Both the position numbers and the translations under genes were made by a program. 37,981 nucleotides of DNA from IMG/VR virus record IMGVR_UViG_3300030390_001110, positions 29,895-67,875 of that record. One strand, given 5' to 3'. Numbering within the stretch: the stretch's first letter is position 1; every line of letters begins with the position of its first letter. Below, piece after piece: positions 1 to 37,981 of this stretch. A model generated the notes under the pieces. The model saw only the letters and a program-made list of their open reading frames with translations. It was not told the origin of the DNA and did no database searches. The stretch is from a virus.

Positions 1-289
1 TCTGTTTTACATATGCATTTACGTTTCTAATTATATTTTTATCTGCATCAAACAAAGTCATTCTATTTGGATTAGTTAATATAAAAATAATTTGATCATG
101 CTCAGCGTGGTGTTTTTCAAATTCTAAAAAACTATATTGTATATCAGTTCCACCTTTGGCATAAGAGTGTGCTTTTATATTAGACATCCAAGATATTTTT
201 TTAGAATAGTCCCATACTCCACCTGTATTACCATGCCCAATAGGAACATGTTCTCCAAAACTATCACCAAATATTCCTATACTATTCAT
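1..289 (-). CDS. SGNH/GDSL-hydrolase-like protein, partial (3' end outside window)
   Basis: A minus-strand reading frame opens at ATG 289 and runs off the left edge without a stop, giving 96 visible residues. The N-terminus reads MNSIGIFGDSFGEH, the block I GDS motif of SGNH/GDSL hydrolases, with Ser10 in the nucleophile position. The start overlaps the proW stop in an ATGA arrangement (TGA at 288-286), so translation is probably coupled to proW and the gene is the distal cistron of the transporter operon. Two other proteins in the window (31893-32606, 14076-14957) open with the same type of motif. The catalytic Asp/His block would lie beyond the edge, so activity and substrate cannot be judged. 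Confidence 0.72.
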   Translation of the reverse strand, partial: MNSIGIFGDSFGEHVPIGHGNTGGVWDYSKKISWMSNIKAHSYAKGGTDIQYSFLEFEKHHAEHDQIIFILTNPNRMTLFDADKNIIRNVNAYVKQ

Positions 290-1155
290 TTATAATCTCG
301 CCATTTGTCATATTTTTTATTATGTGATTGTATAACTCTATCTATAATAATTGCTAGTGCAACAATACTTAATCCACTTATAACTCCTAAGCCTAAGTAT
401 CCATTGCCTATTGAGTTCATTACTTGTGATCCTAATCCACGCACTCCAATCATACTTGCAATTACTACCATTGCTAGTGCCATCATAACTGTTTGATTTA
501 CTCCACCTAGTATAACATTACGTGCTAGTGGTAATTCAATAAGAGCTAATACATGCTTTGGTTTTAATCCTAATGCATGTGCTGTTTCTACTAAATGTTT
601 ATCTACTTGTTTTAATCCAATGTTTGTAAATCTAATCACAGGTGGAATAGCAAATACAACTATTGCTATTAATCCTGGAACCTTGCCTAATCCAAATAAC
701 ATTACTACTGGAATTAGATATACAAAACTTGGAATAGTTTGCATTAAGTCTAAGATTGGTGTTATAATTCTTTCTACTGTTTTGTTTTTTGCCATTAATA
801 TACCAGTAGGTATACCAATTATAATACAAACAAGAGTAGATACAATAACAATTGCTAGTGTTTGCATTGTGTCGTCCCACATGCCAACTAATCCAATTGC
901 TATAAAACTAATAAGAAAACCTATAATAAGTTTCCAATTTGTTGTTGCTTTCCATATTAACAAACTTACTATAATTAAAAACACCCACCAAGGTGTAGAC
1001 AATAGTAGTTTTTCAAAATGTATTAGTAGCCATTGTAATGGGGAGAGCAATTCTGTAAACCACTCACCCCAATTTGCCGCAAATTCTCTAAACGTTGCAT
1101 CGATTGATTTTTTAAAACTAGTTATAGTTCCTTTATCTAACGATGGGAAATTCAT
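286..1155 (-). CDS. proW: ProW-like glycine betaine/proline ABC transporter permease
   Basis: This 289-aa protein looks like the membrane permease of an OpuA/ProU-type importer. It has an N-terminal extension, several hydrophobic segments (about 52-95, 98-122, 140-175 and 215-270) and the permease-type stretch around residues 190-215 (ETAHALGLKPKHVLALIELP), which matches the EAA loop that contacts the ATPase. The length suits a single-subunit ProW. It starts 1 nt after the proX stop and overlaps the next start by 4 nt. No ProV ATPase gene is visible, so the permease may work with the host ATPase or with a gene outside the window. Inferred role: uptake of betaine or a related osmolyte or carbon source during infection. 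Confidence 0.88.
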   Translation of the reverse strand: MNFPSLDKGTITSFKKSIDATFREFAANWGEWFTELLSPLQWLLIHFEKLLLSTPWWVFLIIVSLLIWKATTNWKLIIGFLISFIAIGLVGMWDDTMQTLAIVIVSTLVCIIIGIPTGILMAKNKTVERIITPILDLMQTIPSFVYLIPVVMLFGLGKVPGLIAIVVFAIPPVIRFTNIGLKQVDKHLVETAHALGLKPKHVLALIELPLARNVILGGVNQTVMMALAMVVIASMIGVRGLGSQVMNSIGNGYLGLGVISGLSIVALAIIIDRVIQSHNKKYDKWRDYK

Positions 1156-1156
1156 G

Positions 1157-2137
1157 TCATTGTAATGATTTAGTAATGTTGCTAACTGCTTCTGCAGTTA
1201 CCCAATTATTCCAAATTTCTGGATGACGTTGTAAGAACTCAATTGCCATATCTTCTGCTGTAGCTTGATTGTCATCAGCCCACACTAGCATAGAAGTAAT
1301 TACACTTCCATCTAATCCACGAGCTGTTAGATAATCAGCTACTTCACTGTTAATACCAGGCGTTACTATAGTTCCAGTTTCCGCACTTGGCCAGTTCATT
1401 GGTTTTGGATTTGCACATTCTAATTTAGCAATACAGTTCTTCCAATGCAATGGGCTATAATCAAAATCTGAATCAAGTTTAATCATATTTAAGCGACCTA
1501 CTAATACTGTAGGTGACCAATAGTAACCTACTACACCTGCTTGTTTTAGCACTTGTCCTTCCCAATACGCATTAAGTCCTGTTCCAGAACCTGGGTCAAT
1601 AATCTTCCAGCCTTTGGCTTCCATGTCAAATGCACGGAATAAGTTTTCGTTGTGCTTCTTACAACTCCAACCTTCTGGACAAATTACAATTCCACCCTTA
1701 CTTGAATCTTCTGGGTGTGGGAATAAGTCTGGTCTAGCCAACACTTGTTCTATTGTGTTTAGTCCATATAGTGATTGGATATAACTTGGAATATACCAAC
1801 CCTCGCCGGCACCTACTACAACTTGATCTCTAAGTTGCACAAGTGAATCTGTATCACTTGACTTAATATTAAGTGTAGCATCATCACCAAGCAGTGAAGT
1901 CCAAGCCTCACCAAATATATTTGGTGATCCTGTTGCCATCATGGAAGCAATAGTGGCATCTATACCACCGGGGACTAACTCTGTGTCGTGTCCGTATCCA
2001 TGTTTTAAAATATAAGCATCAATATTAGCTATCATTGATCCTGATTGCCAATTTAATTCAGCAATTTTAATTTCATCTGCTTTAGCAATGGGTGTCATTG
2101 CTAAAGCGATTGCCATAATGGCGAGTAGTCGTTTCAT
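1157..2137 (-). CDS. proX: ProX-like periplasmic glycine betaine-binding protein
   Basis: This 326-aa protein has a clear Sec signal peptide (MKRLLAIMAIALAM, with a probable cleavage after AKA near residue 20) followed by a substrate-binding domain of the OpuAC/ProX type. Trp and Tyr residues that could form an aromatic cage for a quaternary amine are spread through the mature part (for example GWYIPSY, VGYYWSP, NWPSAETG). GGAG stands about 6 nt before the ATG. It follows the YhhQ-like gene by 13 nt and precedes proW by 1 nt, so the three form one operon. Inferred role: delivery of betaine-type ligands to ProW. The exact ligand is not proven by sequence. Confidence 0.88.
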   Translation of the reverse strand: MKRLLAIMAIALAMTPIAKADEIKIAELNWQSGSMIANIDAYILKHGYGHDTELVPGGIDATIASMMATGSPNIFGEAWTSLLGDDATLNIKSSDTDSLVQLRDQVVVGAGEGWYIPSYIQSLYGLNTIEQVLARPDLFPHPEDSSKGGIVICPEGWSCKKHNENLFRAFDMEAKGWKIIDPGSGTGLNAYWEGQVLKQAGVVGYYWSPTVLVGRLNMIKLDSDFDYSPLHWKNCIAKLECANPKPMNWPSAETGTIVTPGINSEVADYLTARGLDGSVITSMLVWADDNQATAEDMAIEFLQRHPEIWNNWVTAEAVSNITKSLQ

Positions 2138-2150
2138 CGGTTCTCCGTTA

Positions 2151-2759
2151 TTATTTTACTTTACTTTGTAGATATTTTAGTAGAACTCCATATGCTGGTA
2201 AGAAAATAATCAAACCTATTGCAATCTTAAGAACTACTTGTGAACCTGCGATTTCAACCCAATTGGCTGCCATATACTCATCTGCTGAATTGTTAAACGC
2301 AACCCAAAAGAATGTGTAAGTATCTATGATGTTTGCAGCAATAGTTGATACTGCTGGTGCAATCCACCATTGTTTACTCCAATTTTCTCTCAAATATTGA
2401 AATACGTAAACATCAAGTAATGTTCCTACTGCGTATGCAGTTGCACTGGCAAAGCCAATACGTAGAGCTACACTTGATGGTGCTCCTTCTGCCATAACGA
2501 CCAAAATTGATCCTATAATAGCAAGTGGATAGGCTGCTGTAATTGTTGCCCTAGCAATATTCTTGCCTAACATTCTAACTGTTAAGTCAGTTGCAAGAAC
2601 AACTAGTGGGAACGTAAATGCTGCCCATGTTAGTTTATATCCAAAAATTTCTACCGGAATAGAAACTAATGCGTTAGATACAACGATAATAGCTACATGC
2701 AATAGTGCAAGTTTCATCATCATTTTTTTATCTACGCCTTCTAATAATCGTGTAATCAT
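2151..2759 (-). CDS. yhhQ: YhhQ/VUT-family queuosine-precursor transporter
   Basis: This 202-aa integral membrane protein has about six hydrophobic segments and the signature of the YhhQ (COG1738, VUT) family: an N-terminal membrane pair, the central stretch FPLVVLATDLTVRMLGK, and the A-YAVGTLLDVYVFQYLR region. Family members import 7-deazaguanine precursors (preQ0/preQ1) for queuosine or for DNA modification. Some phages are known to carry such transporters. No dpd or que modification gene is visible here. It is the first gene of the operon, with AGGAG about 9 nt before the ATG and a near-consensus sigma70 promoter 50 bp upstream. Confidence 0.85.
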   Translation of the reverse strand: MITRLLEGVDKKMMMKLALLHVAIIVVSNALVSIPVEIFGYKLTWAAFTFPLVVLATDLTVRMLGKNIARATITAAYPLAIIGSILVVMAEGAPSSVALRIGFASATAYAVGTLLDVYVFQYLRENWSKQWWIAPAVSTIAANIIDTYTFFWVAFNNSADEYMAANWVEIAGSQVVLKIAIGLIIFLPAYGVLLKYLQSKVK

Positions 2760-2809
2760 ATTAGTTTTCTCCTTGTTGACTTACTCTTAAAATATGAATA
2801 AGTGTATTA

Positions 2810-2838
2810 AGTATATAACGTTTTTATGCATATGTCAA
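2810..2838 (-). promoter_or_regulatory. sigma70-like promoter of the yhhQ-proX-proW operon
   Basis: On the minus strand a perfect TTGACA (2838-2833) and TATACT (2815-2810) are separated by exactly 17 bp. Predicted transcription starts near 2803, leaving about 44 nt of leader with a good ribosome-binding site. The host-type promoter implies early expression by host RNA polymerase. Confidence 0.8.
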
Positions 2839-2871
2839 GTTAAATACTTGGTTTATGCGGATAAAATACCA

Positions 2872-2879
2872 CTTAAATA
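2872..2879 (+). promoter_or_regulatory. possible T4-type late promoter octamer
   Basis: CTTAAATA lies about 45 nt upstream of the chosen ATG at 2924. It matches the late octamer TATAAATA except at two positions, so it is a weak call. It would serve the two plus-strand genes that follow. Confidence 0.35.
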
Positions 2880-2923
2880 TTTATGTATCCGATCTGATAC
2901 CACCAACGAAAGTGACCACCAAA

Positions 2924-3406
2924 ATGATTGATCCAGTATCCGCCATTGGAATGGCAACCGCTGCATATCGTGGCATTAAATCAGCTATAGAAACGGGCAA
3001 AAACTTGCATGATATGGCAGGCTCATTACAAAAGTGGGCAGGAGCAATGAGTGATTTAGATTTTGCCCATAGACAAGCAGAAAATCCTCCTATGTTTAAA
3101 AAAATGTTTGGTGCAAGCCAAGTTGAACAAAATGCATTGGAAGTTTGGGGGCACAAACAAAAAGCAAAAGAAATGCGTGAAGAATTAAGATCTCATGTTA
3201 GTTTATATTATGGACCATCAGCATGGAAAGAAATTGTTGGAATAGAAGCACAGATGCGTAATGAACGCAAGGCGTCAGTATATGCTGCAGAAGAACGTAA
3301 ACGATTAATCATTGAATGGATTATAGGATTGTCTCTTGCAGCAGGATTATTAACAGTTGCTGGCTTTATTATTTGGCTTGTAGGTGTAGGGCAGGATAAG
3401 TGGTAA
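2924..3406 (+). CDS. conserved phage protein with C-terminal membrane anchor
   Basis: The protein is 160 aa from ATG 2924 (MIDPVSAIGMATAA). A longer frame from 2855 adds 23 unremarkable residues and is less likely. The N-terminal half is Ala-rich and amphipathic, with a helical charged centre (WGHKQKAKEMREELRSH), and residues about 130-155 form one hydrophobic transmembrane segment (IIGLSLAAGLLTVAGFIIWL) near the C-terminus. Similar proteins recur in marine T4-like phages as unknowns. It is one of only three real genes on the plus strand and is followed after 1 nt by another small gene. Function is not recognisable; a membrane-associated or virion role is possible. Confidence 0.75.
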   Translation: MIDPVSAIGMATAAYRGIKSAIETGKNLHDMAGSLQKWAGAMSDLDFAHRQAENPPMFKKMFGASQVEQNALEVWGHKQKAKEMREELRSHVSLYYGPSAWKEIVGIEAQMRNERKASVYAAEERKRLIIEWIIGLSLAAGLLTVAGFIIWLVGVGQDKW

Positions 3407-3407
3407 G

Positions 3408-3605
3408 ATGTGGATACTATTATGGTTAGGCGTAACAGCCGGAGGTAACATGGAAAATTATTACTTAGGCACATTTCCTACAAAAGAAGAATGTGTTTCT
3501 GAATTAAGTAAGGCACATGTAATTGTAAAGTCTAAGAACTCTGCTATAGATTGTATCTATATAGAATTAGACGAGTCTTATATAAAACTAAAAAATAATA
3601 AGTAA
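3408..3605 (+). CDS. small hypothetical protein, possible signal peptide
   Basis: This 65-aa protein begins one base after the stop of the preceding plus-strand gene, so the two are probably co-translated. Residues 1-13 (MWILLWLGVTAGG) are hydrophobic and could be a short signal or anchor. The rest contains FPTKEECVSELSKAH and a second Cys (DCIYIEL), a two-cysteine pattern common in small exported phage proteins. No family is recognised. It converges tail-to-tail with the minus-strand gene ending at 3607. Confidence 0.6.
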   Translation: MWILLWLGVTAGGNMENYYLGTFPTKEECVSELSKAHVIVKSKNSAIDCIYIELDESYIKLKNNK

Positions 3606-3606
3606 T

Positions 3607-4533
3607 TTACCTATTAAATTTTTTGTTGTATGCTTCTCTAACTTTGAGAAATCGTTCTTTATATAAAGCAACCGCTGATGTTAATTCAGGGCTATTGCTT
3701 ACCCCCAAATAATCAAGGATAATATTAGGATTTTCATACCAGTCTATTTCAACAACTAGTGAATCTTCTGGTAATTCTTTTAATCTATTATCTTGATTTA
3801 TTAATACTCGTGTATCATCACAACGTGACAGCAATTTTTCTTCACTGTAGTCAAGTGTGATACTTTCTTTTCCTTCTAGTAAAGAATGATACAAATCCCA
3901 ATGCGATTGGTTTAGTTGCCACATATATTTTAGTTTACCATCATGGAAATCTTGTATGCATTGATCTTCATATTTGGCATACCATATTTCTTTCCATTTC
4001 TCAGTCATACCATAACCTACAGTATTTCCATCCATATACATATGATCTTTCCACCATATTTCACTATGTGACTTAACATCATGCACCCCAAAAAATCCTT
4101 GGTATGCATATTGCGTTATATAGAACATAGGATCTTCGCCTTTTTTAGACTTGGCAAAAATAAGTTTATCACAATATGGAGATGCAGTTTTATTTTTAGT
4201 ATTTCCAAAATAATTACTCCAAACCGGATATTCAAACGTTTTACTATATTCAAAATATTCCGTTGTGCAATTAGATATTCCATCGTCGGATTGTAGGTTT
4301 TCCATTTTTCTCAATGACTCTTGATGGATTTCATAAAGTTCTTCTGTAATGGGTTCATCTTCTGGATTTCGCATTTCTTGAACAATAGTTCCTATAACTT
4401 CTTGTGTAGTAGGGGTGTTTCTGAATGGTTCTCTTCCCAAATATATTTGAGGTCCAAATCTTGAATCGTTTGCAAGCCACCAATGAATTGCTGGTGCATG
4501 TGCATTTACTGTTTGATATACTGCTATGTTCAT
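3607..4533 (-). CDS. hypothetical protein, 308 aa
   Basis: I do not recognise this family with confidence. The sequence is soluble, rich in Trp, Tyr and acidic residues, and has no signal peptide or membrane segment. The C-terminal third (LPEDSLVVEIDWYENPNIIL, then a Lys/Arg-rich helix) resembles the end of sulfotransferase-like or glycan-modifying phage proteins, but no catalytic motif is clear. It is preceded by a late octamer placed exactly 5 nt before the ATG with no Shine-Dalgarno sequence, so it is probably expressed late from a leaderless message. The tRNA terminator lies just upstream, so it is its own transcription unit. Confidence 0.75.
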   Translation of the reverse strand: MNIAVYQTVNAHAPAIHWWLANDSRFGPQIYLGREPFRNTPTTQEVIGTIVQEMRNPEDEPITEELYEIHQESLRKMENLQSDDGISNCTTEYFEYSKTFEYPVWSNYFGNTKNKTASPYCDKLIFAKSKKGEDPMFYITQYAYQGFFGVHDVKSHSEIWWKDHMYMDGNTVGYGMTEKWKEIWYAKYEDQCIQDFHDGKLKYMWQLNQSHWDLYHSLLEGKESITLDYSEEKLLSRCDDTRVLINQDNRLKELPEDSLVVEIDWYENPNIILDYLGVSNSPELTSAVALYKERFLKVREAYNKKFNR

Positions 4534-4538
4534 ATTAA

Positions 4539-4546
4539 TATTTACC
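4539..4546 (-). promoter_or_regulatory. late promoter octamer, leaderless geometry
   Basis: GGTAAATA on the minus strand is followed by TTAAT and then the ATG of the 308-aa gene. If T4 late spacing holds, transcription starts at the A of ATG. The same arrangement occurs before 31884 and 32606. Confidence 0.55.
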
Positions 4547-4552
4547 TATAAA

Positions 4553-4576
4553 AAACCCTGCACTATGGCAGGGTTT
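4553..4576 (-). terminator. rho-independent terminator after the tRNA genes
   Basis: A 9-bp perfect stem (AAACCCTGC with GCAGGGTTT) and a 6-nt loop are followed on the minus strand by a run of T. It lies 5 nt beyond the CCA end of tRNA-Ala and separates the tRNA unit from the next gene. Confidence 0.85.
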
Positions 4577-4581
4577 GAGTT

Positions 4582-4657
4582 TGGTGGAGGATATCAGGAT
4601 CGAACTGACGACCTCCTGAATGCAAATCAGGCGCTCTCCCATCTGAGCTAATCCCCC
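4582..4657 (-). tRNA. tRNA-Ala (anticodon TGC)
   Basis: The sequence is 76 nt including an encoded CCA (4584-4582). The acceptor stem GGGGGAT pairs with ATCCTCC with one G-U, the D-arm reads TTAGCTCAGATGGGAGAGC, the anticodon stem CCTGA/TCAGG encloses a TGC loop, and the T-loop contains GTTCGATCC. All arms pair, so it should be functional. It lies 109 nt downstream of tRNA-Thr in the same direction. Confidence 0.95.
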
Positions 4658-4699
4658 GAACTGTTTATAATTTTTTGTTAATGTGTCTATTTGTATTTC

Positions 4700-4736
4700 C
4701 TAGTAAGGCATTTAAGCCCGGCAGTCCTGTCGCCTT
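4700..4736. other. GC-richer hairpin-forming spacer between the two tRNAs
   Basis: The 109-nt tRNA spacer has no gene. Around 4705-4735 an island contains AAGG/CCTT arms enclosing CGGCA-GTCC-TGTCG, followed on the plus strand by TTTTT. It could be a processing hairpin, a weak terminator or a decayed tRNA; none can be established. Confidence 0.3.
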
Positions 4737-4766
4737 TTTCTATGTTTTTATATTCTTTATAGTTAG

Positions 4767-4842
<76 letters not shown>

Positions 4843-4849
4843 ATACGTT

Positions 4850-4857
4850 TATTTAGT
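4850..4857 (-). promoter_or_regulatory. late-type octamer directly upstream of tRNA-Thr
   Basis: ACTAAATA on the minus strand lies 7 nt before the first base of tRNA-Thr. This would start transcription at or within a couple of bases of the mature 5' end. One position differs from the octamer consensus. Confidence 0.45.
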
Positions 4858-5407
4858 ATGTATTTTTTGTTCTTATATCTATAGCTACATATACTACTAC
4901 TTTAGAGTTAATAGCTAATGGATTTGTAGTTATAAAAACATGCTTAACATTTTGCATTGACGGAACTTCAACTGTTACTTGATATTTAGTAGGTAAAGTT
5001 TGATACTCTGTTTGGTTTATAATTTCGCATTGTTCTACTTGCTTATAACCAACAATAACTTTTTGCCCACCTTTTTTATTGGCAATGTCTGCTCCTAGTA
5101 TTGCACCTAGTATAGTTGCAGCATCTTTACCTTTGCCGCCGCCTACTTGGTTACCAAGTATACCACCAATAATTGCACCACCTAATACGTTACCAGTTTG
5201 TGCACCACCAGTTGTGCCATATATTGGAACTTCTACAACAGAACAAGTTTTAATTGGTTTAACAATTTTTCTAGTTTCTTGTTGTAACGGTTGAACATTA
5301 GTTACGTATGACTCAACCTGTAAAGTAGTTTGTGTAGTATCATATGCAAACACTGATTGTGCAAATAATACCGCTGTTAATATAATACCATATTTAAGTT
5401 TATTCAT
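4853..5407 (-). CDS. secreted glycine-zipper protein (17 kDa surface antigen-like)
   Basis: The start is set at ATG 5407 because AGGAGA lies 7 nt upstream; an ATG 18 nt earlier has no such site. The 184-aa product has a signal peptide (MNKLKYGIILTAVLFAQS, cleavage probably after VFA), then a Cys-containing segment, then a Gly/Ala-rich double helix hairpin (about 75-110: NVLGGAIIGGILGNQVGGG, GAILGAD) typical of the glycine-zipper 2TM domain of Rickettsia 17-kDa antigens. There is no lipobox cysteine at the cleavage site, so it is probably a periplasmic or outer-membrane protein rather than a lipoprotein. The role in a phage is unknown; envelope alteration or lysis are possibilities. Confidence 0.8.
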   Translation of the reverse strand: MNKLKYGIILTAVLFAQSVFAYDTTQTTLQVESYVTNVQPLQQETRKIVKPIKTCSVVEVPIYGTTGGAQTGNVLGGAIIGGILGNQVGGGKGKDAATILGAILGADIANKKGGQKVIVGYKQVEQCEIINQTEYQTLPTKYQVTVEVPSMQNVKHVFITTNPLAINSKVVVYVAIDIRTKNTY

Positions 5408-5421
5408 AATTGATCTCCTAA

Positions 5422-5709
5422 TCATTGCAGTTCTGGAAACATTTGTTTCACATAGTTTTTAACAATAGCCTTTGTATCGTTGTCAATCTCATCAACACGT
5501 TCTCTTGGAGTTTCAGTTCCAAACGTCTTAATTTCTTCTTTGGCAAGATGCAAAAGTTGTCGTTTATTCATTCTTTGTAAGGTATGTAAATCTATAGACT
5601 CACCAGTTAAGGCGCTTAAGATATAATCCCCTACATCTTCATCACTAAGCGGCACTTCTATTTTAGCATTAATCCGCTTAACTCCATCATTATATATTTG
5701 TGCTCTCAT
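5422..5709 (-). CDS. small hypothetical protein, 95 aa
   Basis: This charged soluble protein is probably mainly helical (LHTLQRMNKRQLLHLAKEEI) and ends MFPELQ. No domain is recognised. It is the first gene after a strong sigma70-like promoter at 5746-5774 and is followed 14 nt later by the glycine-zipper gene, so both probably form an early operon. AAGG lies only about 2 nt before the ATG, an unusually close ribosome-binding site. Confidence 0.7.
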   Translation of the reverse strand: MRAQIYNDGVKRINAKIEVPLSDEDVGDYILSALTGESIDLHTLQRMNKRQLLHLAKEEIKTFGTETPRERVDEIDNDTKAIVKNYVKQMFPELQ

Positions 5710-5745
5710 ATCCTTGTCATTTCTTTATTTAATACAATTATATAT

Positions 5746-5774
5746 AATATAACAGTAAGACACTCATTTGTCAA
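5746..5774 (-). promoter_or_regulatory. sigma70-like promoter with an AGTAAGA half-site in its spacer
   Basis: TTGACA (5774-5769) and TATATT (5751-5746) are separated by 17 bp. The plus strand of the spacer contains AGTAAGA (5754-5760), identical to one arm of the palindromes at 33567 and 34934; the second arm is degenerate here. Upstream lie helically phased A-tracts (5788-5820). Confidence 0.75.
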
Positions 5775-5787
5775 CCGAAATGTCTTG

Positions 5788-5820
5788 TTTTTTAAGGTTT
5801 TTTGGGTTTTTTAGGGTTTT
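5788..5820. promoter_or_regulatory. phased A/T-tracts (probable curved DNA / UP-like element)
   Basis: Four T-tracts on the plus strand begin at 5788, 5798, 5807 and 5817, spaced 10, 9 and 10 bp and separated by G-rich steps. Such phasing bends DNA. They sit immediately upstream of the -35 of the promoter at 5746-5774 and overlap the stop codon of the structural gene. Confidence 0.5.
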
Positions 5821-7102
5821 ACCAAGAACTTAGTGAAGCTCTTGCCCAAATACTAGTAGATCCATCATAATCTGCACTTGCAATGTAGATATATGTGTTA
5901 TCTGACGCCATATCACCCTTTTTGTCGCCTGGACTACCAATGCTAGTAGCTGGAACGCCATTTCTTATCATTGGATTAGGGTTAGTTAGATTTGTTGTTG
6001 TAGTTGGCGAACTATTACTTACTATTCCGCCTTCTGTTAGTCCTGTTACTCCTGGGTCTTGTGAGGCAACTGGTGCTGATCCTGTGCTTTTTGGTGTTGC
6101 ATAGTCAGGTGCTGTTGTATATCCTACAATTACTCCACAATAGTCATAAACTGGTGTTCTTTCTATTGTGCTAACTGAAGGTAAGTCATTTTGCTTTAAT
6201 TTGGCTAACATTTGTGCATCTAATAGGTAATCAAATATACTGTTCCCTAAATCATCAACTGAATATCCACTTAAACTGTCATATGCGGCTTTCAGTGCCG
6301 CTGCAAGTCCTTGTGCTTTTGCTAGTGTCAGTGTGCTTGAATCAATTGCAGTTCCAACACCTGTGTGTGTTGCTTGTGTGCTTGAATCTGCAAATGCACT
6401 GCCACCATTTGAATTTGTTCCACTAAAGTTATTTTCAAGTGTAACTAAATCTTTCATATCTGAGGAGAATGTATTAAGTTGGCTAACCATACTATCAATA
6501 GTAGCCTGTGGTGCGTTTGCTAAACTACCAAAGTCATCTATTATATCACCTAAATCTTTAAGAATACCACCTTGGAAAATACCTGCGTTAAATCCTGCAC
6601 CCGATGTGCATCCTCCTATGTCACTGTCTAACATAGTGCCAAGTTTATCTAATATACTTTTACCTGCACCTAAATATGAACCAAATATTTCTTTTAAAAC
6701 ATTTGGAATAGGCTTTGGGTTAACTGGTGTTCCACAGAAATTAATCATGTTAGCAATTGCGGCAAACTCGGCAATCGCTGCATTAAGTCTTGCTAATACA
6801 TTATCAATATTTGTGTGTGCAATAAATTCATCTAAGGCCGCTTCTGCTTCTGCAAGTGCTTTATATAGTTCTGGTGGAACTCCTGATATACCTAATAATC
6901 TACCTAAGTTAATTTTTAAACATAACTGTAAGTTGGGAAGTTTAATTCCATTACCTGCAAGTAAACTACAGATAATTTCTCTTAGACTCATACTGGTTGT
7001 TGTAGTTTCTACTTCACCTGTGCCTGCATCAACAGTAACACCTGTGACTATATCAACATCAGTGTTTTTTAAATAATTAGCCGCTGTTTCAAAATCTGCC
7101 AT
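5819..7102 (-). CDS. putative virion/tail structural protein
   Basis: This 427-aa protein has an Ala/Asp/Leu-rich helical first half with several Cys residues, a Ser/Thr-rich middle, and a proline/threonine linker (about 350-375). The C-terminal 45 residues, with GSPGDKKGDMASDNTYIYI and a final IWARASLSSW, match a small module seen at the ends of marine T4-like phage tail or fibre proteins. It follows the PAAR gene by 1 nt and is last in the nrdA-nrdB-grx-PAAR cluster, suggesting a baseplate or tail location. The precise role is not known. Confidence 0.75.
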   Translation of the reverse strand: MADFETAANYLKNTDVDIVTGVTVDAGTGEVETTTTSMSLREIICSLLAGNGIKLPNLQLCLKINLGRLLGISGVPPELYKALAEAEAALDEFIAHTNIDNVLARLNAAIAEFAAIANMINFCGTPVNPKPIPNVLKEIFGSYLGAGKSILDKLGTMLDSDIGGCTSGAGFNAGIFQGGILKDLGDIIDDFGSLANAPQATIDSMVSQLNTFSSDMKDLVTLENNFSGTNSNGGSAFADSSTQATHTGVGTAIDSSTLTLAKAQGLAAALKAAYDSLSGYSVDDLGNSIFDYLLDAQMLAKLKQNDLPSVSTIERTPVYDYCGVIVGYTTAPDYATPKSTGSAPVASQDPGVTGLTEGGIVSNSSPTTTTNLTNPNPMIRNGVPATSIGSPGDKKGDMASDNTYIYIASADYDGSTSIWARASLSSW

Positions 7103-7103
7103 A

Positions 7104-7394
7104 TTATCCGCCTACGTATGTGTCGCCACTTGCTCCTGTAGCCTTAGGGTTACAGTGGTCTCCTCCAGGCAAAGGACAATAATTATCGCCACTTGCACTG
7201 TTGCCTTTTATAACAACAAGTTTGTTATTAACATAAACATTTGGATTAGCCGCTTTTAAATTTCCACCGCCATGACTATTAGGATCACCGTTTACACTAC
7301 ATAATTTATTATTAACGTAAACTGATCCTTGGCCTACAACGTTATTTGAGGCGCCGCATGACCGACTATCTGTATTTCTGTGAACTCCTGCCAT
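7104..7394 (-). CDS. PAAR-repeat tail-spike tip protein
   Basis: This 96-aa protein has the composition and repeats of PAAR proteins, which cap the gp5-type or VgrG spike and bind a metal near the apex. It contains two VYVNNKL repeats (about 25 and 53), Gly/Asn-rich turns, His at about 41 and 79, and CPLPGGDHC near residues 73-81. Length matches stand-alone PAAR caps. It lies between an Sm-like gene and a tail-type structural gene with 1-nt spacers on both sides. Inferred role: sharpening the membrane-piercing needle. Confidence 0.82.
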   Translation of the reverse strand: MAGVHRNTDSRSCGASNNVVGQGSVYVNNKLCSVNGDPNSHGGGNLKAANPNVYVNNKLVVIKGNSASGDNYCPLPGGDHCNPKATGASGDTYVGG

Positions 7395-7395
7395 A

Positions 7396-7689
7396 TTATT
7401 TTGCTATATGAATACCTGTTGTTTGTGAGATATATGTATTACTGGCGTCCTTCGCTGATTCAACTACACATATAATACTATTTATATTTAGACGCACTTT
7501 AGCTTCTGGGCTAACTGTAAACATAAATGGTGATAGGCCTACGCCTTTTTCTGCCGCCACTAAAATAAGTGGTTTCTTTAATACAATGTGTGTCGCTGTT
7601 TGTTCTTCAAATTTTGCAATCATTTCTTCGCCGCTGTTGAGCTTAATACTTACTATGTCTCCGACTTTGTAAGTTGTTTCAATCATCAT
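7396..7689 (-). CDS. Sm-like-fold conserved phage protein
   Basis: This 97-aa protein starts with a short beta-barrel pattern: YKVGDIVSIKLNSGEEMIAK followed by ATHIVLKKPLIL, as in Sm/LSm folds (bent strands with a conserved Gly-Glu turn). A C-terminal extension of alternating hydrophobics follows. Relatives are common, unannotated, in marine T4-like phages. The ATG overlaps the glutaredoxin stop (ATGATGA), implying coupling. Whether it binds RNA or is structural cannot be decided from sequence. Confidence 0.65.
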   Translation of the reverse strand: MMIETTYKVGDIVSIKLNSGEEMIAKFEEQTATHIVLKKPLILVAAEKGVGLSPFMFTVSPEAKVRLNINSIICVVESAKDASNTYISQTTGIHIAK

Positions 7690-7940
7690 AATGTGTATCC
7701 TGTTCCGTTAAAATTAGTTGTTTCAATGTATGTTGTCAATTGCTCATACCCACCAATATTATTACCATTAATAAAAATCTGTGGGAATGTTCTGGCTCTT
7801 GGAGCAACTTCCATTAAATCTTCTCTTGTAAAATCTTCATCAAGCATTTTTGCTTCAAACTCAATGTTCATTCTTTTTAGTAATGCCTTTGCTTTATCGC
7901 AATATGGACAATGTGGCTTACTGTATACTATTACTGTCAT
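7686..7940 (-). CDS. grx: glutaredoxin
   Basis: This 84-aa classical dithiol glutaredoxin has the CPYC active site at residues 11-14, the cis-Pro segment TFPQIFI at about 51-57, and the GGYEQL glutathione-binding turn at about 63-68. It overlaps the 3' end of nrdB by 4 nt (ATGA), so it is probably translationally coupled as the electron donor for the phage ribonucleotide reductase, as NrdC is in T4. The length is normal and no active-site residue is missing. Confidence 0.93.
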   Translation of the reverse strand: MTVIVYSKPHCPYCDKAKALLKRMNIEFEAKMLDEDFTREDLMEVAPRARTFPQIFINGNNIGGYEQLTTYIETTNFNGTGYTL

Positions 7941-9067
7941 AAACTAAATCCTTTAAATGTATCTTCCGATACGTCTTGTTTAACACCACCAACAACATAA
8001 GAACTTATTTCAGTCTCTTGTGGAGCAACTTGCACTTCTGCACCGCTGATCCATTTTTGTGTCCATGGTAGTGGATTTGCTTGTGATATACTGTATGGAC
8101 ATTTTAACCCTACGGCTGTCATACGCTTTGCAGCAATCCATTCAATATAATCGTTAAGCAATTGTGTGTTAAGTCCAATCATTGAGCCATCCTTAAACAA
8201 GTATTCAGCCCATGCTTTTTCTTGATCAACTGCATCAATAAACATTTTAATACATTCTTCTTCTGTTTCTTTTGCAATCTTAATATAGTCTGGGTCATCT
8301 TTTGGTAGAATCTTAAGAAGTGATTGCGTAGATGCTAAGTGTAAGTTTTCATCACGTGCAATTAGTTTAATAATCTTAGCATTACCTTCCATCTTTTTAA
8401 GTTCTGCAAATGCCCAACTACAAGCAAATGATACATAAAAACGAACACCTTCTAGGATGTTAACACTCATTAGTGTTTTGTATAACAACTTTTTAATTTC
8501 ATATTTACTTACATTTACTTTTTTACCATTTACTGTATGATTTCCTTCACCTAATAAATTATAATATGAGGTTAATTCTATAAGTTGATCATAACATTCT
8601 GAGATGTCGCCGGCACAATCCATTATTTCTGGAATGTCCATCATTCCATCAAACACAATACTTGGATTAGCATATACATTACGAATAATATGTGTATAAC
8701 TACGTGAGTGAATTGTTTCACTAAATGTCCAAGTTTGAATCCATGCTTCTAGTTCTGGCAAGCATACTAATGGACCAAATGCTTCTACTGGTGCTCTACC
8801 TTGAACACTGTCTAATAGTATCTGTCTTTTGAGATTACTTGTAAAGATATGACGCTCATGTTCTGTTATATTTTTAAAGTCATTTGCATCTTTAGTTACA
8901 TCAACTTCTTCAGGTCTCCAAAAGAAACCTAATTGTTTGTCTGTTAGCTTATCAAACTGTTTATATTTCATAGTGTCGTAACGTTGTATTGCTACTCCAC
9001 CTGCAGGATCCATAAAAGCTAAGGCTTTAGTATGGTTTGTTTTGTTTGCTGAATTAAATACTGACAT
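7937..9067 (-). CDS. nrdB: class Ia ribonucleotide reductase, beta subunit (R2)
   Basis: This 376-aa protein provides the di-iron tyrosyl radical for deoxynucleotide synthesis. All metal ligands of the family are visible: Asp86 (LLDSVQG), Glu117 and His120 (SETIHSRSY), Glu206 (ILEGVRF), and Glu240 and His243 (ARDENLHL). The radical tyrosine is Tyr124 in HSRSY, so this is a tyrosyl-radical enzyme and not one of the radical-lacking variants. The C-terminal tail (DVSEDTFKGFSL) is the docking peptide for NrdA. It starts 11 nt after nrdA and overlaps glutaredoxin by 4 nt. Confidence 0.96.
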   Translation of the reverse strand: MSVFNSANKTNHTKALAFMDPAGGVAIQRYDTMKYKQFDKLTDKQLGFFWRPEEVDVTKDANDFKNITEHERHIFTSNLKRQILLDSVQGRAPVEAFGPLVCLPELEAWIQTWTFSETIHSRSYTHIIRNVYANPSIVFDGMMDIPEIMDCAGDISECYDQLIELTSYYNLLGEGNHTVNGKKVNVSKYEIKKLLYKTLMSVNILEGVRFYVSFACSWAFAELKKMEGNAKIIKLIARDENLHLASTQSLLKILPKDDPDYIKIAKETEEECIKMFIDAVDQEKAWAEYLFKDGSMIGLNTQLLNDYIEWIAAKRMTAVGLKCPYSISQANPLPWTQKWISGAEVQVAPQETEISSYVVGGVKQDVSEDTFKGFSL

Positions 9068-9078
9068 TTATATTACCT

Positions 9079-11400
9079 TTATATTGTGCAACTATCACAG
9101 TCCTCGTCATCAAGTTCTGATGTTCCTTCGTATTCTGGTAAAGCGTTTGACCCATTAAGTTCATCTATATTGAGTTCGCCTTGTCCATCATATGTATTAA
9201 AATAATACAATTGTTTCCCACCATATTTATAAAACATCAACAAGTGTTGAATCATTACTGACATTGGTATTTTGTCATCTTCGTAAAACTGTGGATTGTA
9301 GCTTGTATTAACACTGATGCCTTGATCAATATATTTTTGTAATACTGCCATAATCTTTAAATATCCTTCTGGCGACTTTTGTTGCCATAGTAGATCATAT
9401 TTATTCTTTAACTTAGCAAAACCGGGAACTACTTGTTTTAAAACCCCATGTTTGCTTTGCTTAACACTTACTAAGCTACGTGGTGGTTCTATTCCGTTTG
9501 TGCTATTACTAATCTGTGCTGAAGTTTCAGCGGGCATTAATGCCATTAATGTGCTATTTCTTATGCCTGTTTTTTGTAATTGTTTACGTAAACTTTTCCA
9601 GTTTTGACGTTCCTTGTGTGGAACTAATTCATCTACTTCTGTTTTGTATGTCATGTTAGGTGTAATACCTAGTCCATACTTAGTTTCGTTGTTGCCAGGT
9701 ATTGCACCCTTTTCAACGGCCAGATCAGCACTTGCTTTAATTAAATAATAACTCCATGCTTCTGCCCATTCGTCTACTAATGCTAGACCATTCTCATCAA
9801 TATCTTGATAGTTTAAATCATTTTTTGCTAACCAAAATGCAAAGTTAATAATACCAACACCTAATGGACGTCTTTTCATTGTGCTACGCTCTGCGGCATT
9901 TACTGGATAATTTTGATATGTTAGTAGTTCATCTAATGCTCTTACTGAAAGTCTACAAACACGTTCAAAATCTTTAGGTGTTTTAATGTTGCCCCAATTA
10001 ATGGCAGCTAATGTGCATAAACTAATTTCACCTTCTTCGTCCTCAACTGAGGTAAGAGGTTTTGTGGGTAAATTAATTTCACAACATAAATTACTTTGCT
10101 TAACAGGTGCTACTTCTTCATCAAACGCACCATGTGTGTTTGCATGATCTACATTCATTAGATATACACGACCTGTGTTTTTACGTTCTTCAATAAATTG
10201 ACTGAACAACTCAATTGCTGGAACTGTTTTTTTACGCAATCTAGTATTACGTTCTGCTGTTTCGTATAGTTCTTTAAACTTATCTTGATTACTAAAAAAA
10301 GATTCATATAATCCAGGAACATCATGTGGAGAAAATAATGTAATGTTTCCACCTGACAATAAACGCTCATACATAAGTTTATTAAACTGAACGCCATAAT
10401 CCATGTGTCTAACTCTGTTATCTTCTGTGCCTTTATTGTTTTTTAGCACAAGTAAATCTTCTACTTCTAAATGCCATATTGGATAATATAATGTTGCTGC
10501 TCCACCACGCACTCCGCCTTGGCTACAAGACTTAACTGCACTTTGAAACATTTTATAAAAAGGAATAACACCTGTGTGACTTGCATCGCCATTACGAATA
10601 GGTGAATTTATTGCTCGGATACTACCGGCACCAATTCCAATGCCTGCTTTTTGACTTACATACTTTACAATACTACTAGAAGTAGCATTAATGCTATCAA
10701 GACTGTCGTCGGTTTCAATAAGAACGCAACTACTGAATTGACGTTGAGGTGTGCGGAGCCCGGCCATAATAGGAGTAGGTAAACTAATATCAAAATTACT
10801 AATAGCGTCATAAAAATCCTTTACATATTTCATTCTTGTTTTTTGTGGATAGTTAGCAAACAATGTTGCTGAAATCATCATGTATGCTATTTGTGGTGTT
10901 TCGTATATTTCACCTGTTACTCTATTTTGAACTAGATACTTTCCTCTAAATTGTTCCATGCCTGCAAATGCAATATTCTCATCACGTTCATGTCTAATAT
11001 AACTATCAAGCTGAAAAACTTCTTCGGGATTATAAACGGCAAAAAAACTTTTATCGTAATAACCTAATTCTACATTACGTTTAGCAATTTCATTAAGACT
11101 ACATGGTTCAAACTTTCCATATACTTCTTTACGTAAATGATAATTAATAAGTCTGCCTGCAACCCATTGGTAATTTGGTGTTTCTTCTTCAATGAGGTCT
11201 GCGGCTGCTTTAATTAATGTTTCTTGAATATTTGCACTTTCAATTCCATTATAAAATTGCAAATGACTTTTTAATTCTACTTCACTTGCACTTACTCCTG
11301 TGATTCCTTCACATGCGTAAAATACTACCTTGTGCATTTTTTCTAGATCAAGCTCTTCGCTAGTTTGATCACGTTTAATTACTGTAATATTATCTGTCAT
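9079..11400 (-). CDS. nrdA: class Ia ribonucleotide reductase, alpha subunit (R1)
   Basis: This 773-aa protein is the catalytic subunit that reduces ribonucleoside diphosphates. It has an N-terminal ATP-cone (about 5-90) that should give dATP feedback control. Catalytic residues fall at the same numbers as in the E. coli enzyme: Cys225 (FSSCVL), Asn437-Cys439-Glu441 (NLCCE) and Cys462 (LCTLAA). The radical-relay tyrosine pair is in LYYFNTYDG, and the C-terminal redox shuttle CDSC is at 768-771. It is a complete, apparently active enzyme. Expression is probably from the promoter at 11543-11571 inside the upstream gene; GGAAAGAAG precedes the ATG. Confidence 0.97.
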   Translation of the reverse strand: MTDNITVIKRDQTSEELDLEKMHKVVFYACEGITGVSASEVELKSHLQFYNGIESANIQETLIKAAADLIEEETPNYQWVAGRLINYHLRKEVYGKFEPCSLNEIAKRNVELGYYDKSFFAVYNPEEVFQLDSYIRHERDENIAFAGMEQFRGKYLVQNRVTGEIYETPQIAYMMISATLFANYPQKTRMKYVKDFYDAISNFDISLPTPIMAGLRTPQRQFSSCVLIETDDSLDSINATSSSIVKYVSQKAGIGIGAGSIRAINSPIRNGDASHTGVIPFYKMFQSAVKSCSQGGVRGGAATLYYPIWHLEVEDLLVLKNNKGTEDNRVRHMDYGVQFNKLMYERLLSGGNITLFSPHDVPGLYESFFSNQDKFKELYETAERNTRLRKKTVPAIELFSQFIEERKNTGRVYLMNVDHANTHGAFDEEVAPVKQSNLCCEINLPTKPLTSVEDEEGEISLCTLAAINWGNIKTPKDFERVCRLSVRALDELLTYQNYPVNAAERSTMKRRPLGVGIINFAFWLAKNDLNYQDIDENGLALVDEWAEAWSYYLIKASADLAVEKGAIPGNNETKYGLGITPNMTYKTEVDELVPHKERQNWKSLRKQLQKTGIRNSTLMALMPAETSAQISNSTNGIEPPRSLVSVKQSKHGVLKQVVPGFAKLKNKYDLLWQQKSPEGYLKIMAVLQKYIDQGISVNTSYNPQFYEDDKIPMSVMIQHLLMFYKYGGKQLYYFNTYDGQGELNIDELNGSNALPEYEGTSELDDEDCDSCTI

Positions 11401-11431
11401 CTTCTTTCCATTCTTTAGTTAGCGTATTAGT

Positions 11432-11439
11432 TATTTACA
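11432..11439 (-). promoter_or_regulatory. possible late octamer upstream of nrdA
   Basis: TGTAAATA on the minus strand lies 31 nt before the nrdA ATG. It deviates at two positions from TATAAATA. If real, it would allow continued nrdAB and tail-gene transcription late in infection. Confidence 0.35.
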
Positions 11440-11461
11440 TAAACACCAAAAGCATAAAGTG

Positions 11462-11896
11462 TTATGTTAACGTGCTAACCTGTGTTTTTTGTAAAATAGT
11501 TGTGTCTTTATCCAATTCTTCTAAACTATTTACTATACCATAATTATAGTTTAGAATGTGCTTGTTGTCAACAGAAACTATTAGGTTAATGTAACTTTTT
11601 TTAGTGTTTTGCACTAACCAAATTTCACATTGTGAATAACTTTCTAACTGTAATGTATACGCCATTCCTAACGCTACACTATTTTCATCGTATTCGCCAT
11701 TCCATATAAAATCCCAAGGACCTAACCAAGTAGAGGAATCATATATGTCTGTATGCATACTAGACATAGGTGCCATTCTCCAAAAGTCTACAACTTCTTG
11801 TAGCTGTTGTGAATATTCCATACTCGCTAAAGTTTTTCGGAATTGCCTCCACAAACTAAGACGTTGCTTTGGCGAACACTGCCAAAATTCGTTCAT
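11462..11896 (-). CDS. conserved hypothetical protein, 144 aa
   Basis: This soluble protein is rich in Trp in its first half (MNEFWQCSPKQRLSLWRQF, LGPWDFIWNGEY). Relatives occur in cyanophages without an assigned role. No signal peptide or membrane segment is present. It is separated from the tail-fibre-like gene upstream by 9 nt. Its coding region contains a consensus sigma70 promoter (11543-11571) directed at nrdA, which constrains residues VDNKHILNYNY. Confidence 0.7.
   Translation of the reverse strand: MNEFWQCSPKQRLSLWRQFRKTLASMEYSQQLQEVVDFWRMAPMSSMHTDIYDSSTWLGPWDFIWNGEYDENSVALGMAYTLQLESYSQCEIWLVQNTKKSYINLIVSVDNKHILNYNYGIVNSLEELDKDTTILQKTQVSTLT
11543..11571 (-). promoter_or_regulatory. 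consensus sigma70 promoter inside a gene, driving nrdA-nrdB-grx
   Basis: TTGACA (11571-11566), a 17-bp spacer and TATAAT (11548-11543) are a full match to both consensus hexamers. It lies within the coding sequence of the 144-aa protein, about 135 nt before the nrdA start. No other good early promoter for nrdA is visible. Confidence 0.75.
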
Positions 11897-11905
11897 ATTA
11901 TTATC

Positions 11906-12676
11906 TTACGTTGTAACGAACTTTGATGCAGTCTGTGTATAATTAAATTGTAACTCAGTAGTTAATGCTGTCTTAAATTTTAATGTAAATGTTCCTGATC
12001 CATTATTTGTTACAGAAAATTCTATATCAACTAATTGGCTATCTCCAATAAATTTATCTTCTATATTTGAAGCAGAATTTCCATTAACTAGAATACTTAA
12101 TGTTCCTTTACGCATATGTGTTGCATTAAACAATGCATAATCAATACTAATATCATTTACAACAGCACTAGAAAAATTAATACCTGTTGTTTCAACTTGG
12201 CCGCCAGTGTTAGTAAATTTAATAGTATTTCTTTTAACTCTGTCGTCAGTTGGTGTGCTTGTTATTTCTTTATTATAATGCAATACAAATGTGTCTGCAC
12301 CTGCAACTGCTCCACCTAACCCATGAGCAAATGTATAAATTGGTGGATTGCTACCTTCTCCATCAGCATCACTTACTGTTACGTTATTTGATGCAATTGT
12401 AGTTGTTGAGGAATCTGCGGCTTTGGTTACAACAATTGAATAGTCTGCTAAATTACTTAGATATAACGGAGTAGAGATTCCACCAATTGGAACTGCAAAT
12501 GATACACTTGCATTAGTAGTGGTTGAACTTTCTACAACACCTGTTACTGGTGCTTGTCCTAGAAAAAGTCTTTGTTCATCTTCCGCAAGCATAAATTCGC
12601 CTGCTCCTAAAGTAGGAACTGCGGAGGCGTTATCTTTTCTAATAATAATCTGCGATACTTTTGTTGTTATTGCCAT
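11906..12676 (-). CDS. tail-fibre-like structural protein
   Basis: This 256-aa protein begins with a virion-attachment type segment (VPTLGAGEFMLAEDEQRLFL, about 20-40) typical of phage fibre and receptor-binding proteins, where a short beta-hairpin precedes the shaft. The rest is Ser/Thr/Asn-rich beta-sheet sequence with Gly turns and few charged residues. A late octamer (12702-12709) and GAGG about 9 nt before the ATG support late expression. Whether it binds the receptor or is a whisker or collar element cannot be said. Confidence 0.72.
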   Translation of the reverse strand: MAITTKVSQIIIRKDNASAVPTLGAGEFMLAEDEQRLFLGQAPVTGVVESSTTTNASVSFAVPIGGISTPLYLSNLADYSIVVTKAADSSTTTIASNNVTVSDADGEGSNPPIYTFAHGLGGAVAGADTFVLHYNKEITSTPTDDRVKRNTIKFTNTGGQVETTGINFSSAVVNDISIDYALFNATHMRKGTLSILVNGNSASNIEDKFIGDSQLVDIEFSVTNNGSGTFTLKFKTALTTELQFNYTQTASKFVTT

Positions 12677-12701
12677 AATTGATCCTCGTTTCTATATACT
12701 G

Positions 12702-12709
12702 TATTTATG
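12702..12709 (-). promoter_or_regulatory. T4-type late promoter octamer
   Basis: CATAAATA lies 25 nt before the ATG of the fibre-like gene and overlaps the last codons and stop of the exonuclease gene. Confidence 0.6.
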
Positions 12710-13400
12710 AAGACATGCCATAAAACTTCTCTAATCTCTTGGCCCATTGTGTAGCCCAATAAGGAAATTCTGTTTCATCTGATTCAAACAGTTGCCATTC
12801 GCAATCACCACTACACATAAAGATGGCAATGTTCTCAATCTTTGTTTCAAACATTTCATTATGTGCTAATGCATATGCGGCTCCTTGTAAAAAGTAGTCG
12901 TCAATCCATTCACGTTTCTTAGGTTTATTAGTTTGTTTAAAGTCCATAATAGTTGGTTTGCCTTTATACATACCAACTAAGTCTGTTGTGCCGGCATATA
13001 AATTTGCCGCACATAACATAACTTCTGTGCCCCATATTTGTTGAATATCTTTATCAATATTATCTACAACAACTTGTGCCATTGCTTTAGCCTGTCTATG
13101 CACAATGTTGTTTCCTGGGTTATATGTTTCATATTCGCCTAATGCCCAATGTTCTAGGATATTATGCATTACTGTGCCTCTATTGGCAGCAGTTGTTGTT
13201 ATACGTTGTGCTTCTTCTTTACCTACACGTTTACGCCAGTTAGCTAATGCTTGGCGTTTTTCTGCTGGTTGTGTAGCACCTAAAATTGTTGTGACACTTG
13301 GAACTGGATCACCGTATGGATTCTCATACATGCGTTTGCCGTCAGCTTGTGTTTGACGGGTAAGTTCTTTATAGTCGTAGAGTTTAATTAATTCAGCCAT
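12705..13400 (-). CDS. PD-(D/E)XK exonuclease (MGME1/RecB-like)
   Basis: This 231-aa nuclease of the PD-(D/E)XK superfamily shows the active-site pattern of the MGME1/RecB-type group: His79 (RGTVMHN), Glu126 (WGTEVML), Asp140 (GTTDLVG), and Asp153 with Lys155 (IMDFKQT). Such enzymes digest single-stranded DNA ends; here it may serve recombination, DNA processing or host-DNA breakdown. Expression is from a sigma70-like promoter placed exactly 6 nt before the ATG with no ribosome-binding site, predicting a leaderless message. It ends inside the late promoter of the next gene. Confidence 0.85.
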   Translation of the reverse strand: MAELIKLYDYKELTRQTQADGKRMYENPYGDPVPSVTTILGATQPAEKRQALANWRKRVGKEEAQRITTTAANRGTVMHNILEHWALGEYETYNPGNNIVHRQAKAMAQVVVDNIDKDIQQIWGTEVMLCAANLYAGTTDLVGMYKGKPTIMDFKQTNKPKKREWIDDYFLQGAAYALAHNEMFETKIENIAIFMCSGDCEWQLFESDETEFPYWATQWAKRLEKFYGMSS

Positions 13401-13406
13401 GCTTAT

Positions 13407-13435
13407 ATATTACACTAAAAACTTTATGTTGTCAA
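13407..13435 (-). promoter_or_regulatory. sigma70-like promoter with leaderless geometry (exonuclease)
   Basis: TTGACA (13435-13430), a 17-bp spacer and TAATAT (13412-13407) are followed by six bases and the ATG at 13400. The standard start position would be the A of the ATG. Confidence 0.7.
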
Positions 13436-14076
13436 TCTTTTTTAAGTAACCAACTGTCAGGAAGTTCACTCCAATGCAAAACTTTTTCAAAGTCATATCC
13501 ATGAAGCTGGTAGTTATTGATTATCCAATCCCATTGTTTTATATCAATTTCTAAACAAGTTGATTGTATGCGGTGTTGTATACAATCAACAACTTCTTGT
13601 TGATCTAAAAATACCATACAATGCCTATATAATTCTGCTATAATATAAAATGCTGTATGCTTATTACCTTGTATTGCATCATCCCAATCAATTAATACTG
13701 GCCTGTCTTTATATAGCATAACATTATTTTCTTTTAAATCAACATTACATAATGGAAATATTTTTAAATTTGTATCTATCCAAATATCTAACATTTCTAA
13801 AAAATCTTCTTTAATAGTATGATCGTAATTTGCATTATCCAATTTGTGGATATTCATGTGGATAAAATTATCAACAGTTTCGATACCATAAAAATATTTA
13901 AAACCTAATGTTTCATTAATTACATTAGAATTTTTGTTTAGCTGTTCTGCTGTGAATAAGGCAGAAGTTCCATTTGGAATAATTTTAAGTATATGTGTAT
14001 CACAATCATATACCCATCTTGGCAATGTAGAGTTGTTGGATTTAATAGATTTACTTTGATGTAATATTAACTTCAT
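13432..14076 (-). CDS. protein-kinase-fold protein (aminoglycoside phosphotransferase-like), degenerate
   Basis: This 214-aa protein has a C-lobe resembling APH/choline-kinase phosphotransferases: CNVDLKENNVML at 110-121, with Asp113 and Asn118 at the catalytic-loop spacing, then VLIDWDDA with Asp130 in the metal-binding position. The usual His before the catalytic Asp is Val, and the N-lobe is short with no obvious Gly loop. It may phosphorylate a small molecule or sugar, or be a pseudokinase. The ATG overlaps the SGNH gene stop by one base (TAATG), so the two products are coupled and may act on the same glycan. Confidence 0.6.
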   Translation of the reverse strand: MKLILHQSKSIKSNNSTLPRWVYDCDTHILKIIPNGTSALFTAEQLNKNSNVINETLGFKYFYGIETVDNFIHMNIHKLDNANYDHTIKEDFLEMLDIWIDTNLKIFPLCNVDLKENNVMLYKDRPVLIDWDDAIQGNKHTAFYIIAELYRHCMVFLDQQEVVDCIQHRIQSTCLEIDIKQWDWIINNYQLHGYDFEKVLHWSELPDSWLLKKD

Positions 14077-14957
14077 TACTCTAACACATCTAGAACTTTT
14101 TTATTAGTTAAAATATATTCGTTGAGTAATTCTGTATTTCCTTTTGGAGTGAAATGATTATCTATTATTGATGTTTGTATGCCAACCTCTTTCCATAGCT
14201 TATCACCCTTGTGTATATTAAGGTTATATTTTTTATAAAACCAATCTTCTACTGGCAAATCCCATGTAGTTGATGTATAAACTGAATAATGCTGTATTTT
14301 TTCATCATCTTCATATGGATCAGGACCTAATTTATAGTTGTGCTTATCAGCATATTCTTTTGGTACTTGATGACTAGATGCACACCAATCTAATAAAAAT
14401 AAATTATCAAAATTATATAAATTCTCTACATTTGAATACCATTGAAGTTCCCATTTCAATCGTGTTTGTGATCCTGAATTTAATCTCCAATATGGCTGAT
14501 GCGTATTAAGTTTATCGCATAGAATTCTTGCATCTGTGTCATTATAATACGTTAGTTGAGGATACGGTGGCGCAGCTCTATTATATCTTATATCATCTTT
14601 AATTGTCCCCCAATAATACTCATACCTGGGTAACATTTCTGCCCAATTATCTTCTTCAAATTTATCGTTAGAAATATATTCAAATTCACCACACGGGTTA
14701 CCGTCGGCTTGTGTTAACATTGCCCAACGACCTAGATATGTTCTATTCATGAATACAATATCTGCACCCCATTTTTTAGCATCTAATAGATGCCATTGGA
14801 ATTGTTCTATGCCTTGTCCACCTATAGCATAGCTTCTATATTGATGTTGTGGATATTTTTGATATAACTGATAAGTCCAGTTATTTTTCTGTTGCGATGG
14901 TTGGTCATGTGTTGCTAAATGGCTGCAGCCAATAAATGCGATCTTTTTTTCTTGCAT
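14076..14957 (-). CDS. SGNH-hydrolase-like protein
   Basis: This 293-aa protein opens with IAFIGCSHLA, where GCS replaces the usual GDS and Ser is the potential nucleophile. It has a Gly block (YAIGGQGIEQ, about 43-52), an Asn block (FMNRTYLG) and a C-terminal DNHFTPKGN in which Asp and His fit the D-x-H-x4-G pattern of SGNH esterases related to AlgX/AlgJ-type acetyl transfer or hydrolysis. It is paralogous to the protein at 31893-32606. The stop overlaps the kinase-like gene and the start overlaps the nitroreductase stop. Inferred role: acyl ester chemistry on surface glycans. Substrate unknown. Confidence 0.72.
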   Translation of the reverse strand: MQEKKIAFIGCSHLATHDQPSQQKNNWTYQLYQKYPQHQYRSYAIGGQGIEQFQWHLLDAKKWGADIVFMNRTYLGRWAMLTQADGNPCGEFEYISNDKFEEDNWAEMLPRYEYYWGTIKDDIRYNRAAPPYPQLTYYNDTDARILCDKLNTHQPYWRLNSGSQTRLKWELQWYSNVENLYNFDNLFLLDWCASSHQVPKEYADKHNYKLGPDPYEDDEKIQHYSVYTSTTWDLPVEDWFYKKYNLNIHKGDKLWKEVGIQTSIIDNHFTPKGNTELLNEYILTNKKVLDVLE

Positions 14958-15721
14958 TAATAAATTCTTCGTGTTCTTGGATTATCTCTTAGTTCATCAT
15001 CAGGTGGATTGTATCGACTCTCTGACAAAGGATGTTCTCTCATTTGCCATTGTGGATTATGTGCATATTCAGGTTCTTGTTCAGTTCCAGTGTTAATATC
15101 GTTATCTTTTTCAGACCATGGTATGACTGGATATCCTACACCTACCATAAGAATAACTTCATGTATATCTCTATTTTTGTGTATAACAAATCGTCTGAAT
15201 GTTTGTGTAACTTTATCAGCATCATAACATACACAATTGCCTGTTTGTAGTCCTAGCCTATTAGCCTCAAATACCAACATACCCATTGAACTACCTATGG
15301 CTAAATTTTGATTTTGTTGTTCTTCTGCTCGTTGCATTTCTTTAGATGGCTCATACCACTCATCTACTGGATAGCTTGGAGTGGGTGTTTCTGGCACTGT
15401 AAAAACAAACAATACTGGTGCTATTACTTGTGCATTGCCAATAAAAGTTGTTTCAGTTCCGTCTCTATTTCTTCTGTTGGTTTTTAATAATTGAGTGTCT
15501 TCGTCTGGTCGAGCTGTGTCTTTCCACAGTTCTAAACATTTTTCTTTATTTGTTATAGCATAGATATCGAGCCATCGTCTACCTTGCTTATATGGACCGC
15601 CTGTGGCGACTTTTAGAAGATGCTCAATGAGTTCTTCAGAAACTTCTTTATCAGCATAGTTTCTTGCACAAATCTTTGATCTGTTTACTGCGTCTATACT
15701 ATTTTGAAGGTCGCTAGACAT
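14957..15721 (-). CDS. nitroreductase-family flavoprotein
   Basis: This 254-aa protein fits the FMN-dependent nitroreductase fold. An N-terminal helix with RSKICARNYADKEVSEE (about 14-30) corresponds to the phosphate-binding R-S-R-F region, GSSMGMLVFEANRLGLQTG at about 143-161 is the conserved central helix, and a terminal MVGVGYP motif is at about 192-198. A charged, proline-rich C-terminal tail (about 225-254) exceeds the core fold. Nitroreductase-like genes occur in marine T4-like phages but their substrates are unknown. It is translationally coupled to the SGNH-like gene downstream. Confidence 0.78.
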   Translation of the reverse strand: MSSDLQNSIDAVNRSKICARNYADKEVSEELIEHLLKVATGGPYKQGRRWLDIYAITNKEKCLELWKDTARPDEDTQLLKTNRRNRDGTETTFIGNAQVIAPVLFVFTVPETPTPSYPVDEWYEPSKEMQRAEEQQNQNLAIGSSMGMLVFEANRLGLQTGNCVCYDADKVTQTFRRFVIHKNRDIHEVILMVGVGYPVIPWSEKDNDINTGTEQEPEYAHNPQWQMREHPLSESRYNPPDDELRDNPRTRRIY

Positions 15722-15743
15722 TAGTTGCCGCCCCAGGTGTTAC

Positions 15744-16046
15744 TTAAACGTCTTCTCTAGAATGCTCTGAACGTGATCCACCACTTTTTTCAACTTCGCC
15801 AATACCTGCCATTGCTGCTAAGTATTCGTCACATGTTGCAGAATCTAAAAATGTAATACTTTGGACATAGCTTCCATCTTCTTCTTTTTCTTCTGATTGG
15901 GCTTGACCTGTTACTTTTCCTTCTGAAACAAATTGATCGTGAATTGCAATTGCTTCTGGTGTTAGGTTTTGATCTTCGTCTGCAACACCAGATTCATCTC
16001 TTACTAGTGCGTTTGGTGATACTTTAAATGTATATTTGTGTGCCAT
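15744..16046 (-). CDS. small acidic hypothetical protein, 100 aa
   Basis: This acidic soluble protein has alternating charge and a predicted mixed fold (HKYTFKVSPNALVRDES, ITFLDSATCDEYLAAM). No motif is recognised. It lies 16 nt after the structural gene upstream and 22 nt before the nitroreductase, with GGAG about 7 nt before its ATG. Co-transcription with the late structural block is likely. Confidence 0.6.
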   Translation of the reverse strand: MAHKYTFKVSPNALVRDESGVADEDQNLTPEAIAIHDQFVSEGKVTGQAQSEEKEEDGSYVQSITFLDSATCDEYLAAMAGIGEVEKSGGSRSEHSREDV

Positions 16047-16062
16047 TGTTATGCTCCTTTAA

Positions 16063-16680
16063 TTACCAATATATATGCCACTTGAATGTTTTTCCTGTAG
16101 CTGAGTTAGTTAGTCTTTCTAATTTATAACCCAAGTTATTAAAATATTTAATAACTGAATTCATTTGATTTTCTAAAGCTCTATCTGTGATAGTGCCTTG
16201 CCATGATGTAAAATAGGTAGTGCTAGAAGGTGTAGGAGGGACGTATATGCCATCTGTAAAACCTAATGCGGTGTTGGCTGTTCCTGTTCCTATTTCATAT
16301 GACCATGTTGTTGATGCTGGTAATACAATAGTTAATACTAAGTATCCTGCATCTTTACTTGCAGTTACGCCTGTAACTGAAGCATCATTTATATCTGCTA
16401 TAACAGAATTTAAATTTGTTCCTGAAGAACCTAATGTAATTGTAGTTCCATTAATAATAAAAGTATCGCCAACCGATACAGTAGGATTATTTGCTGTGCC
16501 AATTTTAATTGTAGATGGTGTAGACTCTGTCATTGTGGTAGCGTCTGATACAAATGTATCATATCCGCCTGTGGCACTATTTGTAATAACGGCTTTCATA
16601 ATAGATGTGCATTCATTGAATACAATCATATCTTGTGAGCTTTTTGCTCTTGCCTGTGCTGCATTTAATCCTATGTTCAT
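16063..16680 (-). CDS. putative structural protein, 205 aa
   Basis: This is a Thr/Ser/Gly-rich beta protein with a recognisable phage structural module: DTFIINGTTITLG, then VIADINDASVTGVTAS (about 72-108), a pattern seen in tail and neck proteins with repeated small domains. The N-terminal part (NAAQARAKSSQDMIVFNECT) is helical. It overlaps the preceding gene by 4 nt and is probably part of the late block started at 17780. The virion location is unknown. Confidence 0.65.
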   Translation of the reverse strand: MNIGLNAAQARAKSSQDMIVFNECTSIMKAVITNSATGGYDTFVSDATTMTESTPSTIKIGTANNPTVSVGDTFIINGTTITLGSSGTNLNSVIADINDASVTGVTASKDAGYLVLTIVLPASTTWSYEIGTGTANTALGFTDGIYVPPTPSSTTYFTSWQGTITDRALENQMNSVIKYFNNLGYKLERLTNSATGKTFKWHIYW

Positions 16681-16976
16681 TTGCTCATCTCTTTATCTAC
16701 TTTTTTCTTAGCCAGTTTTGCAACTGTTTTGTCTTGCTGTTCTGGATCAGGTGCATCAACATCTCCGTCTTTGTTAAAGAAAACTACATTATCCTTGACT
16801 GTGTTTACAATGGGGATACTATCAAGTAATTCTGTAAGCTCTTGTTCATCGACATGCATGTTTTGTGCATCTAATGTTTTTTCTAATGTTTCTAACGACA
16901 CTGATGTGGCCTCTTCTGCTGTCAATACTGACAACATATCTATTAGAGTATGCCTTATCAAATCGTTATACCTCAT
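16677..16976 (-). CDS. small hypothetical protein, 99 aa
   Basis: This acidic N-terminus (LTAEEATSVSLETLEKTLDA) followed by a Lys-rich C-terminus (KTVAKLAKKKVDKEMSK) suggests a bipolar helical protein. No family is recognised. It starts 3 nt after the 253-aa gene and overlaps the next gene by 4 nt, so it is embedded in a tightly packed late operon. Confidence 0.6.
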   Translation of the reverse strand: MRYNDLIRHTLIDMLSVLTAEEATSVSLETLEKTLDAQNMHVDEQELTELLDSIPIVNTVKDNVVFFNKDGDVDAPDPEQQDKTVAKLAKKKVDKEMSK

Positions 16977-16979
16977 TTT

Positions 16980-17741
16980 TTACTTCTTTAACTGTGCAAA
17001 CGCTTGCTTAAGAATAGCTGGAGAAACTTTGCCTTCGGCTTGTGCTTCTTTAATTGTGCGAACTGCTGCCAAATATGAATCTTCTTTCATCTCACGTCCA
17101 TCCATGTCTGTGTCAACTTCGGCTGCATCTGCACCACCAAAATCGTCATCCATTGGAGCGTCTAGATCATCAAGACCTGCTTCCATGTCGCCTTCTGGTT
17201 CACCCATTGGCATATCCATGTCTGTTGTCTCTGGCGCCATACCTTGTGCTGTTAACACTGCATTACCAACTTGCTCATTAGCAGACTTAACTGCCTCAAG
17301 AGCTGAGCCAATAGCTGCTTCGGCACTTGAATTAAATGCGTCTGCTTCTGCTGTTCCAACTTGTTCTTTCATAGCATTATGAATACTCATTAAGTCCTCA
17401 ACTTGCATACTTGCTAAGTTTTCAGCCATTTTTTGTAAATCATCTGCCATTTGTTTTGCGGCTAATAAGACTTCAGCTTGATCTAAATCAGCTGATTCTT
17501 CTAGCTTCTTTTTTTCTATTGCCATATCCATTCCTTCCGCAATTAGTAGTAGCTTTTGAAAATCTTTGTTACTAACGTCTTGACCGTTTTCACGAAGATC
17601 CGTAATTTTTCTTTGTGTAGACTCTTTAATCGCCTCTAGTTTTGAACTAGGAGCATTAAAATCTAACTTCAAACTAAAAACATCATCAAGCACACGCTTG
17701 AGTGTTGAAAGTTTGTTTTCTTTTAATTCTTGTAATTCCAT
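16980..17741 (-). CDS. acidic helical protein, possible virion assembly factor
   Basis: This 253-aa protein is coiled-coil-like over residues 1-130, then has an extremely Asp/Met/Glu/Gly-rich linker (about 172-215), and ends in a compact helical motif (YLAAVRTIKEAQAEGKVSPA). The composition resembles scaffold or core proteins, but there is no diagnostic motif and no protease or capsid gene next to it. It is the first gene behind a late octamer at 17780, with GGGG before the ATG. Confidence 0.65.
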   Translation of the reverse strand: MELQELKENKLSTLKRVLDDVFSLKLDFNAPSSKLEAIKESTQRKITDLRENGQDVSNKDFQKLLLIAEGMDMAIEKKKLEESADLDQAEVLLAAKQMADDLQKMAENLASMQVEDLMSIHNAMKEQVGTAEADAFNSSAEAAIGSALEAVKSANEQVGNAVLTAQGMAPETTDMDMPMGEPEGDMEAGLDDLDAPMDDDFGGADAAEVDTDMDGREMKEDSYLAAVRTIKEAQAEGKVSPAILKQAFAQLKK

Positions 17742-17779
17742 TTTAGAACCCCATTTTTCTGATTAATATACTTATATTG

Positions 17780-17787
17780 TATTTATG
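17780..17787 (-). promoter_or_regulatory. T4-type late promoter octamer
   Basis: CATAAATA lies 38 nt before the ATG at 17741 and just before the stop codon of the upstream gene. It probably drives the block 17741-14957. Confidence 0.6.
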
Positions 17788-17788
17788 C

Positions 17789-18403
17789 TTAGAGCAGTGA
17801 TTTGATCTGTTTTTTGCAATTTGACATCTTTTGTATTGCATTTCCTTGCTTTGCAACAAACACATCTACCTTATAGCCTTCAGTTAGCATAAGTGACTTT
17901 TGTTTATACATAGCTGCTTCTGTTAGATATCCAGCATAACGCTCGTCTAACCTTGCGATCTCATCAACTTTGTGTGAATGTTTTTCAAACATTAAATGTT
18001 TTACAATACCCATTGCACTTTCAAATAATGCTACGTCCTCGTATAACACATTACCTTCTGCATCTTTAACATTATAGTATTTCTTTTTAACACCATCAAT
18101 AACATATTTTTGAACTATCTCAACATTATAATTACCATTGATAGTAATATTATCATTTTCTTTGAGTGCTACCGCTGTTAACATAGAAGATTCTGTATCT
18201 TCTTCTGTTACCATTTTCTTAGTGGCTGTAGTAGTTGCCTCATCTAATTTTTGTAATATCTTATACATAGCCTTAGCGTCAGATGAAACATTTCCTGGAA
18301 CCGATGATTTAGTATCACTTTCGGTTATAGGTGTTCTTTCTGATGCGTTTGCTAGTTTATTTAATATGTCCTGCATTCCACGGACATCTTCTGATGATGA
18401 CAT
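17789..18403 (-). CDS. hypothetical virion-associated protein, 204 aa
   Basis: This protein has two similar N-terminal motifs, VRGMQDILNKLANA at about 8-21 and AKAMYKILQKLDEA at about 43-56, forming a short internal repeat joined by Ser/Thr-rich linkers. A mixed domain follows (VEIVQKYVIDGVKKKYYNV) with a basic C-terminus. Family is not recognised. Its start meets the stop of the small gene upstream. The repeated amphipathic helix could be a docking peptide for a repeated partner. Confidence 0.6.
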   Translation of the reverse strand: MSSSEDVRGMQDILNKLANASERTPITESDTKSSVPGNVSSDAKAMYKILQKLDEATTTATKKMVTEEDTESSMLTAVALKENDNITINGNYNVEIVQKYVIDGVKKKYYNVKDAEGNVLYEDVALFESAMGIVKHLMFEKHSHKVDEIARLDERYAGYLTEAAMYKQKSLMLTEGYKVDVFVAKQGNAIQKMSNCKKQIKSLL

Positions 18404-18612
18404 TATATACTCCTCGCTTGTTTGTAGTAGACTTTCTTGCCTTCTACTTGTTTGTTAACTAAGTTCTTGTTTATTAGACTTTGCATTAGATATACATCAC
18501 GTTCAGAAAGGTCGTCTTTGCATACTCTTTCTTCCATCATGCATTCATATACTTTATTTTCTAATTTGTTTACAAATGTCGGGATTCCGCCTGGGCCTAA
18601 TATGGATCTCAT
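18403..18612 (-). CDS. small hypothetical protein, 69 aa, winged-helix-like
   Basis: This short basic protein has the pattern ERDVYLMQSLINKNLVNKQ followed by KKVYYKQ, which resembles a small winged helix in which two helices precede a beta-hairpin. That reading is tentative. It overlaps the upstream stop and the downstream start by one base each, so it is firmly part of a translationally coupled series. Confidence 0.55.
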   Translation of the reverse strand: MRSILGPGGIPTFVNKLENKVYECMMEERVCKDDLSERDVYLMQSLINKNLVNKQVEGKKVYYKQARSI

Positions 18613-19481
18613 TAACGCCTCCCGTATGCGAGTTGTTTTAATCTTTCGATCTCTGCTGCATTTTGATCTGATAATTGTGCGTTTGCATTTGCTTGTGCAG
18701 AATTTTGTCCACGTTGGACATCATCTGGATCTGCTCCAACTGATCTTGCTGCGCCTTGTCCTGTTTTTACTTTGTTTATATTACCTGGAACACCTTTGCT
18801 TACGGAATTTGTTGTAGCTCTTTGTTGATCTTGTTGATTGTTTGTAAAATCACGCTGGTTGTTGTTGTCTTTTGTTGTTTGTGCTTTAATTGTTGAGGCT
18901 GATGGTTGTTGTGTTCCTACTGTTCCATATGCTTCTTCGACTTCGCCAATTTTACCAACTTTATTAATAATGTTTTGCATAATTTGGTTACCATCTGATT
19001 GGCCTCGTCCTGAATCACCTTTGTCATTTCCATCAGAGTATACTTTAAACTCACTTCCCATTTTATGGTATAAGTCATCTATGTTTTTCTTAGCCCAAAG
19101 CATTACTGTAGTTAGTTTTCCTTTATCACGTAAAACATTACCTTCGTCCCACGTCTCTGACTTACCCATCCATCTTAAACCTTCTGGGCTTTTACTAACA
19201 CCATCCATTCTAAGGCATAGTTCTTCTATAAAGTTTCTCTCTTGTCCGCTAAATCCTTGTGCTGGACTATCTTGCACCCATTCATTTTGAACTGGTGAAT
19301 CATAATCTACATTTACCATAGATGTTACACCTTCAACATCAAATTCTTTTATTTTTTTCATTAACTCAAGTGTTTGACTAAAGTTTAATTCTCTAAGCGA
19401 AGCTGATAGTAATTCTTGTTCTACTTTTATATCTTGTTTTGATAAAAAATCTTGTAATGTGTTTATTAATGAATTTGACAT
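18612..19481 (-). CDS. Gln/Asn-rich hypothetical structural-region protein, 289 aa
   Basis: The first half is a compact helical domain with a conserved-looking centre (RNFIEELCLRMDGVSK, TVMLWAKKNIDDLYHKMG). Residues about 150-289 are a low-complexity, Gln/Asn/Gly-rich disordered tail ending in a helix (AAEIERLKQLAYGRR). No known family is recognised. It stands one base after the basic 95-aa gene. A flexible tail of this kind suggests an assembly or tethering role in the virion. Confidence 0.6.
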   Translation of the reverse strand: MSNSLINTLQDFLSKQDIKVEQELLSASLRELNFSQTLELMKKIKEFDVEGVTSMVNVDYDSPVQNEWVQDSPAQGFSGQERNFIEELCLRMDGVSKSPEGLRWMGKSETWDEGNVLRDKGKLTTVMLWAKKNIDDLYHKMGSEFKVYSDGNDKGDSGRGQSDGNQIMQNIINKVGKIGEVEEAYGTVGTQQPSASTIKAQTTKDNNNQRDFTNNQQDQQRATTNSVSKGVPGNINKVKTGQGAARSVGADPDDVQRGQNSAQANANAQLSDQNAAEIERLKQLAYGRR

Positions 19482-19482
19482 A

Positions 19483-19770
19483 TTATCTTCTCGCTTTGTT
19501 TAGTTGTCTCACAATTCTACTTTGTGGATTTACTCTTTTTGTTCTTTGTGCTTTTTTCATCATACGTGAACCTTTTGACATTCTCGTTTTTTTAAGCACG
19601 AATCTCTTTTTTAAGTCTATAGGTTTAGTGCATTGAGCAGGAGAGGCTACAACACGACCTTTTCTAGGTCCTACTGTGCATCTAAACTTAGTAGTAACAC
19701 TTCTGCCTCGTCTGGCATATACTACTTTAGCTTCTGTAACAACGTTACTATATGACTCATTCAATATCAT
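19483..19770 (-). CDS. small highly basic conserved protein, 95 aa
   Basis: Roughly a third of the residues are Arg or Lys, and two Cys occur in the centre (KFRCTVGPRKG, ASPAQCTKP). The pattern is common to a small basic family seen in many T4-like cyanophages. Nucleic-acid binding, perhaps in packaged DNA or in processing, is inferred from charge only. It lies between the coiled-coil membrane gene (5 nt) and the Gln/Asn-rich gene (1 nt). Confidence 0.68.
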   Translation of the reverse strand: MILNESYSNVVTEAKVVYARRGRSVTTKFRCTVGPRKGRVVASPAQCTKPIDLKKRFVLKKTRMSKGSRMMKKAQRTKRVNPQSRIVRQLNKARR

Positions 19771-19775
19771 TACTA

Positions 19776-20063
19776 TTATCCCGGTGGTATGAAACCTTGC
19801 ATACCTTGAAGGTTTAACAATAGTAATACTATTGTTGACAGCAATCCTGCAATGACTGTTGCAGCTGCTCCAAGGACTAATTTATTACCTGAGACTTTGT
19901 CTGCTGTAGCCTTATCGGCTAATTTTTGAACAGAGTCTACAAGGTCGTCAACCTTGTTTTCTAATCTTGTAAATTTTTCTTCCAAAACGCGGTACCTCTC
20001 TGCACATAAATCTACATGTGCTTCTAGGTTTTCACGCTCTAGTCTTGACTGTTGCATTGACAT
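19776..20063 (-). CDS. coiled-coil protein with C-terminal membrane segment (XhlA-like layout)
   Basis: This 95-aa protein has a charged coiled coil over residues 5-55 (RVLEEKFTRLENKVDDLVDS) and a single hydrophobic segment at about 66-88 (LVLGAAATVIAGLLSTIVLL) near the C-terminus. This layout matches the XhlA/hemolysin family, which works with holins in some phages, but sequence identity was not tested. No endolysin is adjacent. A late octamer with exact T4 consensus (20136-20143) is upstream, so it is expressed late. Alternative roles include a virion-membrane link or superinfection factor. Confidence 0.6.
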   Translation of the reverse strand: MSMQQSRLERENLEAHVDLCAERYRVLEEKFTRLENKVDDLVDSVQKLADKATADKVSGNKLVLGAAATVIAGLLSTIVLLLLNLQGMQGFIPPG

Positions 20064-20135
20064 ATTCCGTCCATCCTATTTGCAGTCTCTTAAAGAGCTG
20101 ATTTGCTTTAAATATACTTTCGTAGCATATACTAC

Positions 20136-20143
20136 TATTTATA
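20136..20143 (-). promoter_or_regulatory. T4-type late promoter octamer, exact consensus
   Basis: TATAAATA on the minus strand matches the T4 late consensus at every position. It overlaps the stop codon of the upstream gene and precedes the coiled-coil gene by about 72 nt. Confidence 0.75.
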
Positions 20144-20606
20144 TGTTTTCACTAAATTTGAAGTAAGTATTTAACCTATCTTCGTTATCAGTATTTATAA
20201 TATCTCCATCTATTGTTACTGTTTCGTCTAGACCATCATGTATTGGAACAAGATTAAAATCTTCTGCTAAAAGAAAAGTTTCGTTATTGTCTTTTTTCCA
20301 TGCACCTTCTGTATCTGATACAAATTTTAATAACCAAACAGTATGTGAACCAGTAAAATTATTACCAAAGTTGTAGTCTGTTATAGTTTGCGATTGTAAC
20401 TTAGTAATACTACTTATCACTGGTTGTGTTCGTAGTCCAATTACTTGCATAAATGTATTTAAGTTTTGACTTTGATGGAACTTTTTTGCATTTATTTTAG
20501 GACTTGATACATTAGCATCAGTTACATCTATTAAAGTATAAATTGAATAGAATGCCGTGTTACGACCAATGACTTCTGTAGGTCGTTGATTACTTTTTGA
20601 ATACAT
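20139..20606 (-). CDS. conserved phage protein, probably virion-related, 155 aa
   Basis: This soluble beta-rich protein (VWLLKFVSDTEGAWKKDNN, FNLVPIHDGLDETVTIDGD) has the look of a phage neck, tail or baseplate component and recurs in marine T4-like phages with no name. It starts 3 nt after the upstream gene. No catalytic motif is seen. Confidence 0.65.
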   Translation of the reverse strand: MYSKSNQRPTEVIGRNTAFYSIYTLIDVTDANVSSPKINAKKFHQSQNLNTFMQVIGLRTQPVISSITKLQSQTITDYNFGNNFTGSHTVWLLKFVSDTEGAWKKDNNETFLLAEDFNLVPIHDGLDETVTIDGDIINTDNEDRLNTYFKFSENI

Positions 20607-20609
20607 ATC

Positions 20610-21368
20610 TTATAATTCTGTGGCTTTGCCGGCAGCGTATCCAACGGCAAATGCCGCTGCGCCTCTGGCAACACGTTTAGCAATTTTCTTAACTGTTCCT
20701 TGCCCAACAATAAGATTACCACTTTTTGCAAACCTTTTAAAATGTGGATATATGTCGCTACGTAATGCATTTGCTCTAAAATGTCTATCTAATTGTGTAG
20801 CTACAAGTGTGCGTTGTGCTGTAGTTAGTTTGCCCCAATTCTGTGTTAATCGTCTTGCTGCACGTAATTTAGGATCAGTTATTGCTAAATCTCTTTCCAT
20901 TCTAAAGAAGAATGTTTGAGCTTCACCTTGTGTTATTTGTCCTGTTTGGATTCTTCTTAAAAACGCTTTGGTTTTAGTTTGATCAAATCTAACTTTATTC
21001 ATTAGTAAATTATCTTTTTGATCTTTGAATAGTCCTTGTGGTTTACTTAATGTAAACAATGTTTGATATAGATCTGTTCCGCCTGGACTGGCACTTGAAA
21101 AACTACCTCTTGATATTGTTGCTTTTGCGTATTTTGTAGCGATAGGAGCCGAGTTATAGTCTTGACTCATTGCATATAAAGTTAACATACTAACAAACGC
21201 ATGATTGGTAATACTTTGTGCACCTTCGCCTGCAATTTGAGCTCTTGATTTAAACATACGAGCTTCACCAAGTGATTGCATAAAACTTAAACTATTGTCA
21301 TCGGTATCCATTTCATGTCCTCCTTGAATCTGTGCATATTGCCTTAATGTATATTTTTCTTCACTCAT
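20610..21368 (-). CDS. conserved phage protein, 252 aa, amphipathic C-terminus
   Basis: The protein is mostly helical, with basic patches (KAFLRRIQTGQITQGEAQTF, LRAARRLTQNWG) and a C-terminal Gly/Ala-rich helix (AKRVARGAAAFAVGYAAGK) resembling a membrane-active or glycine-zipper segment. A relation to virion proteins that are ejected or contact membranes is possible but unproved. It overlaps the 65-aa gene upstream by 4 nt. Confidence 0.6.
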   Translation of the reverse strand: MSEEKYTLRQYAQIQGGHEMDTDDNSLSFMQSLGEARMFKSRAQIAGEGAQSITNHAFVSMLTLYAMSQDYNSAPIATKYAKATISRGSFSSASPGGTDLYQTLFTLSKPQGLFKDQKDNLLMNKVRFDQTKTKAFLRRIQTGQITQGEAQTFFFRMERDLAITDPKLRAARRLTQNWGKLTTAQRTLVATQLDRHFRANALRSDIYPHFKRFAKSGNLIVGQGTVKKIAKRVARGAAAFAVGYAAGKATEL

Positions 21369-21562
21369 TTACTGTTCTCTGTTACTATATCATTGCAAGT
21401 CTCACTTGCATATGTTTTAAAATATCTAGGTGCAAACGCATGTAAAAATACTGCCCATGCTGCCTTTTCTAAACGCCAACTAATTTTGCATGCATGCTTA
21501 AAATGTTGCCAACGTGTCATTTCTGCTTCTTCTAAGTGCACCTTGCATTGTTTACTAAACAT
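21365..21562 (-). CDS. small DUF6356-like protein, 65 aa
   Basis: This small protein follows the pattern HLEEAEMTRWQHFKHACKIS, a hydrophobic stretch (AWAVFLHAFAPRYF), then a short tail. It matches small proteins of alphaproteobacteria and their phages that I remember as DUF6356, in which M-T-x-x-x-H-F-K and the H-A-x-x-P motif are conserved. The central hydrophobic segment is short and broken by charges. Function is unknown. It is coupled to the gene downstream by a 4-nt overlap. Confidence 0.6.
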   Translation of the reverse strand: MFSKQCKVHLEEAEMTRWQHFKHACKISWRLEKAAWAVFLHAFAPRYFKTYASETCNDIVTENSK

Positions 21563-21563
21563 C

Positions 21564-22679
21564 TCACTTGTTCTTTTCCATATTGGCAGCTGTAAAACCT
21601 GCTCTGTTTACTAGTTTGACATCTTTGCCAATTACGTAACCTTCTCCGCCTTTTTGTCCGGCTGTTGTTGCTTCAATATCAGCTGGGTTGGCGTCTAATT
21701 GTGCAATAATATTATCTTTAATAGGTCCTATACTGCGTATAAATGCAAATATGGCATCTAATCCTTTTTGGTGCTGTTTTAAGTAATCTACAAGTCTACC
21801 TTGTTTAGCACTACTTACTTTAGAACCATCTGATGTTAACCACTTAACAAAGTGCTTACTACCAATACTATTTACCGATCTAGTTTTTGCTAAATTGTTC
21901 ATATACATGTATAAAATATCTGGAAAGTTTTTCATTTTAAGTTCTGCTGGTGGAGCCAATACTGCATTAATATCATTTCCTGCTTGTGTAATGAAACTTT
22001 CAAGTTCATTTAACTTAGAACTTTCAATATCTGGAACATCTGTAATTGATACTGGAGGCATTGCTAACAATGGACCTTCTTGAAATCTAGTAGTATCTAC
22101 TTTACTTTTATTTCCTTCCAAATCAATATGTGCATGCAATACAACACCAACATCACTGCTAGAAATACGCCTACCTATGTCGCTTGCTGGATCAACTGTA
22201 TACTTTGTTGTATTTGGCATAAATGATAATCTACCTTCTTCTGTGCCTGGTTTATCAAACCAAAGTAAATCACCATGAACATAGCCTCTAAAATCTTCTG
22301 GCGTTGCTTGTTCAAATGCAGGCCAAACTTTTTTCATTTGTCCAATAAATTCTCCATACCCTTGTGGGTTTTTAGCATATCCTGGACGATTCTTTAACAT
22401 GGATTCCATTTCATCTGGTGATTTTGATCTACCATCATATCCTTTTGCACCAAATCCACTTTTATCAGTTAATATAAATTCACCATTTTCATTTCGACCA
22501 AATATAACGGCTGGTGATCCATCCCATTTAATAGTTGTATCACTTGGGTTGCTTTCTAAACTGTGTAATGATGCTATTGCTTTTTGGGCGCCTGCTTTGC
22601 CGTCCCAAATAATTAAATCTTCTAAATGTTGGATTCTAGCACCACTGGCTTTTTCCATTAAAATTTCATTAATTTTCAT
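21564..22679 (-). CDS. ligase-like (KxDG) nucleotidyltransferase-superfamily protein
   Basis: This 371-aa protein shows features of the covalent nucleotidyltransferase (DNA/RNA ligase) fold. Motif I is IKWDGSPAV at 50-58, with Lys51 as candidate adenylated lysine; a motif III-like GYVHGDLLW is at 132-140; a motif IV-like GGEGYVIG is at 344-351, followed by DVKLVNRAGF with Lys355 in a motif V-like position. A helical insertion of about 130 residues separates III and IV, and IV-V spacing is unusually short. I recall related cyanophage proteins labelled DUF6267. It overlaps the nucleotidyltransferase gene by 11 nt. Activity on RNA or DNA ends is inference. Confidence 0.65.
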   Translation of the reverse strand: MKINEILMEKASGARIQHLEDLIIWDGKAGAQKAIASLHSLESNPSDTTIKWDGSPAVIFGRNENGEFILTDKSGFGAKGYDGRSKSPDEMESMLKNRPGYAKNPQGYGEFIGQMKKVWPAFEQATPEDFRGYVHGDLLWFDKPGTEEGRLSFMPNTTKYTVDPASDIGRRISSSDVGVVLHAHIDLEGNKSKVDTTRFQEGPLLAMPPVSITDVPDIESSKLNELESFITQAGNDINAVLAPPAELKMKNFPDILYMYMNNLAKTRSVNSIGSKHFVKWLTSDGSKVSSAKQGRLVDYLKQHQKGLDAIFAFIRSIGPIKDNIIAQLDANPADIEATTAGQKGGEGYVIGKDVKLVNRAGFTAANMEKNK

Positions 22680-23616
22680 TTGGTGTATCCTCTAATTCTG
22701 ATGGGATACCCATATCTTGCACTTGTCCATTGTTTTTAAATCCATCTACTATTTTAGCGTAAACATCACTTGGATAGTTTTTCTTAATAGTTGTTAATAG
22801 CGTTTCAAAGCTATATAAATCTTCCGGACCATCTAGTCCAAGTATTTTTGCAATTTCTTGTGTATTTGTAATTGGACCTTTTAATACTGTATCAATTCTT
22901 GCTTTAGTATATCCTTCTCCATTTGCTTTAGGTTTAGGTTTACGTGATATCCAGTTCAGTCCATCTGCAGGGCTCCATAACCAACGTTGTTGTTCTACTG
23001 GACGTCCATCTTCAATTTTTTCATCTGACTCTTTTGACTGATATACAGAAGCCATAGTTGCCAACATAATATTACGGAATGTGCCTTTGTATTTGCTTGA
23101 GCGGCCACCCTCTTTATCAAATCCTTTTTCATGTGGACTGTGATAATATGTTTTCATCCAATCTGGATCACCTGGCATAAAGTCAATTTGAACTTTACCC
23201 GTTCTATTTAATCCTGGTTTAGTATTTTCTGCATTATATCCAACAATATCAACTGATGTCATAAACACACTTGATTTTTTTATGTCTTGTATAAGCGGTG
23301 ATGCTTCTAATTTTGCAGCAAAATCTTGTAATTTTTCTTTTGGTATATTAATTGCAACATCAATATCTCCACTAAATTCTTTTTTACCTACAGAACCTAA
23401 TACATTTGCTTTTAATGGCATACCCAACGATTTTTCTAATGCATCTAATGTAGCATCTATTTCAGTATGATGTATTAACCCAACGCCCGGCATTGCTCCG
23501 CCTTCTGATAAGTTTTTAACGTTTACTTTATATAAATTGTCAGGCTGAATCTTACGATGTTTTCTGTTATTGCGATCTTTACGCTTAACTGTGCCTACAA
23601 TATCTTGGATATTCAT
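22669..23616 (-). CDS. polymerase-beta-type nucleotidyltransferase
   Basis: This 315-aa protein carries the minimal nucleotidyltransferase signature: VLGSVGKKEFSGDIDVAIN at 72-90 (GS plus Asp84 and Asp86 as metal ligands) and a third carboxylate in KVQIDFMPGD (Asp145). A basic N-terminus (about 10-35) could bind nucleic acid. The C-terminal half is helical, with WLWSPADGLNW. The substrate could be RNA ends, a protein or an antibiotic-like small molecule. The 4-nt overlap with the gene upstream and 11-nt overlap with the ligase-like gene suggest a functional unit. Confidence 0.75.
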   Translation of the reverse strand: MNIQDIVGTVKRKDRNNRKHRKIQPDNLYKVNVKNLSEGGAMPGVGLIHHTEIDATLDALEKSLGMPLKANVLGSVGKKEFSGDIDVAINIPKEKLQDFAAKLEASPLIQDIKKSSVFMTSVDIVGYNAENTKPGLNRTGKVQIDFMPGDPDWMKTYYHSPHEKGFDKEGGRSSKYKGTFRNIMLATMASVYQSKESDEKIEDGRPVEQQRWLWSPADGLNWISRKPKPKANGEGYTKARIDTVLKGPITNTQEIAKILGLDGPEDLYSFETLLTTIKKNYPSDVYAKIVDGFKNNGQVQDMGIPSELEDTPNEN

Positions 23617-23861
23617 TTTTTATTCCTTAAATTCTTAATACCTCTATTAAAACGTTCAGGATCTCTGTTTTTAATACTAAGCATTATTCTTTTTTGGATG
23701 TCTTGAGCGTCTTCTGAACTATAATTTGTATCTACCATTTCTAATACATTCATAATTGCACTAATGGCATTTGTGCCACGTGATTCTAGTATATTAATTC
23801 TATCTTTTGTGGGTGATAGATTATTAATTTCTTCTAATAAACTACGTGTTCTTTTTTTCAT
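23613..23861 (-). CDS. small helical hypothetical protein, 82 aa
   Basis: The basic ends (MKKRTRSLLEEINN, FNRGIKNLRNKK) flank a helical core (AISAIMNVLEMVD). Similar small proteins precede the nucleotidyltransferase gene in marine phages, as far as I recall. It overlaps that gene by 4 nt and has GGAG about 9 nt before the ATG and a late octamer at 23889. Confidence 0.62.
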   Translation of the reverse strand: MKKRTRSLLEEINNLSPTKDRINILESRGTNAISAIMNVLEMVDTNYSSEDAQDIQKRIMLSIKNRDPERFNRGIKNLRNKK

Positions 23862-23888
23862 CAGCTCAACTCCAACTGTTATTACTTG

Positions 23889-23896
23889 TATTTATC
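23889..23896 (-). promoter_or_regulatory. T4-type late promoter octamer
   Basis: GATAAATA lies 27 nt before the ATG of the 82-aa gene, in the short gap after the helicase gene. It would transcribe the small protein, nucleotidyltransferase and ligase-like genes. Confidence 0.6.
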
Positions 23897-23906
23897 TATT
23901 CTACTG

Positions 23907-25304
23907 TTATTTGTTGACTTTTTTCAACATATTGCGTAATCTGTCGGTAGCGTCAGTATCTTCAATAATACTTTCTTCTGCAATAGTTTTTTCTTGGTGC
24001 GTTACATTTGTATTTCTTTTTATTTTATCCATCATTGCACTAGGTTGATGCATAGGTGTTTGTTCTTCATCTTCCGGCAGATCTGTTATACGTAAGCCTG
24101 CGATATCAAATGCTAAATCAACTTTTTGTCCAACGCCTGCACTACTACGTGTTTTCATAAATTGAATTTGATATCTTCCACGTTCACGCATTGCTGTGCT
24201 TGTAAATATACCAATTACATTATCAGCTGTCTGAATTTTACTAATACCACCTGCAATATGCGAATGATCAAATTCTACTTCTTCTACTGCCGCTCTATTT
24301 AACTGAGATGCTGTTGCAAATAATAAATCTTTTTCTACTGCAAAGTTACGCAACTCTTCAGATACAAATTTATCTTTAATAAACAAGTCGCTTGGTGGAA
24401 CTTTACGTTGTGCTGGCATCATTAAATCTAAATAATCAAGTAATACTGCATCTAATTTAACATTATGCTTTACTTCAAACTCTTTCATGTAACTATTTAC
24501 GTCATTAATTGTTACACCATTTGGCATTTGCACAATTTGTAAGTTGCCTGCTTTTTTACTAATTGCTCCTACTTTTAATCCAACATCTTCTGCATTTTTA
24601 AATACTTCTTTTGTGTTGTATCCTGTTAACATACTATCAAGACGCATACTGCATAGTTCTTCACTAAGCTCTAAACTAATATATAATACATTATGTCCTT
24701 CTAATGCCCAGTTTAATGCTAAGTTCTGCAAAAACAAACTCTTACCACCACCTGACGGTGCAGCAAATATATTTAATTCGCCTCTATTAAATCCACCATA
24801 TAGTTTTTTATCAATTTCAGTCCAACCTGTGCTTGTTCCACCTCGTTGGTTACGAACACGTTCAATACGTTCCATTGGGTTTTCCCAATAGTCTGTTCCC
24901 ATATGTTTAGCAAGTCCAATTTGAACTGCATCTTTGATCATCTTTTCAACTGCACCAAATTCACCATTTTCTAGTAAGTCTGTTGAGGTTAATATTGCAG
25001 ACTCTAGTGCTTTATGTTTACAAAACGTTTCAAACTCATCTATAAACCAATCGTGATGCCTAGGATCAATATCTTTTAAACTTTGTAATTCTAAACCAGT
25101 TGTTGCTACAATCTGCTCATGTGTTGGTAATGCACCATATTTGTTTGCATGATCTTGAATGAACTCTACTGTTTTACGTAATTCTCTTGTAAAAAATTCT
25201 GAATTACATATACCATTTACACGAACAAATAAATCTTGATCATGTGCTAAAAACTCTACAAATAATTTTTGTAGTTCTAGTGTGTATTCTTTTTGTTCAC
25301 TCAT
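23907..25304 (-). CDS. 41: replicative DNA helicase, DnaB/gp41-type
   Basis: This 465-aa hexameric 5'-3' helicase has an N-terminal helical domain (about 1-130) and a RecA-like core. Walker A is APSGGGKSL at 182-190 and Walker B is VLLDYLD at 287-293. A DnaB-type H-x-x-G-G segment (SHIAGGISKI) and an arginine-containing tail (QFMKTRSS) follow. It overlaps the primase stop by 4 nt (ATGA), so primase and helicase are coupled as a primosome unit as in T4. The acidic C-terminal extension (about 420-465) is the likely partner-binding tail. Confidence 0.93.
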   Translation of the reverse strand: MSEQKEYTLELQKLFVEFLAHDQDLFVRVNGICNSEFFTRELRKTVEFIQDHANKYGALPTHEQIVATTGLELQSLKDIDPRHHDWFIDEFETFCKHKALESAILTSTDLLENGEFGAVEKMIKDAVQIGLAKHMGTDYWENPMERIERVRNQRGGTSTGWTEIDKKLYGGFNRGELNIFAAPSGGGKSLFLQNLALNWALEGHNVLYISLELSEELCSMRLDSMLTGYNTKEVFKNAEDVGLKVGAISKKAGNLQIVQMPNGVTINDVNSYMKEFEVKHNVKLDAVLLDYLDLMMPAQRKVPPSDLFIKDKFVSEELRNFAVEKDLLFATASQLNRAAVEEVEFDHSHIAGGISKIQTADNVIGIFTSTAMRERGRYQIQFMKTRSSAGVGQKVDLAFDIAGLRITDLPEDEEQTPMHQPSAMMDKIKRNTNVTHQEKTIAEESIIEDTDATDRLRNMLKKVNK

Positions 25305-26308
25305 TTACAATAATTCCTTCCTAAAACTTGTATTTTTGTTGGATTACTTACTGCACTATTTAATATACTACGCACTGTAAATAATCTACCGTATTTTGTT
25401 AAGGCATCGCCGGCATCATTGCAATTATCCCATTCAGGAAATGCAACACTCCAACCATACTTAACTGCTGCGTTGACCATTTGCATGCCTGCCTTATCGG
25501 CATCAGGTAACACAACAATTTGTTTGTTTAAACTTAAAATAACGTCTGCTTGTTCATCGCTAATAGTATTAGTGCCTGCACTGATTCCATCTGTTATTAT
25601 AGCATCTAATGGGCCTTCTGTCAATATAACAATTTCTTTGTCAGCATGCTGTCTATCTAATCCATACACAAAATTTTTAGGTGGTTGTTGATTAAAATAT
25701 TTTGGCATTTTATCTGGTGGATTACCTATCCATCTTGCTGTATATCCTACAACATTACCTTTATAATAAAATGGAACTACAAAACGCTTAAACATTCTAG
25801 CAGGCAATTTAGCAGGACTATACATTAGTCTAGGATCTGTTATATCAAATCCTCTATCTGTTAGATATGTTACTGCTTCTGTCCAATCAACAGTTGGTGT
25901 ATGTTCCATAAAAGGTTTAGCATCATCTGGCAATGCTACTGTAGGCCAATCAATTACTAGTTTCTTTCTACGCTCTTGCACCATTAATGTTTGTGCAATA
26001 TCTTGTTCACGTAATAACTCTAGTTGTAACCGTTGCACTTGTGTAGGATCTGCACCAAATTGCACTAATAGTTTTTTTAATCTATCATTAATTTTATTAC
26101 CGGGAGAAAACCCTGTTTTATAATGACAATTAAAACAATGATATTGAAACTTATCATCTTCAAAATGAAACCCACCTCGTCCACGTGTATCTGGTCTTGA
26201 TTGTCCATTTGTTATACACATAGGACAATTGCCAGAAGTCCAGCCACTTGGACTTTGTTTCCAGTTAACCGGAACCAGATTTCTAACGTAGTCGATCATT
26301 AAGCTCAT
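25301..26308 (-). CDS. 61: DNA primase, gp61-type
   Basis: This 335-aa primase has an N-terminal zinc-binding domain with Cys28, Cys31, Cys58 and Cys61 (CPMC and CFNC), and a TOPRIM catalytic domain with Glu228 (VILTEGPLDA) and Asp266/Asp268 (VVLPDADKAG). It synthesises RNA primers for lagging-strand replication with the helicase encoded next. The start lies exactly 6 nt after a sigma70-like -10 with no ribosome-binding site, which predicts a leaderless early transcript. The next in-frame ATG is only 9 nt inside and also lacks a binding site. Confidence 0.93.
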   Translation of the reverse strand: MSLMIDYVRNLVPVNWKQSPSGWTSGNCPMCITNGQSRPDTRGRGGFHFEDDKFQYHCFNCHYKTGFSPGNKINDRLKKLLVQFGADPTQVQRLQLELLREQDIAQTLMVQERRKKLVIDWPTVALPDDAKPFMEHTPTVDWTEAVTYLTDRGFDITDPRLMYSPAKLPARMFKRFVVPFYYKGNVVGYTARWIGNPPDKMPKYFNQQPPKNFVYGLDRQHADKEIVILTEGPLDAIITDGISAGTNTISDEQADVILSLNKQIVVLPDADKAGMQMVNAAVKYGWSVAFPEWDNCNDAGDALTKYGRLFTVRSILNSAVSNPTKIQVLGRNYCK

Positions 26309-26314
26309 GTGTAT

Positions 26315-26343
26315 ATACTACACTCTTATGATGACTTTGTCAA
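26315..26343 (-). promoter_or_regulatory. sigma70-like promoter with leaderless geometry (primase-helicase)
   Basis: TTGACA (26343-26338) and TAGTAT (26320-26315) are 17 bp apart, and six bases separate the -10 from the ATG at 26308. The -35 lies within the last codons of the structural gene upstream. Confidence 0.7.
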
Positions 26344-27151
26344 GTGTTCCTTGTGTTTGTGTGAATCTTGCTCTAAGATATTTAATATTAGTTCTAAATG
26401 TCCATGGATCAATGCCAGTTTGGTTGATATATGGATAATGTTCTTCAGTATAAGTTCCTAATATAATATTAAACCAGTCAGTTTCTGCTGGATTTTCTTC
26501 TAGAGAACCTTGTATAAAAAAGTTACCTGTGTAGTTAGTGGAATATACTGCCAATGTAACCATTCCATTAACTTTATTTTTTGCACCAGGTCCTGGTAGA
26601 TGACTACTGTAATGATATGTATCTGTTCCTTCTAATCTAGTAACAAATGTGGTTGTTTCTGCTGATAGTAGTGGAATACTTTGTGTTTGATTACTTACTT
26701 CAATTGTATAGTTTGGTCTAAGGTTCTGATCAACAAATAATGGAAGATTTAAACCTTGAGAATTTACATAGGTAAATACTACATCAAGGAAGCCGTTTTG
26801 AATTGCACTCATTTCACCAGATGTAATAATCAGTTTAACTTTGCCTTCATCATAGTCAACAATTTGACATTTCTTTGATAATAGTTTTACTTGGGTTTCT
26901 CTATTAACTACATTAGCAGTAATAGTATGTCCTTGCAACTGTATTGGTTTACGATCTATGTTTTTAATAAAGAAAAAGAACTCATTATCTAAACCGGTAA
27001 ATAACTTTAAGAACCTGTAATTAACAGGAGCGTTTATAGTAGTGCCAGTGGATGAAGCATAGTTGCCTAGTCCTACTTTGCTACTAGTGGCATCAACAGC
27101 GTAAAGGTCGCCTGTTTGATTAATATTATAAGTGGTTGCGTAATTTGACAT
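26318..27151 (-). CDS. structural protein of the tail or baseplate, 277 aa
   Basis: This is a beta-rich protein with Tyr/Asn/Thr-rich strands (TYNINQTGDLYAVDA, NGMVTLAVYSTNYTGNFF) and a hydrophobic strand FFFFIKNIDRKPIQLQG. The composition and a late promoter (27171-27178) point to a virion protein, probably tail-associated and conserved in marine T4-like phages. AGGAG precedes the ATG by about 5 nt. Its 3' end contains the -35 of the primase promoter. Confidence 0.7.
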   Translation of the reverse strand: MSNYATTYNINQTGDLYAVDATSSKVGLGNYASSTGTTINAPVNYRFLKLFTGLDNEFFFFIKNIDRKPIQLQGHTITANVVNRETQVKLLSKKCQIVDYDEGKVKLIITSGEMSAIQNGFLDVVFTYVNSQGLNLPLFVDQNLRPNYTIEVSNQTQSIPLLSAETTTFVTRLEGTDTYHYSSHLPGPGAKNKVNGMVTLAVYSTNYTGNFFIQGSLEENPAETDWFNIILGTYTEEHYPYINQTGIDPWTFRTNIKYLRARFTQTQGTLDKVIIRV

Positions 27152-27170
27152 TCATGTTCTCCTGTGTATG

Positions 27171-27178
27171 TATTTATG
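27171..27178 (-). promoter_or_regulatory. T4-type late promoter octamer
   Basis: CATAAATA on the minus strand lies 19 nt before the ATG at 27151. A plus-strand octamer lies about 25 bp away, so this is a divergent late promoter pair. Confidence 0.6.
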
Positions 27179-27201
27179 CAAAAACCACAGAAAAAATTTA
27201 A

Positions 27202-27209
27202 AATAAATA
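27202..27209 (+). promoter_or_regulatory. late-type octamer for the plus-strand gene
   Basis: AATAAATA is followed by 8 nt and then ATG 27218. No ribosome-binding site fits between, so the message would have only a 3-nt leader or none. Confidence 0.45.
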
Positions 27210-27217
27210 TATATACA

Positions 27218-27589
27218 ATGATAAAAAAATATCAAACATTATTAGAAGAATTTCCGTTTTTGACTGTAATTGAATATGCAGGCAATGAGTATCTGGGAAT
27301 TATGCAAAATATTGATAACCAAATTGCTACTATGTATGTTTACGATAGAATTCAAACCAATGACGAAAGACAAAAGTTTTTAGCACTTGGTGATGAATGG
27401 TGGTGGGAGACAAATAGAAAGTTGCCTATTAATATAGCACTTTTAAATAGATGGCCGTTTAGTTATACTAGCCAAAGTTTTAATATAAAACAAATGGAAG
27501 TAATTGCTGGGCCTGAAGTGAGATTGAGTGATAGTATTACTAAAAGAATTAAAAGACGTAATATTAGTCTTTTAAAGAAAAACCCATAA
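27218..27589 (+). CDS. conserved phage protein (Trp-rich, 123 aa)
   Basis: The start is set at ATG 27218 (MIKKYQTLLEEFPFLTVIEY) because relatives in cyanophages begin this way, as I remember them; an ATG at 27164 adds 18 residues without support. Visible features are EYLGIMQNIDNQ, a Trp-rich patch GDEWWWETNRKLPINI at about 71-86, and a basic C-terminus. It is one of three plus-strand genes and converges with the next gene, overlapping its 3' end by 26 nt. Function is unknown, possibly a small replication or late-transcription factor. Confidence 0.75.
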   Translation: MIKKYQTLLEEFPFLTVIEYAGNEYLGIMQNIDNQIATMYVYDRIQTNDERQKFLALGDEWWWETNRKLPINIALLNRWPFSYTSQSFNIKQMEVIAGPEVRLSDSITKRIKRRNISLLKKNP

Positions 27590-28148
27590 CCAACATATTA
27601 AGCTGTAATACAATAGCCATTGCATAACTTATTGCGTGTGCTTTTTTAAAATAATATGTTCCGTCTGTAGGCTTATCCCATACTGTAGCAAAGACTGTAT
27701 TCCAATCTTTTCCTAACAACCCACGTTTAGCTGGTCTAATAATTGCCAGCACGGCCGCTAGTTCTTCGACACTAGTAGGTTTCATTCTACTTACAATACC
27801 ATAATGTGCATGTATATGAAATAGGTTTTCAACTACTTCTTTGTGTTCAAGCAAGTCCCACATTGGTTCCATTGCAAGTAATTTATCTAATTGTTCATAA
27901 CTTTCAACATCTTTGTAAACACTTACGTTTAACACATCTAATTTAAAATAACCTTTGGTTTCTGCTTCTTTATGATCTATTGTGCTTAACCCTGTAAATG
28001 GATCACTTGGCATTTCATGGAAGTATACACCAGTGTTATGTTTCTTACGTCTACCATTGTCATTAATCATTGCAGGTGTATGTTTAATTAAGTCTAACAA
28101 CTTATTTCTATCTGCTACATCAATGTCAATATCTGTGTTTACTATCAT
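27564..28148 (-). CDS. DnaE-like fragment: mini protein related to bacterial Pol III alpha
   Basis: The start is at ATG 28148 because it overlaps the upstream stop (ATGA) and GAGG lies 8 nt upstream. The 194-aa product contains three segments like the polymerase core of DnaE: TDIDIDVADRNKLLDLI (cf. the catalytic P-D-x-D-x-D-F plus following helix), MKPTSVEELAAVLAIIRPA, and the YYFKKAHAISYAMA segment (cf. F-N-K-S-H-A-x-x-Y). The intervening palm and finger regions are absent, so it is unlikely to be a full polymerase. It may be a derived DNA-binding protein. Conserved relatives exist in marine T4-like phages. Confidence 0.6.
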   Translation of the reverse strand: MIVNTDIDIDVADRNKLLDLIKHTPAMINDNGRRKKHNTGVYFHEMPSDPFTGLSTIDHKEAETKGYFKLDVLNVSVYKDVESYEQLDKLLAMEPMWDLLEHKEVVENLFHIHAHYGIVSRMKPTSVEELAAVLAIIRPAKRGLLGKDWNTVFATVWDKPTDGTYYFKKAHAISYAMAIVLQLNMLVMGFSLKD

Positions 28149-28816
28149 AAATTTGCCTCTTCTAAAATTCCTTCTACCCATGTAAAATCTTCAGCATTTG
28201 TTTTCATTACTCTTTGCCAATGATATGGATCTATATAGTCTGTTACCATCTGTATTTGTTCAGTTGAGAGCTTGTCTAATAGCCCTTGTGCTTGCGAACT
28301 TCCATATACTATCCATGGACTAATCTTACCACTACAAATGTGAAATACAGCAAGATTTGGCGCCACTGTGCGGAAGTATTCGTTCCAATTGTGTCCAGAT
28401 TCATTACTCCATTCTTTTAAGAATAAAACTGTTCTTTCAATAGCTCTGTCTGGACTTTCTGTTTTTAATCTTGTTTTAATCCAAGACGCAAAATTTCTAT
28501 CACTTGTCCATCTATCAATTCTTACTTGATTCTTTAATAACCAACGTGTGTATTCAGGAACATCATCTATACGTAATTCTATACAATATTTTGCATATTT
28601 TACAAATGCAGTATAATACTGACTTGATGCAAAATCATCAAATGTTTTGGCACCCTTTGCATTTGTTCCTATACGATAAAACAATTGATATGACCTATAT
28701 GCAAGTTGCACATCTTTATCTTCTTTAGCCATATATCTGCGTTTACGTTCGCACATATGAACTGACAAAGTGCTTTCACGTTTAAATACTTTATTACAAT
28801 ATTCACATTTAAACAT
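28145..28816 (-). CDS. C2H2-type zinc-finger-containing conserved phage protein
   Basis: The start is set at ATG 28816 (MFKCEYCNKVFKRESTL), immediately within the end of the preceding small gene; a longer frame adds 14 residues with no support. The N-terminal domain has C-x2-C followed by H and C (CEYCNKVF...STLSVHMCE), a single zinc finger. The rest (about 190 residues) is helical with several Trp and Tyr residues and no known catalytic motif. It overlaps the DnaE-like gene by 4 nt. A DNA-binding role is plausible. Confidence 0.7.
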   Translation of the reverse strand: MFKCEYCNKVFKRESTLSVHMCERKRRYMAKEDKDVQLAYRSYQLFYRIGTNAKGAKTFDDFASSQYYTAFVKYAKYCIELRIDDVPEYTRWLLKNQVRIDRWTSDRNFASWIKTRLKTESPDRAIERTVLFLKEWSNESGHNWNEYFRTVAPNLAVFHICSGKISPWIVYGSSQAQGLLDKLSTEQIQMVTDYIDPYHWQRVMKTNAEDFTWVEGILEEANL

Positions 28817-28967
28817 CTTTATCTTTCTTTCTCGCAAACTTAATACCGCAATATCCACACACTACATATCCTTCTTCAGGAACAGAGTAAAAAACTTTAG
28901 GATGACTATTGTCCTCGCCCATACAAGATACGCCTTCAGTGTCAACATAAATTATTATTTCTTCCAT
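28809..28967 (-). CDS. zf-CHCC-like mini zinc-binding protein, 52 aa
   Basis: This small gene begins at ATG 28967, overlapping the upstream stop by one base (TAATG), and ends at TAA 28809, inside the start of the zinc-finger gene. The product reads MEEIIIYVDTEGVSC, then HPKVFYSV, then VVCGYCGIKFARKK. The order C15, H22 and C37-x2-C40 follows the zinc-finger CHCC pattern seen in small proteins related to the mitochondrial complex I subunit NDUFS6. Its role in a phage is unknown. The tight coupling on both sides and the intact zinc ligands support a real gene. Confidence 0.75.
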   Translation of the reverse strand: MEEIIIYVDTEGVSCMGEDNSHPKVFYSVPEEGYVVCGYCGIKFARKKDKDV

Positions 28968-29425
28968 TATTTGAGTTTGCCGATTAGATCTTTTATTTCT
29001 TTATCCTTTAATCCGTATTCACGTAACAATGCTTTAATTTCATCTTTACTACTGCTTAACATAATATCAATTTCATCATCATTTAGATGTGAATAATGTT
29101 CTACTAACCAATTCTGTAGTTTATTTTTCTTACCTGCTTTACCTGGTGCTATCCAAGGATGGAATACCGTAGAACCTACTCCAACCAATTGTAGCAACTG
29201 ATATTGCAACTGCGGGTGTTTTCTTATTGTGTTAAAATGCACATTAACCGCTTCATTAGTCCATTCTAAATAATGTTCTGCATGCTTACCGCCTGCATTA
29301 CTTGTATAACGCATTAATAACCATAGACCAAGTTTTTTCTTTTCATCATCAGTAAGACTATCATACCAAGCTCGATCTTTTTGATCAATTGATCTCATTT
29401 CTTCTTTGATGTTTAACTTACTCAT
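28967..29425 (-). CDS. conserved phage protein, 152 aa
   Basis: This helical, charged protein (MSKLNIKEEMRSIDQKDRAW, LTDDEKKKLGLWLLMRYTSN) has a C-terminal Glu/Lys-rich helical pair (LREYGLKDKEIKDLIGKLK). The FHPWIAPGKAGKKN motif near residues 87-101 is distinctive but not assigned. Relatives are found in cyanophages. The start overlaps the upstream small gene in an ATGA pattern. Confidence 0.7.
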   Translation of the reverse strand: MSKLNIKEEMRSIDQKDRAWYDSLTDDEKKKLGLWLLMRYTSNAGGKHAEHYLEWTNEAVNVHFNTIRKHPQLQYQLLQLVGVGSTVFHPWIAPGKAGKKNKLQNWLVEHYSHLNDDEIDIMLSSSKDEIKALLREYGLKDKEIKDLIGKLK

Positions 29426-29535
29426 TTATAATTTCCATCTATGTCGTAATGCTTACTATTATATCGAGCCCATAGCAAACAATTCCACCAAGGATATCCT
29501 TGTTTTCTTAATTTACTATACCATGCCCAATACAT
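29422..29535 (-). CDS. possible 37-aa Trp/Tyr-rich peptide gene
   Basis: ATG 29535 to TGA 29422 encodes a peptide starting MYWAWYSKLRKQGYPWWNC, with five Trp and six Tyr in 37 residues. The stop overlaps the next gene in an ATGA arrangement, which favours translation coupling. Against it, a possible -10 element lies directly before the ATG and no ribosome-binding site is present, so it would have to be read from an upstream transcript. Confidence 0.45.
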   Translation of the reverse strand: MYWAWYSKLRKQGYPWWNCLLWARYNSKHYDIDGNYK

Positions 29536-29564
29536 ACTATACTACCAAAGCTCTGCGATGTCAA
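29536..29564 (-). promoter_or_regulatory. sigma70-like promoter at the end of a coding region
   Basis: TTGACA (29564-29559), a 17-bp spacer and TATAGT (29541-29536) overlap the last codons and stop of the 166-aa gene. It could start the run of small genes 29425-27564. The codons also explain the -35 sequence (Leu-Asp-Ile), so chance is possible. Confidence 0.4.
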
Positions 29565-30042
29565 GCACTTCTGGTAACTTGTTTGCATCTTTAACAAATA
29601 ATACACAAGGTGAATTTGGTTTATCGCTAAGTGGAACACATAATAAGTGTCCGTATTTCAACTTAGGTGCATACCATTTAACGTCACTGTATATGTTTAC
29701 AATTGAAATATCTACATACTCTGGTTTAAATCCTGTAATTGGATTAAATGCAAATGCTGTAAATCCTCTATCGTTTAGACTCATAAGACTCATTACTTCT
29801 GGATCGCCTACTTCTGAATCACATATAACAATATGCCAATCAAGTGGCATACTAATAGTTACTTGTCCAATTTGTAATATTGCCGCCGGTGCATAGAAAC
29901 TTTCTAAGAACACCAATGGAATAAAATAATAATCTACGTTACTTGGATTTGTATAATCAAGGATGCCATATCTCAGGTCATCAATCGTCTCGGGTATCTC
30001 ATCCAAATCATAGGTCGTGTTTTCTACGGTTAATATTTTCAT
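29542..30042 (-). CDS. conserved phage protein, 166 aa
   Basis: This soluble alpha/beta protein begins MKILTVENTTYDLDEIPETI and contains YYFIPLVFLESFYAPAAILQ and HIVICDSEVGDPEVMSLMSL. It is conserved among T4-like marine phages adjacent to uvsW, as I recall, but I know no function. No nucleotide-binding or nuclease motif is seen. It begins 11 nt after the uvsW stop and is probably co-transcribed with it. Confidence 0.7.
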   Translation of the reverse strand: MKILTVENTTYDLDEIPETIDDLRYGILDYTNPSNVDYYFIPLVFLESFYAPAAILQIGQVTISMPLDWHIVICDSEVGDPEVMSLMSLNDRGFTAFAFNPITGFKPEYVDISIVNIYSDVKWYAPKLKYGHLLCVPLSDKPNSPCVLFVKDANKLPEVLDIAELW

Positions 30043-30053
30043 TTATTTCTCTC

Positions 30054-31508
30054 TTAACGCCAATCAGTCTTTTCAATAGTAAAAGGATAATTAGCTTCTT
30101 TATAAAATTTCTTACGTTCAGTAAGATGTTTTTTGCTAAACTTGGCTGTGCTTGTCACATCCCAAATTTGAACAAAATCTTTGTCTTCGGCTTTACGAAC
30201 TCCACGTCCTATTGACTGGATAACTCTAACAAACGACTTCCCAGGTTCAAGAAGTATAAGGTTAAATATACGTGGAATATTAATACCAACGGCAGCCACA
30301 CCGTAGGTTGCGACAGTGATGCTATTAGTTGCTTCATTAATCTCATCATATGCGTCCTTTCTGTCAGTGACTTTCATAGCCCCTTTAACAAAAGTAACAT
30401 CGGGTATATTTTCTGCAATTATCTCACCACTTTTAATTCTATCAACTAATACAAGTGTATTGCCAGATTCAGCAACTGTTGAAATAAATTTGCTAAGATA
30501 TCGCATACGTTCTTTATCTGTTGTTAAGTAAGTTAACTCACTTTGATAATTGTTATATACCGCTGTTTCTTTTAATTGAACTACATTAACATGACAGTTA
30601 CTTAAAACTCCCATATCTTGTAATTCACTTGCACTTAGTTTATTTGTAACTTCACCTAAGCATGCCTGCAAACTTGCTTTAGCATGATCTTCTTTTGGTA
30701 TAGTTCCTGTAAGACCCCAACGCAATGGAATGTGTGCAAATTCCTTAGTAAGCATATCTTTTAAAACATCTGCTTTTGCTTGGTGAACTTCGTCTACAAT
30801 AACACAAACAACCCCATCTGAAAACTCTCTTAAACTCATATCAGCTAGACCATCTCTGAATCTTTTCTTGATACTATTCAAGCTCTGCCATGTGCATATT
30901 GTATGGGTGCGTCCTATATCTTTTTTGTCGCCAAAGTAAACTCCAACGTCAAGTCCTAAATTTTCATAATCATCAAATGTCTGTCTCACTAAATCTTTGT
31001 TTGGGACAATAACAATTGACCTTCCATACTTTTCCACTCGTTCAGATAGAGCTGCTGTGATCAGTGTCTTACCAGCACCAGTGGCAATTTCTTGCAAGCA
31101 TTGTGGTGTGGTTAAATATTTGTTAACAATAGTGATCTGATAATCTCTAAGCACAACTGGTTCGCCTGCTATTTGATGTTTCTCCGGCCAAACTTTATGT
31201 GCAAATGTAGATTCATCTACAGCCGCAAAATCAAATGATTCATTTTGCTCTCGTTTATCATCTACTGTAATTTGATATCCTGCATCCATAATAATGGGTA
31301 GGACTCTATCAAGTAAATTAACATAGGTAACACCACCAACACTGAAAAAACTTATACATCCATCCCATCTACCTAACTTGTATGCTGGCACATGAAATGC
31401 ATATGGCATAAAGAACTTTAGTTCTTTCTCGCATTTTTTTCTAGTGTTTAAGTCGAGACCTTCAATTTTACAATTTACTTCATCTTTTATTACTATTGCA
31501 CAATTCAT
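30054..31508 (-). CDS. uvsW: UvsW-like RNA-DNA/branch-migration helicase
   Basis: This 484-aa SF2 helicase has Walker A ATGAGKT at 142-148, motif Ia-type IVPNKDLV, a DEVH box at 239-242, LTGT (motif III, about 274-277), and a C-terminal motif VI-like QSIGRGVRKAED. The N-terminal domain aligns with the T4 UvsW DNA-binding part (ACIxF/LGRWDG segment). UvsW unwinds branched recombination intermediates and R-loops and shifts T4 from origin- to recombination-dependent replication. The start lies exactly 6 nt after a sigma70-like -10, with no ribosome-binding site. In T4, uvsW is late, so early expression here would be a difference. Confidence 0.93.
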   Translation of the reverse strand: MNCAIVIKDEVNCKIEGLDLNTRKKCEKELKFFMPYAFHVPAYKLGRWDGCISFFSVGGVTYVNLLDRVLPIIMDAGYQITVDDKREQNESFDFAAVDESTFAHKVWPEKHQIAGEPVVLRDYQITIVNKYLTTPQCLQEIATGAGKTLITAALSERVEKYGRSIVIVPNKDLVRQTFDDYENLGLDVGVYFGDKKDIGRTHTICTWQSLNSIKKRFRDGLADMSLREFSDGVVCVIVDEVHQAKADVLKDMLTKEFAHIPLRWGLTGTIPKEDHAKASLQACLGEVTNKLSASELQDMGVLSNCHVNVVQLKETAVYNNYQSELTYLTTDKERMRYLSKFISTVAESGNTLVLVDRIKSGEIIAENIPDVTFVKGAMKVTDRKDAYDEINEATNSITVATYGVAAVGINIPRIFNLILLEPGKSFVRVIQSIGRGVRKAEDKDFVQIWDVTSTAKFSKKHLTERKKFYKEANYPFTIEKTDWR

Positions 31509-31514
31509 ACTACA

Positions 31515-31543
31515 AGTATACTACAGTTTAGTTTAGTTGTCAA
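31515..31543 (-). promoter_or_regulatory. sigma70-like promoter with leaderless geometry (uvsW)
   Basis: TTGACA (31543-31538), a 17-bp spacer and TATACT (31520-31515) are followed by six bases (TGTAGT) and the ATG at 31508. The expected start site is the A of the ATG. Confidence 0.75.
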
Positions 31544-31551
31544 TTGATCTA

Positions 31552-31884
31552 TTAACCTTCTAAGAAATGTTTTAGAAATAATAATGCAACCATTGTGACT
31601 GAGATTGAACTTAATAGCGATAGCCAGAAGTTCCAGTGATTCAATGTAATAACAAATAGTGGAAAGAATACCAAACTAACCAAAACAAAATAAACTGTTT
31701 CTTGTGCTAGTTGTTGAAATGTTTTAACATCAACTCCTGAGTAATACATAAAGACAAGACTGATGACACTACCCAATGGTATACCAAGTATTAAAGCACC
31801 TAATGTAGGGTTACCACGTTGAGCTGCGGTTACTACACCTGCTATTATTAACCCACCAATTATTGCTTTAATTATAAATTCCAT
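31552..31884 (-). CDS. small integral membrane protein, DUF3147/GlpM-like
   Basis: This 110-aa protein has four hydrophobic segments (about 3-20, 28-48, 63-80 and 85-105) and the sequence PTLGALILGIPLGSVISLVF typical of small 4-TM proteins such as GlpM/DUF3147; assignment is tentative. It follows the SGNH-like gene by 8 nt and has a late octamer exactly 5 nt before its ATG. A membrane partner of the SGNH protein, or a lysis or envelope function, is possible. Confidence 0.65.
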   Translation of the reverse strand: MEFIIKAIIGGLIIAGVVTAAQRGNPTLGALILGIPLGSVISLVFMYYSGVDVKTFQQLAQETVYFVLVSLVFFPLFVITLNHWNFWLSLLSSISVTMVALLFLKHFLEG

Positions 31885-31889
31885 GTTAA

Positions 31890-31897
31890 TATTTATT
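31890..31897 (-). promoter_or_regulatory. late promoter octamer, leaderless geometry
   Basis: AATAAATA is followed by TTAAC and the ATG at 31884. It overlaps the stop codon of the SGNH-like gene. Same 5-nt spacing as the sites at 4539 and 32612. Confidence 0.6.
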
Positions 31898-32606
31898 CTA
31901 GTATCTTAATAGTGTCTAGTGTTAAAATATAATTTTCTAAAACCCAATCATTGCCTTTGGGAGACAAATGACTATCAGTTAAAGATACTATTAATCCAGC
32001 ATTAAACATGTCAGCATCAATTTCACAATCATCGACACCATGTGCTGATGCCATTTGTTTAAAAGCATTATCGTCTGCAATATTCATTAGTTCTAATGGT
32101 ATTATGTGTTTAAAATTATATAAATTCTTTATGTTATCAAACCATTTATCATTGTATTGTTGACTGGTCAACGAAACACTCTGGTTCTGTAATATATCAA
32201 CTATTTTCTGATTTAAAGATCTACTTAAATTTAAAAATGATGATGACTTCCAAAAATGTTTAGCACCAGATACAGACGAACCACAATAATATACATACCT
32301 GTCACCTTGTATACCTGCTAGTGTGTAATTATCTGTCAGAGCTTCTTTATCAAATTTGAATTCATAATCATTCATAAGAAAGCCTACACGATGGTTGTAT
32401 GTTCTGCTAACAAATACAATATCAACTCCACGCATTTTTGCATCAAGTAAAGCATACTGATAATAGTTATGCCCTATTCCGCCTGTGGCATAATTTATAT
32501 ATGTATGTTGTGGATATTTTTGTGCTAATTTCCATGACCAATGATTTTCAAATTGACCTTCCTGTCTATATGCAGAAAAACTATCACCGATAAATGCTAT
32601 TTTCAT
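31893..32606 (-). CDS. SGNH-hydrolase-like protein
   Basis: This 237-aa protein has the full SGNH-type block layout: IAFIGDSFSA (Ser9), ATGGIGHNYYQY (Gly/Asn block, about 40-51), FVSRTYNH, and a C-terminal TDSHLSPKGN in which Asp211 and His213 fit the D-x-H-x4-G pattern. It is clearly paralogous to the protein at 14076-14957 over the N-terminal 80 residues (shared QKYPQH, LLDAK and RTY elements). A late octamer lies 5 nt before the ATG. Likely an esterase or acyltransferase acting on envelope or virion glycans; the substrate is unknown. Confidence 0.75.
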   Translation of the reverse strand: MKIAFIGDSFSAYRQEGQFENHWSWKLAQKYPQHTYINYATGGIGHNYYQYALLDAKMRGVDIVFVSRTYNHRVGFLMNDYEFKFDKEALTDNYTLAGIQGDRYVYYCGSSVSGAKHFWKSSSFLNLSRSLNQKIVDILQNQSVSLTSQQYNDKWFDNIKNLYNFKHIIPLELMNIADDNAFKQMASAHGVDDCEIDADMFNAGLIVSLTDSHLSPKGNDWVLENYILTLDTIKILE

Positions 32607-32611
32607 ATTAA

Positions 32612-32619
32612 TATTTATG
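32612..32619 (-). promoter_or_regulatory. late promoter octamer, leaderless geometry
   Basis: CATAAATA is followed by TTAAT and the ATG at 32606, with no Shine-Dalgarno sequence. Confidence 0.62.
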
Positions 32620-32624
32620 TCATA

Positions 32625-32651
32625 AAAAAAGGCCCATCAAGAGCCTTTTTT
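32625..32651. terminator. bidirectional rho-independent terminator
   Basis: AAAAAAGGC and GCCTTTTTT pair perfectly around a 9-nt loop. It ends the AAA+ ATPase transcript on the minus strand and insulates the late SGNH promoter that begins 6 bp further. Confidence 0.85.
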
Positions 32652-32666
32652 ATTATTTTATTTTTA

Positions 32667-33524
32667 TTATGCTCTACGCATACATGTAACTTCTGCAGTT
32701 CTTTTCCACTTGTCAGTTCCAAAACTTTTCTTAAGATCTGCAAGTTTAGTAACCATACGCAAACTAATCTCACGCATTTTTTCTTTGTTATCAAACATGA
32801 AGTTCATTAAGTCATCTTGCTCTTCTTGTGTAAACTGATATTCATTAAGCATACCATCTGCAACAATCTGCTTACAACGTAATACTTTTTCACGCATTGT
32901 ATCCATTGTAAGATCTAAGTAATGACATCTTGACATAATAGCTGCTAAGTGATCTTTAATCTTACCTCTTACATTATCAAACTTAAGGTTAGTAATAAAG
33001 ATAACACTACCTTTAAATTCAAAAGTATCTGGAATACCTTCACGTCTTAGCAATGCACTATCTGTGTTCCAACTTAGTTTTCTTTTCTTACAAGAGTCAA
33101 GTGCTGCTTTAAGCAAGTTAAGACTTGTCTCATCATACAACACTGTATCACAATCATCTAAAACTAGAACACTGTTTCTATCTGCATTATCAAATAATAC
33201 TTTGTATAGTCCTATTGCAGAACTGGCACCTTTGATAACTTCAAACTTTAGTTTATTACCGGCAATTTTATCAAACAAGTTATTCTTTTCTAATACCTGT
33301 TCAACACCAAATGATTTACCAACACCCGGAGGTCCTGTTACAACCATTCCACGCACAACACCATCTATTGAGGCTTGTGTCATATCGTCTAAAATCTGAA
33401 AACGTTCACGCATACGCTCAATAATTTGAGAATCACTTTCATTTGGATTGTCTTCTACATTATTAGGAAGCACTTCTAAAATCTTAGTTGCTTTTGCTTT
33501 ACGCTTTGTTTGGATTCTTGCCAT
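32667..33524 (-). CDS. AAA+ ATPase, conserved in marine T4-like phages
   Basis: This 285-aa protein has an AAA+ core with Walker A GPPGVGKS at 64-71, Walker B VLVLDD at 119-124, a sensor 1-type VIFITN, and a C-terminal lid. It has a basic N-terminus (MARIQTKRKAKATK) that may contact nucleic acid. It is not a clamp-loader subunit by motif content and no clamp is adjacent. Its transcript starts at a promoter with a palindromic spacer (33560-33588) and ends at the 32625 terminator, so it is a one-gene early unit. Confidence 0.82.
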   Translation of the reverse strand: MARIQTKRKAKATKILEVLPNNVEDNPNESDSQIIERMRERFQILDDMTQASIDGVVRGMVVTGPPGVGKSFGVEQVLEKNNLFDKIAGNKLKFEVIKGASSAIGLYKVLFDNADRNSVLVLDDCDTVLYDETSLNLLKAALDSCKKRKLSWNTDSALLRREGIPDTFEFKGSVIFITNLKFDNVRGKIKDHLAAIMSRCHYLDLTMDTMREKVLRCKQIVADGMLNEYQFTQEEQDDLMNFMFDNKEKMREISLRMVTKLADLKKSFGTDKWKRTAEVTCMRRA

Positions 33525-33559
33525 CTGTTAAAAACTCCTGTTTTTTAGTTTATATTAAT

Positions 33560-33588
33560 ATATTATAGTAAGACTTCTTACTTGTCAA
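33560..33588 (-). promoter_or_regulatory. early promoter with palindromic spacer (AAA+ ATPase)
   Basis: TTGACA (33588-33583) is followed by TAATAT at 17 bp or TATAAT at 15 bp. The spacer contains a perfect inverted repeat, AGTAAGA-N2-TCTTACT (33567-33582), with half-sites identical to those at 34934-34949. Confidence 0.78.
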
Positions 33589-33597
33589 CCTTTTATT

Positions 33598-33948
33598 TTA
33601 TGCTACTTCGCTAAATCCAAAGTTAGCAACTACTGATTGCTTACCAGTATCATCTTCAACAATATCACCAACACTAACACTATACATACGTGATAATCTC
33701 TCAATATTTTCTTCTGGACCCATGTTACCTATATGGAATACATCTTCTAAATTTTCAGCAGTAATATTTGATACATGTGTGTAGTATCCACGATTGAACG
33801 CATCTGCGGCAACCTTACCAGTATCATTTTTACGAAGACCCATGTCTAACTTTAAAGACTGTTTATGAACTGCATCATGCCCTTCTGCATTGATTAGATC
33901 AACTTCAGCGTCTGTTAAGTGGATTTGGTATAGTTTAAATTGTGCCAT
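33598..33948 (-). CDS. YodL-like conserved protein, 116 aa
   Basis: The start is set at ATG 33948 (MAQFKLYQIHLTDAEVD) because AAGGA lies about 8 nt upstream; a frame from 33993 adds 15 residues inside the leader. The C-terminal half (YSVSVGDIVEDDTGKQSVVA, then NFGFSEV) resembles the YodL domain, whose function is not established. The N-terminus is a short mixed fold. It is expressed from its own palindrome-bearing promoter at 33982-34010. Confidence 0.7.
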   Translation of the reverse strand: MAQFKLYQIHLTDAEVDLINAEGHDAVHKQSLKLDMGLRKNDTGKVAADAFNRGYYTHVSNITAENLEDVFHIGNMGPEENIERLSRMYSVSVGDIVEDDTGKQSVVANFGFSEVA

Positions 33949-33981
33949 TTTTACGTCCTTTTTTATTGTTAATATAGTTAT

Positions 33982-34010
33982 ATTATACGGCAAGATGTCT
34001 TGGTTGTCAA
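33982..34010 (-). promoter_or_regulatory. early promoter with palindromic spacer (YodL-like gene)
   Basis: TTGACA (34010-34005), a 17-bp spacer and TATAAT (33987-33982) are perfect consensus. The spacer holds CAAGA-N2-TCTTG (33991-34002), the same core geometry as the AGTAAGA/TCTTACT sites but with changed outer bases. Confidence 0.8.
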
Positions 34011-34027
34011 CCTATTCAGCAAGAAAA

Positions 34028-34050
34028 AAACCCTTATATATCAAGGGTTT
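34028..34050 (-). terminator. rho-independent terminator of the 244-aa gene
   Basis: AAACCCTT and AAGGGTTT form an 8-bp stem with a 7-nt loop, followed on the minus strand by a T-run. It begins 17 nt after the stop of the 34067-34801 gene and ends just upstream of the next promoter. Confidence 0.85.
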
Positions 34051-34066
34051 AAAACTTTTTTTGAAA

Positions 34067-34801
34067 TTATTTTGCTAAACTTAGCTTAACTCTGTTGAAA
34101 AGAGTCTCTTTTGCATTACTATACTTGCTTATTTCCTGTTTATTAACAGTTCCACGTATAGTTATTGTTTTACCTTCAATTATATCAGTTAAATCAGGCT
34201 GTTCTCTCCACCAAAATTTAACAATATCTTTGTTATCTGATACACATGTAATCATATATACGTCACTTGATTGAATAAATTTAACATCAATTACATCAAC
34301 ATCTATATCGTAACGAGCACCTTTTTTTCCTATATAATTACTTGTGTGTTTTAATTGACTCATGCGATCATTTAGTGCTTCACGCTTCTGATCAATTTTA
34401 ACTGAGTTTGGAACACTTGCAATAATACTTACATGGAAGTTATTAACATCTTCTTCTAATGCTTTAACTAGTCCTGTTTCAAAATTACTAAGTCCACCAC
34501 CTAATTTCTTCATCATCATTTTACCATTAATTCGTTCAATTTCTGATGTTGCTTGATCTACGTATTTTTGATTAGGAATGTATTTTCCATTGAAGTTTTT
34601 TATTGTTTGAATAATAACTGTTTTATTATCCTTAATGTCTGTGTATATTTGATTACCCTCTTCGTCTACTGTATTAGTAGGCTGTTTATAACCAAATCCA
34701 CTTTTAACAAAGCCCTGTGCATCAAACACTTCAAATGAGATAGCTAATATTTCAGCTGGTGTATAATTGCTTATATCATTTTTTACTTGTGTTGCTGACA
34801 T
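34067..34801 (-). CDS. conserved phage protein, possible OB-fold C-terminus, 244 aa
   Basis: The N-terminal region is mixed (SNYTPAEILAISFEVFDAQ), the centre is helical and basic (NGKMMMKKLGGG), and the C-terminal 70 residues (DVYMITCVSDNKDIVKFWW, ITIRGTVNKQEISKY) look like a five-strand OB barrel, which often binds single-stranded nucleic acid. It lacks the gp32 zinc motif. Relatives occur in cyanophages. It follows the 27-aa peptide gene with TAGGAGAACACTATG as ribosome-binding site and start. Confidence 0.7.
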   Translation of the reverse strand: MSATQVKNDISNYTPAEILAISFEVFDAQGFVKSGFGYKQPTNTVDEEGNQIYTDIKDNKTVIIQTIKNFNGKYIPNQKYVDQATSEIERINGKMMMKKLGGGLSNFETGLVKALEEDVNNFHVSIIASVPNSVKIDQKREALNDRMSQLKHTSNYIGKKGARYDIDVDVIDVKFIQSSDVYMITCVSDNKDIVKFWWREQPDLTDIIEGKTITIRGTVNKQEISKYSNAKETLFNRVKLSLAK

Positions 34802-34810
34802 AGTGTTCTC

Positions 34811-34894
34811 CTAATCTAATTCAATAATTGATCTCAATAATTCATTGAGTTCTTTTGCTTGCTTTATACGAAAGTTATATAGTGCTAATGCCAT
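34811..34894 (-). CDS. 27-aa peptide gene
   Basis: ATG 34894 to TAG 34811 encodes MALALYNFRIKQAKELNELL plus seven residues, an amphipathic helix with charged and Leu faces. GGAG lies about 8 nt before the ATG, and a strong promoter (34927-34955) is immediately upstream, so translation is very likely. Its stop overlaps the ribosome-binding site of the next gene. It may be a leader peptide, a small protein cofactor, or an antitermination or coupling device. Confidence 0.7.
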   Translation of the reverse strand: MALALYNFRIKQAKELNELLRSIIELD

Positions 34895-34926
34895 TTAAGT
34901 TCTCCGTTTTTAAACTTTATACTTAC

Positions 34927-34955
34927 AGTATAGAGTAAGAAGTCTTACTTGTCAA
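34927..34955 (-). promoter_or_regulatory. early promoter with palindromic spacer (27-aa peptide and 244-aa gene)
   Basis: TTGACA (34955-34950), a 17-bp spacer and TATACT (34932-34927). The spacer is filled by AGTAAGA-N2-TCTTACT (34934-34949), with the same half-sites as the promoter at 33560. Confidence 0.82.
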
Positions 34956-34970
34956 CCTTTTTATTCAAGA

Positions 34971-34998
34971 AAAAAGGCATTCCAAAGAATGCCTTTTT
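34971..34998. terminator. strong bidirectional terminator ending the non-coding RNA
   Basis: A perfect 12-bp stem (AAAAAGGCATTC with GAATGCCTTTTT) and a 4-nt CAAA loop. On the minus strand it follows the closing helix of the structured RNA by 2 nt. Confidence 0.92.
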
Positions 34999-35000
34999 AA

Positions 35001-35217
35001 ATAAGCAAAATAGGGAGGACTGGGGTGCACCTCCAAGTAGCACAACTAGATACCTTTTCTATCTACACTACCACCTACTCCTGCGTATCCGCAATGTGAC
35101 TCCCTCCGTTTTCCGGGTAAAGCCTGGGTATAACCCCTGAGCAGTCAAGTTCGACGCCTAGGTAACGCCTCTTCCTTGCACTATAAACATTGAGCCGCTA
35201 AACTCTTTGTTGCTTAT
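35001..35217 (-). ncRNA. structured non-coding RNA of unknown family, about 217 nt
   Basis: No reading frame of note occupies this segment. The RNA ends pair perfectly over 8 bp: ATAAGCAA (35217-35210) with TTGCTTAT (35008-35001). Inside, several hairpins are visible on the minus strand: TGCG-GATA-CGCA (GNRA-like tetraloop), AGATA-N7-TATCT, GGAGG with CCTCC, GGG-TTATA-CCC, CCG-GAAAA-CGG, and a longer-range TGACT/AGTCA helix. A sigma70-like promoter ends 7 nt before it and a strong terminator begins 2 nt after it. The GC content is above the flanks. I could not match it to RNase P, tmRNA, 6S RNA or a known riboswitch. Confidence 0.82.
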
Positions 35218-35224
35218 GTTTATT

Positions 35225-35253
35225 AATATACAACACTTTTAACAAAAGGTCAA
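35225..35253 (-). promoter_or_regulatory. sigma70-like promoter of the non-coding RNA
   Basis: TTGACC (35253-35248), a 17-bp spacer and TATATT (35230-35225). The expected start near 35218 coincides with the first base of the terminal helix of the RNA. Confidence 0.75.
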
Positions 35254-35272
35254 CCTTTTTTTTAAACTTTTT

Positions 35273-35977
35273 TTAAATTTTATATATAGTTTCTTTATTA
35301 CCTTTTGCAACCAAATTCCATGTTGTTTCTGTTGCTGTTCCTGTTATTTGTAAACATGGTCTTTTAGTCCAACTACCATTCCATGTAATATGTGGTAGTG
35401 TGCTCCATTCCCATGCAAAAATTGTTCCGGCTTTCCATTGTGTATACACAAGGTTTCCAAATTGAAATATCTGTCCTGGTTCATGATCTTCTAATGTAAT
35501 TAGAACCCGAACTTTATCAGGGTGTTGATAATTAAAATCTGGATTGTCAATAACTCTTTCCTTACGTGGATTACCTGGTAGGTTATCAATGTGCCACATA
35601 AGCTGATCATTTGGATATTGATCATTAAATTTACATGTTAGTTTCTCGTTTGTATTAAACCCTAACATGTCTGTAATCTTTGTAAACTGTGGAAACTCTC
35701 CTGGAAACTTATCGTAATTAACTTTACGAAACATAGTTGCTTCAGGCTTCCCGTCTGGATTTTCGTTATCTTCTACAACATGATTTTTGCTTTTGACATT
35801 AGCAGCATGCTCATATCGTTGTTCGTTGTAGTTTTGATTTGTAACACCTTTACTACGTGCTACTTCTATTTCTTTAGTCCAATCGCCTTTTAAGACGCCT
35901 ACTATTTTAACATATTCACCGTCTTGGTCTTTTTTAAACTTATCAAAGTGCCAAGGTTGTATAAAAGGTGAGGGCAT
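35273..35977 (-). CDS. 2OG-Fe(II) oxygenase-like protein
   Basis: This 234-aa protein carries the iron-binding pattern of phage 2-oxoglutarate-dependent oxygenases: a WHIDNL motif (His-x-Asp at about 128-130), a distal His in LPHITWNGSW (about 195) and a following Arg-Pro (KRPCLQITGT) that could bind 2-oxoglutarate. Family members hydroxylate proteins or nucleic acids; such genes are widespread in marine T4-like phages with unknown targets. It lies between the UvsY-like gene and the non-coding RNA and has a late octamer at 36020. Confidence 0.75.
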   Translation of the reverse strand: MPSPFIQPWHFDKFKKDQDGEYVKIVGVLKGDWTKEIEVARSKGVTNQNYNEQRYEHAANVKSKNHVVEDNENPDGKPEATMFRKVNYDKFPGEFPQFTKITDMLGFNTNEKLTCKFNDQYPNDQLMWHIDNLPGNPRKERVIDNPDFNYQHPDKVRVLITLEDHEPGQIFQFGNLVYTQWKAGTIFAWEWSTLPHITWNGSWTKRPCLQITGTATETTWNLVAKGNKETIYKI

Positions 35978-36019
35978 TTATTAATCCTGAGTTTAGTAAC
36001 ACATCATTGTGCTCAGTAT

Positions 36020-36027
36020 TATTTATC
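36020..36027 (-). promoter_or_regulatory. T4-type late promoter octamer
   Basis: GATAAATA overlaps the stop codon of the UvsY-like gene and precedes the oxygenase-like gene by 42 nt, with AGGA before that ATG. Confidence 0.6.
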
Positions 36028-36484
36028 AGAGCGATATATCTTCTAATCCTGCGGCACGTAGTTTAACTACGTTATTGATTTGAAAGCCTTTGGCTTCAAG
36101 TGCCTTGATTATACCAATATATTTGTTTCGTATTAGACTAAAATCATTGATCAGATATTGTAAGTCTACTACGTCTTGTTCACCGTCTACATATTTTTCT
36201 GCATCACGGCTACTTAATGCTTTGTTGTAATTCTCTAAAAATTTTCTAAATGTTTGACTACGTAGTTTACGCATTTCTGTATTTAGATGTTCTAATATTG
36301 CTTCTACTTCTTGTAGCTGATTGAACCTATGTTCAACTATACCAGGCATTTCTCTACTGTGTTTTTCTAACACACCTTTCATGCCACATTCAAACTTTGC
36401 TGCATCAATTTCACATTCGTAGAAAGAGATAGCCGAAACTATCTCTCCCATATTTTGTGAAACTTTACGATACCAGTTAGCCAT
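36026..36484 (-). CDS. uvsY: UvsY-like recombination mediator
   Basis: This 152-aa helical protein resembles T4 UvsY in length, charge and ending: a C-terminal helical hairpin with DLQYLINDFSLIRNK and ALEAKGFQINNVVKLRAAG, matching the UvsY terminal pattern (F-x-I-x-x-I-x-x-x-R). UvsY loads UvsX on gp32-covered single-stranded DNA. Context supports this, since it is encoded two genes after uvsX in the same operon. Similarity is weak, so the call depends on context. Confidence 0.72.
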   Translation of the reverse strand: MANWYRKVSQNMGEIVSAISFYECEIDAAKFECGMKGVLEKHSREMPGIVEHRFNQLQEVEAILEHLNTEMRKLRSQTFRKFLENYNKALSSRDAEKYVDGEQDVVDLQYLINDFSLIRNKYIGIIKALEAKGFQINNVVKLRAAGLEDISL

Positions 36485-36750
36485 TAGTCTTCATCTTCCC
36501 AATATTCTTCTGAATACTCATCATCAGAATCAAGTTCATCGTTAACTTCAAAATGATCTGTAAGTGCTTGATCTAAATGTTCATCATGATCACCTATTTC
36601 TACTGCATGTCTTTTTAAATCTACACCATAATCATCTAGTGTAAAAATAAAATCTTCAGAAAACTTTTCTTTAACTTTATCAGGTATATGTGCAATTGCC
36701 TTGTCAAATATCTGTAAAAATAACTCTAAATCGTTATCACTCAGATTCAT
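36484..36750 (-). CDS. small very acidic protein, 88 aa
   Basis: The C-terminal half is dominated by Asp and Glu (NDELDSDDEYSEEYWEDED), and the N-terminus is a short helical domain (DLELFLQIFDKAIAHIPDKV). AGGAGGT lies 5 nt before the ATG, within the last codons of uvsX, and the gene overlaps uvsX by 14 nt. It lies between uvsX and the UvsY-like gene. It could mimic DNA or regulate the recombinase. Function unknown. Confidence 0.72.
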   Translation of the reverse strand: MNLSDNDLELFLQIFDKAIAHIPDKVKEKFSEDFIFTLDDYGVDLKRHAVEIGDHDEHLDQALTDHFEVNDELDSDDEYSEEYWEDED

Positions 36751-37834
36751 TAACTACCTCCTGGGTATCATTGTCACCGTCATGGTCTTTAATAACATCT
36801 GGTTGTTTTTCCCACTCATCCATAATAGTATCTAAACATCCATCTGTGTTATGTTCCCATGCTTTACGAAATTGTGTTACTACTTCTCCTGTAACAGGAC
36901 TAGTGTATTCAAGTCTATTACCAGTTTTCTTCAATGCACCTTTGCCTTCAAAGAAATCTGTTAATCCACTGTGTGGACTCATTCCTGTTTCATATGGAAT
37001 TTCAACTTGCACACTTTCAAATGGTTTTGAATAACGTGTTTTCATTACTTTACACGCCGCTCTAATACCATGAACTTGTGATGTTTTATTCCCATCTGCG
37101 TCTACTTTTAATTTAAGTTTACGCATTGCAATAACAATACTACTTGCATAGATAAAGCCTTGTCCACCTGATATCTTATCATCTGGATCAAACATATCTT
37201 GCGATGCATATGTATGATTTGTGCATAACATACCAACATTAAACTCACCAAACATGTTAACTGTATTCCTAACCAATGAAGTTAATGCCTTAGGTTTACG
37301 ACCCATGTCACCCTTCATATCACCTTTTTGGAATTGATCTACATCAGTAGGAGTAAGTAACATGCCTAGCGAATCCACAACGAACAATACTTTAGGACGT
37401 TCGTCTTTTTCTTTATCTGTGTATTCTGCTTTATAATCTTTCATGAAGTCGCTTACTGTTCGTGCAACATCATCAATCATACTCATGTTAAGTTTTAGAA
37501 GTTTATCTTCTGCTGTGTCTACATCTAATGCATGTAGCCACTTTTCATCAAGTGCATTTTCACTATCAATTAAGACAACAAAAATACCTTGGTCTTGTGC
37601 TGCTTTTACTACGTTTCCTGCCGCTATATAACTTTTACCTGCACCACTTTCGCCTGCAAGAACAGTTACTTTACCTAACGGAACACCTTTTAGAAAATCA
37701 CCACTAATTAATTTGTTTAGTGTATAATTTCCTGTTGATATCCATGTGTCTGGATCATTAAATCCAACACTTAGTCCAGGAACTGCTTTAGTAATACTTT
37801 TACGGAATTTGCTTACGTCAAAAGGTTTTGCCAT
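36737..37834 (-). CDS. uvsX: UvsX RecA-like recombinase
   Basis: This 365-aa RecA/Rad51-family strand-exchange protein has Walker A GESGAGKS at 61-68, a Walker B-type VLFVVDSLGML, and a MAW-type SGGQGFIYASS segment near the ATP site. It drives strand invasion for recombination-dependent T4-type replication. GGAG stands 6 nt before the ATG. A 13-bp hairpin lies in the leader. The acidic C-terminal tail (DHDGDNDTQEVVNESE) resembles the regulatory tail of RecA proteins. Confidence 0.95.
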   Translation of the reverse strand: MAKPFDVSKFRKSITKAVPGLSVGFNDPDTWISTGNYTLNKLISGDFLKGVPLGKVTVLAGESGAGKSYIAAGNVVKAAQDQGIFVVLIDSENALDEKWLHALDVDTAEDKLLKLNMSMIDDVARTVSDFMKDYKAEYTDKEKDERPKVLFVVDSLGMLLTPTDVDQFQKGDMKGDMGRKPKALTSLVRNTVNMFGEFNVGMLCTNHTYASQDMFDPDDKISGGQGFIYASSIVIAMRKLKLKVDADGNKTSQVHGIRAACKVMKTRYSKPFESVQVEIPYETGMSPHSGLTDFFEGKGALKKTGNRLEYTSPVTGEVVTQFRKAWEHNTDGCLDTIMDEWEKQPDVIKDHDGDNDTQEVVNESE

Positions 37835-37852
37835 TTATATCTCCAATCTAAG

Positions 37853-37882
37853 AACTTGGACATGCGTATGCATGCCCAAGTT
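37853..37882 (-). other. 13-bp hairpin in the uvsX leader
   Basis: AACTTGGGCATGC and GCATGTCCAAGTT pair over 13 positions around an ATAC loop on the minus strand, with one G-U wobble that is a mismatch on the plus strand. It lacks a T-run, so it is not a simple terminator. It lies about 9 nt before the uvsX ribosome-binding site. Confidence 0.65.
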
Positions 37883-37889
37883 TTGTTAT

Positions 37890-37981
37890 TTACTTACGAT
37901 TACGAATCGCTGCTAGGATGTCTTCTGCACTCGGTGCCGTTCCACTGTCTGCAGCAGGAGCCGGAGCTGGTGCTGGTGCTG
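37890..37981 (-). CDS. C-terminal end of an unidentified gene (partial)
   Basis: Only 29 codons are visible before TAA 37892-37890. They encode an Ala-Pro repeat followed by DSGTAPSAEDILAAIRNRK. Ala-Pro linkers with a short terminal helix are typical of tails that recruit partners. Position next to uvsX makes a replication protein such as gp32 a guess. The start lies outside the window. Confidence 0.6.
   Translation of the reverse strand, partial: APAPAPAPAADSGTAPSAEDILAAIRNRK

Follow-up and report, generated by a model that had tools for sequence, protein, structure and literature searches.

A divergent manA RNA homologue of a marine T4-like phage with the features of an autonomous RNA gene

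Introduction

In 2010 the manA RNA (RF01745) was put forward among the riboswitch candidates of Weinberg et al. (PMC2864571), who list it as certain to be cis-regulatory and likely to be a riboswitch. The Rfam type of RF01745 is 'Cis-reg'. According to the same article (PMC2864571), 5' UTRs were usually assumed for motifs that are commonly found upstream of genes. This assumption may explain the existing cis-regulatory label of manA. The discoverers also drew an uncertain pseudoknot in manA, marked with a question mark (PMC2864571). No ligand or function of manA RNA is reported in the literature searched. Here we describe an RNA locus of a marine T4-like phage that belongs to a divergent branch of manA, in which most copies look like free-standing RNAs and not like a switch attached to a gene.

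Results

Organization of the locus

The RNA, of about 217 nt, is found on the minus strand of the window, which is the whole stretch of 37,981 nt of viral DNA that was analysed, and extends from the predicted start at 35217 to the end of its closing helix at 35001. No real gene overlaps it, in agreement with the preliminary description, which had been made from the sequence alone and had also claimed a sigma70-like promoter, a perfect 8-bp terminal helix, a promoter-predicted start at the first base of this helix and a 12-bp terminator, all of which were recovered. The promoter, TTGACC-17-TATATT, is at 35253-35225 (minus strand, 10 of 12 consensus matches) and its predicted start is indeed the first base of the closing helix P1a, which is formed by ATAAGCAA (35217-35210) and TTGCTTAT (35008-35001) on the minus strand. 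The intrinsic terminator (34998-34971, minus strand; -15.2 kcal/mol, z -4.9) starts 2 nt past P1a and has a 12-bp stem, a 4-nt UUUG loop and a U-run. The downstream gene (34801-34067, minus strand), which encodes 244 aa and has a weak match to phrog_3628, of unknown function, has its own start because a second promoter, TTGACA-17-TATACT, is located at 34955-34927 on the same strand and insulates it from the RNA unit. With a terminator and a second promoter before the next gene, the RNA of the window does not have the position of a cis-regulatory 5' UTR. The upstream gene (35977-35273, minus strand) encodes 234 aa of unknown function, and the locus is flanked by UvsX/UvsY (36026-37834) and an AAA ATPase (32667-33524).

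Elsewhere in the window, positions 286-2759 of the minus strand encode, beside a Vut_1 transporter, two components of a betaine-type ABC transporter, the PF00528 permease and the PF04069 OpuAC binding protein. These genes may be cargo of the phage, or host sequence joined to it at a contig junction.

Fold of the RNA and covariation

All helices are given on the minus strand. P1a is followed by the P2 hairpin (35209-35187), whose sequence varies among relatives while the pairing is retained, and by the 5' strand of P1b (35184-35181), which pairs with 35010-35013. The next region (35146..35178) contains P3 (35178-35175/35149-35146) and the P3b hairpin (35169-35166/35156-35153), with the near-invariant internal loop GAAGA/GAA between them. 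P4 (35145-35139/35080-35073) encloses the hairpins P5 (35137-35126), P6 (35124-35098) and P7 (35094-35081), and is followed by the P8 arm (35071-35037), with the apical loop L8, GGU, at 35054-35052, and by the P9 hairpin (35034-35014), whose loop L9, ACC, at 35026-35024 is the proposed kissing partner of L8. The internal hairpins announced by the preliminary description are present, while its GNRA-like loop is, in the alignment, GAAA in most relatives but of the GAAAA type in the window copy.

Single-sequence folding of the window RNA is weakly informative. Without the terminator its fold energy does not stand out (z -1.63, and z -3.30 when the terminator is included), so comparative evidence is needed to prove the fold. 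A motif scan of viral contigs for TGCAAGGAAGAGGC followed by GAACTTG matched at least 120 stretches, and the structural alignment consists of 36 representatives of the related copies from viral contigs. This alignment supports ten helices: at the 50 proposed pairs, 97.6% of the cells are paired, against 80.2% in shuffles, and 285 cells show double changes, against 78.7, which are distributed over 31 of the pairs. The pairing signal is lost when the partner is slid by 1-3 columns. The clearest examples are P4, with double changes in 6 of its 7 pairs, and P1b, in which UAUAG/CUAUU is compensated to GCUUUG/CAAAGC or GCAUUG/CAAUGC in contigs L167 and L219. P3 has no covariation support in the window branch, since its pairs and internal loop hardly vary there. 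Of the 50 consensus pairs, 44 form in the window copy, which has breaks in P6. Judged by this covariation, which the preliminary description had named as a check, the multi-branched fold of the window RNA is real.

Proposed contact between L8 and L9—Among cyanophage-type copies, the L9/L8 combinations are ACAG with CUGU (75/75), ACAU with AUGU (8/8) and GAAG with CUUU (3/3), with two further copies that fit only partly, a count that is not blind since the loops were read directly. Window-branch copies have mostly UGGU/ACCA in L8/L9, reduced to GGU/ACC in the window copy, and one pair is broken in copies with GGC in L8; the pelagiphage HTVC008M has UUGG/CCAA. Covariation thus supports a kiss between the tips of P8 and P9, which would give a compact fold. 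A contact between L3b and L8, which was considered first, was dropped in favour of L8-L9 as it had no compensatory support.

Homology to manA RNA

The window copy has no match to Rfam, even at E=10, and does not reach the gathering cut-off of RF01745 (55.2 bits). The Rfam search thus gave no strong match that would make it a recognised member of a class, and the family was detected only by scanning its relatives. The relatives L242 (67.5 bits), Mosig (64.0 bits) and L138 (57.5 bits) are above the cut-off, and L151, L137, L244, L258 and L139 are below it, at 45-54 bits. The RF01745-scoring relatives reach about 130-192 bits with R1, the model of the window branch, which detects the window copy, Mosig (176.1 bits) and L242 (132.9 bits); the window and Mosig copies were part of the training set of R1 and L242 was outside it. 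Because relatives found by the same model exceed the RF01745 cut-off, the window RNA is, by sequence bridging, a divergent manA homologue, so far removed that the Rfam model misses it, and is not an Rfam-recognised member. The suggestion that it could belong to a known class as a divergent member is therefore borne out as far as homology is concerned. The secondary structure of manA (P2, P1b, P3, P3b and P4-P9) is present in the window copy, with P6 partly broken.

Among named phages, blastn gives only Pelagibacter phage Mosig EXVC030M, with 71.7% identity to the window and E=9e-16. The copy of HTVC008M, at 5037-5223 and immediately upstream of gp32, is very diverged, with E=5e-5 for RF01745 and E=0.23 for R1. 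Clear manA copies are found in P-SSM2, P-SSM3, P-SSM4 and P-TIM40 (142-193 bits with RF01745), and the search for manA RNA gave no match in Syn9, S-PM2, Syn33 and T4. A weak match in Melnitz (12.3 bits) was not accepted as a copy, and those in the genome contigs L256 and L257 are fortuitous and fall within reading frames. The Rfam models of 6S RNA, tmRNA, RNase P RNA, GOLLD and ROOL have no match in the window, in a member of the close branch or in HTVC008M.

Hypothetical ORFs overlap the manA RNA in HTVC008M (L260, 4993-5163, gp008) and in P-SSM4 (164884-165057, PSSM4_169.1), and these ORFs are probably not genes. Some contigs with the window-branch RNA also contain matches to freshwater-2 RNA and the glutamine riboswitch, at L139 954-1040, L165 2831-2878 and 3324-3406, and L169 237-284. 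In the marine T4-like phages Mosig (L002, 595-933) and Melnitz (L261, 5985-6437), tmRNA (SsrA) genes are annotated upstream of gp32, at a distance of a few kb.

Genomic neighbours

The commonest neighbours in the window branch, named by sequence likeness and by the annotation of Mosig and HTVC008M, are the capsid genes gp22-gp23 upstream or gp32 downstream, and some cyanophage-type copies are close to talC, purL or gp32. The downstream genes fall in many unrelated clusters and the neighbours vary so widely that no single regulated gene stands out. The presence of the RNA is patchy, as most of the loci L012-L044, which contain more distant relatives of the downstream gene of the window, have no detectable copy. 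The same RNA locus is found beside capsid-type genes in L258 and L259, which are 153 and 335 kb long and belong to one Neomarinimicrobiota MAG; they are probably phage contigs binned into it. A hairpin with the conserved arms GACCTAAGATGCAACT...GGGCAGATGGTC, in many cases with a U-run behind it, is present after 21 of 175 copies tested, just downstream of the manA RNA in cyanophage-type loci such as L304, L306, L316, L329 and L333, and may be a structured terminator or other RNA element.

Promoters, terminators and insulation

A sigma70-like promoter is present in all 75 dereplicated window-branch copies, with the end of its -10 box within a 10-nt range before the fold and the predicted start at or a few nucleotides from the 5' end of the RNA; the promoters score 10.4 of 12 matches, against 8.2 in mononucleotide shuffles. 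A perfect promoter, TTGACA-17-TATAAT, precedes the copy of HTVC008M. In cyanophage-type copies, mostly at a narrow set of positions, at least 10 of 12 matches are found in 91% of 100 copies and in 4% of shuffles. A terminator is located directly behind the RNA in 51 of the 75 window-branch copies, against 1.3% by chance in mononucleotide shuffles, and the T4-late-type motif NATAAATA lies downstream in 44, against 2.3% in random segments of the same loci; the dereplicated copies are related by descent, so these counts do not represent independent events. A terminator is missing from several gp32-linked copies, among them those of Mosig and HTVC008M. With neighbouring ORFs called by length only, what follows the 75 window-branch RNAs is a terminator before the next gene (40), a late motif (13), an opposite-strand ORF (8), a tRNA (2) or the contig end (5), and 7 are plausible leaders, with the next gene on the same strand and neither terminator nor late motif between. 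Together with the strong covariation, the promoters and terminators support the preliminary proposal of a discrete, independently transcribed RNA.

These data also bear on the description of manA as a cis-regulatory element, that is, a ligand-binding 5' leader whose following terminator would be conditional, which is the listing of Weinberg et al. (2010, PMC2864571) and of Rfam. A promoter at the start of the RNA also fits a 5' leader, so insulation weighs more for autonomy, and 47 of 100 cyanophage-type copies are plausible leaders that could share a transcript with the next gene, which has the same orientation and from which no insulation was detected, some of them near the talC, purL or gp32 genes mentioned above. 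These copies are mixed and more ambiguous on autonomy; in 6 of them a tRNA gene starts 6-20 nt downstream, an arrangement that, like the opposite-strand ORFs of the window branch, does not suit a leader. The 51 terminated copies carry 32 different terminator hairpins, and in 39 pairs of copies the core is more than 97% identical and the terminators differ. The complementarity of terminator arms to their own RNA (4.86) is like that to other RNAs (4.83), so no antiterminator coupling was found. Terminators that differ between near-identical RNAs and lack special complementarity to them argue against an attenuation switch. With the separate promoter of the next gene in the window, the unrelated downstream genes and a label that may go back to an assumption usually made from upstream position, a cis-regulatory element or riboswitch is an unlikely reading of this RNA.

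Discussion

Function of the RNA

Taken together, the sequence comparisons make it reasonably probable that the window RNA, a manA homologue from a marine T4-like phage, constitutes an autonomous noncoding RNA gene and probably acts in trans through the binding of a protein or ribonucleoprotein. It may sequester a host protein or regulate translation, as the preliminary description suggested. The RNA would be transcribed from its own sigma70-type promoter by the unmodified host polymerase, and therefore early, and would accumulate as a discrete species that acts in trans. The kiss between L8 and L9, for which covariation argues, would compact it. The invariant unpaired elements, of which the GAAGA/GAA internal loop of P3, the UCACAU linker and P9 are the candidates, suggest, with less confidence, that it binds a protein or ribonucleoprotein and does not switch a neighbouring gene.

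An antisense RNA that pairs with host or phage mRNAs through exposed loops would suit an independent promoter and terminator, but this is quite improbable given the elaborate covarying fold with near-invariant internal loops, the engagement of the conserved loops in the L8/L9 contact and the absence of a long, unpaired, conserved seed. Pairing with the anti-Shine-Dalgarno sequence via AAGGA or GGAGGU was rejected, as these sequences are absent from HTVC008M and from most P9 arms. Still less credit is due to a tRNA-like mimic or member of a tRNA array, which would decoy or recruit tRNA-handling enzymes. In the alignment the order of the junction resembles that of a tRNA with a long variable arm (a 2-nt UG linker, a 4-bp arm, long arms and a 5-bp arm that abuts the closing helix), and a tRNA gene directly follows some of the copies, but the CCA end and T-loop sequence are absent, the kissing contact joins different arms, and neither ARAGORN nor RF00005 finds a tRNA at the RNA, the only tRNA calls of the window being at 4582-4657 and 4767-4842. 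An RNA-only assembly like GOLLD or ROOL, with homo-oligomers formed via kissing loops, has a precedent (PMC12286853) and would suit an ornate phage RNA with kissing-competent loops, but is very hard to credit for an RNA that is much smaller, whose L8 and L9 can pair intramolecularly and that has no Rfam relation to them.

The reading as an autonomous trans-acting RNA could be extended, tentatively and with more doubt than belief, to manA RNAs overall, which would then be not riboswitches but widespread autonomous early RNAs of T4-like marine phages, acting in trans on a conserved host machine such as the polymerase, the ribosome or an RNA-processing enzyme, much as 6S and similar RNAs do but encoded by phages. 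Should most copies be RNA genes in their own right, searches for a ligand and cis-reporter assays would be misdirected, and the genome papers of S-CREM1 and S-CREM2, which give a cis-regulatory description, would need correcting. The RNA is carried by the culturable pelagiphages Mosig and HTVC008M and by several Prochlorococcus phages, which makes it feasible to pull down its partner.

Comparison with named systems

The wcaG RNA (RF01761), the other orphan RNA of T4-like cyanophages in the same study (PMC2864571), has no match in the window. The HTVC008M RNA is like the window RNA in its promoter and closing helices, while it is very diverged, under the Rfam cut-off and overlapped by an annotated hypothetical ORF. 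The cyanophage manA RNAs of P-SSM2, P-SSM3, P-SSM4 and P-TIM40 have a sigma70-like promoter just upstream, as the window RNA does, but are found beside pstS, purL or talC and more rarely have strong terminators. Within P3, the internal loop reads GAAGA/GAA in the main window branch but GAAA/UAA in L241-L243.

The window RNA shares with RF01745 the order and position of P2, P1b, the UG linker, P3/P3b, P4 enclosing P5-P7, P8 and P9, as shown by model alignments, as well as the occurrence in T4-like marine phages, the promoter at the start and the L8/L9 contact. The outer helix P1a is additional in the window RNA, as the Rfam model of manA begins at P2. The window RNA is terminated and insulated, unlike an element of the Rfam type given to manA, and this label does not fit it.
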